From Candidatus Enterovibrio altilux (GTDB lineage: Bacteria; Pseudomonadota; Gammaproteobacteria; Enterobacterales; Vibrionaceae), in contig NZ_CP020660.1 of the NCBI RefSeq assembly GCF_002381345.1, forward strand, positions 744,001-808,000: 64,000 bases of DNA. Direction: 5' to 3'. Of this stretch, positions 1 through 64,000 are shown piece after piece. The notes below the pieces were generated by a model that searched no databases, had not been told where the DNA came from, and was given only the letters and a program-made list of their open reading frames with translations. The position numbers and the translations under genes are program-made. Numbering within the stretch: position 1 is the stretch's first letter; the number at the start of each line of letters is the position of its first letter.

Positions 1-563
1 GCAGTGAATAAAGTGATAAAAATAACTAAACCAAAACCATCATTGAATAATGATTCCCCTTCAATCTGAGTAGATATGCGTTTTGGTGCGTTTAATTTTT
101 TGACGATAGCCATCACTGCAATAGGATCTGTCGGTGAGATAAGTGCACCAAATAACAAGCAGTATATAACGTTAAATTGTATATTAATAAGTTGGAAAAA
201 TAGCCATGTCGCTCCGCCAATGAATAACGTCGATATCAGCGTTGCACCAAAGGCAAGTATGGTTATTTCCCATTTTTGATCTTTAAGGTTCGGTAATTTT
301 ATGCCTAACCCGCCAGCAAATAACAAAAAACCAAGTACACCTTTCAAAAGAAAATCATCAAAATGAACTTCATTTAGTGTTTTCTCTGCAAAATTTTTCA
401 GGTCAAACCAGTTGTTTTGGCCTGATATTACAACACCTAAAGAAAATATTAGAGCACCAGCCGTGAGGGCTATGGTTGTTTGTATTTGTCCAATTTTGCT
501 ATTAATAAAAGCAATAATCATTGCTGCAGCAGCGAGAAAGCAAAACGTTGTATAGACGGTCAT
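1..563 (-). CDS. Na+/H+ antiporter, CPA1/NhaP type (partial, runs off window start)
   Basis: This is the N-terminal part of a cation/proton antiporter of the inner membrane; the gene starts at the ATG at 563 and continues left of the window. The minus strand reads open for all 187 visible codons. It shows successive hydrophobic helices: the first near residues 5-20, then segments near 27-43, 75-90 and 100-120. It also carries the CPA1 signatures LISPTDPIAVMA and EGESLFNDG, the region that holds the ion-binding acidic residues. No frame break is visible. It is divergent from a metH stub at 752, and from memory the same antiporter-metH pairing occurs in Vibrio cholerae. The exact ion preference cannot be read from the sequence. 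Confidence 0.85.
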   Translation of the reverse strand, partial: MTVYTTFCFLAAAAMIIAFINSKIGQIQTTIALTAGALIFSLGVVISGQNNWFDLKNFAEKTLNEVHFDDFLLKGVLGFLLFAGGLGIKLPNLKDQKWEITILAFGATLISTLFIGGATWLFFQLINIQFNVIYCLLFGALISPTDPIAVMAIVKKLNAPKRISTQIEGESLFNDGFGLVIFITLFT

Positions 564-686
564 TCATGAACCCATGTTAAAGAATTTACAATTCAAAAAA
601 TTTGTTACGGAATATAAGTCTATATGCAAAAAAAAACTATAATAAATCTGTGCATTTTAGGTATCTGCCAGATGTCGACTCGTAAT

Positions 687-702
687 AGACGTCTAGACTC
701 CC
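687..702. promoter_or_regulatory. MetJ-type operator (tandem met boxes)
   Basis: A perfect met box, AGACGTCT, lies at 687-694, followed in register by a half-matching second box AGACTCCC (695-702). A weaker box-like AGATGTCG lies about 17 bases upstream (670-677). MetJ with S-adenosylmethionine binds tandem copies of this 8-mer. The site is about 50 bases upstream of the metH stub, as expected for a methionine-repressed gene. The operator has outlived the gene it controlled. Confidence 0.6.
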
Positions 703-751
703 AATTGGGCTATGATACTATGCCAATATAGAGCAAGATCAAAAGGAATTT

Positions 752-839
752 ATGAATGTGAGTAGTAAGAATGTATTAGGGAAACTGTTGACTGAAAATA
801 TTTTAATTATCGATCGCAGTATGGGCAATTCTTCAGAGT
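752..839 (+). pseudogene. metH: metH (methionine synthase) 5' stub cut by an IS copy
   Basis: An ATG at 752, preceded by AAAAGGAA, opens a frame reading VLGKLLTENILIIDRSMGNSS. This resembles the start of cobalamin-dependent methionine synthase, where ILxLDGxMGT is the first conserved block of the homocysteine-binding barrel. The frame enters an IS5-family copy at about 840, after some 29 codons of a protein that is normally about 1,220 residues long. On the far side of the IS the sequence is epd, not metH, so the rest of metH has been deleted from here. The upstream met box and the antiporter neighbour support the call. Only a short stretch supports the homology, so the call is moderate. Confidence 0.55.
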
Positions 840-1707
840 GGTTTTATTTCCTAAATAAGAGAACTAAATTTTCAATCAACACTCTAAACAGAGAGGTTAA
901 CTTAAATATCCAGGCCTATAAACAAGCTTAACTACAAAACAACTAACTGGAAGCAGTATACTCAAGGTTTAATTAATAGTGCTCAACTACCATTGCCATG
1001 CCCTTGCTATTCATGCATTAGCAAGCGAGTCAGAATGGTTAACGTCACGTTCAAGACGAAGAATAAAGGAACTATACAGTACTTGAACATTTATTCTACG
1101 AGTTTAACAGTCTACAAGAGAGACGCATTGAAAGTAACACAGCCTTGCACTGACGGGAAACTTAGAATTTGACGCAAATTACATCTAGTAGTAAATATAA
1201 ATATGCATGCCATTATTGCTACTGAGTTAAGTTCATTGAATATGACTGGCTGCGCAGTAATACTGAACCCGCTCCACCAGATCCGTCTAATAATCAATAA
1301 GATATAAAGAAATAGTTGTTGCGGCACAAAAAAATATTATAAAGCTATTCATATTAAACAAGCTGTTTCACTCATCTCACCAGATAGGGCTCAGTTTTCT
1401 AAGAATAAGGTCATCTACACAATATAGCGCTCAAGTTACCATAAGTTATACAATATAAAGCAGTATAAAAAAAGAAGGTATGGTTAACGTAAACCTTCTC
1501 TATCAAAGATGGCACTATTTCAAGTCAAAAACTTTTCAGAGTAACATTGAGCCTAAGAGATCACATTACTCAGATTAGTGAGACTGACGCCATAATAAAA
1601 AACATTAAATAAACTAACAGGGCTAGGTATGCCTAAAACAAAAGTGATTGTTTAATAGTACATTTTGTTAAAATATGCTATCTGAACTTAAATTAGGGAA
1701 CAGAGCC
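840..1707 (+). mobile_element. IS5-family element, degraded single copy
   Basis: The left end at 840 (GGTTTTATTTCCTAA) and the right end at 1707 (TTAGGGAACAGAGCC) are inverted copies of the family ends, whose consensus is GGCTTTGTTTCCTAA. Between them, plus-strand pieces of an IS903-like DDE transposase are recognisable but broken by stops, frameshifts and internal deletions. It is shorter than the intact length of about 1.05 kb. Confidence 0.85.
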
Positions 1708-1712
1708 CACAA

Positions 1713-1965
1713 AAGTGAAAGTTAATAACGTAAATCGATCATTCGAAGATGCTAATCAGCGTACATTAAACAGTATCATTACTATACCGAAAATCCATTC
1801 ATTTCAATTTATTTTAACCATGACCACAACAATATCATTGTTAATGATTCACAGACATGAGTTCGTAACCATAATCTGATAAAAGTATTAGTGTACTGTA
1901 ATAACGAATGAGGCTTTACTAACCGGGTGTTTAATGCTTCATTAGCCCTGGGATCAGGTCCAGTG
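1713..1965 (+). pseudogene. epd: epd (erythrose-4-phosphate dehydrogenase) 3' remnant
   Basis: Shifted plus frames recover the C-terminal end of Epd. VKVNNVNRSFEDAN matches the family's VKANEVN helix. FNHDHNNIIVNDSQT is followed by NHNLIKVLVYCNNE and GFTNRVFNASLAL, matching FNHD, the HLIK block and the WCDNEWGF motif. There are in-frame stops where conserved Arg and Trp codons should be. The NAD-binding half is gone, replaced on the left by the IS copy at 840-1707. The product would have fed erythrose-4-phosphate into pyridoxal phosphate synthesis. The gene is the normal upstream neighbour of pgk, so this is the dead head of an epd-pgk-fbaA operon. Confidence 0.8.
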
Positions 1966-2051
1966 GTTAGAATGCTTAAACAACGACTTTTAAAGCATTG
2001 AAAATCGCTGTAAAATTTTTACTTTTCGTAACTTAAGGAGGAAGGACCATA

Positions 2052-3215
2052 ATGTCTGTAATCAAAATGACCGATCTAGACTTATCAGGCAAACGCATAT
2101 TTATTCGTGCTGACTTAAACGTCCCAGTAAAAGGAGGTAAAATAACTTCTGATGCTCGTATTTTAGCATCTCTTCCAACTATCAAATTATGCCTAGAAGC
2201 TGGTGCGAAGATAATGGTTACTTCTCACCTTGGTCGTCCAACTGAGGGTGAGTACACAGAAGAATTTTCGCTACAGCCTGTCGTTAACTATTTAAATGAC
2301 GCGCTTGATTGCAACGTTAAACTCGTAAAAAATTATTTGGATGGCCTAGAATTAAACTCGGGTGAATTAGTTATTCTTGAAAATGTTCGCTTTAATAAAG
2401 GCGAGAAAAAGAATGAAGATCAGTTGTCGAAGCGATACGCTGCATTGTGTGATATTTTTGTGATGGATGCATTCGGCACTGCTCACCGAGCTCAAGCATC
2501 TACCTATGGTGTAGGCGTATTTGCTCCAATCGCATGTGCTGGTTCTCTACTTGTGGCTGAGCTTGAAGCACTCGATAAAGCAATGAATAATCCCGCGCGT
2601 CCATTAGTGGCTATCGTTGGTGGCTCAAAAGTTTCTACCAAACTAACTATTCTTGAGTCATTATCTAGAATCGCTGATCAATTAGTTGTTGGTGGTGGCA
2701 TCTCAAACACGTTCATTGCAGCTGCAGGTCATAATATTGGCAAATCACTGTACGAAGCAGATCTGGTTGAAACAGCTAAAAAATTAATGAAAAAGTGCGC
2801 AATTCCAGTTGCTACTGACGTTGCATGTGCCAAAGCCTTGGATGCAAACGCGGAAGCTGAAATCAAGCACGTTTCTGACGTTCAAGATGACGATATTATT
2901 TTTGACCTTGGTCCTCAATCAACTGCAGCGCTTACTGAAATCATCGCAACCGCAAAAACAATTCTTTGGAACGGTCCCATAGGCGTCTTCGAATTCAAAA
3001 ATTTTGAAGCTGGTACTAAGAGTATTTCTGACGCGATTGCTGCATCTGAAGGTTTTTCTGTAGCTGGGGGTGGTGACACTCTAGCAGCTATCGACAAATT
3101 TGGTATTAAAGCAGATGTATCTTATATCTCAACTGGTGGTGGTGCTTTCCTTGAATTTGTTGAAGGTAAAGTACTACCAGTTGTTGCAATGCTAGAAGCG
3201 CGTGCAAAAGCATAA
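2052..3215 (+). CDS. pgk: Phosphoglycerate kinase
   Basis: This cytoplasmic glycolytic enzyme transfers phosphate from 1,3-bisphosphoglycerate to ADP. The 387 residues equal the usual bacterial length. The N-terminal substrate domain has RADLNVPV (19-26) and HLGRP (59-63). The C-terminal nucleotide domain has [16 protein letters not shown] and, near 350, GGGDT. The start is fixed by a strong ribosome site, AAGGAGGAAGG, a few bases before the ATG. It follows the epd remnant and precedes fbaA by 222 bases, in the classical order. With epd dead, transcription must start in or after the remnant. No frame break or missing catalytic residue is visible. Confidence 0.98.
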
Positions 3216-3437
3216 TATGAAACACAAGGAATGTTACACTTGCTTTTGGTTGCATCTTTACTTGTGATGGACATAAAAGTGTAGAGACCAAACCTAAATT
3301 TTAATGTGTTTGGTGTAACGTTTGGGTATAATGTGTAGTCTTGATCGTAAATATTTGTGATTGAGCTAAGTTAGTGGGGAGATACCCAGCTCGACACTAA
3401 GCCATTCAAAGACTACAGAGTAAATGGGATTATTATT

Positions 3438-4514
3438 ATGTCTAAAATTTTTGATTTTGTAAAACCTGGGGTTATCTCTGGTGAGGACGTACAGAAAGTG
3501 TTTGAAATTGCAAAAGCGAATAAATTCGCTCTTCCAGCGGTAAACGTAGTAAACACAGACTCAATTAATGGTGTTCTAGAAGCCGCATCTACAGTTAAAG
3601 CCCCAGTTATTATTCAATTTTCTAACGGTGGTGCAGGCTTTTTTGTGGGTAAACACGTTCAACTAGAAGGCCAATCTGCACAAATCCTTGGTGCTGTTGC
3701 TGGTGCGAAATACGTTCACATCATTGCTGCTGCATACGGTGTTCCAGTTATTCTGCACACTGACCATGCTGCTAAGAAATTGCTGCCATGGATCAACGGC
3801 TTATTAGATGCTGGAGAAACGCATTTCAAAGAAACAGGTAAACCGCTATTTTCTTCACACATGATTGATCTGTCTGAGGAATCACTCGAAGAAAACATTA
3901 AAATATGTACTGAATACCTTACTCGCATGGAAAAGATGGGGATGACATTAGAAATCGAACTAGGTTGTACTGGTGGCGAAGAAGATGGCATTGATCATTC
4001 CAATATAGATGCATCTGCGCTTTATACATCTCCAGAAGACGTTGCATATGCATACGAAAAATTGATCAAAATCAGCCCACGTTTTACGATTGCTGCATCT
4101 TTCGGCAATGTACACGGTGTTTACCAAGTGGGTAACGTTGTATTAACTCCTATTATTCTGCGTGACTCTCAAACTTACTGTGCTAAGAAATTTGGTCTCG
4201 CTCCGAACTCGTTGAACTTCGTATTCCATGGTGGTTCTGGTTCTTCTGAAGGAGAAATTCAAGAGTCTATAAGTTATGGTGTTATCAAAATGAACATTGA
4301 TACGGATACTCAGTGGGCAACGTGGAACGGTATTCGTACTTACTATGCAGAGAATTTTGATTACCTGCAAGGTCAAATTGGTAACCCAACAGGCAACGCT
4401 TCACCAAATAAAAAATATTACGATCCACGAGTATGGCTACGTGCTGGTCAAACCTCAATGGTAACTCGTTTAAAAAAAGCATTTTTTGACTTAAACGCAA
4501 TTGATGTTCTGTAG
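3438..4514 (+). CDS. fbaA: Fructose-bisphosphate aldolase, class II
   Basis: This zinc-dependent aldolase splits fructose 1,6-bisphosphate into two trioses, and catalyses the reverse in gluconeogenesis. The length of 358 residues matches the family. Visible signatures are ILHTDHAAKK, which carries the first zinc histidine, then LEIELGCTGGEEDGIDHS, the FGNVHGVY histidine, and FHGGSGSS, the third zinc ligand and phosphate-binding loop. The reading frame is intact from the ATG at 3438. It is the last recognisable gene of the epd-pgk-fbaA group; downstream only IS630 and IS5 debris is found. Confidence 0.98.
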   Translation: MSKIFDFVKPGVISGEDVQKVFEIAKANKFALPAVNVVNTDSINGVLEAASTVKAPVIIQFSNGGAGFFVGKHVQLEGQSAQILGAVAGAKYVHIIAAAYGVPVILHTDHAAKKLLPWINGLLDAGETHFKETGKPLFSSHMIDLSEESLEENIKICTEYLTRMEKMGMTLEIELGCTGGEEDGIDHSNIDASALYTSPEDVAYAYEKLIKISPRFTIAASFGNVHGVYQVGNVVLTPIILRDSQTYCAKKFGLAPNSLNFVFHGGSGSSEGEIQESISYGVIKMNIDTDTQWATWNGIRTYYAENFDYLQGQIGNPTGNASPNKKYYDPRVWLRAGQTSMVTRLKKAFFDLNAIDVL

Positions 4515-4769
4515 TTTAGTTTTTAAAAACGAATTATAAATTTTTTCAATCTGACAAATTAATGAGTTCTTTCGTAACGGAAATTGAGTTATATGCTGAA
4601 ACTAATACTTGAAATCATTTATAATAAAATATATTGGCTCGTATAATCAATACAATGAGAGCAGAGATAACTAAGTAAAGTATTATTTAAACTGTTAAAA
4701 ATTTTACAACTGTATCAATAAGTTTGCTAGCATTAATCTCTGAGTTAATAATCAGTATACTACTCTAGC

Positions 4770-5135
4770 TTACCCAACTCTACGTATCCATAAAATAATA
4801 ATTTTATGTCACTTTAAAGTTGATGTAGCAATCTGAAAAGCTAAAATCTGCAAGTCGTAATTCAAACAATCACCTTTCTACCGCCTAGACAATAACCCTC
4901 ATAGGACACCTCTACGAATTTACTTACCACTCATCTATCAAATTGTTGCCTATATTCATAAGCTATTCTGAGGAGGAAATACGTGGAAGTTAAAATGAAC
5001 AAACCGCTTCATCATAATACGTTCAATTATAAAATGCCAAAAAAGACTCCATACAAGTACAATGCTGAAGAACAAGAGGACTCTATTCTTCATTATAAGC
5101 ATACACCCATTTTCTTTATTATGCCTAAATTTTTG
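4770..5135 (+). mobile_element. IS630-family transposase remnant
   Basis: The stretch from the CTCTACGTATCCAT motif at about 4779 to about 5120 aligns by eye with the 5' half of the better-preserved IS630 copies at 20.1 and 33.5 kb. Shared landmarks are that motif, the CTATCAAATTGTTGCCTATATT segment, and a frame reading YKMPKKTPYKYNAEEQED. No open frame of useful length remains, and the catalytic half is missing. The flanks (4515-4769 and 5136-5319) hold nothing I recognise. Confidence 0.6.
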
Positions 5136-5319
5136 CAATAATTATGAATTACAAGCACTCAAGCCTTCATCATATTTTAATTGAGTATATAATACTAAGA
5201 TATTAACAGACAGCTATGATTATTATACTTACTGATCATTAGGTTTGTTAAACAAGTAAAAACTGAGCCAAATTATTACTCATGTTATCGAGAGCATAAT
5301 ATATTATATAATATTTATT

Positions 5320-6299
5320 GGCTTTGTTTCCTAATTAGAATTCAGATAGCAAATCCTAGCATGATCAATGATTACATAATCACTTTTATTTTAGGCTCAC
5401 TTAACTCGATCAACTGATTTAATGCTTTTAGCATGCCGTAAGTTTCACTAACCTGACCATTATGATCTCTTAAACTCAATATTTTTTCAAAAAGTTTTTT
5501 GACTCGAAACATCGCCATTTCTTATAAGGGTCATTTATGGCAATCATAGCTCGTTTTCCAAGGCTGATTTGAACCATATAACTTCTGGTAACTAACCTCT
5601 AAATGACATGAATGATCTTGTTTACAAAAAGTTACTCCTTTTCTTGGCGAGCTAAATGGACCGTTCGTTTAATACGAACGGTGTCGTAAGCACTCTCGGC
5701 CGCTATTTAATGCTTTGAGTGGGTCTGCTTGAGCAAGTTAGATAGCACTTCATCGTCGTTAGTCACATTTGATGCACTTAACCCAGCAGTAATAATTTCA
5801 TTCGTATTTATATCTACCTCTAAATGTAGCTTACGATAGACTCGCTGTTTTCCGTCCGTGCCATACTTTTTTTACTTTCCATTCTCCTTCACCGTAGATT
5901 TTTAGCCCTGTATAATCAACGGATAAGTGCTAGATCCTTCATTTGCTCTGCGTCGTGAACGTGGCATGAACTATTTTAACTTGCTTGCTAATGCATGAAC
6001 AGTGAGGCATAACAATGCCAGTTGAGCAAGTTTAAAAATAAAATTCATTAACCCTTGCAGACCTCTCAAAGGCATTGAAAATATGCATTTAACCATGAAG
6101 GTGATCATAATGGCTAAATCGCTAAATAAACGAGGTCTCCCATGATCACTCTGCTTAGTTTGATTCCATAGCTAAATAGCTTCTTCATCAACCCGAAATA
6201 TTAACGAGCCACGATTAATTGAAACCTGAATATTTAAGCGAACTTAGCTTCTACAAGCTGAGATTAACAATGTAGTTCCCTAATTTAGAGAATAAAATT
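5320..6299 (-). mobile_element. IS5-family element, degraded, minus orientation
   Basis: The right-end repeat GGCTTTGTTTCCTAATTAG begins at 5320. The minus strand then follows the IS903-like transposase backwards to a decayed left end near 6299. Several stops and indels interrupt the frame. Confidence 0.85.
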
Positions 6300-6399
6300 T
6301 ATTCAAAATCAACGAAAATATATGACAACATTATAGATACATTCATTACACGCGCGCATAATGTGTGAAAATAATAATTGATATATGATCAATTAATAC

Positions 6400-6519
6400 A
6401 GCTTGCACAATAATAAAAGCGTTAAGTAAACCAATAAGGCTAATCATACTTAACATAAAATAGTTCTTTCATAGCTAATTATATTGAAGCTTACTATCTA
6501 AACTCAACTTGGGAAATAC
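6400..6519 (+). mobile_element. IS5-family right-end fragment
   Basis: About 120 bases match the transposase C-terminal and right-end region, including GCGTTAAGTAAACC and CTATCTAAACTCAACTTGGGAAATACAA. Its orientation is opposite to the copy at 5320-6299, so the pair resembles a worn compound element. The 100 bases between them are unrecognisable. Confidence 0.55.
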
Positions 6520-6524
6520 AATAG

Positions 6525-7073
6525 TTATGAGCGAAAAGATGATTGTTCTTCGCTTTCCGTTTTAAGTATTCTCAGCATATGAAAAATTTCTTTCGATGCT
6601 TTAGAAAATTTATTGGCTTCGAGCTCTTTCTTCGCTTGACGAACAAGTTGACGCAGCTTTTGACGATTAGTAGATGCGTATTGTTTTACCACATCGTTAA
6701 TAACTTTATCACCTTCTGTTATCAAACGATCACGTAGCTTTCCTAATTTTTGCAGTTCTATTGATTGTTGGCCATGCTTATTATTCAACAAATGAAATGC
6801 AACTTGAATTGACTTTAGGTCAGCCGTTCGCATGATTTTACCAATGAATTGCAGTTGACGACGCCTTGCTTCTTTTTTAAAGTGCTGCGCATCTACAATT
6901 GCAATGCGAAGATTTTCTTCCAAGGGAAATTTAGCCAAAATAGCTGGCTTAAGATCTACCAATTGCGCACCTAACTTTTGCAATGCTTTCATGTCACGTT
7001 TCATCTCGGAGCGGCTTACCCAGATGATTTCATCTTTATCTTCCCAAGGTTCACGTTTGTTTTTACGGCTCAT
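6525..7073 (-). CDS. darP: Dual-action ribosomal maturation protein DarP (YjgA, DUF615)
   Basis: DarP/YjgA associates with the late 50S ribosomal precursor and helps its maturation. The 182 residues match the family length. The charged, helical sequence has the typical KREPWEDKDEIIWVSRSEMKRDMKALQKLG opening region (residues 6-33), the FKKEARRRQLQFIGK segment near 77-90, and a lysine-rich C-terminus. A TAGGAAAG ribosome site sits seven bases before the ATG. It is divergent from pmbA, the standard arrangement in enteric bacteria and vibrios, but a compound IS5 derivative now lies between them. The frame is intact. Confidence 0.93.
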   Translation of the reverse strand: MSRKNKREPWEDKDEIIWVSRSEMKRDMKALQKLGAQLVDLKPAILAKFPLEENLRIAIVDAQHFKKEARRRQLQFIGKIMRTADLKSIQVAFHLLNNKHGQQSIELQKLGKLRDRLITEGDKVINDVVKQYASTNRQKLRQLVRQAKKELEANKFSKASKEIFHMLRILKTESEEQSSFRS

Positions 7074-7104
7074 AATCTTTCCTAAGGTTGTTTGTTACTT
7101 AATT

Positions 7105-8162
7105 AGCTTTGTTTCCTAATCTGAAAATTGTGATTTCTTAAGCTCAATGTTCTCTTCATACTTTTAATTGCGCGGATAATTTCGTTTCCAAAAAATTGCT
7201 TCTTTTCTTGGTGGTATGAGTAGAACCGCTCGTTTAATACGAACGGTTTCACAGCATGGTCTGGTATCGTAAGCACCATAGGCTGATATTTCATTAATTT
7301 TTTGGCGCGTCTATTTGAGTAAATGTACGTAACGCTTTACCGTCAGTCACATTTAATGCACTTAACTCAGCAACAATGATTTCATGCAGATTTATATCTA
7401 CTGCTAAATGCAACTTACTCCAGACTCGCCGTTTTCCATTAGTACCATACTTTTTTAATTTCCATTTGCCTTTGCCCTAAACTTCGAGCCCAGTAAAATC
7501 AATAGCTAAGTGCTGGATACGTTCTTTCTTCTTAGTCTTGAACGTAACGTTAACCGTTTTGACTCGCTTGCTAATGCATGAATAGTGAGGACATGACAAT
7601 GACAGTTGAATAAGCTTGAAAATAGACTTAATTAATTCTTGCAGACTTCTCAATGGCGTTGAGAATACGCATTGAACCATGAGGACCGTCATAATAGCTC
7701 AATCACTAAATAAAAGAGATCTCCCATGATTACCGTACTTATGTTTGATTCCATAGCTAAATAGCTTCTTCATTAATCCAGAATATTAGTGAATTACGAT
7801 TGATTAAAAGCTTAATTATACTGCTTTCAGTTAGTTGTTTTGTGATAAAAATTATTTATAAACATGAACATTGAAGTGGACCTGCCTGTTTGAAGTGTTA
7901 ATTGAACATTTAGCTCCTTTATTTAGGAAATAAAGCCGGTTACCATAAACGTTCCCTAGCAAACACAGCAATGGCTCGAGTCGAAAACTACTGGTAGAGA
8001 CATTGAGCCTCAGACAGCACACAACTCAGATTAATGAAACCGATGCCATAATAAAAGCGTTAAATAAACTGACAAGACTAGGTATATCTAACACGAAAGC
8101 GATTGTCTAATAGTGAATCATGTGGGGATTTGCTATATGAACTCGAATTAGGAAGCAAAGCC
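7105..8162 (-). mobile_element. Compound IS5 derivative: minus copy joined to a plus right-end arm
   Basis: A minus-oriented, internally deleted IS5 copy runs from 7105 to its left end at 7937 (AGGAAATAAAGCC). It is joined directly to GGTTACCATAAACG at 7938, the start of a plus-oriented right-end arm that ends at 8162 with TTAGGAAGCAAAGCC. Both outer ends are therefore right ends. The same breakpoint recurs at 10714, 18016, 31453 and 36540. No open transposase remains. Confidence 0.8.
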
Positions 8163-8257
8163 TTACCAAGAATATCGAATTATGCGGGCGTTTTTTAAGT
8201 ATTCTCTTCTCTACGAGTGGTATGCTTATAGCACAATACACAATAATCGAAAACTTT

Positions 8258-9598
8258 ATGAACGTGAAAGAACAGGTGGCTCTGCAACGAACTGAACTTG
8301 AAGTTGCAGTAAATTACGCATTAGAGATGGCATGCAAAAAAGCTGATACTGCAGAAGTGACAATCACTAAAACCACGGGTATTAGCGTAGCTACACACAT
8401 GTGTGAAGTAGAAAGTGTTGAATTTAATAGTGATGGTATGCTGGAGATCACAGTGTATCGCGGTCAATGTAAAGGCAGTGCATCTACGTCTGATTTATCA
8501 AAAAAAGCAATTACACAGACAGTTGCAGCAGCATTAGATATAGCAAATTATACATCTGAAGATCCTTTTTCTGGTCCCGCACCTGCCAAACTGATGGCGT
8601 ACGATTACCCAGAATTGGATCTATTTTACCCTGATGAGTCAGAGCCTGGTCATGCAGCAAAAAAAGCAATTGCTGCTGAGCGCGCTGCATTAGGCTACGA
8701 TAAACGAATTAAATTTAATCATGGCGCTAGTTATGATAGTCACTATGGTGTTCGAATTTATGGGAATAGCCATGGCATGTTGGGAAGTTATGCTTCAAGT
8801 TGTCACAATCTCAGCTGCAGCGTGATTGCAAAAGATAGCAAAGGTATGGAGCGAGATTACAGCTATACTGTGGCGAGAGACAAACTAGATCTTTGGACTC
8901 CTGAAAAAGTGGGTATTCAGGCTGCTAAACGTACTATTGCTCGTATGGGATCACGTCGTGTCAGTACCTGTTACGCTCCTGTTATGTTTTCGGCGGATAT
9001 TGCTACTGGATTACTTGGTCATTTAGTTATGGGTATCAGCGGTTCGAACCTATACCGTAAATCTTCCTTTCTTTTAAATAAGCTTGGCCATCAAATTTTG
9101 CCTAAGTGGTTTCAAATATATGAGCGTCCTCACATCCTAAAGGGCATAGCAAGTTTACCGTTTGATCATGAAGGTTTGATTACTCGTAACCTCGATATTA
9201 TTAAAAACGGTGAGCTACAGACTTATCTTGTCACGAGCTATGCAGCACGTAAGCTTGGTATGGAGCCGACTGGTCATGCTGGTGGTATTCATAATTGGTT
9301 TATTGGTAATACAGGGCAATCTTATGAGCAGATGTTGAAATGTCTCAACACTGGCTTGTTGGTGACTGAATTAATGGGTCAAGGTGTAAATATCGTTACG
9401 GGTGATTATTCACGTGGTGCTGCGGGTTTTTGGGTTGAAAATGGTGAACTTAAATACCCAGTGAGCGAAATTACCATTGCAGGTAATTTAACGGATATGT
9501 TTAAGCAGATTATTGCGGTTGGTACAGATACTGAATGCCGTTGCCAGATTCAGACTGGTTCTATATTAATTGAATCGATTAAAATCGGCGGAGCATAG
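8258..9598 (+). CDS. pmbA: Metalloprotease PmbA/TldE
   Basis: PmbA (TldE) forms a heterodimeric metalloprotease with TldD, acting on leader peptides and unfolded proteins. The frame can be read from 8222, but the ATG at 8258 starts the family-like MNVKEQVALQRTELE and gives 446 residues, the usual length; the earlier start would add 12 unmatched residues. The C-terminal part has YLVTSYAARKLGMEPTGHAGG and GDYSRGAAGFWVENGE, both hallmarks of the family. TldE lacks the zinc motif of TldD, and none is seen here. tldD is not in the window. The gene is intact and divergent from darP. Confidence 0.95.
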   Translation: MNVKEQVALQRTELEVAVNYALEMACKKADTAEVTITKTTGISVATHMCEVESVEFNSDGMLEITVYRGQCKGSASTSDLSKKAITQTVAAALDIANYTSEDPFSGPAPAKLMAYDYPELDLFYPDESEPGHAAKKAIAAERAALGYDKRIKFNHGASYDSHYGVRIYGNSHGMLGSYASSCHNLSCSVIAKDSKGMERDYSYTVARDKLDLWTPEKVGIQAAKRTIARMGSRRVSTCYAPVMFSADIATGLLGHLVMGISGSNLYRKSSFLLNKLGHQILPKWFQIYERPHILKGIASLPFDHEGLITRNLDIIKNGELQTYLVTSYAARKLGMEPTGHAGGIHNWFIGNTGQSYEQMLKCLNTGLLVTELMGQGVNIVTGDYSRGAAGFWVENGELKYPVSEITIAGNLTDMFKQIIAVGTDTECRCQIQTGSILIESIKIGGA

Positions 9599-9854
9599 CG
9601 TCGTCCTTCGATTTCTGGTTCTTACCACAGACCACAACTACTTAGCCTACTAAGCTAATGAAAGCGTATCCGATCGTTTCCTAGCTGCAGCGCTAAAGAC
9701 CTAATATTATGTCACTCTAAAAAATTACTAAACTTCCATTTTTTGATATTCTGGACACAGAAAGTCAGAAGTGAGCCTTAAAACCACTTACCTAAAAACT
9801 AGTGGCTTTATTAACCCTTATTTTCATGGAGGTTTTATGCCTTTTCTGACTTTG

Positions 9855-10337
9855 TTAACTAAGCTCTGAAGAAATATACAAACTGTCAACAATCAACTGC
9901 ATTAGCATGTCTTCCTGCGCAAATCTAAACTCAATAAGTTCACCAACAACAGATATTTCACTATCAAATCCAGAAAAATTATCTTCATCGAGTACTAAGT
10001 CATTGTATTTATCATTGAAGTTCAACAAAGGTTCAGTAGTTTCGACAATGCGCGCATATAATAAATCAATCTCTGTGTTAGAAGAAAAACCGGTAGATTT
10101 CCAACGTTCCATGATCATGCTATAAATTTTGAAATGCCCCGCAGAAATATAATCCACTAATGATCCACAGAATTGTTTTAATTTTTTTTCTGTAGGCAAA
10201 GATTTTTTACTGTCACCTAACAACCCGGCTACCTTAGAATACTCCACAAGTAGTTGCTTTCTTAGAGTCAACCAGTAGTCAATTACGTCACTGTAACCTT
10301 CCCATGGCTGCTGTGCTTGTTCTAATTTATTGAGCAT
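9855..10337 (-). CDS. rsd: Regulator of sigma D (anti-sigma-70 factor Rsd)
   Basis: Rsd binds the housekeeping sigma factor RpoD in stationary phase and shifts RNA polymerase towards other sigma factors. The helical sequence shows the family pattern: VIDYWLTLRKQLLVEY near the N-terminus, FCGSLVDYISAGHFKIY in the middle, and LIEFRFAQEDMLMQLIVDSL at the end. I chose the ATG at 10337 (160 residues) because GAGGAA lies seven bases before it. An ATG 15 bases earlier would begin on the ribosome site itself. It stands alone between pmbA and an IS copy. Keeping an anti-sigma factor while greB and tex are lost is notable. Confidence 0.88.
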   Translation of the reverse strand: MLNKLEQAQQPWEGYSDVIDYWLTLRKQLLVEYSKVAGLLGDSKKSLPTEKKLKQFCGSLVDYISAGHFKIYSMIMERWKSTGFSSNTEIDLLYARIVETTEPLLNFNDKYNDLVLDEDNFSGFDSEISVVGELIEFRFAQEDMLMQLIVDSLYISSELS

Positions 10338-10488
10338 GACTACGTTCCTCATGATCAGCGCAGTTGAGCACTTTACTCAGATTCAGCCATATCTTTCAGG
10401 CCATTAATTTACTAATATCCAGTTACTTAAATTTAGAGTGCCAGTATTCGTCTCGCTTATCAAGGGTAGAAGTATTGTTATGTCTAAT

Positions 10489-11763
10489 GGCTTTGTTTCT
10501 TAATTCAAGTTCAGGTAGTAAATTCCAAGATTATTCACTATTAGACAATCGCTTTCGTGTTAAACATACCTAAACCGGTCAGCTTACTTAACGCTTTGAT
10601 CCTGGCGTAGGGTTCGCTAATCTGAGTGGTGTGCTCCCTGAGGCTCAATGTCTTTACCAGTAGCTTTTTAACTCAAACCATTGCTGTCTCCACTAAAGAA
10701 GATTTATGGTAACCGGATTTATTGCTTAAATCATGTGACTCAATTTGCAATCAAGACTCTCAACAGCTAGGCTAACTTCAATATTCTCGCCTATGCACAA
10801 GCTTCGCTACAAGACAACTAACTGAAAGCAGTATAATCAAGCTTTAATCAATCGTGGCTCACTAACATTCTGGATTGATGAAATAGCCATTTAACTATGA
10901 AATCAAACTAAGCAGGATAATCATGGAAGACCTCCTTTATTTAACAACTTAGCCATGACGGCAGCCCTCATGATTAAATACGTATTTTCAATGCCATTGA
11001 GAGGCCTGTAAGAGTTAATCAATTCTGTTTGCAAACTTGCTCACCTACCATTGTCATACCCTTACTATTCATGCATTAAAAAATGAGCCAAAACGGTTAA
11101 CATCACGTTCAAGACGAAGAATCAAGGGAATATTCAGCACTTATCCATTAATTTTAAAGGACTCAAAGTCTATGGTGAAGACAAATGAAAAGTAAAAAAA
11201 CATAGCACTGATGGAAAATGGCTAGTCTGACGCAAGTTGTATTTAACGGTAGATGTAAATATACATGGAAGTATTGTTGCTAAGTTAAGTGCATCAAATG
11301 TGACTAACGGTGAAGTGCTACCTAACTTGCTCAAACAGACTCGCCTCAGAATCAATGAAATATTAGCCAATGGTGCTTACGATACCAGACAATGTTCCGA
11401 AACCGTCCCTATTAAATAAACGGTTCCACTCATTCCACAAAAAAAGAACAACTAGTTGAGAACGAGGTTATTCGTGTGATTTAGCGGTCAATTACCATAA
11501 GTTATACTGTTCCAATTAGCATTAAAAATGAGGCATTGTTGCCATAAATGTTCCTTATCAGAGACGCCAGTGTTTCAAGTCAAAAAACTACTAGGAGGAA
11601 CATTGAGCCTAAGAGATTACCATGCCCAGATTGGTGAAACCTACACCATAATAAAAGTATTAAATAAGCTGAAGGGGCTAGGAGATGCCTCAAAGGAAAA
11701 TGAGCATCCAATGGTTAATTTTGTTGCAATTGACTATCTCAACTCGGATTAAGAAACAAAGCC
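10489..11763 (+). mobile_element. Compound IS5 derivative with ~225-bp terminal inverted repeats
   Basis: This is the clearest copy, 1,275 bases long. Positions 10489-10714 are an inverted right-end arm, from GGCTTTGTTTCTTAA to ATGGTAACC. Position 10715 starts a complete left end (GGATTTATTGCTTAAATCA). A plus-strand transposase follows to the right end at 11763 (TTAAGAAACAAAGCC). Transposase pieces are legible, such as NVTNGEVLPNLLKQTRLRIN, ILANGAYDTRQC and LLGGTLSLRDYHAQIGETY, but the frame is broken many times. No clear target duplication is seen at the ends. Confidence 0.85.
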
Positions 11764-11796
11764 TTACCTAACCCAGGAACAAAGTTCCAACATGCT

Positions 11797-12717
11797 CTAA
11801 AATATTGAACGTCCGACACGTTTGGCTAATAGTTCTAATGCTGCTGTCCCTGCAAGAGAGTTACCAGAAGAATCCAATTCAGGCGACCAAACACAAATGG
11901 ACATTTCACCAGGCACAATTGCTATGATTCCACCACCTACTCCAGACTTACCCGGCATCCCAACTCGGTATGCAAATTCTCCTGCACCATCGTACAACCC
12001 ACATGTTGCAAGTAACGCATTCACTTGCTTACTCTGCGTTTGGCTAAGGATTGTTTTGCCTGCACCTAAAGAAAGTCCTTTATTTGCCAGATAATTAAAT
12101 GTTTTCGCTAGATCTATACAGTTCATACGGAGTGCGCAGTAATGAAAATAATTAGATAAAACAGGCATTACAGCATTATTGAAGTTACCAAATGCACGCA
12201 TAAGATATGCGATAGATGCATTGCGATCGCCATGATCCATTTCTGACGTTGCTACAGTTTTGTCATACCAAAGATGAGAGTTGCCAGACAGCATACGAAC
12301 AAATTCAAGCATGCGCTGACGTGGAGCAGACAATCGGCTATGTAGCATATCACACACCACCAGCGCACCAGGATTAATAAACGGATTACGAGGGATCCCA
12401 TATTCCATTTCTAATTGAATCATTGAGTTAAAGGCTTGACCGGATGGTTCTTTGCCAACCCGCTGCCAAATTTCAATGGGTTGGTAATTTTGTAATGCTA
12501 GTGTCAAACTTAGCACTTTGGAAATAGATTGAACAGAAAATGCCTCAGACGCATCGCCTGCCGTGATAATTTCTCCGTCATTGTAACACACTGCTATACC
12601 CAATTTATCTGCCGGCACATTCTTAAGTGCTGGAATATAATTGGCAACACGACCTTGCCCTATTAACAGACGGACTTCATCTAAAATGTTGTTCAAAATT
12701 TCTGGGCTTAGTTTCAT
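11797..12717 (-). CDS. glsA: Glutaminase (serine-dependent type)
   Basis: This cytoplasmic glutaminase hydrolyses glutamine to glutamate and ammonia. The family has a beta-lactamase-like fold with the catalytic serine in Sxx[13 protein letters not shown] is visible near residues 60-70, and the [14 protein letters not shown] and [22 protein letters not shown] blocks follow. I start it at the ATG at 12717 (306 residues), preceded by GGAGAGCAGG; an upstream in-frame TTG at 12729 would add four residues inside the ribosome site. It is the normal neighbour of trmB in Vibrio, but a single IS copy now lies between them. The frame is intact. Confidence 0.96.
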
Positions 12718-12780
12718 CCTGCTCTCCAACGGAGAAAAATTAACATAAAATTGACTTTAGATTGTTTCCTGTAACACATT

Positions 12781-13811
12781 TACTATGTTGCTAAAGGAAC
12801 TAAATCTTCCATCTATGCTCTAAACAGCTAGGATAACTTAAGTATTCAGGTCTACGAACAAGTTTAGCTACAAAACAACCAACTGACAGTAGTATAATCA
12901 AGTTTTAATTGATCGTAGCTCACTCATATTTTAGATTGATAAAAAAGCTATTCAGCTATGGAATCAAGCTAAGCAAGGCAACCATATTTATTTAGCGACT
13001 TAGCCACTATGACGGCTCTAATGTTCAAAGACCTATTTCAATTCCATTATGAGGTCTGTAAGGAATCGTTAATTCTGTTTTTTAAACTAGTTCCACTGCT
13101 GTTGTCATAGCATCACTATTTATGCATTGGCAAGCGAGCCACAAGGGTTTATGTCACGTTCAAGAATAAGCATCAAGGAACCGCACTTAATCATTGATTC
13201 TACAGGACCCACAGTCTACGATGAAGGATAAGGGTAAATAAAAAAGCATGGTACTGGCAGTAAACGTCGAGTGTGGTCAAGTTATATTTAACAGCAGAGA
13301 TAAATTTACATAAAACCATTACTGCTGAATTAAGCGCATTCAATGTGGCTGATGGTGACGTGTTACCTAACTTGCTCAAACAGACCCACCGAACAATCAA
13401 TAAAAATGTCAGCCAATAATGCTTATGACACCAAGCAGCGTAACGTAACCATTCGTATGAAACGAGCTATTCCACTCATCCTACGAAGAAGAGAAATAAC
13501 TTTCGGGGAATAAAGTTATCCGCGTAATGTAGCGGTTAGTCACCAACAATTATATAGTCCAAATAAACATAAAAAAACAAGATATAGTTGCCATAAACGT
13601 TCCCTATCAGAAACAGTAATGTTTGGGGCTACAAAACTGATAGGAGCAACATTGGGATTAAGGGATTACAATACTAAAGTGAGCGAAGCCATCGTAATAA
13701 TTAAAGTATTACGTAAGCTAACAGGATTCAATATGCCTAAGACCAAAATGATCGTCTAATAGTTAATCATATTAAGATTTGCTATCTGAACTCGAATTAC
13801 GAAATAAAATT
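12781..13811 (+). mobile_element. IS5-family element, degraded near full-length copy
   Basis: The decayed left end near 12781 (TACTATGTTGCTAAAGGAACT) and the right end at about 13811 (TTACGAAATAAAATT) bound a plus-oriented copy of about 1.03 kb. The transposase is full of stops. The right end touches the stop codon of the trmB pseudogene. Confidence 0.8.
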
Positions 13812-14526
13812 TATTCTATACGAACGTATTTTATATCCCATACTCCGTGCCCCAAACGGTATCCATGTGCTTCAAATTTAGTCAATGGACGATCTTCTGG
13901 ACGAGGAATATATGTACCACTAGTTACTGCATTTTTATCACCATACGCTACATTCACCACTCCGACCATATGTTCAGCACAGTTTTTCCAATCGGTAACC
14001 ATGTGAAAGATGCCACCAATTTTAAGCTTACCACGCAGCACCTGAACAAATGCTGACTGTACAATACGACGCTTGTGATGACGTGTTTTTTGCCATGGAT
14101 CAGGGAAGAACAATTGTATCGCTTGCAAATTTGTCACTGGCAGAATTCTTTCGAACACTTCAACCGCATCGTGACACATTATACGCAAATTGATTACATT
14201 AGCATCACGTGTGGCCATCAAACAGGCCCCAGCCTAGACTATACACTTCAATGCCGATGAAATTTTTTTTCAGGCGTATTCTTTGTCATGTCAACAAGCT
14301 ATGCACCCATCCCAAAACCAATTTCAACAATAACCGAATTATTATTTTCAAAGATTTGAGTCCAATTTAATTGTTTTTCTTCAAAATTAATGCCCATTAT
14401 TGGCCAACAGTCATTCAGTGCACGTTCTTGGCCTTTGGTTAGACGACCTTTTTGACGTACAAAGCTTCTGATTTTATGAATAATTTTGACGCCTTTGATT
14501 AATTCGATTTTGGTGACTTCAGTCAT
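13811..14526 (-). pseudogene. trmB: trmB (tRNA guanine-N7 methyltransferase), nonsense plus frameshifts
   Basis: TrmB makes m7G46 in tRNA using S-adenosylmethionine. The first part reads from the ATG at 14526 through RSFVRQKGRLTKGQERAL to the SAM-binding EIGFGMGA, where a serine codon has become TAG. About 25 bases on, a run of eight A residues shifts the frame where EKNFIGIE is expected. A second shift of one or two bases follows before LMATRDANV. From there the rest of the protein is nearly perfect, including [28 protein letters not shown] and [13 protein letters not shown], to the natural end. The damage is confined to the middle, so the loss looks recent. Confidence 0.9.
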
Positions 14527-14821
14527 GCTGTTATGCCTGCAACACTGTAATGCATAAAAATTAAGCGGATCACACATCACCCAAAGATTACGCCTCTGTG
14601 TAAACCTAAACACATGACGATTTGTATCTTCCCTGAAATAATCCCACAGCTGATCTTGATGAAATTCTGTATTTATAGACAGAATTTGGTTGCTATACAC
14701 TTACGCTTGCAATCTACACAAAATTACATAGAAAATAATAAGTTATAATGGCGAGTTTTTAACACCAATTATTGATGTTATGGACTTATCCTGTGCCGTA
14801 TGTAAAATTATGGTCGCCATG

Positions 14822-15048
14822 AGCTTTGTTTCTTAATTCCAATTCAGGTAGTAGATGCCAATATAATTAACTATTAGGCTATTGCATTCTTTGTAGGCAT
14901 GCCTAACTCTGTCAGATTAGTGAGACTTGCGCCATGATACATACGTTACATAAACTAATCGCACTAGGTACGCCTAAAACAAAAATGATTGTTTAATAAC
15001 GAATCATATTGGGGTTTGCTATCTGAACGCGAATTAAGAAACAAAACT
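14822..15048. mobile_element. MITE-like palindrome made of two IS5 right ends
   Basis: About 227 bases consist of a minus-oriented right end (AGCTTTGTTTCTTAATTCC at the left edge) meeting a plus-oriented right end (GAATTAAGAAACAAAACT at the right edge). They join near 14917, inside the last codons of the transposase. No left end or transposase body is present. The region 14527-14821, between trmB and this element, holds nothing I recognise; mutY, expected here, is not visible. Confidence 0.7.
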
Positions 15049-15059
15049 AGGTCCACTAT

Positions 15060-15215
15060 ACACTAGCATAACCAGCTAAACTGGCTTGTTGCCAAAGACA
15101 CGGCACCACGTTCAGCATGCGGAACACACAATTGCACCAATAACTTCTGGTGGCGGAGGAAGAACTATTATCTATCTTTCAAACAGCTAACCACTATGTC
15201 ACTAATAAATCCTTA
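15060..15215 (-). pseudogene. DUF484 protein remnant (dapF partner gene)
   Basis: Directly after dapF the minus strand carries VVSCLKDR, two stops, then FFLRHQKLLVQLCVPHAERG and AVSLATSQ. This is the N-terminal block of the DUF484 family, typically YLxxNPDFFxxHxELLxxLxxPHxxRGAVSLVERQ. The two stops fall where Asn-Pro-Asp is expected. The rest of the gene is missing, and xerC, which normally follows, is not seen. Position and motif agree with the Vibrio order lysA-dapF-DUF484-xerC. Confidence 0.72.
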
Positions 15216-15248
15216 TGCTAATAGCACTTCGAATTTAGAAAAACGTCT

Positions 15249-16079
15249 TCATATTGTTATTTGGCCATCATATACATGAGAAGCTGGACCCGACATAAAA
15301 AGTGGATGACCAGCACCACACCAACGTATGTGAAGCGCACCTCCAGGCAGAAACACATTTACGGATTCATCCAGAAGCCCTTGGATAATACCGATTGCCA
15401 CGGCTGCACACGCGCCACTTCCACATGCCTGAGTTTCACCTGCTCCACGCTCATAGACGCGCAATCGAATTTTGTTACGCGACACGACCTGCATGAAACC
15501 AGCGTTCACCCGCTCAGGAAACCGCTGGTGTGATTCAACCAGTGGGCCAATGGTTTCCACGTCAGCAGTATTAACATCATCAACAACTGTTACACAATGT
15601 GGGTTACCCATGCTAACCGCACCAACCAATAAAATTTTATCGTTGACACGTAAGATGTAGGCTTTTTCTTCCGTGTGTGCACGGAATGGAATTTTTATCG
15701 GCACCCAGATTGGTTCACTCATATTCGCCGTCACTGCATCATTTTTATTAATTTTTAGTACCATTTTGCCAGATTTCGTACTGACATTGATTTGATGCTT
15801 ATTGGTTAAACCTTTCATTTTAACAAAGCGAGCAAAACAGCAGGCACCATTGCCACACTGTTCTACTTCACTGCTGTCAGCATTGAAAATTCGATAGTGA
15901 AAATCACTCACGGGATCATACGGAGGCTCTATAATCAACAATTGGTCGAAACCAATACCGGTGCTCCTGTCCGATAGACGGCGAATCAGTTCTGGCGAAA
16001 AATACACATTTTGGGTCACGCAATCAACGACCATAAAATCGTTGCCGAGACCATGCATTTTTGAAAATTGTATCTGCAT
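15249..16079 (-). CDS. dapF: Diaminopimelate epimerase
   Basis: DapF converts LL- to meso-diaminopimelate, the cross-linking residue of peptidoglycan and precursor of lysine. The 276 residues match the family. The two catalytic cysteines are in EQCGNG (about residue 73) and in [10 protein letters not shown] (about residue 217). [15 protein letters not shown] opens the protein and MGNPHCV sits mid-way. In the first cysteine motif the usual CGNGARCF reads CGNGACCF, an Arg-to-Cys change next to the active site. The GGATTAGG site before the ATG supports the start. lysA upstream and DUF484 downstream are dead, so the gene is probably kept for the cell wall. Confidence 0.96.
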
Positions 16080-16089
16080 CCTAATCCTT

Positions 16090-16943
16090 TATCTAAGCAA
16101 GACTGGCTTTAATTACTATTATGACTCAAGTGATTCATGCTTACGCGCACCATAGGCAGTGTAATGATTTATTATCACTCCCGCTGCTCCACTACTGGTG
16201 TTGTAGTTCGAAGACATCACAAATCCATACGTCCCGAATGAAAGTACTGCTAATAAAGCATCCAGTTGAATATTTAACATTCTGTTTTTTTTAGATAATC
16301 ACTCGTTTCACTGATAAGACGAATCTAGTCATAGGTCTTAGTATCATCCGAGCGAAATATAAAAAATATTATGTCTTACCAAACTTGGTAAAGTGCAAGG
16401 CGGAGTAAATTATTCATTGTTACATTAATAATTACTAAATTTTCTTCATGATATTTAAAAAACTCAATATGCGTAGGCAAGATACCGGTAATCGTACAAC
16501 GTGATTCAAATAGCAATTCAATTCCTTGGTAGTTCGAGCAACATTTTGTATAACTAGACGGTTCTGACGGTTTTTCATCACGATAGACAATACCAAGACT
16601 ACTATCCATATTAAGATGCGCAATCATTATACCACTTCTTCTAATTGATAAAATAAGGCTAACAAACGATCCGTTGACTCAATGAAGGGAGCAAGATCGG
16701 TTAACTGAGACCTAGTTTGGTAATCAATGCTACGCACGTTAAAATTTGGTAGACTATTTGCTTAGATATACACAGCACAAGCATAACTAAACGCAATGCT
16801 AAATTTATTGCCTTTTAAACCAGTGGAAGTGTACCAAGCAACGCAATGCAAAAGCTAGAGCCTAAATGAATGAGTACATTCAACACACTTAGATTACTAT
16901 TTGCCCACAACTGATCCTCCTTTTCATATTTAAAACAGTCCAA
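16090..16943 (-). pseudogene. lysA: lysA (diaminopimelate decarboxylase), deleted and frameshifted
   Basis: LysA is the PLP enzyme that makes lysine from meso-diaminopimelate. Three pieces are legible on the minus strand. The start is FKYEKEDQLWAN at about 16930, with TTG in place of ATG. A late block, INVTMNNLLRLALYQVW (16370-16440), matches the family's DAAMNDLIRPALYQAW. The C-terminus is GTYGFVMSSNYNTSSGAAGV, followed by ARKHESLES near 16110. The gene spans about 850 bases instead of about 1,250, with many stops, and most of the PLP barrel is gone. It lies between lptM and dapF, as in Vibrio. Confidence 0.85.
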
Positions 16944-17002
16944 CATTATCCTTCCCTGTCTAAATTGAGTTATGTCTGACTGATATTCTGAAGTCTTGTA
17001 TC

Positions 17003-17140
17003 CTACATGTTATTCAGATTTGTAGGCATGCTATTCTGCGCAGGTGTGTATTCTGGATAGTAAAGTGGGCCTTGTTGGCCACAGGCTGACAATAGCGTGA
17101 TAACTGCCAACACAAAGAATTTCAGGGTAGTTCGCATCAT
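17003..17140 (-). CDS. lptM: LptM (YifL) small lipoprotein
   Basis: This 45-residue gene encodes a lipoprotein that helps the LptD/LptE lipopolysaccharide translocon assemble in the outer membrane. It has a short signal peptide, MMRTTLKFFVLAVITLLSAC, with lipobox LSAC and cysteine 20 as the lipidation site. The diagnostic GQQGPLYYPE follows. The start could be either of two adjacent ATGs (17140 or 17137). It is divergent from cyaY, with 74 bases between, and precedes the dead lysA, the standard arrangement. Keeping it suggests that lipopolysaccharide assembly is still active. Confidence 0.88.
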   Translation of the reverse strand: MMRTTLKFFVLAVITLLSACGQQGPLYYPEYTPAQNSMPTNLNNM

Positions 17141-17214
17141 TTATGTTAGTGCTCCTAAAGATAATGTCACCTATAATCTCATCAATACACTGAAAAGCAA
17201 TAGGGCGGAATGGA

Positions 17215-17526
17215 ATGAATGCAAGTCAATATCACGAACTAGTTGATGCTCAATGGATAACCATTGAAGCAGGTATCGACGAGAGCGGTGCAGATATCGA
17301 TTATGAAATATCCGAAAATGTATTAAGTATTGATTTTAAAGACCGCAGCCAAATCATTATCAATCGTCAGGAAGCAATCTCTGAAATTTGGTTAGCATCA
17401 AAATTTGGTGGTTTTCACTTTACTTATACCAACAATAAGTGGCTATGCAGCAAGACTGGTACTGAGTTCATGGACATTGTGAAACAAGAGTGCAGTAAGC
17501 ATGCTGACAAAGAAGTGAGCTGGTAA
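17215..17526 (+). CDS. cyaY: Frataxin homologue CyaY
   Basis: CyaY binds iron and regulates Fe-S cluster assembly on IscU/IscS. The 103 residues match the family. The acidic first helix and sheet are present (YHELVDAQWITIEAGIDE and DIDYEISENVLSIDF), as is the conserved IIINRQEAISEIWLASKFGGFHF core. A GGGCGGAATGGA stretch before the ATG serves as ribosome site. The neighbour lptM is divergent. The frame is intact. Confidence 0.95.
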   Translation: MNASQYHELVDAQWITIEAGIDESGADIDYEISENVLSIDFKDRSQIIINRQEAISEIWLASKFGGFHFTYTNNKWLCSKTGTEFMDIVKQECSKHADKEVSW

Positions 17527-17534
17527 GACACCAT

Positions 17535-17805
17535 CAAATCATGTATTCAATAAATTTATTGCAGCTTAAAAATAATATTTACTGCAATGAATGTACCCAT
17601 GACTTTGTCATGCATTTTCGTTAATTTTTAGTATTTTATCGGCTTTATCTCCTAAATCAAGTAACGTAAATAAGCATCAAGTTCTCCACATCAAAAAGGA
17701 ACATAGTTACACAGCGTAATTCGAGATTTTTAAAACACAACAATCATATTAATATCGGTATTGCGCATAGTAAGTTTACTAATACGCTTTTTATACTTAA
17801 CTGAT
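17535..17805 (+). repeat. Two-copy dispersed repeat (copy 1) with hairpin
   Basis: The block after cyaY shares blocks with 25065-25575: ATGAATGTACC followed by CTTTGTCATG, then ACGCAGC-like sequence followed by TTTTTAAAACAC and a shared ATACGC tail. Near 17766-17790 it forms a hairpin with arms TAGTAA/TTACTA and outer GCG/CGC. An IS5 left-end-like piece, CGGCTTTATCTCCTAAATC, sits at 17640. The function is unknown. Confidence 0.45.
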
Positions 17806-17807
17806 AA

Positions 17808-18470
17808 GCTTTGTAAGTATATGCAAACTTGATGATTTACTATTAGACGATCGCTTTCGTGTAGGCACATCTAGTCTTGTCAGCTTATATAACGCTTTTA
17901 TCATGGTGTAGGGTTCACTAATCTGAGTTATATGCTTCCTTAAGCTCAATACCCCTCTCAGTAATTTTTTTGACTCAAATCATTGTTGTCTCTGCTAGGA
18001 AACGTTTATGGTAACGAGCTTTATGTCCTAAATCAGGAACTAAATTTTCAATCAATATTCTAAACAACTAAGCTCACTAACATTTTGGATTGATGAAGAA
18101 GTTATCCAGCTGTGAAATAAAACTAAGCAGAGTAATCATGGAAGACCTCGTTTATGTAACGACTTAACCATTATGACGACTTTCATGGTTAAATGCGTAT
18201 TTCCAATGCCATTGAGAAGTCTACAAGGATTCCTTAGTTTTGTTTGCAAACGTGCTCAACTCCCGTTGTTGTGCCCTTGTTGTTCATGCATTGATAAGCA
18301 AACCAAAAAGGTTCACGTTACGCTCAAAATGAAGAATAAAGGAACCACCGAGCACTTAGCCATTGATTTTGCGGGGCTCAAAGTCTACGGTGAAGGAGAA
18401 TAAAAGGCTTATGTTATATATAGTGAAAGATATAAATATGTAGACATTATAAAAGCTGGACATTTATTCA
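17808..18470 (+). mobile_element. Compound IS5 derivative, right half lost
   Basis: An inverted right-end arm (about 17808-18016, ending ATGGTAACG) joins a left end at 18017 (AGCTTTATGTCCTAAATCAG). A plus-strand transposase segment follows, reading MVKCVFPMPLRSLQG up to HLAIDFAGLKVYGEGE, the first DDE aspartate region, and then sequence is lost near 18470. The breakpoint is the same as in the copy at 10489. Confidence 0.75.
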
Positions 18471-18524
18471 GTATCTTATTAGCCTTCATTACGAGTAATA
18501 AAGTGGAATCAAAAGGTTATTAAT

Positions 18525-20033
18525 ATGCAGATTGAAAGCCTACTTTCAGACGGAATACTCTGGATAGCAGCAGGGGCAGGAGCAAGTATAATTATATTAC
18601 TTGGCATGTTATTTCACCGCATGGCTCAAAAAAATTTGCATGATTTCATGACTCAGAAAAGTGATGCAGATAGCAAGGTGAGTCAGGCTGTTATTGAACA
18701 TTTACAATTAAAAACTCGTACTCTGAAATATGAGCTAGATGGTATGAACTTAGAGCATGATCGACTGAACAATGAACTTCGTAATCAATATGGAAAACTT
18801 TCCGCTACCGCAGAAAAGCTGTGTCAGATGGAAGTGTTACGCCTTGAAAAAGAACGTTTGGTCATTATCGTAGAAACACTTCGTAACCATAAATCGGCTT
18901 TAGAGCTATCACTTCGTGAGCAACAAACACGAACTCAAGCACAATTAGAAGCTGCTGATGCGAAAATTCGTATATTAGAAGGTGCGGAAGAGCGGCTTCA
19001 CGTGCAATTTGAAAGTCTTGCTAACAAAGTTTTTGATCATAAAACCAAAACTGTTGATGAACAAAACCGTCAAAGTTTAAACTCCCTCTTAGGGCCATTA
19101 AAAAGCCAGATAGAAGGCTTTCATAAGCAAGTATCGGATAGTTTTGGTGAGCAGGCCAAAGAACGTCATACGCTAATCCATGAAATTGAAAGTTTGCAAA
19201 AATTGAACAAAGACATGACTCGAGAAGCAGTGAACCTAACTCAAGCTCTGAAAGGCGACAACAAGCAACAAGGCAACTGGGGGGAGATCATACTAGCACG
19301 CGTATTGAAAGAATCAGGGCTACGCGAAGGGCACGAATACCAAGCGCAGGTCAGTCTTGAAAACGAACAAGGTAAGCGCTATCAGCCCGACGTTATAGTG
19401 CATTTACCACACGGGAAAGATGTCGTGATTGATGCAAAAATGGCGCTGGTGGCTTATGAGCGCTATTATCATGCAGAAACATCTATGGACAAAGACAGTG
19501 CGTTGCGTGAGCATGTGGCATCAATTCGTGGACACATTCGTGAGCTTGGTCGGAAAGATTATCATCACTTACATGGTATTCATAGTCTAGACTATGTGTT
19601 AATGTTTATACCCGTTGAGCCAGCATTTCAAATTATGATTGTAGCAGAACCTTCGTTGATCCGTGAAGCGCTCGATCATAACATAATGTTAGTTAGTCCA
19701 ACGACTTTACTAGTGGCGCTACGTACCATTAACAACCTTTGGCGATATGAGCACCAAAATAAAAATGCTCACTTAATCGCAGATAAAGCTGCGAAACTCT
19801 ATAATAAAATTCGATTATTTGTTGTAGACATGGAAATGTTGGGCAGTGCATTAGATAAAGCTTCTAATAGCTACCAAGGAGCATTAAACAAGCTTTCTAC
19901 AGGCCGCGGTAATATATTACGTCAGGCTGAAGGTTTTAGATCATTAGGAGTTGAAACAAAACGAGAGATCAATCCGACGATATTGAACAGGAATGCTTCA
20001 GAAGAGATTGATAATACATCCGCCATGCCATAA
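18525..20033 (+). CDS. rmuC: DNA recombination protein RmuC
   Basis: RmuC limits inversions at short repeats and has a predicted nuclease-like fold. The 502 residues match the family. A membrane helix covers about residues 10-27 (ILWIAAGAGASIIILLGMLF), a long coiled coil covers about 45-240, and the conserved domain starts near 245 with KGDNKQQGNWGE. It continues with YQPDVIVHLPHGKDVVIDAK, FIPVEPAF and LVALRTINNLWRYE. AAAGG lies before the ATG. It is followed by an IS630 remnant and then ubiE, its usual Vibrio neighbour. The frame is intact. Confidence 0.94.
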   Translation: MQIESLLSDGILWIAAGAGASIIILLGMLFHRMAQKNLHDFMTQKSDADSKVSQAVIEHLQLKTRTLKYELDGMNLEHDRLNNELRNQYGKLSATAEKLCQMEVLRLEKERLVIIVETLRNHKSALELSLREQQTRTQAQLEAADAKIRILEGAEERLHVQFESLANKVFDHKTKTVDEQNRQSLNSLLGPLKSQIEGFHKQVSDSFGEQAKERHTLIHEIESLQKLNKDMTREAVNLTQALKGDNKQQGNWGEIILARVLKESGLREGHEYQAQVSLENEQGKRYQPDVIVHLPHGKDVVIDAKMALVAYERYYHAETSMDKDSALREHVASIRGHIRELGRKDYHHLHGIHSLDYVLMFIPVEPAFQIMIVAEPSLIREALDHNIMLVSPTTLLVALRTINNLWRYEHQNKNAHLIADKAAKLYNKIRLFVVDMEMLGSALDKASNSYQGALNKLSTGRGNILRQAEGFRSLGVETKREINPTILNRNASEEIDNTSAMP

Positions 20034-20094
20034 TCACAAAATTAAACGTGATCTGCTATCATCCGCATTAGCTACTTTTCACTGTTGTGAGTAT

Positions 20095-21165
20095 ACAATA
20101 TACTATACTTATAAGCATTTAATGTGCTTGATATATTTTAAGATCATGCAATAAACTATGCAAACTTCTTTAACCAATAGTCAAAAATAAAGATTAAAAA
20201 TCCAGCAGGATAAAACGCGTGATAGTCGAGTATCTGACACATATAAATGTGGTACTTCTTAGAACCAAAAGTTAGAATACTGTCATGATATATCAAGCTC
20301 TACGTACCCATGAAAGAATAGTCCTATCTCACTTCAAAGATTGCGAAAAATCTACGAAGTTGAAACCTGATAATGGTAATTCAACCCGCTACTCTTTTAC
20401 AGGTAACAAAATGATCCTTATTAGATATCTCAATAAATTCATTCACTGCCATACCTATCAAATTATTACTTATGTTGATGGCTAATTTGGGGGGGTGAAA
20501 TATACGGTAGTGTGAATGAGCAATTGGCTTAGCCATAATGCGCTCAATTATAAGATACCGAAAGGGATTCTCGTACTGCGATGCATTGAAAGCCGCTTGT
20601 ATCAAAGATGCATCCATGATATTCACAGATGCCATTCATTCAATACAGACGACAAAATAACACAAGGCTTAATACACACAGGACAAAATAAAGTCCTCGA
20701 CACGACAGAGAGCCGTAGTCATTTTAATTTTATTGACGCCCTAGATCTTCGTGATATTGTTGGTATTGTAATCAACGAATATGAAATAATAAACAGTGAC
20801 CTTTCTTTCGACGCACTAAGAGAATATAATCCATCAGCTCATCCACACCATATTATTCTAAATGGAACAGGATATCACTATAATTCTATCATACAAAATG
20901 CAGCATTTACTCGGAACATTGAGCTTCACTACTTTCCTCCTTATAACCCAAAGCTCAACCTGATTGAACGGCTATTGCGGGTGATGAACAAACAGTCAAG
21001 AAACAATATTTATTCCAAAAGTAAATATTATTTTAAAAAAATTATAGAGCAAATTTTTACTAAAATATTTCCAGAGATAACAGGCTTTTTAACACCCAAA
21101 ATCCATGATAAGTATCAGGTATTCAAGCTTGTATCTTTAAGATGATCCAGTATATACAATAAAAT
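20095..21165 (+). mobile_element. IS630-family element, broken copy
   Basis: The transposase is split. An N-terminal part runs from the ATG at about 20285 (ALRTHERIVLSHFKDCEK). After an in-frame stop the frame resumes from about 20516 to 21145 with the catalytic half. That half has HIILNGTGYH, where the family usually has an acidic residue in HxxLDxAGxH, and LHYFPPYNPKLNLIERLLRV, the classical IS630 C-terminal motif with its glutamate. Ends are set by comparison with the copy at 33.5 kb and are approximate. The element sits between rmuC and ubiE. Confidence 0.8.
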
Positions 21166-21211
21166 TATAGGCACCTCTTATATTACGCCAAAAATTTTTC
21201 AGGAGTTTACA

Positions 21212-21991
21212 ATGATAGATACGACACAAGGTGTGACGCAAGACAAAAATAAAAATACCACTCACTTTGGCTTTCAAACGGTGGCTCAAGAAGACAAAAT
21301 CAACAAAGTTGCTGATGTTTTTCATAATGTATCCGCAAAGTATGACTTGATGAATGATATTATGTCAATGGGTATGCACCGAATTTGGAAACGTTTCACG
21401 ATTAATTGTAGTGGTGCTCGACCGGGTCAACATGTATTAGACTTAGCCGGTGGGACTGGCGATCTAACTGCAAAATTTTCACGTATCGTGGGCGGTACAG
21501 GACAAGTCATTCTAGCTGACATTAATAACTCAATGCTAAACGTAGGACGCGATAAACTACGCAATCTCGGTATCGTTGGTAACGTCACTTACGTTCAAGC
21601 CAACGCAGAAGAATTGCCGTTCCCTGATGATTGTTTTGATTGCATAACTATAGGATTTGGCCTTCGCAATGTTACCGATCAAAACAGTGCACTGCGTTCT
21701 ATGTATCGCGTGTTAAAGCTGGGTGGCCGTCTGTTGGTGTTAGAATTTTCTAAACCTGTTATTGCACCCCTTTCTAAAATTTATGACGCGTATTCTTTTC
21801 ATGTGCTGCCGAAGATAGGTAAAATCATTGCAAATAATAGTGAAAGTTATCGCTACTTAGCGGAGTCTATACGCATGCACCCTGACCAAGAGACTTTAAA
21901 GGATATGATGGAAGATGCAGGATTTGAACAAACCAAATATTTTAACTTAACCGGTGGCATTGTTGCCTTACACCGAGGCTATAAATTTTAA
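21212..21991 (+). CDS. ubiE: Ubiquinone/menaquinone C-methyltransferase UbiE
   Basis: UbiE is a SAM-dependent methyltransferase acting on the benzoquinol ring in ubiquinone synthesis and on demethylmenaquinone. The 259 residues are about the usual length. SAM motif I is [11 protein letters not shown] (about residues 76-86). The family signature is FGLRNVTD, and [18 protein letters not shown] lies near residue 50. AGGAG lies seven bases before the ATG. It begins the ubiE-ubiJ-ubiB operon, with nine bases to ubiJ. The frame is intact. Confidence 0.97.
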
Positions 21992-22000
21992 GGTACTGCT

Positions 22001-22654
22001 ATGCCACTTGATCTATTAGTAACCGCCGTTGTTGAAATCAGCCTCAATACCTTGATTCGACCAGATACCAACAATCAAAATCATTTAGCGCGTTTAAAAG
22101 GCAAGGTGCTACGTGTTATGCTAACCGACATTAATAAACAATTAATCTTCGTTTTTAGTCAACAAATTCATGTATTGACAGCCTTTGACGGCAAGATTGA
22201 TTGTAAATTAGCGCTTAGAGTATCAATTATCCCTCAACTAAAAGACAAAGCGAATCTGACTAAACTTATCACGCAAGATAAATTGCAATTGGACGGTGAT
22301 ATCGACATAGCCTATCATTTTTATGGTTTGCTTAATAGTTTCAATCCTGATGTTACGGAATGGTTGTCACACTATACTGGTGATATAGTAGCATATACTT
22401 TAGCACGTTTTGTGCAACAAAGTATTGCTTTGTTGAAAAACATGCTCCGTCGTCAGCAAAACTATGCGTCAGAGCTGGTGACTGAAGAATGGCGTTTAGC
22501 ACCTGGAGCATTGGAAATGGCACATTTTGCTAACCAAGTTGATGAAGTGCAAAGTCATACGTTGCATTTACAAACATGCTTTGAAACTTTTAAAAAGTCA
22601 TTAAAAAGACATAGTCAGCAAGCATCAATCTCTCATTTCACGGAGGATGCATGA
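22001..22654 (+). CDS. ubiJ: Ubiquinone biosynthesis accessory factor UbiJ (SCP2 domain)
   Basis: UbiJ is a lipid-binding scaffold of the soluble ubiquinone-synthesis complex. The 217 residues fit the family. The N-terminal half resembles the SCP2 domain ([18 protein letters not shown] to about residue 105, including the LQLDGDID strand). The C-terminal half is a charged helix ending HFTEDA. It lies between ubiE and ubiB, and its stop overlaps the ubiB start by four bases, which indicates coupled translation. Assignment rests mostly on position plus the domain pattern. Confidence 0.9.
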
Positions 22655-24285
22655 CACCAAATGAAATTAAACGCATTTATCAGATTATCAAAGTACAGCT
22701 CAACTATGGACTTGATGAATTATTATCAAACCGGCCATTAACCAGTGCGCCTCATTTAATACGAAAAATGCTGTTCTGGCTTAAAAATCGTCATGAAGAC
22801 AAAGTACTTGGTGAGCGATTGAGGTTAGCGTTGCAAGCATTAGGGCCAGTGTGGATTAAATTTGGACAAATGCTGTCGACGCGTCATGATTTGTTCCCGC
22901 CTACGATTTTTGATCAGCTAGCTATGCTGCAAGACCACGTTGCCCCATTTGATGGAAAATTAGCAAGAGCACAAATAGAACAAGCGCTAGGAGGACCATT
23001 AGAAATTTGGTTTGATGATTTTAATGAAACGCCATTGGCCTCAGCATCTATTGCGCAAGTGCATACCGCAACATTAAAAGAAAATGGTCGCGAAATAGTA
23101 CTCAAGGTTATTCGTCCTGATATTTTTCCGGTTATTCAAGCTGATATTAAATTAATGTATTGTATTGCTCGTATTGCCGCTAAATTTTTGCCTGAAGTGC
23201 GTCGCCTAAAACCTATTAAAATCATATATAACTATGAAAAAACGCTAATCGGGGAACTTAACTTAATGCGCGAAGCAGCGAACAGTATTCAACTGCGGCG
23301 TAACTTTGAAAATGATCACATACTATATGTACCAGAAATATTTAGTGATTATTGCCGTACCAATTTAATGGTTTCCGAGCGTATTTATGGGATTCAGGTT
23401 TCAGATCTTGATAAATTAAGACAAAACGGTATAAATTTAAAACTGCTTGCCGAACGCGGTGTGAAAATTTTTTTTACTCAGGTCTTTCGTGACAGTTTTT
23501 TTCATGCAGATATGCATCCTGGAAATGTGCTTGTTGCTTATGAGCATCCTGAAGATCCACAATGGATTGGATTAGACTGCGGTATTGTGGGCACTTTGAA
23601 CCAAGAAGATAAACGCTACTTAGCGAAAAATTTTTTAGCATTTTTCAACCGTGACTATCGCAAAGTAGCTGAATTACATGTTGACTCTGGTTGGGTGCCG
23701 CATGAGACAGATGTCGATGAATTTGAATTTGCAATTCGGACTGTGTGCGAACCTATTTTTGAGAAACCGCTATGTAAAATTTCATTTGGTTATGTGTTGT
23801 TAAACCTGTTTAATACGGCACGTCGATTCAATATGGAAGTACAACCACAATTAATTTTACTCCAAAAAACATTGCTTTATGTTGAAGGCTTGGGCCGTCA
23901 ACTCTACCCACAGTTGGATCTATGGGATACCGCTAAACCTTTTCTCGAAGAGTGGATGGCGCATCAGCTTGGCCAGAAAGCAATATTAAATGCAATTAAG
24001 AGAAAAGCACCATTTTGGACTGAAAAATTGCCAGAGCTACCGGAGCTTATTTACAACAGTCTAAAACAAAAACAGCAGGCAAATCAGCGTATCGAAGCCA
24101 TTTATAAAAAATTTATATTCGCACGTAAGCAGTATAACCGCGCATATTTTTTACTAGGAATGGGTGCTACACTGCTGATTACCTCTGCCATACTGTATAA
24201 TAATCAAGCGGAGATTTTTTCTCAGGTTGCAGGTGTCACATCATTGTGCAGTTGGTTATTTGCATGGCGTACATTTAACAAATGA
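22651..24285 (+). CDS. ubiB: Atypical kinase/ATPase UbiB
   Basis: UbiB (ADCK/ABC1 family) is a membrane-anchored ATPase that supports ubiquinone synthesis. The 544 residues match the usual length. The KxGQ motif is in [11 protein letters not shown] (about 70-80), with the alanine-rich loop in [19 protein letters not shown] carries the nucleotide-contact lysine, and DMHPGNVLV and GLDCGIVG are the catalytic blocks. Two C-terminal membrane helices begin near 500 ([17 protein letters not shown]). Its ATG overlaps the ubiJ stop. tatA follows after about 110 bases, as in most gammaproteobacteria. Confidence 0.97.
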
Positions 24286-24394
24286 GAGCATTACTCTTAA
24301 TGTCAGGTAAATTAGAGTACATTAAATATATTAATACATTAAGCCAGTAAATTCATGTTACTTTTTTATTCCACATGATGCAAAGGGCATTAGT

Positions 24395-24541
24395 ATGGGT
24401 AGTATGAGTATTTGGCAACTGTTGATTGTTGTGGTAATTGTTGTACTTTTATTCGGCACTAAAAAATTGCGCAATATAAGGAGAAATTTAGGTTTAGCGA
24501 TTAAAGATTTTAAAAAAGTTATGACTACCGATAAAAAATAA
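24395..24541 (+). CDS. tatA: Twin-arginine translocase subunit TatA, shortened tail
   Basis: TatA forms the pore-like part of the Tat pathway for folded proteins. This 48-residue frame has the membrane helix [20 protein letters not shown] and the start of the amphipathic helix, then stops at a TAA after TTDKK. Past the stop, the same frame runs on for about 27 codons of a lysine-rich tail ending KNKEHV before the original TGA. So a premature stop has removed the C-terminal tail, which is the least conserved part. The helices remain, so some activity is possible. With tatB broken and tatC not seen, the pathway is probably dead. Confidence 0.75.
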
Positions 24542-24628
24542 GATGTTGATTCTAGTCATAGAAAACAGAAAGAGAAAGATCACATGACTCAAAAAAATAA
24601 AACAAAAAACAAAGAGCATGTTTGAGTT

Positions 24629-24996
24629 TTGTTTGGCATTAGTTTTTGGAAACTGATTCTTAGCATAGTTATCGGTTTGGTAGTAGTTGGTTCTGAAAAA
24701 TTTCCACCTGTTCTTCGTAATATGTTTCTTTGGATGAGTTCAGTGCGGTGGATAACAGATTCTATGCGTGGTACGTTTGAACATGAGCTTAGAATACAAG
24801 AGCAAAAAAACAATCTAAAAAAGTTGAGCAGATAAAAATGAAAGATTAATCATTAGATCCACAGCAGTCTATTGGTGACCTAAAAGAAAGAGCGGAAGGT
24901 GTGCAACGTTTTTATGGCGATAAGAACATAAGCGCTCATATCGTCAGTTCAAAAACGGATAATACTCCTGGCTCAAGTAAGAATAAAACTGAATAA
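24629..24996 (+). pseudogene. tatB: tatB, frameshifted and with lost start codon
   Basis: The first frame (TTG at 24629, where the family has ATG) reads FGISFWKLILSIVIGLVVVG and on to FEHELRIQEQKNNLKKLSR, then stops at 24835. This covers the membrane and amphipathic helices. The expected tail continues in another frame as SLDPQQSIGDLKERAEGVQR with an extra stop before it, ending KNKTE at 24996. The PE/PxR region of the helix hinge is altered (GSEKFPPVLRN). tatC, which should follow, is not recognisable downstream. Confidence 0.8.
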
Positions 24997-25064
24997 CAAG
25001 CATCTCATATGGCTACAGTTTATTACGCATATAAGCATATATTCAATAAGTGATCGTGATTTAA

Positions 25065-25575
25065 ATATAATATTCACATCCGATGAATGTACCAATCATT
25101 CTGTCATGGATTTCTGTTGATGTTGAATACCAGATCGCTTTTTTATTAGATTGATTCAATCGCATGCGGCAGGTTCAAATTATACTTCTCAATATGTTGC
25201 GTATAATGCTGCCCAAAAAATTTCTATTCTCTAACAGAGAGGTCGTATACATTAAAATCAATCGTACATCACAAAAGCAATTTTGATATGGCTGAACAAT
25301 TAAGAAGTAAATGAAATTACTTGCGTTAATCCAGATTTCTATGCACGCCAAAGTCAAAAGATTTTTATTTTTTATCCACGCAAGACCATTACTCACCCCC
25401 TTTCACAGATAAGCACAATAGTCTACACGTCAAAAGTAAGCGTGATTACGCAGCAAAACTTGAGGTTTTTAAAACACGAATAACCATCTTAATACTGATA
25501 TGTAACACTTGAACTGCTATGAATAATGCCAGTATTCATAGCAGTTCAACAATACGCACTTTTTTATTATTATTA
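25065..25575 (+). repeat. Two-copy dispersed repeat (copy 2) with a perfect 17-bp hairpin
   Basis: This block shares the order of motifs with 17535-17805 but carries an extra 200 bases (about 25190-25400) that I do not recognise. At 25509-25549 it has a perfect stem-loop with 17-base arms (TTGAACTGCTATGAATA and its complement) around ATGCCAG, followed about 10 bases later by a T-rich run. It lies after the tat remnants. Confidence 0.5.
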
Positions 25576-25683
25576 ACAAATGTTGTAAAGATATTCAAGC
25601 AAAAAGGTTCGACAGCATTGCTTACAATGGTAACGTGAGTGTCCATCATAGTCATTATGTACTTTTAAACTGCACTTGTTTAC

Positions 25684-26618
25684 GACTTTCTTTCCTAATT
25701 CGAATTCAAATAGCAAATCCCAATGTAATGTACTATTAACAATTGCTTTCTTTTTAGGCGCACTTGGCACTTTCAGCTTATTTAATGTTTATATCATACC
25801 GTAGGTTTAGTAAACCTGAGCATTATCATCCCTTAGGCTTAATGCCTCTCCAAGTAATTTTTTAATTCAAAACATTCCTGTCTCTGATAGGGAGCATTTA
25901 TAGTTAATATATTTCGTTTTACAATGCTGTCTGAAACCATATAACTTCTGGTAACGGACAGCTAAATTACGCAAATAATTACGCTTCAAAAATTGTTTTT
26001 TCCTTGATGTGATGAATCGTGCCGCTCGTTTAATACGAGTAGTACCGTAATATTGTTGGGTATCATCAGCTTCATCGTCTAATGTATCATTGATTCTGCA
26101 GCGGGAGTCTGTTTAAGCAAGTGAGGTAACACTTCACCGTCAGTCGCATTTGATACATTTAACTTAGAAACAATAACTAAGTGCTGTATCATTCCTGGAA
26201 TCTTAGTTTTTTTAACGTTACGTTAACTTTTTTGGCTTTGCTTGCTAATGCGTGAATAGTAGAGGCATGACAGTGCAGTACAGTAAGTTTGAGTAATTTT
26301 GAAAACAGAATTAATGAATTATTACAGACCTTTCAATGACGTTGACAATGTGCGTTTAACCATGAAAACTGTCGTAATAGCTAAATCACCCAATCAACTA
26401 GATCTCCCATGATTACCATGCGTGGTTTGATTACATAGTTAAATAACTCCTTCATTAATTCAGAACATTAGTGAGCCACGATTGATTAAAGCTTGATTAC
26501 ACTACTTCAAGTTAGCTTTTTTGTAGCGAAACTTGTTCATAAATCTGAACATTTAATTTAGTCTGGCTGTTTAAAGTGTTGTTCAAAAATTTAGTTCCAT
26601 CATTCAAAAAATAAAGCC
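25684..26618 (-). mobile_element. IS5-family element, degraded, minus orientation
   Basis: The right end is at 25684 (GACTTTCTTTCCTAATTCG) and the left end at 26618 (AAAAAATAAAGCC). An internal deletion and many stops break the transposase. A plus-oriented partial copy is joined to its left end. Confidence 0.8.
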
Positions 26619-27443
26619 ATTTAGCAACTTAATCATTACGATGTTTTTTATGATTAAACACGTGTTTGCAATGCTATTAAAAGGCTTGCAAGAATTCATT
26701 AAATCTGTATTCAAATTTGTTCAACTCCCGTTGTCATGTCCTCATTATTCATGCATTAGCAAGCGAGCCAAGATGGCTCACATCACATTCAAGACCAAAA
26801 CTAGAGAAATCATACAGCACTTAGTCATTAACTCTACAGGAGATCAAAGTCTACGGTGGAGACGAATGGAAGTAAAAAAACATGCCGCTGATAGTAAATA
26901 GTGAGCCTGACACAAATGACATCTAACGGTAAATAATATATATATGCATGCAATCATTACTACTGAGTTAAGTGTATCAAATATGACTGAAGATAAAGCG
27001 CTACTTAATTTACTCAAACAGACCCGTCGTAGAATCAATAAAATATCAAGCGCTGGAGTTTACAACACCAGACAATGTTACCAAACCATTCGTATTAAAC
27101 GATAGATTCCACGCGTCCCACAAAAAAAGAGCAACTTATTGGGAACGAGTTCATCCACGTAATTTAGTGGTCAGTTACCAGCAATTATGCGGTTCAAATC
27201 AGCATTAAAAAACGAAGTATAGTTACCATAAATGTTCCTTGTCAAAAACAGCAATATTTCAAATCACAAACTTTTGGAGAGACATTTAGCCTAAGAGACT
27301 ACAATGCTCACATTAGCAAAACATAAGGCATGATAAAAGCATAAAATAAACCAATAGGACTATGTATACCTATAACAAAAGCGAGCATATCATAGTTAAT
27401 CATGTTGAGATTTGCCATCTAAATTCAGATTAAAAAACAAAGA
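26619..27443 (+). mobile_element. IS5-family element, 5'-truncated plus copy
   Basis: It begins inside the transposase (TTTAGCAACTTAATCATTACG), continues through a legible segment (AMLLKGLQEFIKSVFKFVQL, then CPHYSCISKRAK), and ends at a right end near 27443. The junction with the neighbouring minus copy differs from the recurrent compound breakpoint. Confidence 0.75.
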
Positions 27444-27579
27444 ATTACCGCACAAAAGATGAAAAGTAATGACAATTTCTGGTATAATTCAGGTCATTAA
27501 GTAACAGTTGGGTTCGCCGCACCTATAAAAAAGTGAATCATTAGGCTACAATCGAATAATGTAATTAAGGAACTAAAAA

Positions 27580-27852
27580 ATGAGCCGAATTATTTTTTGC
27601 GAATGGCTAAAGAAGGAAGGTGAAGGCCTTGATTTTCAATTGTATCCAGGTGATATTGGTAAGCGTATTTTCAACAACATTTCAAAAGAAGCATGGACCA
27701 TTTGGCAGAATAAACAAACCATGCTAATTAATGAAAAAAAACTTAATATGATGGATTCTGAACATCGCAAATTCTTGGAAACAATGATGATAAAATTTTT
27801 GTTTGAAGGTCAAGACACTATAATTGATGGCTACATTCCACCATCACTGTAA
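27580..27852 (+). CDS. yggX: YggX, Fe(2+)-trafficking/oxidative protection protein
   Basis: YggX is a small cytoplasmic protein linked to iron handling and protection of Fe-S clusters. The 90 residues match the family. Typical blocks are [40 protein letters not shown] and an end at DGYIPP. The conserved cysteine is residue 7. AAGGA lies before the ATG. It precedes mltC as in most relatives; mutY, usually upstream, is absent and the upstream DNA is IS debris. Confidence 0.95.
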
Positions 27853-27894
27853 ATTGCAAGTCAAAGATACATGATATATTAGCCACATTGCTTT

Positions 27895-27945
27895 GTAAAA
27901 AGGACATCTAATTTTTTTAGTTAAAATGCCTTTTTTATTTTTTGT
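27895..27945 (+). terminator. Terminator-like hairpin after yggX
   Basis: AAAAAGGACAT pairs imperfectly with ATGCCTTTTTT across an AT-rich loop, and a T-rich run follows. It lies 45 bases past the yggX stop and would separate yggX from mltC. Confidence 0.45.
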
Positions 27946-27980
27946 TTTACTACCTTTTGTTTTAGTATCGTATTCACGTT

Positions 27981-28025
27981 TACTCTATTACTCTATTACT
28001 CTATTACTCTATTACTCTATTACTC
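27981..28025 (+). repeat. Octanucleotide tandem repeat TACTCTAT upstream of mltC
   Basis: Five perfect copies of TACTCTAT (27981-28020) plus a partial copy TACTC end 14 bases before the mltC ATG. They occupy the place where the promoter spacer and leader would lie. Such repeats change length by polymerase slippage. Confidence 0.95.
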
Positions 28026-28039
28026 ATAAATGATACTTC

Positions 28040-29182
28040 ATGAGACGACACTACTTATCAACTCTACTGGTACTAACATTCTTATCCTTCGGGTGTACAC
28101 GTGAAATGATTGAGTCCATTTATGATGTTAACTATGCATCTACCAGTCGCTTTGCTAAAAATTTGGCACCATTATCAGATCAGTTTGAAAAAGACACTGT
28201 GGTGCTTGATAAGCTAATTAATGGCTTTTATGACGATATTGCCATGCGTTGGGGGAAAAACAATATATTAATTACAGGCAAACGCGACTACGTCAAATAC
28301 ACAGACAACTATCAAAGTAGAGCACGTGTAGATTTCACAAACGGCTTAGTTACAATAGAAACCGTCGCAACCACGCATCCACAACAGCATTTAAAACAAG
28401 CCATTGTAACAACTTTGCTTACTCCAAATAACCCAACAGCCGTTGACTTATATTCTGCAGCAGATATTACACTTGAAGGTCGCCCTTTTTTGCAGGGACA
28501 AGTGCTAGATCAGGATGGACAAGAAATTTCATGGGAATGGCGCGCAAATCGCTATGCTGATTATTTAATTAACAAAAAAATCAAAATCAAATCATTACGC
28601 TTACAAAATATATTCTATGTTGAGCTTCCGATGGTATCGGATCATTCAAATAAACGTCAGTATCAATATGCTGATTTAATCTATCAATCTTCACGTCGAT
28701 ATGGTATTTCAGAAGAACTTATTTACACAATCATCAAAACAGAAAGCAGCTTTAACCCCTATGCTGTTAGTCGAGCCAACGCATATGGTTTGATGCAGGT
28801 GGTGCCGCAAACAGCAGGACGAGATGTTTTTAAGTTTATAAAAAAACGTTCTGGTATTCCTTCACCAGAATATTTATTTGACCCTGCAAGTAACATTGAC
28901 ACTGGAACCGCCTATTTCTACATACTAAAAAATCATTATTTGAAAGATGTACTAAATCCACAATCAAAATACTACAGCATGGTTTCTGCATATAACGGCG
29001 GCACTGGGAATGTACTTAAAACTTTCCATCGCTACGATCAAAAACGAGCAATTCACAACCTTAACAGGCTAAAGCCTAACCAAGTGTATTGGGCGCTGAC
29101 AAATAAGCACCCCTCATCGGAATCTCGACGTTACCTACAAAAGGTCATTACATACCAAAAAAAATTTCATACTTTACCATAG
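28040..29182 (+). CDS. mltC: Membrane-bound lytic murein transglycosylase C
   Basis: MltC is an outer-membrane lipoprotein that cleaves peptidoglycan glycan strands. The 380 residues match the family. The signal peptide ends in a lipobox LSFGC, with Cys19 lipidated. An N-terminal DUF3393 domain spans about 40-190. The SLT domain begins near 215 and carries the catalytic glutamate in KTESSFNPYAVS, followed by AYGLMQVVPQTAG and SAYNGGTGNVL. No good ribosome site is visible before the ATG; an octamer repeat tract lies there instead. The frame is intact. Confidence 0.95.
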   Translation: MRRHYLSTLLVLTFLSFGCTREMIESIYDVNYASTSRFAKNLAPLSDQFEKDTVVLDKLINGFYDDIAMRWGKNNILITGKRDYVKYTDNYQSRARVDFTNGLVTIETVATTHPQQHLKQAIVTTLLTPNNPTAVDLYSAADITLEGRPFLQGQVLDQDGQEISWEWRANRYADYLINKKIKIKSLRLQNIFYVELPMVSDHSNKRQYQYADLIYQSSRRYGISEELIYTIIKTESSFNPYAVSRANAYGLMQVVPQTAGRDVFKFIKKRSGIPSPEYLFDPASNIDTGTAYFYILKNHYLKDVLNPQSKYYSMVSAYNGGTGNVLKTFHRYDQKRAIHNLNRLKPNQVYWALTNKHPSSESRRYLQKVITYQKKFHTLP

Positions 29183-29288
29183 AATTACGGTGACTTTTTT
29201 ACAGTAAAGTACTCTCAATGCAAAGAAACAAAACACAGTTATGTATTTCATAGATTATTTTGCGTATAAAGTACTTACTATTATGATC

Positions 29289-30140
29289 GACTTTGTTCCT
29301 ACATAAAAGAACTCAGTTTTTTTCAATCTACGCTCTAAACAGATAGGTTTGCTTAAACATGCGGATCTACGGGCAAATTTAGCTACAAAACAGCTAACCG
29401 GAAGAAGTACAAGTAAGCTTTAATCAATCATGACTCACTAACATTCTCAATTTATAAAAAAGCCATTCAGCTATGGAATCAAACTAAGCAGGGTAATTAT
29501 GGGATACTTCGTTTATTTAGCAGCTTAGCTATTGCTTCTACAGGACTAGCAATCTACGGTGAAGGAGAATTAAAAAGCATGGCATTTATGGGAGACGATA
29601 AATCTGGCGTAAGTGACATTTAGCGATAACTATAAATACGCATGAGAGCATTGCTGCGGAATTAAATTCGTCAAATGTAATTGACAGTGAAGTGCTACCT
29701 AACTTGTTCAAACAAATTTACTAAAAAATTAATAAAATATCAGGCAATAGTGTTGACGGCACCAAACAATATTAAAAAAACATGCATATTAAACGAGCGA
29801 TTCCACTCATGCCTCCCCCCAAAAAACAATTTTTAAAAATCGATATCATTTGCATAATTTAGCGGTCAGTTATCAACAATTATACGTTTCAAATCGGCAT
29901 TGAAACACGAAGTGTAATTATCATACACGTTTCATATAAAAAGCAGCAATGATTCCAATTAAAAAACTACTTTGAAAAACATTGAGCCTAAGGAATCATA
30001 ATGCCCAGATTAGTGAAACTTACGCCATGATAAAAACGTTACATAAGCTGACAGGGCTAGCTATACCTAACATTAAAACAATTATCTAATAATGAACTAT
30101 GTTAGGGGCTGCTATCTGCACTCGGATTAAAAAAACAACC
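29289..30140 (+). mobile_element. IS5-family element, internally deleted plus copy
   Basis: The left end is at 29289 (GACTTTGTTCCTACATAAAAG) and the right end near 30140. About 200 bases of transposase, including the helix-turn-helix part, are deleted near 29525. Confidence 0.75.
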
Positions 30141-30460
30141 ATTTTGAACACGATATTTACCATATTGACTCGTTTGCTAATGCATGCATAGTAAGGGCAT
30201 GACAATGGCAATCGAGTAAATTTAAAAATAAAATGAATGAGATCTTCCATCATTACTCTACTTAGTGTAATTTCATGGCTACATGGCTTCTTTATCAATC
30301 CAGAATGTTAGTGAGCCACCATTGATTAAAGCTTTATTATGTTGTGTTCAGTTAGTTATTTTGTACTTAAGCTCATTTATAGACCTGAATATTTAAGTAC
30401 ATCTGGCTGTTTAGCAGTGTAAACTGATAATTTAGTTCTTTCATTTGGAAAAATAAAGTC
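30141..30460 (-). mobile_element. IS5-family 5' fragment, minus orientation
   Basis: It starts in the transposase interior (TTGACTCGTTTGCTAATGCATGC) and runs to a left end near 30460 (GAAAAATAAAGTC). It abuts the plus copy at 29289-30140, with internal deletions. Confidence 0.7.
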
Positions 30461-31299
30461 CCTAGAAATAATTAATGAGTAATTGAACTTAGCATACGAT
30501 AAAAATCGGATTTGATTATACTCAATATCATTGATGCCATGCATGGCTCCGAAGAGTATCAGTTTTTGAAACAGGAACGCACAGTTAATCACAACCCTCT
30601 TGTTATCGTATCAGCATTATATGAATACCAAATGAAATGAAAAATTTAAAAAAAAGGCTAAAAATTGCCTCATCAACCCATGTTATCTGAATTGGTAAAA
30701 AATCATGTTAGAATATTTGATTGGCGAAGCACCTCGCCAAGTATGCATAAATTTTATTAGCTGGTGATGAGTGAAATTATTGCTGTGGGCGCTCTGTACA
30801 ATAATGGCCTTGAAATTGGTGCGCTTCGCATTGTACAGTGCGGTGAATAGTTAACGTTGAAGTAGGTGTCTGGCAAAAGCTAAAGCAAATAATATAAGGC
30901 TCACATACTCAACTGTATATGGTAAAAATTTTGAGAGTAATAGTGGTGGCCATACGATAACAGCATGCATTAATATTTTACTATTTTTAAAAATCATTCA
31001 AGATGTTACAGCAATGTCAGTGATGTTGGTAACGTGCAATAATACGCATTAAAATAATTTTGTTTGTCAAGAAATATAATATTATAAAATTTTGAAGAAT
31101 ATCGTTTTGTTACTGCTGTTGAATTACTAGACTATGCGATAAAAAAATTTTTAGCAGCTCAGAGCAGACAATGTACAACAACATTGATGTGTTAACTGAA
31201 GAGAAAGGCGCTATGGTTGACCCACATTTAACTCATTTAAGTGATAACAATTATGAAAAACTAACAAGTCTACATTATGATGGGCTTCAAAAACTTTAA
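30461..31299 (+). other. Unrecognised decayed region with a small open frame
   Basis: About 840 bases between IS copies contain no frame I can name. Possible coding traces on the plus strand include LEYLIGEAPRQVCINFISW (about 30705-30765) and LYNNGLEIGALRIVQCGE (about 30795-30850). A 42-codon open frame also runs from the ATG at 31171 to the TAA at 31299 (VLTEEKGAMVDPHLTHLS segment). The traces look like worn genes rather than new ones. I do not assign a function. Confidence 0.3.
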
Positions 31300-32448
31300 A
31301 GTTTTGTTTCCTAATACGAGTTCAGATAGTAAATGTTAACATAGCATAGGCTTCGCTAATCTGAATATTGTAATCCCTGAGGTTCAATATCACTTCTCAT
31401 AGTTATTTAATTAGAAAGATTGCTGCCTCTGCTAAAAAACGTTTATGGTAACCGGCTTTATTTCCTATATAAGGAAGCTCAATTTTTCAAGCAATACTCT
31501 CAACAATTAGGCTCATGAAAATATTCAGGTCTATGAGCAATCTTCACTACAAAACAACTAATTGAAAGCAGTATAATCAAACTTTACTCAATCATGGCTC
31601 ACTAAGATTCTGGATTAATAAAGAAACTATTCAGCTGTGAAATAAAACCAATCAGGGTAACCATGAAAAATTTTATTTATTTAGCGACTTAACCATTATG
31701 GCGACCCTCATGGTTAAATGCGTATTTTCAATGCCATTATCATGCTCTTACTATTCATGCATTAGCAATGCGAACCAAAACGGTTAACGTCACGTTCAAG
31801 ACGAAAATAAAAGAAACATCCAGCACTTAGCCATTAATTTTACAGGACTCAAAATCTACAGTGAAGAAGAATGGAAAGTAAAAAAACATAGTGCTAGTGG
31901 GAAACGACGGATTTGGTACAAATTACATTTAGAGATAAATACAAATACGCATAAAATTATTTCTGCTAAGTTAAACGTATCAAATGTACTTGACGATAAA
32001 ATGCTACTTAACTTGCTCAAACAGATCCATTGAAAAATTAATAAACATCACTCTATGTGCTTACGACACCAGACAATATTACGCAACTATTCGTATTGAA
32101 TGGGTGGTTCCACTCATTTCATCAGGAAAAGAACAACTTTTTAGGAACAAGACCATCCACGTAATTTAATAATCCGTTACCAGAAGTTATACGGCTCAAA
32201 TATGCATTAATAAATGAAGTAGCGTTATTATAAACGTTCCCTGTCAGAAACGGCAATGTTTCGAGTTGAAACACTACTCCAAGGAACGTTGAGCTTAAGA
32301 GATCACAATACTCACATTAGAAACACTTACGCCATGAGGAAAAAATCAAATAAGCTAGCAGGACTAGCTATGTCTAAAACGAAAGCAATTGTTTACTCGT
32401 CAATCATGTTGAAATTTGTTATTTAAACTCTAATTAGAAAACAAAGCC
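31300..32448 (+). mobile_element. Compound IS5 derivative, plus orientation
   Basis: A shortened inverted right-end arm (31300-31453, ending ATGGTAACC) joins a complete left end (GGCTTTATTTCCTATATAAGG from 31454). The plus transposase follows, with an internal deletion near 31730, to the right end at 32448 (TTAGAAAACAAAGCC). The junction is the best-preserved example of the recurrent breakpoint. Confidence 0.85.
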
Positions 32449-32582
32449 TAACTTTAACCAACCCTTACCTTGCCTATTGACGAGTGTTAACCGCGTAATG
32501 TAGTGCAGTTAAGAACTTGCTGTGATAGCATTCATTTCTATTCTCATTGACGTGCTATGAGAATAACGTGATAGGAATATTT

Positions 32583-33212
32583 GTGCTGTTAATTATTGAT
32601 AACTACGATTCTTTCACCTACAACTTGTATCAATATTTTTGTCAATTGGGCGCGAAAGTAGAAGTTCACCGTAATAATACAATTTCCCTTGCCGATATTG
32701 AAGCTAAAGCACCGACTCATCTCGTCATTTCGCCTGGTCCTTGTACACCAAATGATGCAGGTTTATCTCTTGCTGCCATTCAGCATTTTGCCAAAAAACT
32801 GCCAATTCTTGGCGTATGTTTAGGTCATCAGGCATTAGCACAAGTATTTGGTGCGAACATTGTACGAGCACGTCAGGTAATGCATGGAAAAATTTGTTCT
32901 GTAGAGCACACTAATGAGGGAGTATTTTATGGCCTCAATAACCCTTTAACGGTCACACGTTATCATTCTCTAGTGGTTGATCACGAATCCTTGTCTCATG
33001 ATTTTGACATCACGGCATGGACAGCGTGTAACGGTGAGTTTGATGAAATCATGGGCATTCGCCATCACTATTTACCGCTAGAAGGCGTGCAATTCCACCC
33101 AGAAAGTATCCTGACTGAACAAGGGCATCAACTGCTTGCTAATTTTTTGTCTGTAAGCTGTTATATGCCAGCAACAGTCAACATTAATCCACTAATTCCC
33201 AACGAAAAGTAA
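32583..33212 (+). CDS. pabA: Aminodeoxychorismate synthase glutaminase component (PabA/TrpG type)
   Basis: This class I glutamine amidotransferase supplies ammonia to chorismate for 4-aminobenzoate (folate), or for anthranilate when paired with TrpE. The protein opens [18 protein letters not shown]. Its nucleophile is in [11 protein letters not shown] (about residue 79), and the His/Glu of the triad are in [12 protein letters not shown] start at the GTG at 32583 (209 residues): AGGA lies before it and the family begins ML/IDNYDSF; the earlier ATG at 32547 adds 12 unmatched residues. In Vibrio it neighbours argD and astA, here 25 kb away, so the order is rearranged. PabA is favoured over TrpG by that link. 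Confidence 0.9.
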
Positions 33213-33265
33213 TCCACTTAGTTAGCATTTATGCGTTATTACTCAGATGGGAGTGAGTATTAACT

Positions 33266-33358
33266 AAGGGGGGGTAAGTATGCCTCAAACGAACACAATA
33301 ATTTAATAGTTAATCATGACGGACTGTGCTATCTGAACTCGGATTAAGCAATAATGCT
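33266..33358 (+). mobile_element. IS5-family right-end fragment
   Basis: About 90 bases match the last transposase codons and right end: GGGGTAAGTATGCCTCAAAC to GAACTCGGATTAAGCAATAATGC. It follows pabA directly. Confidence 0.65.
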
Positions 33359-33509
33359 AAGAAAATTTACCATTTTTTTCACGCTTGGCTAACGTAGAAA
33401 ATGAGATACTATGTGTCCAGGAGCCTGCAGAGATCTGTGATCAATCCGTTCATGAAATAATAATAAAGTTATGCAAATTCACGTTACAAGAAATTATATC
33501 TGTCGCTCC

Positions 33510-34635
33510 TGGTAATGATACACTAATACGCATTGAAGGTGCTTGATTTTTTAATAATTCAAGCTCATGCTATAGAGCATAAAAATTTTTTAACCGATGG
33601 TCAAAAATTAAAACTCAAGATTTAACACGATAAGACTTGTGATAGTCTCGTGTGTGACCACATAAACGTGGTACTTCTTACATCCGGAGGTTGGAATATA
33701 GCCATGATTTTTCAAGCTCTACGTATCCATGAAACAACGGGTTTACGTCACCTCAAAAATCACGAACAGTCTAAGCAACTACAACCTGAAAATAGTAATT
33801 TAGATAGTCTTCTTGTCACTACCGTGATAATAGTCCTTAATAAACACTTCAACAAGATTATTTACCACCATACCTATCAAATTATTGTCTATGTTGATAA
33901 GCAGTTTTGGGTGCAATACACGGTAGTAGGTATGAATAAGTGGCTTTATTATAAATAAAACTTTAGGTTATACGATGCTAAAAGGGACTTCACACAAACT
34001 TGATGCCAGAGCGCAAGAGGATTTTATCCGTCGCAATGATACATTGAAAGGCGCTAACATCAAGGATGTATCCATGTTATTACTTAATGCCACTCACTCA
34101 ATACAAGCAATAAAAATCATACATAAATGGATACACAAAGGGCAAAACACAGTCCTCACAACAACTGGAATCAATAATCATCTCAGCATTATTGACATCC
34201 CTGATCTTAACAACATTGCAGGTATCATAGTTAGTCAGCATGAGACAACCGATAGCAAAAACATTGCCTATTTTTTCAGTAAATTAAGAAAAAATTTTTC
34301 ATTAACTTATCAGCTCCATATGGTTTTTAATAGAACCAGATATCATCAAAATAATTTCGTCAAAAATACAGCATTTATTTTTAATATTCAGCTTCACTAC
34401 CTTCCTTCTTATAGCTTAAATATCAATTTAATAAAACGACTCTGGACGGTGATTAATAAAAAATCAAAAAACAACGTTTACTTTAAAAGCAAACGTTGTT
34501 TCAATAAGATCATAGAAGACTTTTTTACTGTGCTTTTTTTAAAAATTATAAAACTTTTAACGCTCCAAATAAATAATAAGTTTCAGGTTTTCAAGCCTGC
34601 ATCTTCAAGTTAATCGAATATATTAAAACGAGGAG
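33510..34635 (+). mobile_element. IS630-family element, broken copy
   Basis: It is homologous along its length to 20095-21165. The N-terminal frame (ALRIHETTGLRHLKNHEQSK) ends at 33958. A second frame, 33975-34613, has the catalytic half with motif positions HMVFNRTRYH and LHYLPSYSLNINLIKRLWTV, in which the catalytic Asp and Glu positions are substituted. It is therefore inactive. The right edge lies about 10 bases before smg. Confidence 0.8.
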
Positions 34636-34644
34636 AGGCTAGCC

Positions 34645-35121
34645 ATGATAAATATCCTAATATATCTATTTGAAATTTACATCCATAGCGATGTAGCGTT
34701 AATAGTAGATCATAATGAATTGACTGATGAACTTCTTCAAGCAGGTTTTCATCAAGAAGATATATATAAAACAATAGATTGGCTCGAAAAACTAGCGCTC
34801 TTGCAAGAAGATAATAAAACTCCATATGTGACGGGAAACATGCTCACTTCGGTACGTATTTTCACGTCAAAGGAGATGGAACGCTTAGATACAGAAAGTC
34901 GTGGTTTTCTCATGTTATTAGAACAAACCAACGTATTGAATCCGGAAACACGTGAAATGGTTATTGATCATGTGATGGCATTAGAAACCCAAGAACTTAT
35001 ATTAAACGACCTTAAATGGATAGTCTTAATCGTATTATTTAATATACCTAACAATGAATACGCATATAATCAGATGGAAAAGTTACTTTACTGCACTTCA
35101 GAAAATGAATTTCTGCATTAA
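34645..35121 (+). CDS. smg: Smg family protein (DUF494)
   Basis: Smg is a conserved gammaproteobacterial protein of unknown function, always near dprA and def. The 158 residues match. It opens INILIYLFEIYIHSD, has LQAGFHQEDIYKTIDWLEKLALLQ, and ends with the long helix block LDTESRGFLMLLEQTNVLNP and LETQELILNDLKWIVLIVLFN. GAGGAG precedes the ATG. dprA, its usual upstream neighbour, is missing; an IS630 copy is there instead. A topA-zinc-finger remnant follows in the expected place. Confidence 0.92.
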   Translation: MINILIYLFEIYIHSDVALIVDHNELTDELLQAGFHQEDIYKTIDWLEKLALLQEDNKTPYVTGNMLTSVRIFTSKEMERLDTESRGFLMLLEQTNVLNPETREMVIDHVMALETQELILNDLKWIVLIVLFNIPNNEYAYNQMEKLLYCTSENEFLH

Positions 35122-35264
35122 GATTGACTATTTTCGTCTGTTTAAGGTAATACAGCTTTAATTAAAAAAATAAATAAATTGCTTTTTAGCGCGTATAAAC
35201 ATACACTTAAGCAAATAGAATACTGCTTTCTATATTATAGAACTCTTATTATTAATTACAGTAA

Positions 35265-35500
35265 ATATGCACTCTGTCAAAAAATCACACAAGCCACCCT
35301 GTGTGTAAGTGTACAATCTTCTTGAATCATAAAAGTGGACACATTGTTAAAGAGCTGAAGGTTACATTATCCTGAATGTAACAATGAATTAATACGGTAA
35401 CAATTTTAATTGGACATGTTTATCAATTATTCGTCTATCCTGAGCGTATAGAATACAATTCTACGAAAATAAATCACGGTTAAAGAAACTTTTTATCCGT
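35265..35500 (+). pseudogene. Topoisomerase-type zinc-finger protein (YrdD-like) remnant
   Basis: Between smg and tsaC, where relatives carry a topA-type zinc-finger gene, the plus strand reads HKSGHIVKELK and, after a frameshift, YPECNNELIR. This resembles the family's GHIVKxLxxxxCPxCGxELVLR. Other cysteine pairs are lost. The evidence is short and relies partly on position. Confidence 0.45.
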
Positions 35501-35628
35501 ACCAAATTTCTTCTAAGTGCCAATTCACAATTGATTATTCAAACTCATCAACAGTCAATGTGAAGTATGTAGAAATACTTTATTGTAACAAATATTAACA
35601 TAAACAGTTTAGCATTAAGTGTATAATT

Positions 35629-36752
35629 GACTTTATTTCCTAATTCGAGTTCAGATAGCCCGTCCCAACATGATTAACAATTAAACAATCACTGTTGTTT
35701 TAAACACATCTAGTCCTATCAGCTTATTTAACGCTTTTATCATGACGTAAATTTTGCTAATCTAAATATTATGATCTTTTAATTTCAATCTTACTCCTAG
35801 TGATTTTTTAACTCGAAACGTTGCCGTTTCTAGTAGGGAACGTTTATGGGAACCATACCTCATTTTCCGATGCTAATTTGAACCATATAACTTCTAGTAG
35901 CTGACCACTAAATTACACAGCTGACCTCGTGTCCAAAGAATTCCTCTTGTTATTGGTAGAATGAGTGAAACCGCTCGTTTAATGCAAACGGTTACGCAAC
36001 ATTATCTGGTGTCGTAAGCACCATCAGCTAATATTTTATAGGTAACATTTCACCGCCAGTCGCATTTGGTGCACTTAACTCAACAGCAATGACTTCATGC
36101 GTATTAATATCTATCACTAAATGTAACCTGCACCAGACTCGCCATTTTTCTCCGCAGTAGACTTTGAGCCCCATAGAGTTAATGGCTCAGTATCAGATGC
36201 TGTTTTTATTCTTCGTTTTGAACGAAACGTTAACCATTTTTGCTCGCTTTCTAATACATAAATAGTGAGGGCATAACAACAGCAGTTAAACAAGTTTAAA
36301 AACAGAATTAATGAATTCTTGCAGACTTCTTAATGGCATTGAAAATACGCATTTAACCATCAGGGCCATCGTAATAGCTAAGTCACTAAATAAACGAGAC
36401 CTCCCATGATTATCCTACTTCATTTGATTCCAGTTAGTTGTTTTATAGCGAAAATTATTCATAAACCTGAATATTTAAGTGAGCCTCACTGTTTAAAGTG
36501 TTGCTTGGAAATTTAGTTCCCTTATTAAAAAAATAAAGCCAATTACCATAAATGTTCCCTAGCAGAAACAGCAATCGTTTTAATTAATAAACTACTAAAA
36601 GGAACATTGAGCCTAAGAAATCACACAACTCAGGTTAGTAAAACCGACGCCATAATAAAAGCGTTAAATAAGCTGACAAAATTAGGTGTACCTAACACTA
36701 AAGCAATTGTCTAATAGTAAATCATACGGGGATTAGCTATTTAAACTTGAAT
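35629..36752 (-). mobile_element. Compound IS5 derivative, minus orientation
   Basis: A minus copy runs from its right end at 35629 (GACTTTATTTCCTAATTCG) to its left end at 36540 (AAAATAAAGCC). It is joined to a plus right-end arm from 36541 (AATTACCATAAATGTTCCC) to about 36752. The junction matches the recurrent breakpoint with two base changes. The transposase is dead. Confidence 0.8.
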
Positions 36753-37455
36753 TAGGAACTAAATTACCAATCTACGCTCTAAACAGCTAAGTGCACTTAA
36801 ATATTAAGGACTATGGACAAATTTTAATCCATTATAGCTTATTAACATACTGTATTAATGAAGCAACCATTCAATACTTATTCATTGATTCTACAAGGCT
36901 CAAAGCCTACGGTGAAAACTAGTAGCAAGTAAAAAAACATGGCACTGACAGTAAACATCGAATATAGTACAAGTTGTATTTGGTGGTAAATGTATAAATA
37001 CGCATGAGATCATTATTTTTGAGTTAGATTCATCAAATGTCACTAGCGATGAAGTACTGCCTAGCTTACTCAAACAGACCCAATGAAGAATCAATGCAAT
37101 ATCAGGTGATGATGTTTACGACCTAAGAAAGTGAAGCAGTACTGATCGTATTAAACGAGTAGTTCCCCTTATCTTACGAAGTAAGGGAGTAGTTTTTCAG
37201 AAACGAGGTTACCCGTGAAATCTAACAGTCAGTTACCAAAAATTATACGATTCAAATCCGTATTAATGTTCAAAATTAAAAAATTGCTTGAAAAAAACAT
37301 TGAGCCTAAGGCATTAAAATACCCAAATTAACGAAAGTTCCACAATAATAAAAGCGTTAAATATGCTGACTAAGATAGTTATACCTAATACGAAAGCGAT
37401 TGTCTAATAGTTAATCAAGTTGGGACTTACTATCTGAACTCAAATGAGGACACTA
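36753..37455 (+). mobile_element. IS5-family element fused to the preceding one
   Basis: The right end of the compound element passes straight into ACTAAATTACCAATCTACGC, which lies 20 bases inside a left end. This suggests recombination between similar ends rather than insertion. The rest is a plus copy with the 5' half of the transposase deleted, ending near 37455. Confidence 0.7.
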
Positions 37456-37461
37456 GGCCTC

Positions 37462-37605
37462 ATTAATTCAAAATATCAGTAACATACGATTGATTACAAT
37501 TCAATTATAATACTTTCTGCTGGTCGTTTGCTAACTCATTTGACTCATAAACTTAAATATTTAAGTGCATCCAACTGTTTAAAACGTAAGTTGAGTATGG
37601 TATGC
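37462..37605 (-). mobile_element. IS5-family 5' fragment, minus orientation
   Basis: About 140 bases match the left-end leader and first transposase codons in reverse (CATTAATTCAAAATATCAG to AAAACGTAAGTTGAG). It lies just upstream of tsaC and may have supplied its present leader. Confidence 0.65.
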
Positions 37606-37631
37606 CGAATAAAAATTTTTAAAGGGGAATA

Positions 37632-38189
37632 TTGGCCAGTGTTGAGCAGTGTGTTGCTGCACTTTTGCGTGGTGAAGTCATTGGATACCCAACTGAGGGT
37701 GTTTTTGGTGTTGGGTGTGATCCTGATAACATAACGGCTATTCAAACTTTACTTGCCATCAAAAAGCGCGATAAAGCGAAAGGATTAATCCTTATCGCAG
37801 CACAGTCCACACAATTAGACGGGTATATTAATATTGACAATTTAAACAAAACAATAAAAGCCGATATATTCTCTAGTTGGCCTGGCCCGGTTACATGGGT
37901 AATACCAGCAGGCAAAAAAATCACAGATTGGGTTACTGGACAATTTGATACGGTTGCTGTACGTGTGTCTAACCATCCAGATGTTAAAGCGCTTTGTATG
38001 GCATTTGGCAAACCTATCATCTCGACTAGCGCCAACCTCAGTGGCAAAGAGCCGTGTCGAGTTCAAAGGGAAGTCAACATTCAATTTGGTAATAAAATTA
38101 CTTATATTTTAAATGGTAAAATTGGTGGCCTTAATAAGCCAACCAAGATCCGGGACGCGTGTTCTGGTAAAGTGCTTCGAGAAGATTAA
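37632..38189 (+). CDS. tsaC: Threonylcarbamoyl-AMP synthase TsaC
   Basis: TsaC makes threonylcarbamoyl-adenylate for the universal t6A37 modification of ANN-decoding tRNAs. The 185 residues match the family. It has GEVIGYPTEGVFGVGCDP near the N-terminus, IKKRDKAKGLILIA (the KRxxxKGL substrate site), SWPGPVTWVIPA, and PIISTSANLSG. The start is TTG at 37632, with AAAGGGGA four bases before it; no ATG fits. Immediately upstream is IS debris, so the native promoter is gone. hemF follows 30 bases on, as in Vibrio. Confidence 0.95.
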   Translation: MASVEQCVAALLRGEVIGYPTEGVFGVGCDPDNITAIQTLLAIKKRDKAKGLILIAAQSTQLDGYINIDNLNKTIKADIFSSWPGPVTWVIPAGKKITDWVTGQFDTVAVRVSNHPDVKALCMAFGKPIISTSANLSGKEPCRVQREVNIQFGNKITYILNGKIGGLNKPTKIRDACSGKVLRED

Positions 38190-38195
38190 ATATAA

Positions 38196-39137
<942 letters not shown>

Positions 39138-39187
39138 GGCTAATTCCGTAGACGGATGAATGTATCATTGTAATTTAATATTACACA

Positions 39188-39256
39188 GGCTTTGTTGCCT
39201 AACTCAAACTCAAATAGTAAATCCCATCATAATTCATTATTTGGATAACATTTATC
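39188..39256 (-). mobile_element. IS5-family right-end fragment
   Basis: About 70 bases from GGCTTTGTTGCCTAACTC to TTCATTATTTGGATAAC match the family right end in reverse. It lies between hemF and glmU. Confidence 0.65.
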
Positions 39257-39324
39257 TCACTCAATCGGTAAAACACGCGGCATAAAATTGTCATCAATAT
39301 TAAAAATTAAGGACGCTTCATCTC

Positions 39325-40686
39325 ATGAATTTTAGTGTTGTCATTCTAGCTGCGGGCAAAGGCACTCGCATGTACTCAAACATGCCTAAAGTGCTTCATG
39401 CACTTGCAGGCAAACCGATGATTAAGCATATAATTGACACTTGCTACTCATTGAGGTCGCAACAACTGCATTTGGTTTATGGTCATGGCGGTGAAGGCAT
39501 GAAGACAATGTTTGCCCACGAACCAGTCAATTGGGTGCTTCAAGCGGAACAACTAGGCACGGGACATGCAGTTAACCAAGTAGCAAGTAAGTTTGCTGAT
39601 AAAGAACAGGTACTTATTCTTTATGGTGATGTTCCTCTGATAAGTGAACAGACTATTAAGAATCTTCTAGACGCCCAACCTGATGGCGGCATTGCGTTGC
39701 TAACAGTGGTATTGAATGAACCATCTGGTTACGGTCGCATTGTTCGTCTTAATGGTTCTATAGTTGCTATTGTCGAAGAAAAAGAGGCCTCCCAAGAGCA
39801 AAAACTCATTAAGGAGATCAATACTGGTATAATGGTAGCAACAGGTGGTGATTTGAGACGGTGGTTATCAGCGCTTAATAATGAGAATACACAAGGCGAA
39901 TATTACCTTACTGATGTGATTAACATTGCGCACAATGAAAATCGTACAGTAGCAACAGTACAGCCTGAAAGGACTATTGAAGTTGAAGGTGTTAATAACC
40001 GTATTCAACTTGCACGTTTAGAGCGTGCATTTCAAGAAAAAAAAGCTGAAAAGTTACTCAAAAGTGGTGTCATGTTGCGTGACCCTTCCCGTTTTGATCT
40101 TCGAGGCCAAGTCCAATGTGGTATAGATGTCGAAATCGACGCCAATGTGGTTATTGAAGGGACAGTGAAGATTGGTGACAACGTAATGATTGGTGCGGGT
40201 TGTATATTGAAGGACTGCGAAATTGACGATAATACGGTTGTGCACCCTTATAGCATTATTGAAAGTACTTCTATTGGTAAAGATTGTACTGTAGGTCCAT
40301 TCGCCCGCTTACGCTCTGGTGCGGAACTGGTGAGAGACTCTCACGTAGGTAATTTTGTTGAAATTAAAAATGCTCGGTTAGGTAATGGTTCTAAAGCGAA
40401 TCACTTAGCATATATTGGCGATGCAGAAATTGGTGATCGAGTGAATATAGGTGCTGGTGCTATTACGTGTAATTACGATGGTGCAAATAAACATAAGACC
40501 ATCATTGAAGATGATGTGTTTGTTGGTTCTAACAGTCAATTGATTGCACCTATTACTATCAAAAAAGGCGCAACCATTGGTGCCGGTACAACATTGACAA
40601 GTAATGTTGAAGAAGGTCAATTGGTTATTCGCCGTGCAAAATCTCGCACGTTAGAGGGTTGGAAACGACCAGTTAAAATAAAATAA
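39325..40686 (+). CDS. glmU: Bifunctional N-acetyltransferase/UDP-GlcNAc pyrophosphorylase
   Basis: GlmU acetylates glucosamine-1-phosphate and then makes UDP-GlcNAc, for peptidoglycan and lipopolysaccharide. The 453 residues match. The N-terminal uridyltransferase has [19 protein letters not shown] (about 7-25), [11 protein letters not shown] and GEYYLTD. The C-terminal left-handed beta-helix (from about 250) has repeating IGDNVMIG and [12 protein letters not shown] hexapeptides, and its active-site His is in [17 protein letters not shown] precedes the ATG. The gene is intact, and with glmS forms the amino-sugar supply. Confidence 0.98.
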
Positions 40687-40700
40687 TTTCATTAAATCAT

Positions 40701-41650
40701 GGTTTTATTTTCTAAATCAGATCTCTAACTGACCAATTTACTCTCTAAACAAAGAGGTGCATTTGAAATTTAGGTTTCTATACAACTATAACTATAAAAC
40801 AACAAACTTACAGTAATATAATCAGACTTTAATGAATCGTAGTCCACTAATATTTTAGATTAATGAAAAAATTATTCAGATGTTTGGTCAAACTGAGTAG
40901 AGCAAATCGTAGGAGACCTCCGTTATTTAGCGACTTAGCCATTGCGACTGGCCTCATGGTCAAACGAGTATTTTCAGTATCGTTTAGAGATCTATCAAGG
41001 TTCATGAACTCTGCTTTAAACTTGCTCAATTGCCATTGTCATGCCCTCACTATTTATACTTTTAATAAAGGAACCATCCAGTGCTTAACCATTGATTTTA
41101 CAGGGCTCAAAGTTTACGGTAATGACGAACGGCTAGTTTGGCGTGAGTTCATTTAGTAAAATGTATAAATACACATGAAATCATTGCTGCTAAGTTAAGC
41201 TCATTAAATGTGACTAACGGTGCAGTGCTACCTAACTTACTCAAACATATTCACCGGAGAACCCATGAAATATTAGGCAATGTTATGAAACCAATCATAT
41301 TAGACGAGCAATGCTACTCATGTCATCAAAAAAAGCAACTATTTGAGAACGATCTTATCCGCGTAATTTAGCAGTTCTTTTCCAGCAGTAGTACAATTTA
41401 AATTAGCATTATAAAATGAGGTATGATTACCATGACCATTTCCTATCAAAAACCCCAATGATTCGAGTAATGAAACTCCTTGAAGGCACATTAAGCCTAA
41501 GGGCTTGCCATGCCCAAATTGGTGCAACCTATGCCATGATACAAGCGTTGGATAAGCTGGTAGAGTTAAGTGAGCTAAAAATGAAAACATACACAAAATA
41601 GTTATTCATGTTGAAATTAGTTATTTGAACTCGAGTTAGGAAACAAAACT
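40701..41650 (+). mobile_element. IS5-family element, degraded plus copy
   Basis: The left end is at 40701 (GGTTTTATTTTCTAAATCAG) and the right end at about 41650 (TTAGGAAACAAAACT). It follows glmU by 14 bases. It has internal deletions and broken transposase frames, and the left side shows no inverted arm. Confidence 0.85.
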
Positions 41651-41728
41651 TAAAGCATTTGAAAACATCGTAAACGAGCTGTTTTTGCATGGAAATAATT
41701 GAATAGCTAACAAACTAGAAATAGAGGG

Positions 41729-41757
41729 TTGACGACCTTCTGAATCCGCCATATTAT
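41729..41757 (+). promoter_or_regulatory. Sigma-70 promoter for the tRNA cluster
   Basis: TTGACG at 41729-41734 and TATTAT at 41752-41757 are separated by exactly 17 bases. It lies about 200 bases before the first tRNA-Leu. The space between has no gene I recognise and may hold a worn-out tRNA. Confidence 0.6.
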
Positions 41758-41958
41758 ACGCGATTCTATTCAAGCATAGTCAAGTAGTAGGATAGTCATC
41801 TTGTAATATTAGGCATCTATATGTAAATATAAGTACTCCTTATTAACGATGTGAGTATAGCTTAGCAGAATAGAATATTTGGCTACGCATTAGGCGGTTA
41901 TAAGTTAAAAATTTTTACACGTATTATCTTTATTTTAAGTGACTATAAAACTTAGTTT

Positions 41959-42043
41959 GCGGAAGTGGCGAAATTGGTAGACGCACCAGATTTAGGTTCT
42001 GGCACCGCATGGTGTGAGAGTTCAAGTCTCTCCTTCCGCACCA
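41959..42043 (+). tRNA. tRNA-Leu (anticodon TAG)
   Basis: It is an 85-base tRNA with acceptor arms GCGGAAG/CTTCCGC, a long variable arm typical of leucine, TTCAAGT in the T loop and an encoded CCA. The anticodon loop TTTAGGT gives TAG. Confidence 0.95.
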
Positions 42044-42079
42044 TTATTTAGGAATCATGCTTCACTGCATGATTACTGT

Positions 42080-42154
42080 TGGGATATCGCCAAGCGGTAA
42101 GGCAGCGGCTTTTGATGCCGCCATTCCCTGGTTCGAATCCAGGTATCCCAGCCA
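42080..42154 (+). tRNA. tRNA-Gln (anticodon TTG)
   Basis: It has acceptor arms TGGGATA/TATCCCA, the GTTCGAATC T-arm and an encoded CCA. The anticodon loop gives TTG. It is 75 bases long. Confidence 0.95.
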
Positions 42155-42164
42155 TATTTTATTT

Positions 42165-42241
42165 GGCTACGTAGCTCAGATGGTTAGAGCACATTACTCA
42201 TAATGATGGGGTCACGGGTTCGAATCCCGTTGTAGCCACCA
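42165..42241 (+). tRNA. tRNA-Met (elongator, anticodon CAT)
   Basis: It has acceptor arms GGCTACG/TGTAGCC with one G-U pair, the D arm AGCTCAGATGGTTAGAGC, anticodon CAT in ACTCATAAT, and an encoded CCA. Confidence 0.95.
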
Positions 42242-42323
42242 CTTATTTCAAAGCCTTCTACTTTAAACATATAGACACACTATCAAGTGTCTAACAGCAA
42301 AGACCTTTACTTGAAAAAAATTT

Positions 42324-42410
42324 GCGGTGGTGGCGGAATTGGTAGACGCGTTAGCTTCAGGTGCTAATATCCTAACGGATGTGAGGGTTCAAGTCCCTTC
42401 CTCCGCACCA
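42324..42410 (+). tRNA. tRNA-Leu (anticodon CAG)
   Basis: It is 87 bases long with acceptor GCGGTGG/CCTCCGC, a long variable arm, and anticodon CAG in the loop TTCAGGT. CCA is encoded. Confidence 0.95.
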
Positions 42411-42484
42411 ACTTTATTTACTTCGCTTTCATAACATTAATGTTAAAAACATACAGAAGAAATACACTTAATAGTTACGTTAAG

Positions 42485-42537
42485 TTTAGGTTCTGGTGTC
42501 ATATACTATAAAAATTTAAATTTTTCCTTCCGTACCA
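42485..42537 (+). pseudogene. Decayed tRNA-Leu (TAG) copy
   Basis: The sequence TTTAGGTTCTGGTGTC and, 30 bases later, TTCCTTCCGTACCA match the anticodon-variable region and the acceptor/CCA end of the tRNA-Leu at 41959. The middle is degraded and the 5' half is gone. It marks loss of a redundant fifth tRNA in the cluster. Confidence 0.7.
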
Positions 42538-42595
42538 TACAAAAAATAGGTTTATGGCATCAAGCTTTGTGTTTATATGTTTTGTTATCTTTTTT

Positions 42596-43325
42596 GACTT
42601 TGTTTTTTAAATTTTGGTTTAGACAGCAAGCTTAAACATAATTCACTATTAGATAAGTGCTTGTATTTTAGGTATTCCTCTCCTATAAGTTTATTTAATC
42701 CTTTTATTATTGCATAGATTTCACCAACCAGAGCATTACAATCCCTTAGACTCAATGTTCTTCCGAATAGCTTTTTAACTCTAAACATTACCGTTTTTGA
42801 TAGGAAACGGTTATTGTAACTATACCTCATTTCATAATGCTAATTTGAACCGTATAATTGCTGGTAACTGATCGCTAAATATAACTTACGCTATATTCTA
42901 CGTTTACCATCTGGACTATATTTTTTTACTTTTTATTCATCTTCCCCGTAGAATCAATGGCTAAGTGCTGAATCATTTCTTTAGTTTTCGTCTTGAACGC
43001 GACATTAAACGTTTTGGCGCACTTACTAATGTATGAATAATAATGACATGACAACGGCAGAAGAGCCAGTTTGAAAACATAATTCATAAATCTTAGCAGA
43101 CCTCTCAATGACATTGAAAATACACGCTTAACCATGAAAACCGTCGTAATTATTACGTTGCTAGATAAATGAGGGTCTCCACGATTACCTTGCTTAGTTT
43201 GACTCCATCGCTGAATGACTTTTTCATTAACCACAGTGTTAGTAAACCAAGATTAATTCAAGTTTAATTATATTACCCTCAGTTAGTTGCATGATAATTT
43301 AAGCCCCCTAATTTAGATACTAAAG
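42596..43325 (-). mobile_element. IS5-family element, degraded, minus orientation
   Basis: The right end is at 42596 (GACTTTGTTTTTTAAATTT). The minus transposase pieces (RYSYNNRFLSKTVMFRVKK, then NVAFKTKTKEMIQHLAID) run to a faint left end near 43325. Confidence 0.8.
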
Positions 43326-43384
43326 TTATTTTTTATCATAATGATATTAAACTTACTGCACAATTAACACGGAGTAAAAGTCGC

Positions 43385-43705
43385 TTATCAAATGGCAGTA
43401 AATCATATTTAGGACCATAATTGTATTGTGGTTGAGTATAGTTCAATAATACTCGCTGTTATTCTGTCACTACATCAAAAATGCAGCGTAATTATGATCA
43501 CTAACTTTCTTAATATTGCGCAAGCTATCTAAAAGCGAGTCTACATTATTGAAAATAAGAGGCACTTGGGATACAAACTTCTAAGCATTTCAGGAAAAAA
43601 TAGCAAAACAAGCATTGTGTGCATATGATTTTTATCGATTCTTTGCTGGACGGGTAGCCTGGATGTAAATCGAGGGCAATAACTTTAAATTAGCTTATTG
43701 GACTT
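43385..43705 (+). pseudogene. DeoR-family regulator remnant upstream of glmS
   Basis: Shifted plus frames read DHNCIVVEYSS (family: DHDxIxIDSGSTT), then MITNFLNIAQAI, which matches MTNSLNIAQAL. Next comes IAKQALCAYDFYRFFAG, the AExALxxYDFDxLFxGxDG block, and SLDVNRGQ. The helix-turn-helix part is missing. A DeoR-type gene lies directly upstream of glmS in Vibrio, so position agrees. Amino-sugar control through this protein is lost. Confidence 0.7.
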
Positions 43706-43910
43706 AGCCAAGTAATAGCTGAAGTATTTTGAGGAGTGATTGTAATGATTGAGTCAAGGAAGATCGAATGGAAAATTCATACTTACGAATTACTTTAACA
43801 AAAAATTACACTATTTATCACCAATAATGATATCCACAGTGCCACAAAACTTATTATTACAAAATAGGCATAGAGGTGTTCAATACTCTCAATTAAATAC
43901 GGAGAAATTT

Positions 43911-45746
43911 ATGTGCGGAATTGTTGGCGCGGTGGCGCAAAGAGATGTGGCGGAAATTTTAATTGAAGGTTTACGTCGATTAGAATATCGTGGTTATGAT
44001 TCTGCAGGCTTAGCAGTTATTAATGATCAGCATCAACTCAATCGTTTACGCAGCTTAGGAAAAGTGCAGGTATTATCAGATGCACTAGACGCACAGCCTA
44101 TAACTGGTGGTACTGGCATAGCTCATACTCGGTGGGCCACACATGGTGAACCGAGTGAAAATAATGCTCACCCGCACATATCTGGTGAACATATTGCTGT
44201 TGTTCATAATGGCATTATTGAAAATCATGAATCCCTCCATAATACCCTTGTTCAACGAGGCTATATTTTTACGTCTAAAACTGATTCTGAAGTTATTGCG
44301 CATCTTGTTCATTGGGAATTAGCGCAAGGTGATTCATTACTTGAAGCCTTCCAGCGGACGATTAAACAACTAGAAGGTGCTTATGGTACTGTTGTGTTGG
44401 ATCGACGTGATCCTGAACGCTTGATTGCTGCTCGTTCAGGTAGCCCATTAGTAATTGGTTTAGGTATCGGTGAAAATTTTTTTGCTTCTGATCAACTTGC
44501 TCTTTTACATGTTACTCGTCGTTTTCTTTTTTTAGAAGAAGGGGATATTGCTGAGATTACTCGTCGTAATATTTATATTCACGATGTCGAGGGGATGCTG
44601 GTTGAGCGAAACGTCCAAGAATCGACGGTTAAGCATGATGCAGCTGATAAAGGCCCTTACCGCCATTACATGCAAAAAGAAATTTTTGAACAACCAAAAG
44701 CGATTATAAGTACTCTTGAAGGTCGAATCAATGCTAATTCTGTATTGATCGAAAGCTTAGGTCACGGTGCAAAAAAAATTTTTCAAAAAGCCGAACACAT
44801 TCAAATCATTGCCTGTGGCACCTCTTATAATGCTGGTATGGTCGCGCGTTATTGGTTTGAGTCTACTGCTGGCGTAAGTTGCGATGTCGAAATTGCATCG
44901 GAGTTTCGCTACCGAACTTTCGTTACTCGCTCAAACAGTTTACTCATCACGCTTTCGCAATCGGGAGAAACCGCAGACACGCTTGCAGCACTTCGATTAG
45001 CGAAAAAGCGCGGTTTTATGGCGACGATGACAGTATGTAATGCTGCTGGTTCTTCATTAGTGCGTGAGTCTGATATCGCCATAATGACGCGTGCTGGCAC
45101 CGAAATAAGTGTTGCATCTACTAAGGCGTTTACGACACAGCTCACAGTATTGCTGATAATGGTAACGGCACTAGGAAAACAAAAAGGTACTGTGAGTGCA
45201 AAAAAAGAAGCCGAAATCATAAGAGCGTTGCATCTCTTGCCTGCACACATTGAGCAAGCACTGATGTTTGATAAACGAATTGAAGTATTGGCTGAAGGAT
45301 TTGCCGATAAGCAGCATGCATTATTCTTGGGACGAGGGGAATTTTATCCTATAGCAATTGAAGCTTCATTGAAGCTTAAAGAAATTTCATATATTCATGC
45401 TGAAGCTTATGCCGCAGGAGAATTAAAGCATGGGCCTTTAGCCCTTATTGATGCAAACATGCCTGTTATTGTAATCGCGCCTAACAATGAGCTGCTAGAG
45501 AAACTGAAATCGAATATTGAAGAAGTGCGTGCGCGCGGTGGTCAATTATATGTCTTCGCGGATGAGTCTGCTGGGTTCCAAGCAAGTCAAGGTATGACCA
45601 TTATTACAATGCCACATGTTGAAGAAATATGTGCACCTATTTTCTATATTATTTCTATGCAACTGTTATCTTATCATGTAGCCCTGATCAAAGGGACAGA
45701 TGTTGATCAACCACGTAATTTAGCGAAAGCTGTAACAGTTGAGTAA
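43911..45746 (+). CDS. glmS: Glutamine-fructose-6-phosphate aminotransferase (isomerizing)
   Basis: GlmS makes glucosamine-6-phosphate from fructose-6-phosphate and glutamine, the first step of amino-sugar synthesis. The frame extends upstream to 43749, but the ATG at 43911 begins [13 protein letters not shown], which places the catalytic Cys next to the cleaved Met, and ACGGAGAA precedes it. That gives 611 residues. The glutaminase domain has [15 protein letters not shown] and [18 protein letters not shown]. Two SIS domains follow ([13 protein letters not shown] near 300, then [16 protein letters not shown]), ending KAVTVE. It is intact. No ribozyme or riboswitch is visible in the short leader. 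Confidence 0.98.
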
Positions 45747-45756
45747 ATGAAATGAT

Positions 45757-46515
45757 TATCTCCTGATTCAAATGCAGATAGCAAATCCAAACATAATTCA
45801 CTGTTAGATAATCATTTTTATTTTAGGCACCTTAGTCTTATCAGCTTACTTAACGCTTTTATTGTGGAAGAGGTTTATTAATCTGAGCATTATAATCTCT
45901 TACGCGCAATGTTCTTCCGAGGAGTTTTTTAATTCAAAATATTACCGTCTCTAATAGAGAACGCTTATAGTAACCATACCTCACTTTCCAATGCTTATTT
46001 GAACCGTATAGCTCCTGATCACTGACTGCTCAATTACGCGGTTGACTCTCCCTGTCCCATCAATGCCATGCTTTTCACTTCCATTCGCTTTCACCGTAGA
46101 CTTTTAACTCCGTAGAATTAATGGTTAAATACTGTATGATTTCTTTTGTCTTCATTTTGAACATAATATTAAACATTTTAGCTGATTAATGCATGAATAG
46201 TAAGCACATTACAACGGCAGTTGAGCAAATTTTAACATAGAATTAATGAATCCTTGCAGACCTCTCAATGGCATTGAAAATACATATTTAACTCTAAAAA
46301 CCGTAATAATGGCTAAGTCACTACACAAGTAAGGTCTCCCATGTTTACCCTGCTTAATGTGATTTCATAACTGAGTGGCTTCTTCATCAATACAGAATAT
46401 TAGTGAGCCACTATTGATTAAACTTAATTATATTTTTTTCAGTTGGTTGTTTAATAGCTAAACTTTTCCATGAACCCATATTTTTAAGTAAACTTAATTG
46501 TTCAAATCGTAGATC
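45757..46515 (-). mobile_element. IS5-family element, degraded, minus orientation
   Basis: It starts just after glmS in the right end (CTCCTGATTCAAATGCAG) and runs through the minus transposase to a left-end leader near 46515. It has many deletions. Confidence 0.75.
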
Positions 46516-46579
46516 AAGTATAAATAATACCAGCTTAATAATAAGTCATATACATTTTAGATCAGTCATATGATATGGA

Positions 46580-47959
46580 TTATTTAAAAAAAAAAGGACT
46601 TGGTTGAAATAGTCGCTCTACATCTGGGATATATTTTTTATCTACCAAGAACATCACCACGTGATCATCTTGTTGTATAATAATTTTATCATGTGCAATT
46701 AGAACTTCCTCTTCCCTAACTATTGCCCCAATTGTTGTGCCTGGTGGTAGCTTTATCTCACCTATAGCACGCCCAACTACTTTAGAATTACTAGCATCTC
46801 CGTGTGCAATGGCTTCAATGGCTTCAGCTGCACCACGACGGAGAGATGATACGTTAACAATATCAGCTTTACGTACGTGCGTTAGCAACGCTGAAATTGT
46901 TGCTTGTTGTGGTGATATTGCGATATCAATAACACCGCCTTGTACCAAGTCAACATAAGAGCCACGCTGGATAAGCACCATCACCTTCTTAGCACCAAGG
47001 CGTTTTGCCAACATGGCTGACATAATATTGGCTTCATCTTCATTAGTTACCGCAATAAAAACATCCATCTGATCGATCTGCTCTTCGCTCAATAGCTCCT
47101 GATCGGCGGCATCACCACAGAATACAATTGTATTTTCTAAAATTTCTGATAGATATTCTGCACGCTTTGGGTTGCGTTCAATCAATTTGACGCTGTATGC
47201 ACACTCAAGGCTTCTTGCTAAGGCAGCACCAATATTACCACCACCAACAATCATTATATGATTATATGGTTTTTCAAGACGTTGTAGTTCACTCATTACA
47301 GAGCGAATGTGATTACTGGCTGCAACAAAGAACACTTCATCATCTGCTTCAATGATAGTTGTGCCCTGTGGACGTATCGGACGGTCATGACGGAAAATAG
47401 CGGCAACACGGGTATCAATATGCGGCATATGTTCACGAAGAGCTGAGAGAGCGTTTCCGACCAGCGGGCCACCATAATATGCTTTTACTGCCACTAGGCC
47501 GACTTTATTATCGGCAAAGTTCACTACCTGTAATGCACCAGGATATTCGATCAAACGATGAATGTAACGCGTCACTAATTCTTCTGGGGCGATAAGGTGA
47601 TCTACTGGGCAAGCATTGACTTGAAATAATTGTTCTTTGGTAGCAAGGTATGCAGGGCTTCGGATTCGTGCGATACGATTAGGAGTATTATACAGGGTAA
47701 AGGCCACTTGGCAAGCAATCATATTGGTCTCATCAAAGTTGGTGACAGCAACTAACATATCAGCGTCCTTTGCGCCTGCTGTTAGCAGTGTGCCCGGGTG
47801 ACTTGCATAGCCTTGAACTACCCTCAAATCATATTTATCTTGTAGTTCTCTGAGGCGCTCGGGATTCTTATCTACGATAGTAATATCATTATTTTCACCA
47901 ACTAAATTTTCTGCCAATGTCCCGCCGACCTGCCCAGCCCCCAAAATAATGATTTTCAT
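46580..47959 (-). CDS. trkA: Trk potassium uptake system peripheral protein TrkA
   Basis: TrkA is the cytoplasmic NAD-binding gate of the TrkH/G potassium channels. The 459 residues hold two RCK domains. The first opens [19 protein letters not shown], with [14 protein letters not shown] and later [11 protein letters not shown]. The second starts near 232 with [18 protein letters not shown] and has [16 protein letters not shown]. Each half ends in a TrkA-C domain. It is the last gene of the def-fmt-rsmB-trkA run, 84 bases after rsmB. The TrkH partner is not in the window. Confidence 0.97.
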
Positions 47960-48043
47960 AACGCTTGTATGACCCTCAATATATTTTGACTTGCTATAAT
48001 TAACAGCAAAATGATTTTTTTATATTTAATAAAAAATCGTAAA

Positions 48044-49324
48044 TTATAAAGTTTTGCTGATTGTGGCGTAGTAAAAACCATCCATGTTTTCTTGTCCAGA
48101 AATAATTTGGCGTCCTGGTGCGTCTGGTGTACCTATTTTAAGAGTGGCATTATTTGTGCGTGCAAGAAATGCGGCAATTTGTTCTCCATTTTCTTGTGGC
48201 GCAATTGAGCACGTCGCATACACCAGCGTGCCACCAGGTTTTAACTGTGCCCACATTGCATCTAAAATTTCAGATTGAAGTGATACTAGTCGTGTAATGT
48301 CATCAGCACAACGTAGCCATTTGATATCCGGGTGACGGCGGATAATGCCAGTTGCTGAACACGGTGCATCAAGCAAAATGCGATCAAATTGTTCGCCATG
48401 CCAACAATCAGTTGGATAGCGAGCATCGCCACAAATAACCTGAGCTTTAAGTTTTAAACGGGTTAAATTTTCTTTTATACGAGTCAAACGAGTCGAATCA
48501 ACATCCATCGCAATCACTTTGACGCCGTTTTGGTGCTCTAATATATGGCATGTTTTTCCGCCCGGAGCTGCACAACAATCCAAAATTAATTCACCTGATT
48601 GTGGATTAAGGTAGTTAATTGCAAGCTGTGCGGCGGCATCCTGCACAGAAACTAAACCATCAGCAAAGCCAGGAAGTTCTAAGACACCACACGGAGAAGC
48701 AAGCATGAGTGCATCGTTAGCTTCCGAGTGAGTGTAAGTCTCTGTGCCATTTGCAGTTAGAAGAGTTCGATAACTATCACGTGTGTTGTGAACGCGATTT
48801 ATGCGTAGCCACATGGGTGCTTTTGCATGGTTGGCTTCAACCACTTGTTCCCACTGTGTTGGGTAAGCGTTCTGCAGTAATGCCAACAACCAGTCTGGGT
48901 GATTGTATTTACCTGAAGCATGGGTTACCGCAGCGGTATCTAAAATTTTTTGGTTGCGCTGATAACTGCGCAAGACTGCATTAACCAAACCATGCAGCTG
49001 AGGTTTTTTTAATACTTTGGTCGCATTAACTGTTTCAGCAACAATAGCATATAGTGGAATGCGCATGAAGGCCATTTGGTATAGACCAACTAAAATCAAG
49101 TGGTGGAATACACGTTGTTTACCTTTCAGTGGTTTATTCATCAAACTTTGAGTGATGGATTCAAGGCGAGGAAGCCAACGAAGTACACCGTAGCAGATCT
49201 CTTGCAATAGTGCGCCATCTCGTGGTAAAATTTTTTGTTGAGCTGATGGTAGTACTACAGTTAATGATTGCCCTTGATCTACCACTTGATAGATAACCTG
49301 TGCGGCAACAGCTCTTACATTCAT
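48044..49324 (-). CDS. rsmB: 16S rRNA (cytosine-967-C5)-methyltransferase RsmB
   Basis: RsmB methylates C967 of 16S rRNA using SAM. The 426 residues match. An N-terminal NusB-like domain (to about 140) has [16 protein letters not shown]. The catalytic domain has the SAM motif [16 protein letters not shown] (about 245-262), [18 protein letters not shown] with one catalytic Cys, and [13 protein letters not shown] with the other. It lies between fmt and trkA in the standard operon. The frame is intact. Confidence 0.97.
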
Positions 49325-49420
49325 AAAGGTACCTGCGTCAGGGAGTGCTCATAATTCAAAACTTACCTACAAAAAACTTATTACGAGCCACTAGCAAAAA
49401 CTAGCAAGCTCGTTTCCAAA

Positions 49421-50377
49421 TTATAGAGTATTACCAGGTACAAACCATTCTCGTCGGGAATTCAAAATATCCGCTGCACTCATTTCTTTTTTACTAGGTG
49501 GCTGAATTGAAGTGAGACGTAATATGCCATTACCAGTTACAATACGAATACCTGTTTTATCAGCAGACAAAATAATACCCGGTGCATAATCACTCTTTCC
49601 TGGTTCGGCTTCTGCATTCCACACTTTAATGTTATGTTCAACACCATGTACAGTCACAAAAAAATAACTCATTGGCCATGGATTAAAAGCACGAATACAA
49701 CGTTCAATTTCAACAGCACTTAGCGTCCAATCCACCAAAGCTTCTTTTTTGCTGAGTTTTTTCGCGTAGTTTGCAAGTGCATCATTTTGTTTTTCAGCTA
49801 AAGAGCGGCCACTTGCAATATCATTTAAACAATCAATCAGTATATTTGGCCCTAATTCAGCCAACCGTTCATAAAGCGTAGCACTAGTCTCTTTCTCTTC
49901 AATACTGAGGGTTGCTATTCTTAGCATGTTGCCAGTATCAAGGCCTTCGTCCATCTGCATGATAGTAACTCCTGTTTCTACATCTCCCGCCCAGATAGCA
50001 CGCTGAATGGGTGCTGCACCACGCCAACGCGGAAGAATGGAACCATGAGCGTTAATACAACCTAATCGAGGTATTTTTAATACTTCCGTTGGCATAATCA
50101 AACTGTAAGCTACAACAACCATGATGTCGGCTTCAATAGCGGCTAATGTTTGTTGTGCGTCTTTAGATTTCAAACTCGTAGGCTGATAAACTGGAATATT
50201 TTTTTCTATTGCCAACATTTTTACGGGACTAACTGTTAATTTCTTCCCCCGATTTGCATGACGATCAGGCAGCGTATATACCGCGACCACGTTATGATGT
50301 GAAGATAATAATGCTACTAAATGCCGAGCAGCAAAATTCGGCGTACCAGCAAATATAATACGTAATGATTGGTTCAA
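49421..50377 (-). CDS. fmt: Methionyl-tRNA formyltransferase
   Basis: Fmt formylates initiator Met-tRNA. The 318 residues match. It has [19 protein letters not shown] at the N-terminus, [20 protein letters not shown], and the formyl-donor motif [15 protein letters not shown] with the catalytic Asn/His. A C-terminal tRNA-binding domain runs from about 205. The start codon is TTG at 50377, preceded by TGAGG that overlaps the def stop, so it is coupled to def with seven bases between. TTG may lower expression. The frame is intact. Confidence 0.97.
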
Positions 50378-50384
50378 GAAAACC

Positions 50385-50897
50385 TCAGTTGGTTCTTCCG
50401 TTAGTGCGTTTTATTTTTTCGAACTTTTGTTTGATACGTTGTTGCTTCAATGGTGACAGATAATCGACAAATAATTTACCTTTTAAATGATCAAGTTCGT
50501 GTTGAACACAGATTGCTAGCAGATTATCAGCATCAAATTGAAACTCTTTGCCATGGCGATCAAGCGCTGTCACCGTCACTTCTGATGCACGAGATACCAA
50601 TGCGCGAACGCCTGGTATAGATAAGCAACCTTCCTCAATACCATCTTCTCCTCGTTTATCTAGAATGACAGGATTAATCAGCACTATAGATTCATTCCGA
50701 TAGTCAGAAATATCCATTACAACGATACGTTCGTGAATATCGACTTGCGTCGCCGCAAGGCCAATACCTTCTTTTTCATACATTGTTTCAAGCATGTCAT
50801 TGATAACTTTTTGAAGTTCTAGTGTTATGCTTTCTACTGGCTTCGCCACGGTGCGTAAGCGATCGTCCGGGAAGGTCAAAACCTGCAATAGACTCAT
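50385..50897 (-). CDS. def: Peptide deformylase
   Basis: Def removes the formyl group from new proteins. The 170 residues match. The three motifs are complete: [10 protein letters not shown] (about 45-54), EEGCLSIPG with the metal-binding Cys (about 91), and QHELDHLKG with both metal-binding His and the catalytic Glu. AAGAGA lies before the ATG. It heads def-fmt-rsmB-trkA. The divergent neighbours of relatives (a LysM gene, dprA) are not seen; IS debris begins about 160 bases upstream. Confidence 0.97.
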
Positions 50898-51056
50898 AAA
50901 TGTCTCTTAAATAGGTTGCTTTGTGCCATATCCAGCCTCAATGATTGGGCTAATTTTAGACATTTTGCAAATCAAATGACAGCATCAAAATAGAAAGCAT
51001 ACTTTTGGAAACAAAGAATATTTTAAAAGCTGATCATACTTCATTTGATGGATCTG

Positions 51057-51203
51057 AGTATTATTTCCTACATCAGGGAACTCAATCATCAACCTACGAT
51101 CTAAACAACTAGGTTCACCTACAGTATTTAGGTCTATAGACAAGTTTCGCTACACAATAAATTAACTAAAAAAAGTCTAATCAAGCTTTAATTAATCATG
51201 ACT
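51057..51203 (+). mobile_element. IS5-family left-end fragment
   Basis: It runs from near GAGTATTATTTCCTACATCAGG to TTAATTAATCATGACT, a plus left-end leader cut at the point where a minus copy begins. Confidence 0.7.
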
Positions 51204-52286
51204 GTATTTCTCAATTCTAGTTCAGATAGCAAACTTTAACATGATTAACTAATAGGCAAGCGTTTTCATTTTAAGCATACCTAGCCCTGTTAACGTGTTT
51301 AGCTCTTTTACCATAACGTAAGTTTCACTAATCTGAGCAATATAATCCCTTAGGCTCAATGTTCCCCCTTAGGAATCCTTTAACTCGAAACATTGTCGCC
51401 TTTAATAAGGAACGTTTATGGTAATTATACCTCATTTCCCAATGCTAATTTGAACCATATAACTTCTGGTAACTAACCGCTAAATTACACAGATAACCTC
51501 ATTCCCAAAAAGTTGCTCTTTTTCTTGATGAGATGAGTGAAACTGCTCGTTTAAGACAACTCGTCCCGTAACATCGTCTAGAGTCGTAAGCACCATCGCC
51601 CAATGTTTTATTAATTCTTCAGCGGGTCTATTTGAGTAAGTGAAGTGGAACTGCACCATAGGTCACATTTTATGCACTTAACTCAGCAGCAATTATTTCA
51701 TGCGTAGTTATATTTATCCCCAAATATAACTTTCATCAAACTCGACGTTTATCGTCAGTCCAATGCTTTTTTACTTTCCCTCTCTTCTTTACTGTAAATT
51801 TTTAACTCGGTAAAATCAATGATTAAGCAGTGGATGGTTCCTTTTATCTTCTGCTTGAACGCGACATTAACTGTTTTAGTTTACTTACTAATGCGTGAAT
51901 GATGAGGGCATAACAGCATCAGTTCAGCATGTTTGAACAGAAAATTAATGAATCCTTACAGATTTTTTAATGGCATTACAAATACGCATCTAGCCACGAG
52001 AACCGTCATAATAGGTAAGTCGCTAACTACATGAGGCCTTCCATGATGACCCCCCCATTTAGTTTGATTCCATAACTAAATGACTTTTTCATCAAACCAG
52101 AACATTAGTGAACCACTATTAATTAAAACTTAACTATACTGCTTCCAGTCAGTTGTTTTGTAGCGAAACTTGTTCATAGATCCAAATATTTAAGTTAGTC
52201 TAGCTATGCTTCAAGTGTAGGTTACTAATTTAGTCCACTCATTTAAGAGATAAAATTTATCTAAACTCGGATTGGGAAACAAAGCC
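51204..52286 (-). mobile_element. IS5-family element, minus copy, with a 28-base plus right end
   Basis: The minus copy spans from its right end at 51204 (GTATTTCTCAATTCTAG) to its left end near 52258. Then comes a plus right-end tail, CTAAACTCGGATTGGGAAACAAAGCC, to 52286. Together with the plus fragment at 51057, this looks like a minus copy lying inside the remains of a plus copy. Confidence 0.75.
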
Positions 52287-52482
52287 TCTGGACGGATATA
52301 TTTTAGTCAGTAAAATATTCATTTACTATTTTATAACAATGAAAACTTTTAATGTCGATTATAGTAAAATATCATGAAAGTTACGCAAGCAATGCAGAAA
52401 ATTTTAAAATTTTTATTGACTTCACAACTTAATCGTGTAAAATTCATTTTTTAATCATATAAATAATTTATTTTGTATTAGT

Positions 52483-52530
52483 GTTCTTTAATAATTTAGC
52501 TTATATAATTTGTGTAAGTACTTGTATTTT
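52483..52530 (+). promoter_or_regulatory. rRNA leader with boxA-like antitermination sequence
   Basis: GTTCTTTAATAATTTAG followed by TTTGTGTAAGTACTTGT matches the rRNA leader consensus TTCTTTAACAATTT...TGTGTGGGCACTTG. It lies about 160 bases before the 16S relic. It is one base off in the boxA core. No clear promoter with upstream element is visible before it. Confidence 0.6.
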
Positions 52531-52683
52531 TCAATAGACATAATATTTATCAGTAGACAGTGCAACATAAGATAACTAGATTCGTCAGAGTAAGCGCATC
52601 AATACGGTCAATGTGATTTTATTACATAGGAAAAAATAATTAAATATAAACTTAACCTTTTCTTTATAATAAAATTTAAATTT

Positions 52684-53814
52684 ATTTGAAGAGTTGAATT
52701 ATAACTAAGATTAAGCGCTACAACAGGCCTAACACATGCAAGTGTAACGGTAAGATTTTAGGAGCTTTCATTTACTAATGACGAATAGCAAATAAATTAT
52801 TAATAACTAAACACTTACCATTAGAATAAAAAATAATTTTTAAATATTTTACGTTAAGAATAGACCCAATGTAAATTAGTTCATTTGATAAAGATGAATT
52901 AGTTAAACTAAAACTAAAATAGAATTTAAATTTTTATTGAGTAGTAGCAGTAAAGCATATTGCACAATATACTTCTAACAGTGGAAAAATAGTATGATTA
53001 ATATTTAATATTATTTGACGTTATCTGCAGAAGAAGGGCTAGCTCACTCCATTGCAGCAACCATGGATAATACGGAAGGTTCGAACATTAATTAAAGTTA
53101 ATGAACACAAAACACATGCAGACGGTTTGTTCAGCAAAGATGTGAAAAGTCCCCAGGCTGAATTTAGAGCAATATTTTGAATTAGTAAGCTAGCATTTTG
53201 CAAAAAAGTAGCGTTTCATGTATAGTGTAAAAATTCATAAAACTCTTAAGAAATACTGATGGTAGGAAAAGCTTACCCTTTAGGTAAGAACTAACGATCA
53301 GATGCGAAAGTAATCTTCAATTTTAGTTTTCGAAGCTAACGCATGGAGTAGACCGTCAGAAACCGTGAAACGAGTACAGCATGGTTTCGTCATTTCATGC
53401 TGTACAATATTATTGTACATTCCATAACGAGCGTAACTCGTATTCTTATTTGCCCGCTAGTTATATCGATAACTTCAGAAAAACTACCGGCAAATAAGTT
53501 GGAAAAAATGTAAGGATGACACCCGATTAGCAGTAGTAAGACTACACATATCCTATAATATAGGATACATCTCAAAAAAGTATATTGTAGTCCAAATTAA
53601 ATGCATGCGATGTCATGAGATAGTAACCACTAGTAATCGTAGATCAGTGTGCTACAGGAAACACGTTACAAAACTTTGTACACACTGACAATTACACCAT
53701 AGGAGTACATTGCCTCATAAGTAAATAACTTAACCTTAAGAAGGACGTTTACTACGGAGGACATAACTAGAACTGAAACTATAGCAAGGTAACCTAAAGC
53801 TGGGCACTTCCTTA
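52684..53814 (+). pseudogene. rrs: 16S rRNA pseudogene
   Basis: Order and sequence follow 16S rRNA from end to end over about 1.13 kb instead of about 1.54 kb. Landmarks are GGCCTAACACATGCAAG (52726), GCAGAAGAAG with AATACGGAAGGTT (53030-53082), GCAGACGGTTTGTT (53118), GAAGCTAACGC (53331), GAGCGTAACTCG (53429), AGTAATCGTAGATCAG (53632) and GCAAGGTAACC (53783). Functional sites are destroyed. The 530 loop reads ATTGCAGCAACCATGG. The decoding site reads GTACACACTGACAATTACACC. The 3' end CACTTCCTTA lacks the anti-Shine-Dalgarno CCTCC. Several helices are deleted. It cannot make a working ribosome. Confidence 0.93.
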
Positions 53815-53924
53815 ACAATACTATTGATTCAGGTATTCACAGAATTTATATAGATTGAACAGTAATAGAGTGGAGAAGTTCAAGAACTTGAATGCGTTAG
53901 TAATTCGTTTGCTAACAACTGCGT

Positions 53925-54000
53925 GTCCCATTCGTCTAGAGGCCTAGGACACCGCCCTTTCACGGCAGTAACAGGGGTTCGACTCCCCTATGGGACACCA
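53925..54000 (+). tRNA. tRNA-Glu (anticodon TTC), in rRNA spacer
   Basis: It is 76 bases long with acceptor GTCCCAT/ATGGGAC, T arm GGGGTTCGACTCCCC and encoded CCA. The loop CTTTCAC gives TTC. The anticodon stem reads CCGCC/GGCAG, with a C-A mismatch where relatives have GGCGG, which may be an early sign of decay. Confidence 0.9.
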
Positions 54001-54002
54001 TC

Positions 54003-54078
54003 GGGTCGTTAGCTCAGTTGGTAGAGCAGTTGACTTTTAATCAATTGGTCGCAGGTTCGAATCCTGCACGACCCACCA
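54003..54078 (+). tRNA. tRNA-Lys (anticodon TTT), in rRNA spacer
   Basis: It is 76 bases long with acceptor GGGTCGT/ACGACCC, anticodon TTT in CTTTTAA, T arm CAGGTTCGAATCCTG and encoded CCA. All stems pair. Confidence 0.95.
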
Positions 54079-54394
54079 TTCTCTTCACAAGAAGATAAAT
54101 TATTTATATTTTTATAATTGTAGCACTGAATTTAATCGGGTAAGGGGTCTCTTAAACACAGGAAATATACTTTCAACCTGCTATAATTCACTTCTTAAAC
54201 ACATTTATGAAATGTCTTTAAGAAGTGAATGTAATTTTCCGTAAGGAAAAATATGACATTATGCTTTAATAATTTACAAAACCGATAGTATTAATAAATT
54301 TACTCCTCTAAATTAGTGAGAGAAAAATTTAATTTATATGAAAAAAATACCATTTAGGTTTTTATAACGTAGCTTAGCTTGAATATTGAGCCTA

Positions 54395-54672
54395 CATGTG
54401 TAAGATAGCTATGAAACATAGGCGTTCGGTTAGTGTGCATGCACTCTTTTGAATAGATGTAAAAATAGTTCATGGGGCAGTCTCTATAGACTCAACATAT
54501 ATAAGGAACGTCTAATCAAATAACATTTTTCACCTACGAGCTAATATAAACTGCAAAATTTGATATCTGAATCTGAATAGTTTTTAAAGGTTATTCAAGA
54601 CCATGATATAAGAGATGAAATGTGTAAGTCTTAAACTGGCCTATACTAATTTTTTTAAGTTTAACCATGTAA
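54395..54672 (+). pseudogene. rrl: 23S rRNA 3' relic
   Basis: Only the last domain is legible: AGATAGCTATGAAACATAGG near 54402 (23S: GTAGCTATGTxCGGAA), AAGGAACGTCTAATC near 54503 (23S: AAGGAACGTTTAAGAC), then TGTGTAAG, CCTATACTAAT and AAGTTTAACCATGTAA (54620-54672), matching the 3' end ACCAGTACTAATxxxC...CTTAACC. The remaining 2.6 kb is missing; 54079-54394 holds nothing I recognise. Confidence 0.75.
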
Positions 54673-54833
54673 TGTTTGTAGAATTATAGTAAACTCAAGA
54701 CAAAATAATAAGTGTATGCTGATATACAAGTTAAATTTGTAATAAATTTTTATATTTTGCTATTATATAACCGAGTGAAAAAACCGGTAATACATCTAGA
54801 GTAAAGTCAAAGACACGATACAATAACAAAATT

Positions 54834-54952
54834 TGCTTGACGACCATAGCGTTATGGACCCACCTGATTCCATGCCGAACTCAGTAGTGAAACGTAACAG
54901 CGCCGATGGTAGTGTGGATTTCTCCATGTGAGAGTAGGACATCATCAAGCTT
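54834..54952 (+). rRNA. rrf: 5S rRNA
   Basis: The sequence follows Vibrio-type 5S: CGACCATAGCG, GACCCACCTGATTCC, ATGCCGAACTCAG, GCGCCGATGGTAGTGTGG and GAGAGTAGGACATC are all in place at full length (about 119). The ends pair (GCTTGA/TCAAGC) with one C-A mismatch. It appears functional, although the 16S and 23S of the same operon are dead. Confidence 0.92.
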
Positions 54953-55056
54953 CTAATTTAGCATCATCTTTTAATAAAATGATGAAGATCATAGAAAAAT
55001 AAATTTTCGTTCTGAACGATAGTAATAATATAGAATGGAGATACTCATGTTCATGT

Positions 55057-55133
55057 GGAGCGGTAGTTCAGCTGGTTAGAATACTGGCCTGTCACGCCGG
55101 GGGTCGCGGGTTCGAGTCCCGTCCGCTCCGCCA
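55057..55133 (+). tRNA. tRNA-Asp (anticodon GTC)
   Basis: It is 77 bases long with acceptor GGAGCGG/CCGCTCC, anticodon GTC in CTGTCAC, T arm GCGGGTTCGAGTCCCGT and encoded CCA. It follows 5S as in Vibrio rRNA operons. From 55134 to 55600 there is no gene I recognise; a short TAGGC/GCCTA hairpin at about 55159-55178 may be the operon terminator. Confidence 0.95.
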
Positions 55134-55599
55134 TTTATAAAAAGTTCAACTAATATTATAGGCTTTTTTATGCCTATCGAGTATAGCATTCAATGCTGTA
55201 ACTCAGATCAAGCTTTTAAAGCATTCGTTTCGACAAAATATAGACCTATGGAACGGCTTCACAACGTTGTAAAAAGATGCTGGTGTTTGGCTATTTTGAT
55301 TTAAACAAATCCACGGTTGAGTCTAACCAATAAGTCCACTATATAATAAATACAACTATTATGCCGATAATATTCAATTAAAATATGTTTTTGGTTAATT
55401 AAATACAGGCTTAATAAATTTTCCCTGGAGAGTTGGTAGAAAGGAAGTTCCATCATTTTTCAAGTCTTACGCATGGATCATATATTCAAGGGATTACATT
55501 TAGTGTAGTATACTCATTTGTATGAAGTGATTGTGATGGGTAATGTTATTAAAATTTTTAACTTAAATATACTGACCAAGCTCTTCTACAAAATGTAAT

Positions 55600-56327
55600 T
55601 TTTTCTAGGCTTACTTGAGCCGTATCATTTACGATAAATAATTGCTTAATTTAGCGGGTACTTTCACTCCCAAGAAGCTGTTTTTTTTAGCGGAATGAAT
55701 GAAACTGTTCGTTTACTTCGCGCAGTTTTTTTACACTATCTGGTTTCGCAAACATTATTGCTTAATATTTCCTTGATTCTTCGGTTGGACTATTTGAGCA
55801 AATGAGGTAAGACTTCACCATCAGTCACATGTGGTGCACTTATCTCAAGAGGAATGTTTTTACCGTATTTATAAATACCATTAAATGTGACTCGTACTAA
55901 ACTTTATTGCTGGATTTTTTACTTATTATTCTATCTTCACCATAGACTTTTAGCCCCATAGAGTCAATGGCTAAACACGATGTGGTGTCTTTAATTTTCA
56001 TCTTGAACGCGGCGTTAACTGTTATTAGCTCGCTTGCTAATGCATGAATAGGAAGGGCATGATAACGGCAATTATAAACTAGTTTAAAATAAAATTAATG
56101 AAATCTTTCAATGGCATTCAAAATAACTTTTAGATCATGAAAGGCATCGTAATAGCAAGTCGCTAAACAAATAAGATCTCCCACAATTACCTAACTGAGC
56201 CTGATTATACTGCTTCCAGTTATGATTACTTTATAGTGAAACTTATCCATAAATCAAAATATTTAAATGAGTCTAACTGTTTAGAACGTAGATTGATAAG
56301 CTAATTCCCTGGTTCAGGCACAAAGCC
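55600..56327 (-). mobile_element. IS5-family element lacking its right end, minus orientation
   Basis: The minus transposase is legible from about 55605 (CTTACTTGAGCCGTATCATT) to the left end at 56327 (TTCAGGCACAAAGCC). The right end is missing and there are internal deletions. Confidence 0.75.
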
Positions 56328-56480
56328 ATTGCTAATTAACAAATTCCTAGGAGTGACATTGAACCTCTATAAGGGAGCACAATACTCAGATTAGTGAAAT
56401 CTATCAAATGATAAAACTATAAAATACGCTAATAGCGTTACACATACCTACAATAAAAACAATTGTCTAATAGTAAATAA
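56328..56480 (+). mobile_element. IS5-family right-end arm joined to the previous copy
   Basis: It begins ATTGCTAATTAACAAATTCC and follows the last transposase codons (CAATACTCAGATTAGTGAAATC to AACAATTGTCTAATAG). It is arranged like the compound elements, but with the junction moved about 30 bases inward by deletion. Confidence 0.65.
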
Positions 56481-56639
56481 TGCTATATACTTACAGCTAT
56501 TTGATCAAATTATTCAAAAATAGCCAAAAATTATTACCTCCTATTTCTAGTACCGCCTTATTTCTCATTAATAAGACAAAAATAATATGTCCATTTGAAA
56601 GATGCTCAAAAAAATTATAAAGACCAAGGACCATCCTCA

Positions 56640-57000
56640 TACCAAAAAAAACGATGACAAAATAGAGTGTATACCAGCAACATTTTTGCTTCGTTATCCA
56701 GTTCGTTCTTTATGCGCTCGCAATAAAATTGCTATGTTATCCACAATAGTCTCTGATTCAATTCGTCTTTTTTAAAGAGGTTTACCTGTTTCTTCTGTTA
56801 TTATTTTCGCGATATATTCACTGTTTTCTTTGCTTGTTCACGTAAATACTTCAATCAATGCCTGATATTCAAAAAACAGTACTTTTCAACTCAGAAAGAC
56901 ATGATGCACGGACTAAACAGTTGTTTCAACTTGCTATGTTGTGACTATATTTTCGTCACCGATAATAACCTGATTATTAATCCATTATGTCATTAGTTAC
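56640..57000 (-). pseudogene. astD: astD (succinylglutamate semialdehyde dehydrogenase) remnant
   Basis: Downstream of astA the minus strand reads NSEYIAKIITEETGKPL, a stop, then RRIESETIVDNIAILLRAHKERTG. This matches the AstD block ExIAxxIxxETGKPLWExRTEV...AYHERTG. More stops sit at expected Trp and Ala codons. Only the first 120 or so codons are traceable; the catalytic Cys half is gone. AstD is step 4 of the arginine succinyltransferase pathway, so the pathway cannot run to completion from this locus. Confidence 0.8.
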
Positions 57001-57029
57001 TCCCACCACCGCCACGAATTATGTTTATT

Positions 57030-58046
57030 TCAGACCGCAACCAGTCGCACAATGTCACCCTCACTGACAAGCAATGCATTGGCTACTTCTTGTTTAATCA
57101 GAACTTCATTTCGCTTTTGATCAACACCAGGTTGAGTCTCTATCGCACGGAATAATTGAAAATCATTATTGCAAATAAGGTAGTCTTGTGCGCTGTTGTG
57201 TTCGGCAATTTTGACTCTTGCCGTAAAAGAACGACGAATAGAATCGATATTTTGACGCATACACTCTACGGTTGGACCGGCATCAAAAATATCAATATAT
57301 CCACGGCATGCAAAGCCTTCTTTTTGTAGTAATCGCAAGGCAGGACGTGTTTTTTCATGTACCTGGCCAATCACTTCTCGGGCTTCATCGCTCAATAAAT
57401 TGACATAAATAGGTAGCTTAGGCATCAAATCAGCAATAAAATCTTTTTGACCAATACCAGTAAGATAATCCGCCAATGTAAATTCTATAGAAAAAAAGTT
57501 TGCTTGCAACCACGCCCAAAAAGGGGAATGACCTTCGTTATCTGAGACACCACGCATTTCAGCGAAAATAATGTCAGAGAACTTGTCGGGAAACTGAGCA
57601 AACATTAAAAAGCGACATTTTGATAATAAACGCCCATGCAAACCACCTCTAAACCTCGGACGTAAAAACAAGGTACAAATTTTCGTTGCTCCTATGTAGT
57701 TATTCACGAAAGTTAGTACTTCAACAATGTTATGAACATTCAGACGATGAGAATAATGCATGACTTTACTAATATGATAGCTATAAAAAAAATTTTCTAA
57801 CCCAATAGCGGCTTCAATGCCGGTCGTTCCTGCAATTTCACCAGTTATAGTATCTTCAGCCACCATCAAGTAGCTTTCTGTTCCCGGCGATATCGCATTT
57901 CGAGCAAAGCTATCAATCGAATGATTGATGCGGTCACGGAGCAATTCATAGTTAACAGGTAACGAAGTGAAGCCAGTCCCAGATTCCTCAGCACACAACA
58001 TCAATACATCAAAGTCAGAGTCCTTTATTGGGCGTACTACTAGCAT
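57030..58046 (-). CDS. astA: Arginine N-succinyltransferase
   Basis: AstA transfers succinyl from succinyl-CoA to arginine, the first step of arginine catabolism by the AST pathway. The 338 residues match. It opens MLVVRPIKDSDFDVLMLCAEESGTGFTSLP and has LFLRPRFRGGLHGRLLSKCRFLFA-like sequence near 125-150, with MRGVSDNEGHSPFW following. It ends IKQEVANALLVSEGDIVRLV. AGGAGGG precedes the ATG. argD lies upstream beyond an IS copy and dead astD lies downstream. The frame is open, but the enzyme may have lost its purpose. Confidence 0.96.
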   Translation of the reverse strand: MLVVRPIKDSDFDVLMLCAEESGTGFTSLPVNYELLRDRINHSIDSFARNAISPGTESYLMVAEDTITGEIAGTTGIEAAIGLENFFYSYHISKVMHYSHRLNVHNIVEVLTFVNNYIGATKICTLFLRPRFRGGLHGRLLSKCRFLMFAQFPDKFSDIIFAEMRGVSDNEGHSPFWAWLQANFFSIEFTLADYLTGIGQKDFIADLMPKLPIYVNLLSDEAREVIGQVHEKTRPALRLLQKEGFACRGYIDIFDAGPTVECMRQNIDSIRRSFTARVKIAEHNSAQDYLICNNDFQLFRAIETQPGVDQKRNEVLIKQEVANALLVSEGDIVRLVAV

Positions 58047-58094
58047 CCTATTCCCTCCTGATGCAGTAAACTTTCGTAGCGTTTAATGCAACGC

Positions 58095-59060
58095 AGTTTT
58101 GTTTCCTCATTCACGTTTAAATCACAAATTTTAAAATAAATAACAATTAAACAACCGCTTTTGTTTTATGCATACCTAGCCCTGTCATCAGCTTATTTAA
58201 TGTCTTTATTATGCCGCAAGTTTCGCTCATCTGAGCAGCATAATTTTTTAAGCTCAATGTTCCTCTCAATAATTTTTAACTCAAAACATTGCCGTCTCTA
58301 ATAGGGAACGTTTATGGCAACCATATCTCATTTTGCAAAAATTATTCCTTTTCTGCCGTGGATGAGTAGAACCACTCGTTTAATGCAAACGGTGTCATAA
58401 GTACCATTGGCTGATATTTCATTAAATTTTCGGCGGGTATATTCGAGTTAAACTAGGTAGCACTTCACCGTCAGTCACATTTGATACGCTTAACTTAGCA
58501 GCAATGATTTAATACGTATTTATATCTATCGTTAAATATAACTTGCGTGATACTTACCGTTTTCCATCAGTATCATGCTTTTTTACTTTTCACGCTCCTT
58601 AGCTGTAGATTTTCAGACCGTAGAATCAATGACTCAGTGTTGGATACTTCCTTTATTCTTTGTCTTGAGCGTAACGTTAACCATGTTGGCTCGCTTGCCA
58701 ATGCATGAATAATGAGAACATAACGATCGCAGTTAAGTAAATTTGCAAACAGAATTAATAAACTCTTACAAATTTTTTCAATGACACTGAAAATACACGT
58801 TCAACTATAAAAATCATCGTAATGACCATCACTAAATAAATGAAATCTCCTACGATTATTTCCTTTAATTTAAGTCCATAGTTGAATAGAAACTACATTC
58901 ATCCAGAATGTTAATAAACTACTATTAATTAAAGCTTGATTATACTGCTTTCAGTTAATTATTTTGTCACGAAGCTTCTTCCTTGACCTAAATATTTAAG
59001 TGAATTTAACTGTTTAGAGCGTAGATTGATAAGTTAATTCTCTAATTTAGGAACAAAGCC
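58095..59060 (-). mobile_element. IS5-family element, near full-length minus copy
   Basis: The right end is near 58095 (CAGTTTTGTTTCCTCATTC) and the left end at 59060 (TAATTTAGGAACAAAGCC). It separates argD from astA. It is a simple copy without the extra inverted arm, and its transposase is broken. Confidence 0.85.
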
Positions 59061-59084
59061 ATGCGTCGTCACAATCGGGACAGC

Positions 59085-60302
59085 TTACACGGAAACCAGC
59101 TTTGCAAGTATATGATCGAGACGCGCTAAGCCTTCCTCAACCTCTTCTCTGGTGATCACTAAAGAAGGTGTAAAACGAACAACATCTATCCCTGCCACTA
59201 GCACTAACAAACCTTCGTCACCTGCAGCACTCACAACGTCCCGCGCACGGCCTTTCCATGCATCATTTAATACAGCACCAATTAATAAGCCTTGACCTCG
59301 AATTTCACTAAACATATTGTATTTTACATTGAGCGTTTCAAGCCCTTCACGGAACCAATTTTCACGCTCTTTCACACCCATGAGAACTTCAGGTTTACTC
59401 ACTTCATCAACAACAGCTTCGGCTACCGCACATGCCAACGGGTTGCCACCGTAGGTTGATCCATGAGTACCAACCTTCATGTGTGCTGCTAGTGCTCCTC
59501 TTGTCAACATTGCGCCAATCGGAAAGCCACCTCCAAGAGATTTTGCAGTACTCAGAATATCAGGTACAATACCAGTTTGTTCGTAAGCATAAAAAGTACC
59601 AGTACGACCATTACCAGTTTGCACTTCATCAAAAATTAACAGTGCATTATTCTTATTACATAACTCACGTGCACCTTGTAAAAACACAGGATTTGATGGG
59701 ATAATACCGCCTTCACTTTGTAAGATTTCCATTATGATAGTGCAAGTCTTATCAGACATCACTGTTGCAAGCGCATCTAGATCATTGTATGGCACATGGA
59801 TAACGTTACCTGGCTTAGGGCCAAATCCATCAGAATATGCCTCTTGACCACCTACAGTAACAGTAAAAAATGTACGACCATGAAACCCTTGAGTAAAAGC
59901 AATAATTTCATTTTTTTCAGGACCATAAACATCCACAGCCCAACGGCGAGCAAGCTTCAACGCGGCTTCATTCGCTTCGGCGCCAGAATTAGTAAAAAAT
60001 ACACGTTCAGCAAAGCTAACTTCTGTCAATTTTTTGGCCAAACGCAGCGCCGGTGCATTCGTCATTACATTGCTTAAATGCCATAATTTTTTTGATTGTT
60101 CTTTCAATGCCTTAACCATCACCGGATGACAATGTCCCAAGCAACTCACAGCAATACCACCAGCAAAATCAATATATTCATTTCCTTCTTGATCCCAGAT
60201 ACGTGATCCTTTTCCTTTGTCTGGAATCATAGTCATGGGTGCATAACATGGCACCATCACTTCATCGAACAGTTTACGATTTACTTTATACTCGGTTATC
60301 AT
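59085..60302 (-). CDS. argD: Acetylornithine/succinylornithine aminotransferase
   Basis: This PLP-dependent aminotransferase acts in arginine synthesis (acetylornithine) and, as AstC, in arginine breakdown (succinylornithine). The 405 residues match. It has [34 protein letters not shown]-type sequence near 85-120, [36 protein letters not shown], and the PLP lysine in [15 protein letters not shown] (about 255). AGAAGG lies nine bases before the ATG. With astD dead, the biosynthetic role is the more likely reason for its survival. The frame is intact. Confidence 0.96.
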
Positions 60303-60505
60303 TGCTCATAGCCTTCTGTTAATTTTGTTATAAACATAGTATTTATATTTCGGTAACCACATCATTAGCAGATAATTTTAATGTCATTAGTGATCAAGAT
60401 GGTTATGTGTTCATTAAATTGAACCCAGCGTAATATATCCATTTTTTGGAGTGATTATTGTTGCTAACCTTAATGTTGAATACCGTTTTTTCAGCAAACA
60501 AGAGC

Positions 60506-60723
60506 ATTGGTTCCTAATTCGAGTTTAAATAGCAAATTTCAACATTATTTACTATTAGACAATCTCTTTCATGTTAAAAATACCTAGTCCTATCAATTTA
60601 TTTAACGCTTTTATAATACCGCAGGTTTCACTAATCTTAGTTGCATGTCTAAAATAAAGGCGATTGTTTAATCGCTAATCATGTTGAAATTTATTACCTG
60701 AACTTGAATGAGAAAACAAAGCC
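60506..60723. mobile_element. MITE-like palindrome of two IS5 right ends
   Basis: A minus right end (TTGGTTCCTAATTCGAG at 60506) meets a plus right end (GAATGAGAAAACAAAGCC to 60723) near 60640, with no transposase body. It is like 14822-15048 but with a different internal join. Confidence 0.65.
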
Positions 60724-61102
60724 ATTTTGGTTCGCTTGCTAATTCATGAATAGTAAGGGCATGACAATGGCAGCTAAGTTAGTTTACAAGCAGCGTTAAT
60801 GAATCCTTGCAGATCTCCCAATGGCATTAAAAATACTCGTTTAACCATGAGAGCCATCGTAATGGCTAAGTCGTTAAATAAACGAGATCTTACATAACTA
60901 CCTGCTTAATCTCATTCCATAGCTGAATAACTTCTTCATCAATCCAAAATGTTAGTGAATCACTATTAATTGCAACTTAATTATATTGCTTTCAGTTAGT
61001 TGTTTTATAGGACAGCTTATTCACAGACTTAGATATTTAAGTGAACCTAGCTATTTAGAACATCAATTAATAATTTAGTTCCCGAATTGATGAGATAAAA
61101 CC
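60724..61102 (-). mobile_element. IS5-family 5' half, minus orientation
   Basis: It runs from inside the transposase (TTGGTTCGCTTGCTAATTCATG) to a left end near 61102 (TTGATGAGATAAAACC). It abuts the palindromic element. Confidence 0.7.
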
Positions 61103-61184
61103 AGTCTATTCAATATTGTGTGAACCAAAATTTTATTGAACGGCTTGTTACCTGGCAGTAAAATATAATTAAAAGTGGTCAGAT

Positions 61185-61220
61185 AAAAAAAGCTGGCTGG
61201 TCATTAAGAGGCCAGCCAGC
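61185..61220 (-). terminator. Rho-independent terminator of ompR
   Basis: On the minus strand, GCTGGCTGG (61220-61212) pairs perfectly with CCAGCCAGC (61200-61192) and is followed by seven T residues. It lies 48 bases past the ompR stop, so ompR ends here. Confidence 0.85.
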
Positions 61221-61267
61221 ACCCACGAAAGTACGTATGCAATTGCTCCATGAAAAAAAAGCATGAA

Positions 61268-61984
61268 TTATGTCTCCTCATCAGGTACAAATACATAACC
61301 CACACCCCATACAGTTTGAATATAACGTGGCTTACTTGGATTTTTTTCAATCATTCGTCTAAGGCGTGAAATTTGCACATCAATAGAACGCTCCATAGCT
61401 GAATATTCACGCCCACGCGCCATATCCATTAACTTATCACGAGACATAGGTTCACGTGCGTTAGTCACCAACGCTTTTAGTACCGAAAATTCACCTGACG
61501 TCAACGATAGTGGCTCATCACTGTGAAACATTTCGCGGGTACCTAAATTCAGTTTAAATTGACCAAACACGACTACTATCTGTTCGCTAGACGGTGCGCC
61601 AGGTGTCTCAATGGTTTGACGGCGCAGTACCGCACGAATACGTGCCAATAATTCGCGCGGGTTAAATGGTTTTGGCAAATAATCATCAGCACCAACTTCT
61701 AACCCAACAATACGATCGATTTCATCATCCTTAGCTGTCAGCATCAGGATAGGTAATTTGTTGTTTGCTTGACGTAAACGACGGCAAATTGACAGGCCAT
61801 CTTCACCAGGCAACATTAAATCTAGCACCATCAAATGAAAATTTTCTCGAGATAATATCCGATCCATTTGTTCTGCATTAGCTACACTACGAATCTGAAA
61901 ACCTTGCTCAGATAAATAACGTTCGAGCAATGCACGTAAACGCATATCATCATCAATAATCAGGATCTTGTAATTATCTTGCAT
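61268..61984 (-). CDS. ompR: Response regulator OmpR
   Basis: OmpR controls porin and envelope genes after phosphorylation by EnvZ. The 238 residues match. The receiver domain has acidic residues IIDDD (8-12), the phosphorylation Asp in MVLDLMLPGEDG (about 55), the TAKD switch and the conserved Lys in YLPKPFNP. The winged-helix domain begins near 140 and ends QTVWGVGYVFVPDEE. The gene is intact. envZ, which normally overlaps or follows at once, is absent: a perfect terminator comes after 48 bases and then IS debris. On the other side, greB and tex are dead. Confidence 0.97.
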   Translation of the reverse strand: MQDNYKILIIDDDMRLRALLERYLSEQGFQIRSVANAEQMDRILSRENFHLMVLDLMLPGEDGLSICRRLRQANNKLPILMLTAKDDEIDRIVGLEVGADDYLPKPFNPRELLARIRAVLRRQTIETPGAPSSEQIVVVFGQFKLNLGTREMFHSDEPLSLTSGEFSVLKALVTNAREPMSRDKLMDMARGREYSAMERSIDVQISRLRRMIEKNPSKPRYIQTVWGVGYVFVPDEET

Positions 61985-62369
61985 GACGTACCTTTCTTAT
62001 TTGATGGTAGTGTTATATCCAATATCACGGACTAGCCCTTCCATATAACAAGCAAAGAGTAACGAGCCCATAATGTCTGAAATGTATCAATAATTGTATC
62101 TTCTGACAAATCTATGAAACATCAGTGCTCGACATGGTAGAGAGAAAAAATTATTACTAATTGTTAGAAATATAAACTCTTACACTCTCTCAATGTCAGT
62201 TCATGCAGTTTTTTACGTGACTGTAAATGATTTAATTTGGTGCTATTTTTTTGTAATTCGGTACTAGTCAACATAAACGCCTTAACCTCTCAATTCAACG
62301 ATGTTTGGGTGTATAAAAGGCATCTTACCAATATGGCAAATAAGACAGTGAATAATGTTATAGACAAAA

Positions 62370-62832
62370 TCCATTTCATCATTAAAAAATGTTATAAAAG
62401 CTAAAATAAAAATGCTATTTTTTTAAAGAAGGTGATGCCACAAGATCACCAAAATTATATCTTAAACAACTAATATTGGTGATCGCTCAGAAAACGCAAA
62501 CTATGCTTATAATAAGCATATTCTCCGTGAAATAGACCGTTTAATTCACTACTTATGTAAGCATATCGAAGACTAACAGTTGTCGATTACCACCCCCAGC
62601 GAAATGATGAAATTTTCTTCAAAACCTAAGTAAGCATTACAAACGATGAAGACAAGACATACAAATTCCACATTGTTGACCTAAATAAAACATATAGTCA
62701 CAAAGACTACACATCAATTGACAGCCCAATATGTCTCACATATGAATACAAAAAAATTAATAATACAGCCATTGTGTCAACAATAAAAGGTCACCTGATT
62801 TGGCACATCCATACCATCCACTATCAATAAGA
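62370..62832 (+). pseudogene. greB: greB (transcription elongation factor) pseudogene
   Basis: GreB rescues backtracked RNA polymerase. The frame NIGDRSENANYAYNKHILREIDRLIHYLCKHIE matches GDRSENADYQYNKxxLREIDRRxRYLxKxLE at the tip of the coiled coil. After stops and shifts, DYHPQRNDEIFF, DEDKTYKFHIVDLNKTYSHK, YTSIDSPICLTYEYKK and IHTIHYQ follow the C-terminal domain to its natural end (around 62830). The N-terminal third is very worn. It is divergent from ompR, as in relatives. The interval 61985-62369 holds only the ompR leader and nothing else I recognise. Confidence 0.85.
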
Positions 62833-62879
62833 CGAATTTTCATCCTGCTGTCCGCAGGAGTGACTTTCAAAGGAACGTA

Positions 62880-64000
62880 ATGACTACTTTAATTTATTAA
62901 TAGGTTACTAGTGAACTAAATATATGCGGCACGAAAATGATTGCAGCGGTTGCTCTAATGAATGATGGCAAGACTATGCTGTTCATTTCTCACTACCATG
63001 ACGAGATGATACCCAATTACGTAATTTGAAATCACGACTTAGTTATATACGTGAGCTAAAAAATATTATTAGGTTATTCTTAAGTCAATTGAAGATCAAT
63101 GTGAATTGAACAATCTACTCAAAAAAACATTTTCAGTACCAATACAAAAAATTGGCTAAAAATTTTATTTTCCTTACAAGAAAAAGCGGTGCACCAAAGG
63201 GCTAAGAGCCATTGCAGCGGGTATAAATTTTTAAGCACAGTTGTTATAAATACCCTAAAAACAATTTTGACGTAGAAGCAATGACTTATATCGACGTCGC
63301 AAAACAATTCGTTAATAACAAGACTGTACTTAATGGTGTTCGTGCTATCTTGATAGAATAATTCGTCACAGATGCTTTCTTACTGCCTAAAATTCATTAT
63401 TATTTAATTCAGAACGCAGAACTTCAAGCCTGTATTATCCCAAGCCAAGAGCATAAGAGCATAAAATTTAAAGACTACTGCAAACATGATGCACGACTGG
63501 CTCACGTCCCATTATACCGTACATTAGCCATATTCCACGGTTGAAACAAAGATATTTTTCAACTAGCATTGAATGCAAGCCTTTAAAAAATAAAAGATTG
63601 ACTGCTTCATACTGTACAAACATTATCTATAATGGCTGCGACATTATGCTTGCTACTACTCCAGCAGATAATTAGCGTAAGCAAATAGTAAGTTTCGCAT
63701 GGCACATTAAAATCTTAATGCACATAGGCACTGAATTAATAGGTAACCCACGCAATGGATATATTTACCAAGCACCTAAAAGATTTATTAATAGCAGACC
63801 TGCTAGCTCTCGCTGCACGTTAGGTATTGACTCAAGTTTACATGCTGGCTATAAAGGAGCTATCGTTCATAACACATGTAAACTTTTAACTTTTAACTTT
63901 TAACTTTTAACTTTTAACTTTTAGATACTGCCACCATTTACCCACAACTACCGTCAAATACTATTACCAGATCCTCGTAAATCGTAATAGTATCGATGAA
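62880..64000 (+). pseudogene. tex: tex (S1-domain transcription accessory protein) pseudogene, runs off window end
   Basis: Pieces in changing frames follow Tex in order: MIAAVALMNDGKTM (start at about 62880), DTQLRNLKSRLSYIRELKN, FPYKKKRCTKGLRAIAAG, then NGVRAILIE, IQNAELQACIIPSQEHKS, KFKDYCKHDARLAHVPLYRT and LALNASL. Near the end comes APKRFINSRPASSRCTLGID, matching Tex APAGxRATLGLDPGxRTG, then NTCKLL. Stops and frameshifts are everywhere. A tandem 7-mer tract lies inside it at 63881. It follows greB as in Vibrio. Confidence 0.85.
63881..63922 (+). repeat. Heptanucleotide tandem repeat AACTTTT, six copies
   Basis: Six perfect copies of AACTTTT lie within the tex pseudogene, just after the NTCKLL codons. 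It appears to be a slippage expansion of a single AAACTTTT in the original gene. Confidence 0.95.

Follow-up and report, generated by a model that had tools for sequence, protein, structure and literature searches.

Split or unlinked rRNA operons have been reported in host-dependent symbionts (PMC2688493; PMC7761764), including Profftia (PMC8857208), and in Candidatus Evansia muelleri the 16S and 23S rRNA genes form one unit while the 5S stands alone in another (PMC4122945). The authors of the latter, in the portion of their text available to us, left open whether that arrangement arose by rearrangement or from two operons. In addition, 5S pseudogenes and stand-alone 5S genes occur in other bacteria; the broken gene there, according to the accessible text, is the 5S itself (PMC7812874), whereas at the locus described here the 5S is kept and the 16S and 23S are broken. 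The genome description of 'Ca. Enterovibrio luxaltus' CC26 counts "1 operon plus an additional 5S," i.e., four rRNA genes, and 16S relics go unmentioned in its available text (PMC6020299). Our coordinates correct this account, since both 5S genes lie within relics, away from the 16S-23S pair; the genome also holds four 16S relics. Loss of rRNA operons (rrn) and splitting of rRNA genes are already known in symbionts; however, an intermediate state in which decayed operons keep their tRNAs appears to be unreported. No earlier description of such relics was found in a set of mostly open-access main texts, including the accessible parts of PMC10645730 and PMC5649133, and the main text of PMC6773444, as far as available, mentions neither rRNA operon, tRNA, nor 23S.

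The window analyzed here is a stretch of 64,000 nucleotides (C1:744001-808000) from the Candidatus Enterovibrio altilux genome, which comprises 2,143,356 bases in 4 contigs (C1, 1,604,691 bases) and was assembled from short reads at 14x. We take altilux to be the same organism as luxaltus, and the genome to be that of CC26, the symbiont of the anglerfish C. couesii; a LuxC match of 406 bits agrees with a luminous anglerfish symbiont. Two relatives from the same genus were used for comparison. The first, G012 (2.6 Mb, about 40 contigs, LuxC match of 427 bits), served as the sister species and is probably 'Ca. E. escacola' MJ02, and the second, G016 (5.5 Mb, 3 contigs), served as the reference and, judging from its genome size, would be free-living. 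A survey of relatives for 5S (matches in 56 of 61 genomes) was used only to choose these two, and a 16S survey (matches in 25 of 61, with at most five candidates scored per genome) was excluded from any use of copy number. From a further set of 571 matches, in which 80 loci were retained, names and identities alone entered the analysis.

A decayed rRNA operon with intact tRNA and 5S genes

A sequence-only reading of the window had recognized a 16S rRNA pseudogene that retains its order but is about 400 bases short. The pseudogene is located on the forward strand at 52684-53814, its 3' end having been set by reading the sequence, and is collinear with 16S rRNA from 5' to 3' end. Since it spans about 1131 bases vs. 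1545 in the intact 16S, a difference of about 414, the estimated shortfall was right. Neither 16S nor 23S produced a match over the Rfam cut-off in the window region, and under laxer limits the Rfam model returned two collinear 16S pieces (16.4 and 14.9 bits). Global alignment of positions 52684-53822 with the genome's intact 16S scored 2047, compared to 967 +/- 35 (maximum 1079) for 100 base shuffles; scoring was lenient toward gaps and, because the shuffles average 80% identity, the score of this alignment is informative and its identity is not. Blastn blocks (62-76% identity) likewise follow the order of 16S. Compared to G016, the relic is 52.3% identical with gaps counted and 73.5% without. 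Its G+C content is 33%, vs. 50% in the intact 16S, and at sites where the intact copy and G016 agree, G has changed to A in 45% of cases and C to T in 28%. As read from the global alignment, the relic is altered at the 530 loop, in the decoding region, and at the anti-Shine-Dalgarno, in agreement with the losses first proposed.

The 23S rRNA had been described as a mere 3' relic, and two traces were detected on the forward strand. One, at 54370-54448, corresponds to 23S positions 2068-2154 (71.6% identity, E 6e-9), and the other, a weak match at 54626-54721 (61%, E 0.05), lies in the expected order and is probably the 3' end of the 23S with its flank. The gap between tRNA-Lys and 5S measures 757 bases, compared to 3652 and 3612 in two G016 operons. 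In the same stretch, family and tRNA searches recovered four intact forward-strand genes, all of which had been judged well formed: tRNA-Glu(TTC) at 53925-54000 (51.8 bits; 74/76 bases identical to G016), tRNA-Lys(TTT) at 54003-54078 (79.2 bits; 76/76), 5S rRNA at 54836-54950 (82.6 bits, cut-off 38; 107/115), and tRNA-Asp(GTC) at 55057-55133 (65.6 bits; 75/77). The stretch covered by the sequence-only reading stops at 54952, short of tRNA-Asp. That reading had also raised the possibility that these three tRNAs occur only here, which is true of tRNA-Lys(TTT) and tRNA-Asp(GTC), the sole Lys and Asp tRNA genes found in the genome, but not of tRNA-Glu, which has one other copy in another relic.

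Identity to G016, with gaps included, is 92.4% for the working 16S, 92.0% for the working 23S, and 92.2% and 93.1% for the two 5S genes of the genome; the relic 5S genes have thus diverged as little (7-8%) as the working 16S and 23S, and the window copy looks functional. Seven of the eight relic tRNAs, i.e., all but tRNA-Ala(GGC), were compared in the same way. The tRNA-Lys and the second tRNA-Glu are 100% identical, the window's tRNA-Glu and tRNA-Asp as well as tRNA-Ile 97.4%, tRNA-Val 98.7%, and tRNA-Ala(TGC) 90.8%. Next to the sole tRNA-Ala(GGC), a redundant tRNA-Val pseudogene has fallen to 68.4%. Of 34 pairs mapped from the Rfam alignment of the window 5S, 28 are standard in that copy and 29 in the genome's other copy, vs. 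28 and 27 in G016; in the sister species, two good copies have 29 and 28 and a decayed copy 21. Relative to G016, both partners of a pair have changed in a compensatory manner once in the window 5S and twice in the second copy, and one pair is newly broken in the window copy.

The gene order and boxA leader of the locus are those of a Vibrionaceae rrn operon as seen in G016, with 16S and 23S present as relics only. Five G016 operons were examined, and each shows the order found here: boxA leader, 16S, tRNAs (in four of the five), 23S, 5S, and, in two, tRNA-Asp. Their 16S, 23S, and 5S match the working copies, whereas the 16S and 23S of the window relic are dead. None of the five combines Glu-Lys with Asp; the G016 operon near def-fmt carries Ile-Ala and Asp-Trp, and the window has Glu-Lys and Asp next to def. 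Unlike in G016, smg-tsaC-hemF is split from def-fmt-rsmB-trkA in the window (34627-39134; 46580-50906), a rearrangement near rrn; these seven protein names are presumptive. Diverged repeats flank the relic at 51200-52250 and 55600-56600, and also border both the second relic and the intact operon. They are probably dead insertion sequences; five pieces were scanned, and the sole hint of a transposase fell under the cut-off (PF13737, E 0.11). Elsewhere in the window, a transposase-like ORF at 20516-21145 matches DDE_3 (PF13358, E 1e-17), and the ORF at 33975-34613 looks similar to it.

The working 16S-23S pair and the relics elsewhere

A search for other rrn operons, as the sequence-only reading had advised, uncovered an intact 16S-23S pair at C1:937.8-942.6k. 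Across the whole genome, the family cut-offs are exceeded by a single 16S, a single 23S, and two 5S genes, and neither 5S gene, at C1:798.8k and 846.8k, adjoins the pair. Within the 11 kb stretch containing the pair, no tRNA was detected and no 5S match was obtained at E values up to 10. Similarly, the 2 kb downstream of the intact 23S aligned to 5S with a score of 60, compared to 56.6 +/- 3.3 (maximum 66) for 200 shuffles. Thus, the working 16S and 23S share one unit and the 5S genes are unlinked from it, as in Evansia. In the class of unlinked 16S-23S genes, by comparison, the 16S and 23S are far apart; here, 363 bases separate the two. This spacer aligned best with the tRNA-less spacer of G016, scoring 344 (179 for shuffles) where the next best spacer scored 286 (158 for shuffles), and the sister's spacer gave 322 vs. 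313 (without shuffles), a small margin under scoring that penalizes longer spacers. These scores only suggest that the intact pair may have descended from a tRNA-less operon.

Three other 16S relics were identified. That at C1 about 847.8k keeps tRNA-Ile, tRNA-Ala(TGC), 23S traces, and the second 5S (C1:846788-846903, 93.0 bits); its 16S trace is the weakest of the set (62% over 152 columns, E 3e-7) and was missed by genome-wide blastn. The relic at C1 about 349.4k keeps tRNA-Glu and tRNA-Val(TAC), and that at C2 about 127.7k has the decayed tRNA-Val and an intact tRNA-Ala(GGC). All 37 tRNA matches were assigned. Those for Lys, Asp, Glu, and Ala sit without exception in rrn relics, where the only tRNA-Val(TAC) and the only well-formed tRNA-Ile(GAT) are located as well. 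A degenerate gene that ARAGORN called tRNA-Ile(GAT), at C2:124090-124166 on the reverse strand (L067 1091-1167), was set aside; it is 59% identical to the relative's tRNA-Ile and presumably resembles an initiator tRNA with anticodon GAT in place of CAT. The two tRNA-Glu genes (C1:349061-349136; window 53925-54000), both in relics, are 97% identical, and one might suffice.

In the sister species, a 16S relic with Glu-Lys-Val has a decayed 5S upstream; this 5S is directly upstream of the promoter of the decayed 16S (L070 6525-6927, on contig C5 of G012), and the two are perhaps remains of tandem rrn operons. A second copy has Ile-Ala, a decayed 23S, a good 5S, and Asp, and its 16S is well kept where seen, being cut by a contig end. 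Further, a 23S trace adjoins tRNA-Ala(GGC), and a 16S-23S-5S operon without spacer tRNA is present, its 16S also cut by a contig end. Since the assembly breaks inside 16S, the number of intact 16S genes in this genome is uncertain. Behind its intact 23S lies a 5S, which is missing from that position in CC26. The tRNAs for Lys, Asp, Glu, Ala, Ile(GAT), and Val(TAC) are confined in the sister to rrn copies that have decayed in whole or in part (39 of 39 assigned). Among columns changed in the 16S relics of both species, 73 of 134 have the same change.

Promoter and boxA sequences of the relics

Upstream of the window's 16S relic, and absent from its earlier description, we observed an rRNA-type P1 promoter, TTGACT-N16-TAAAAT, at 52416-52443 on the forward strand, with hexamers and a 16-base spacer equal to those of the intact operon and the G016 rrn leader. 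It is followed at 52483-52497 on the same strand by a boxA antitermination signal, GTTCTTTAATAATTT, identical to that of the intact operon. The exact promoter occurs once in the 64 kb window vs. 0.06 expected, for a pattern derived from these very leaders. The boxA pattern GTTCTTTAAYAATWY has four matches in the genome, all at rrn loci (two relic leaders plus the leader and the spacer of the intact operon), its reversed control has none, and in the sister its two matches both lie in rrn leaders. Since the pattern was written to fit known rrn leaders, its matches at rrn loci are expected, and the result is informative for its absence elsewhere. The 847.8k relic carries TTGACT-N16-GATAAT and a boxA with one difference, and a 16S relic of the sister also carries promoter and boxA.

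Retention of the core bases of promoter and boxA, which were picked after the alignment had been inspected, was compared with the decay of the 16S relics. In the window, all 27 of 27 are kept (P 0.002 under the decay rates of the window's 16S relic), or 26 of 27 when G016 is the reference (P 0.013). The sister's relic keeps 26 of 27 (P 0.0008). For the second relic at 847.8k, with rates taken from the sister's relic, the values are 24 of 27 (P 0.03) or 23 of 27 (P 0.07), and this retention, considered alone, would be a weak indication of constraint. The relics at C1:349k and C2:127.6k contain neither the promoter nor the boxA pattern, and the tRNAs at these two loci therefore need another promoter.

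Origin of the relics and its implications

The genome thus presents a dead 16S and 23S beside intact tRNAs and 5S that are unlinked from the working pair, and promoter and boxA sequences in two of the relics. We consider it very likely that the window locus is an rrn operon that decayed while the tRNAs and 5S that could not be spared were kept and, because the same decay struck three other loci, that rrn functions have become divided across loci. The proposal that the locus is a tRNA operon derived from rrn is supported, given the sole tRNA-Lys and tRNA-Asp and the constrained 5S, and can be widened to a complementary set of functions split between the working pair and four relics. According to this explanation, 16S and 23S would have decayed once the symbiont needed just one working 16S-23S pair, and selection would retain parts that have no copy elsewhere: tRNA-Lys, tRNA-Asp, probably tRNA-Glu, and the 5S. 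Loss of rrn copies would be free until the last copy of a tRNA or 5S is hit, so that tRNA-bearing operons could not be deleted whole and their 16S and 23S would decay instead. A single long transcript, driven by the old rRNA promoter and boxA, would most likely cross the dead 16S of about 1.1 kb, and tRNA-processing enzymes and 5S maturation may release the tRNAs and 5S from this transcript, the remainder being degraded; the window 5S would be used in ribosomes. Transcribing a dead, untranslated kilobase would invite Rho-dependent termination, and boxA may have outlived the 16S because antitermination would block it. With the same decay at the other loci, tRNAs would be supplied from four relics and 5S from two. 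Several points count against this explanation: tRNA-Glu and 5S are each kept twice, which selection on sole copies would not require; the window 5S scores below the other copy (82.6 vs. 93.0 bits) and has its newly broken pair; two of the four relics lack both promoter and boxA patterns, and retention in the second relic is weak by itself; the sister's 16S relic keeps conserved sites slightly better by one of two counts; and the assembly comes from short reads at 14x.

It is possible, though we think it unlikely, that the tRNAs and 5S are functional but expressed from new promoters nearby, the rRNA promoter and boxA being undecayed leftovers. Two relics do keep tRNAs without either pattern, and promoter-like sites are common by chance (18 vs. 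15.1 expected in 52300-55300). Also, both elements are AT-rich, and A and T are the bases that the decay spares; however, the 27 of 27 bases kept in the window are improbable even with base-specific decay rates. Exact boxA matches survive at rrn loci only, no second exact copy of the promoter exists in the window, and the promoter's spacer length is unchanged though the 16S lost about 414 bases. In an rrn-derived tRNA-5S operon, the tRNAs and 5S would be transcribed from the rRNA promoter; the promoter and boxA sequences are kept here.

The remaining explanations concern the 16S relic itself. Could it still work, whether as an rRNA that is divergent or in fragments or as some other structured RNA? 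Its order is preserved end to end, and the sister's relic keeps conserved sites somewhat better by one count (551/890 vs. 32/62 variable sites; 81/126 by the other), which could reflect slight sparing there. The window relic, however, keeps 484 of 719 sites that are conserved across E. coli, G016, and the intact copy, vs. 33 of 46 variable sites at which both Enterovibrio copies agree against E. coli, or 81 of 102 if identity with one of the two Enterovibrio copies is enough. Retention by base, conserved vs. variable, is 0.85/0.91 for A, 0.63/0.44 for C, 0.41/0.62 for G, and 0.85/0.95 for T over a small number of variable sites (52), with no clear or consistent sparing of conserved sites. Considering also that the key loops are altered and that an intact 16S exists, we reject a working relic as very improbable. 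Likewise rejected as very improbable is a mis-join or assembly error as the source of the 16S damage. The genome is known from a single short-read assembly of 14x coverage, but the decay is spread over the gene with a G-to-A and C-to-T bias that is not error-like, while the tRNAs, 5S, promoter, and boxA of the same stretch are clean. Moreover, four loci are affected, the sister, for which a separate library was sequenced, carries a Glu-Lys 16S relic of its own, and the published count of four rRNA genes, in the text available, agrees (PMC6020299).

Returning to the decayed operon with its retained genes, we lean modestly toward a broader reading in which no locus makes a full rRNA set and ribosomes would thus draw on transcripts of two or more distant loci. 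This would amount to an irreversible partition, with a tRNA-less copy for 16S and 23S and with tRNA-5S operons driven by rrn promoters and boxA antitermination, in which the 1-kb dead 16S is a spacer only, and it would be the intermediate through which old symbionts acquired split rRNA genes. Judging from its published account, as far as available, Evansia represents the end state, whereas CC26 still shows decayed 16S and 23S beside the 5S; both are reduced symbiont genomes (PMC4122945). In the other symbionts with split operons, tRNA-keeping 16S relics are not described in the accessible texts, and in CC26 the 16S and 23S remain linked while the 5S is unlinked (PMC2688493; PMC7761764; PMC8857208).

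Split or few rRNA genes are a frequent end point in symbionts, reached by a route that is unclear, and CC26 and its sister preserve intermediate stages, in which redundant operons decay in situ while indispensable tRNAs and 5S within them stay. This yields a testable rule, i.e., that the location of sole-copy tRNAs and 5S sets which remnants persist, as well as a natural experiment on whether transcription through long dead RNA depends on boxA antitermination. Finally, genome descriptions that list "1 operon plus an additional 5S" can conceal a split gene set.
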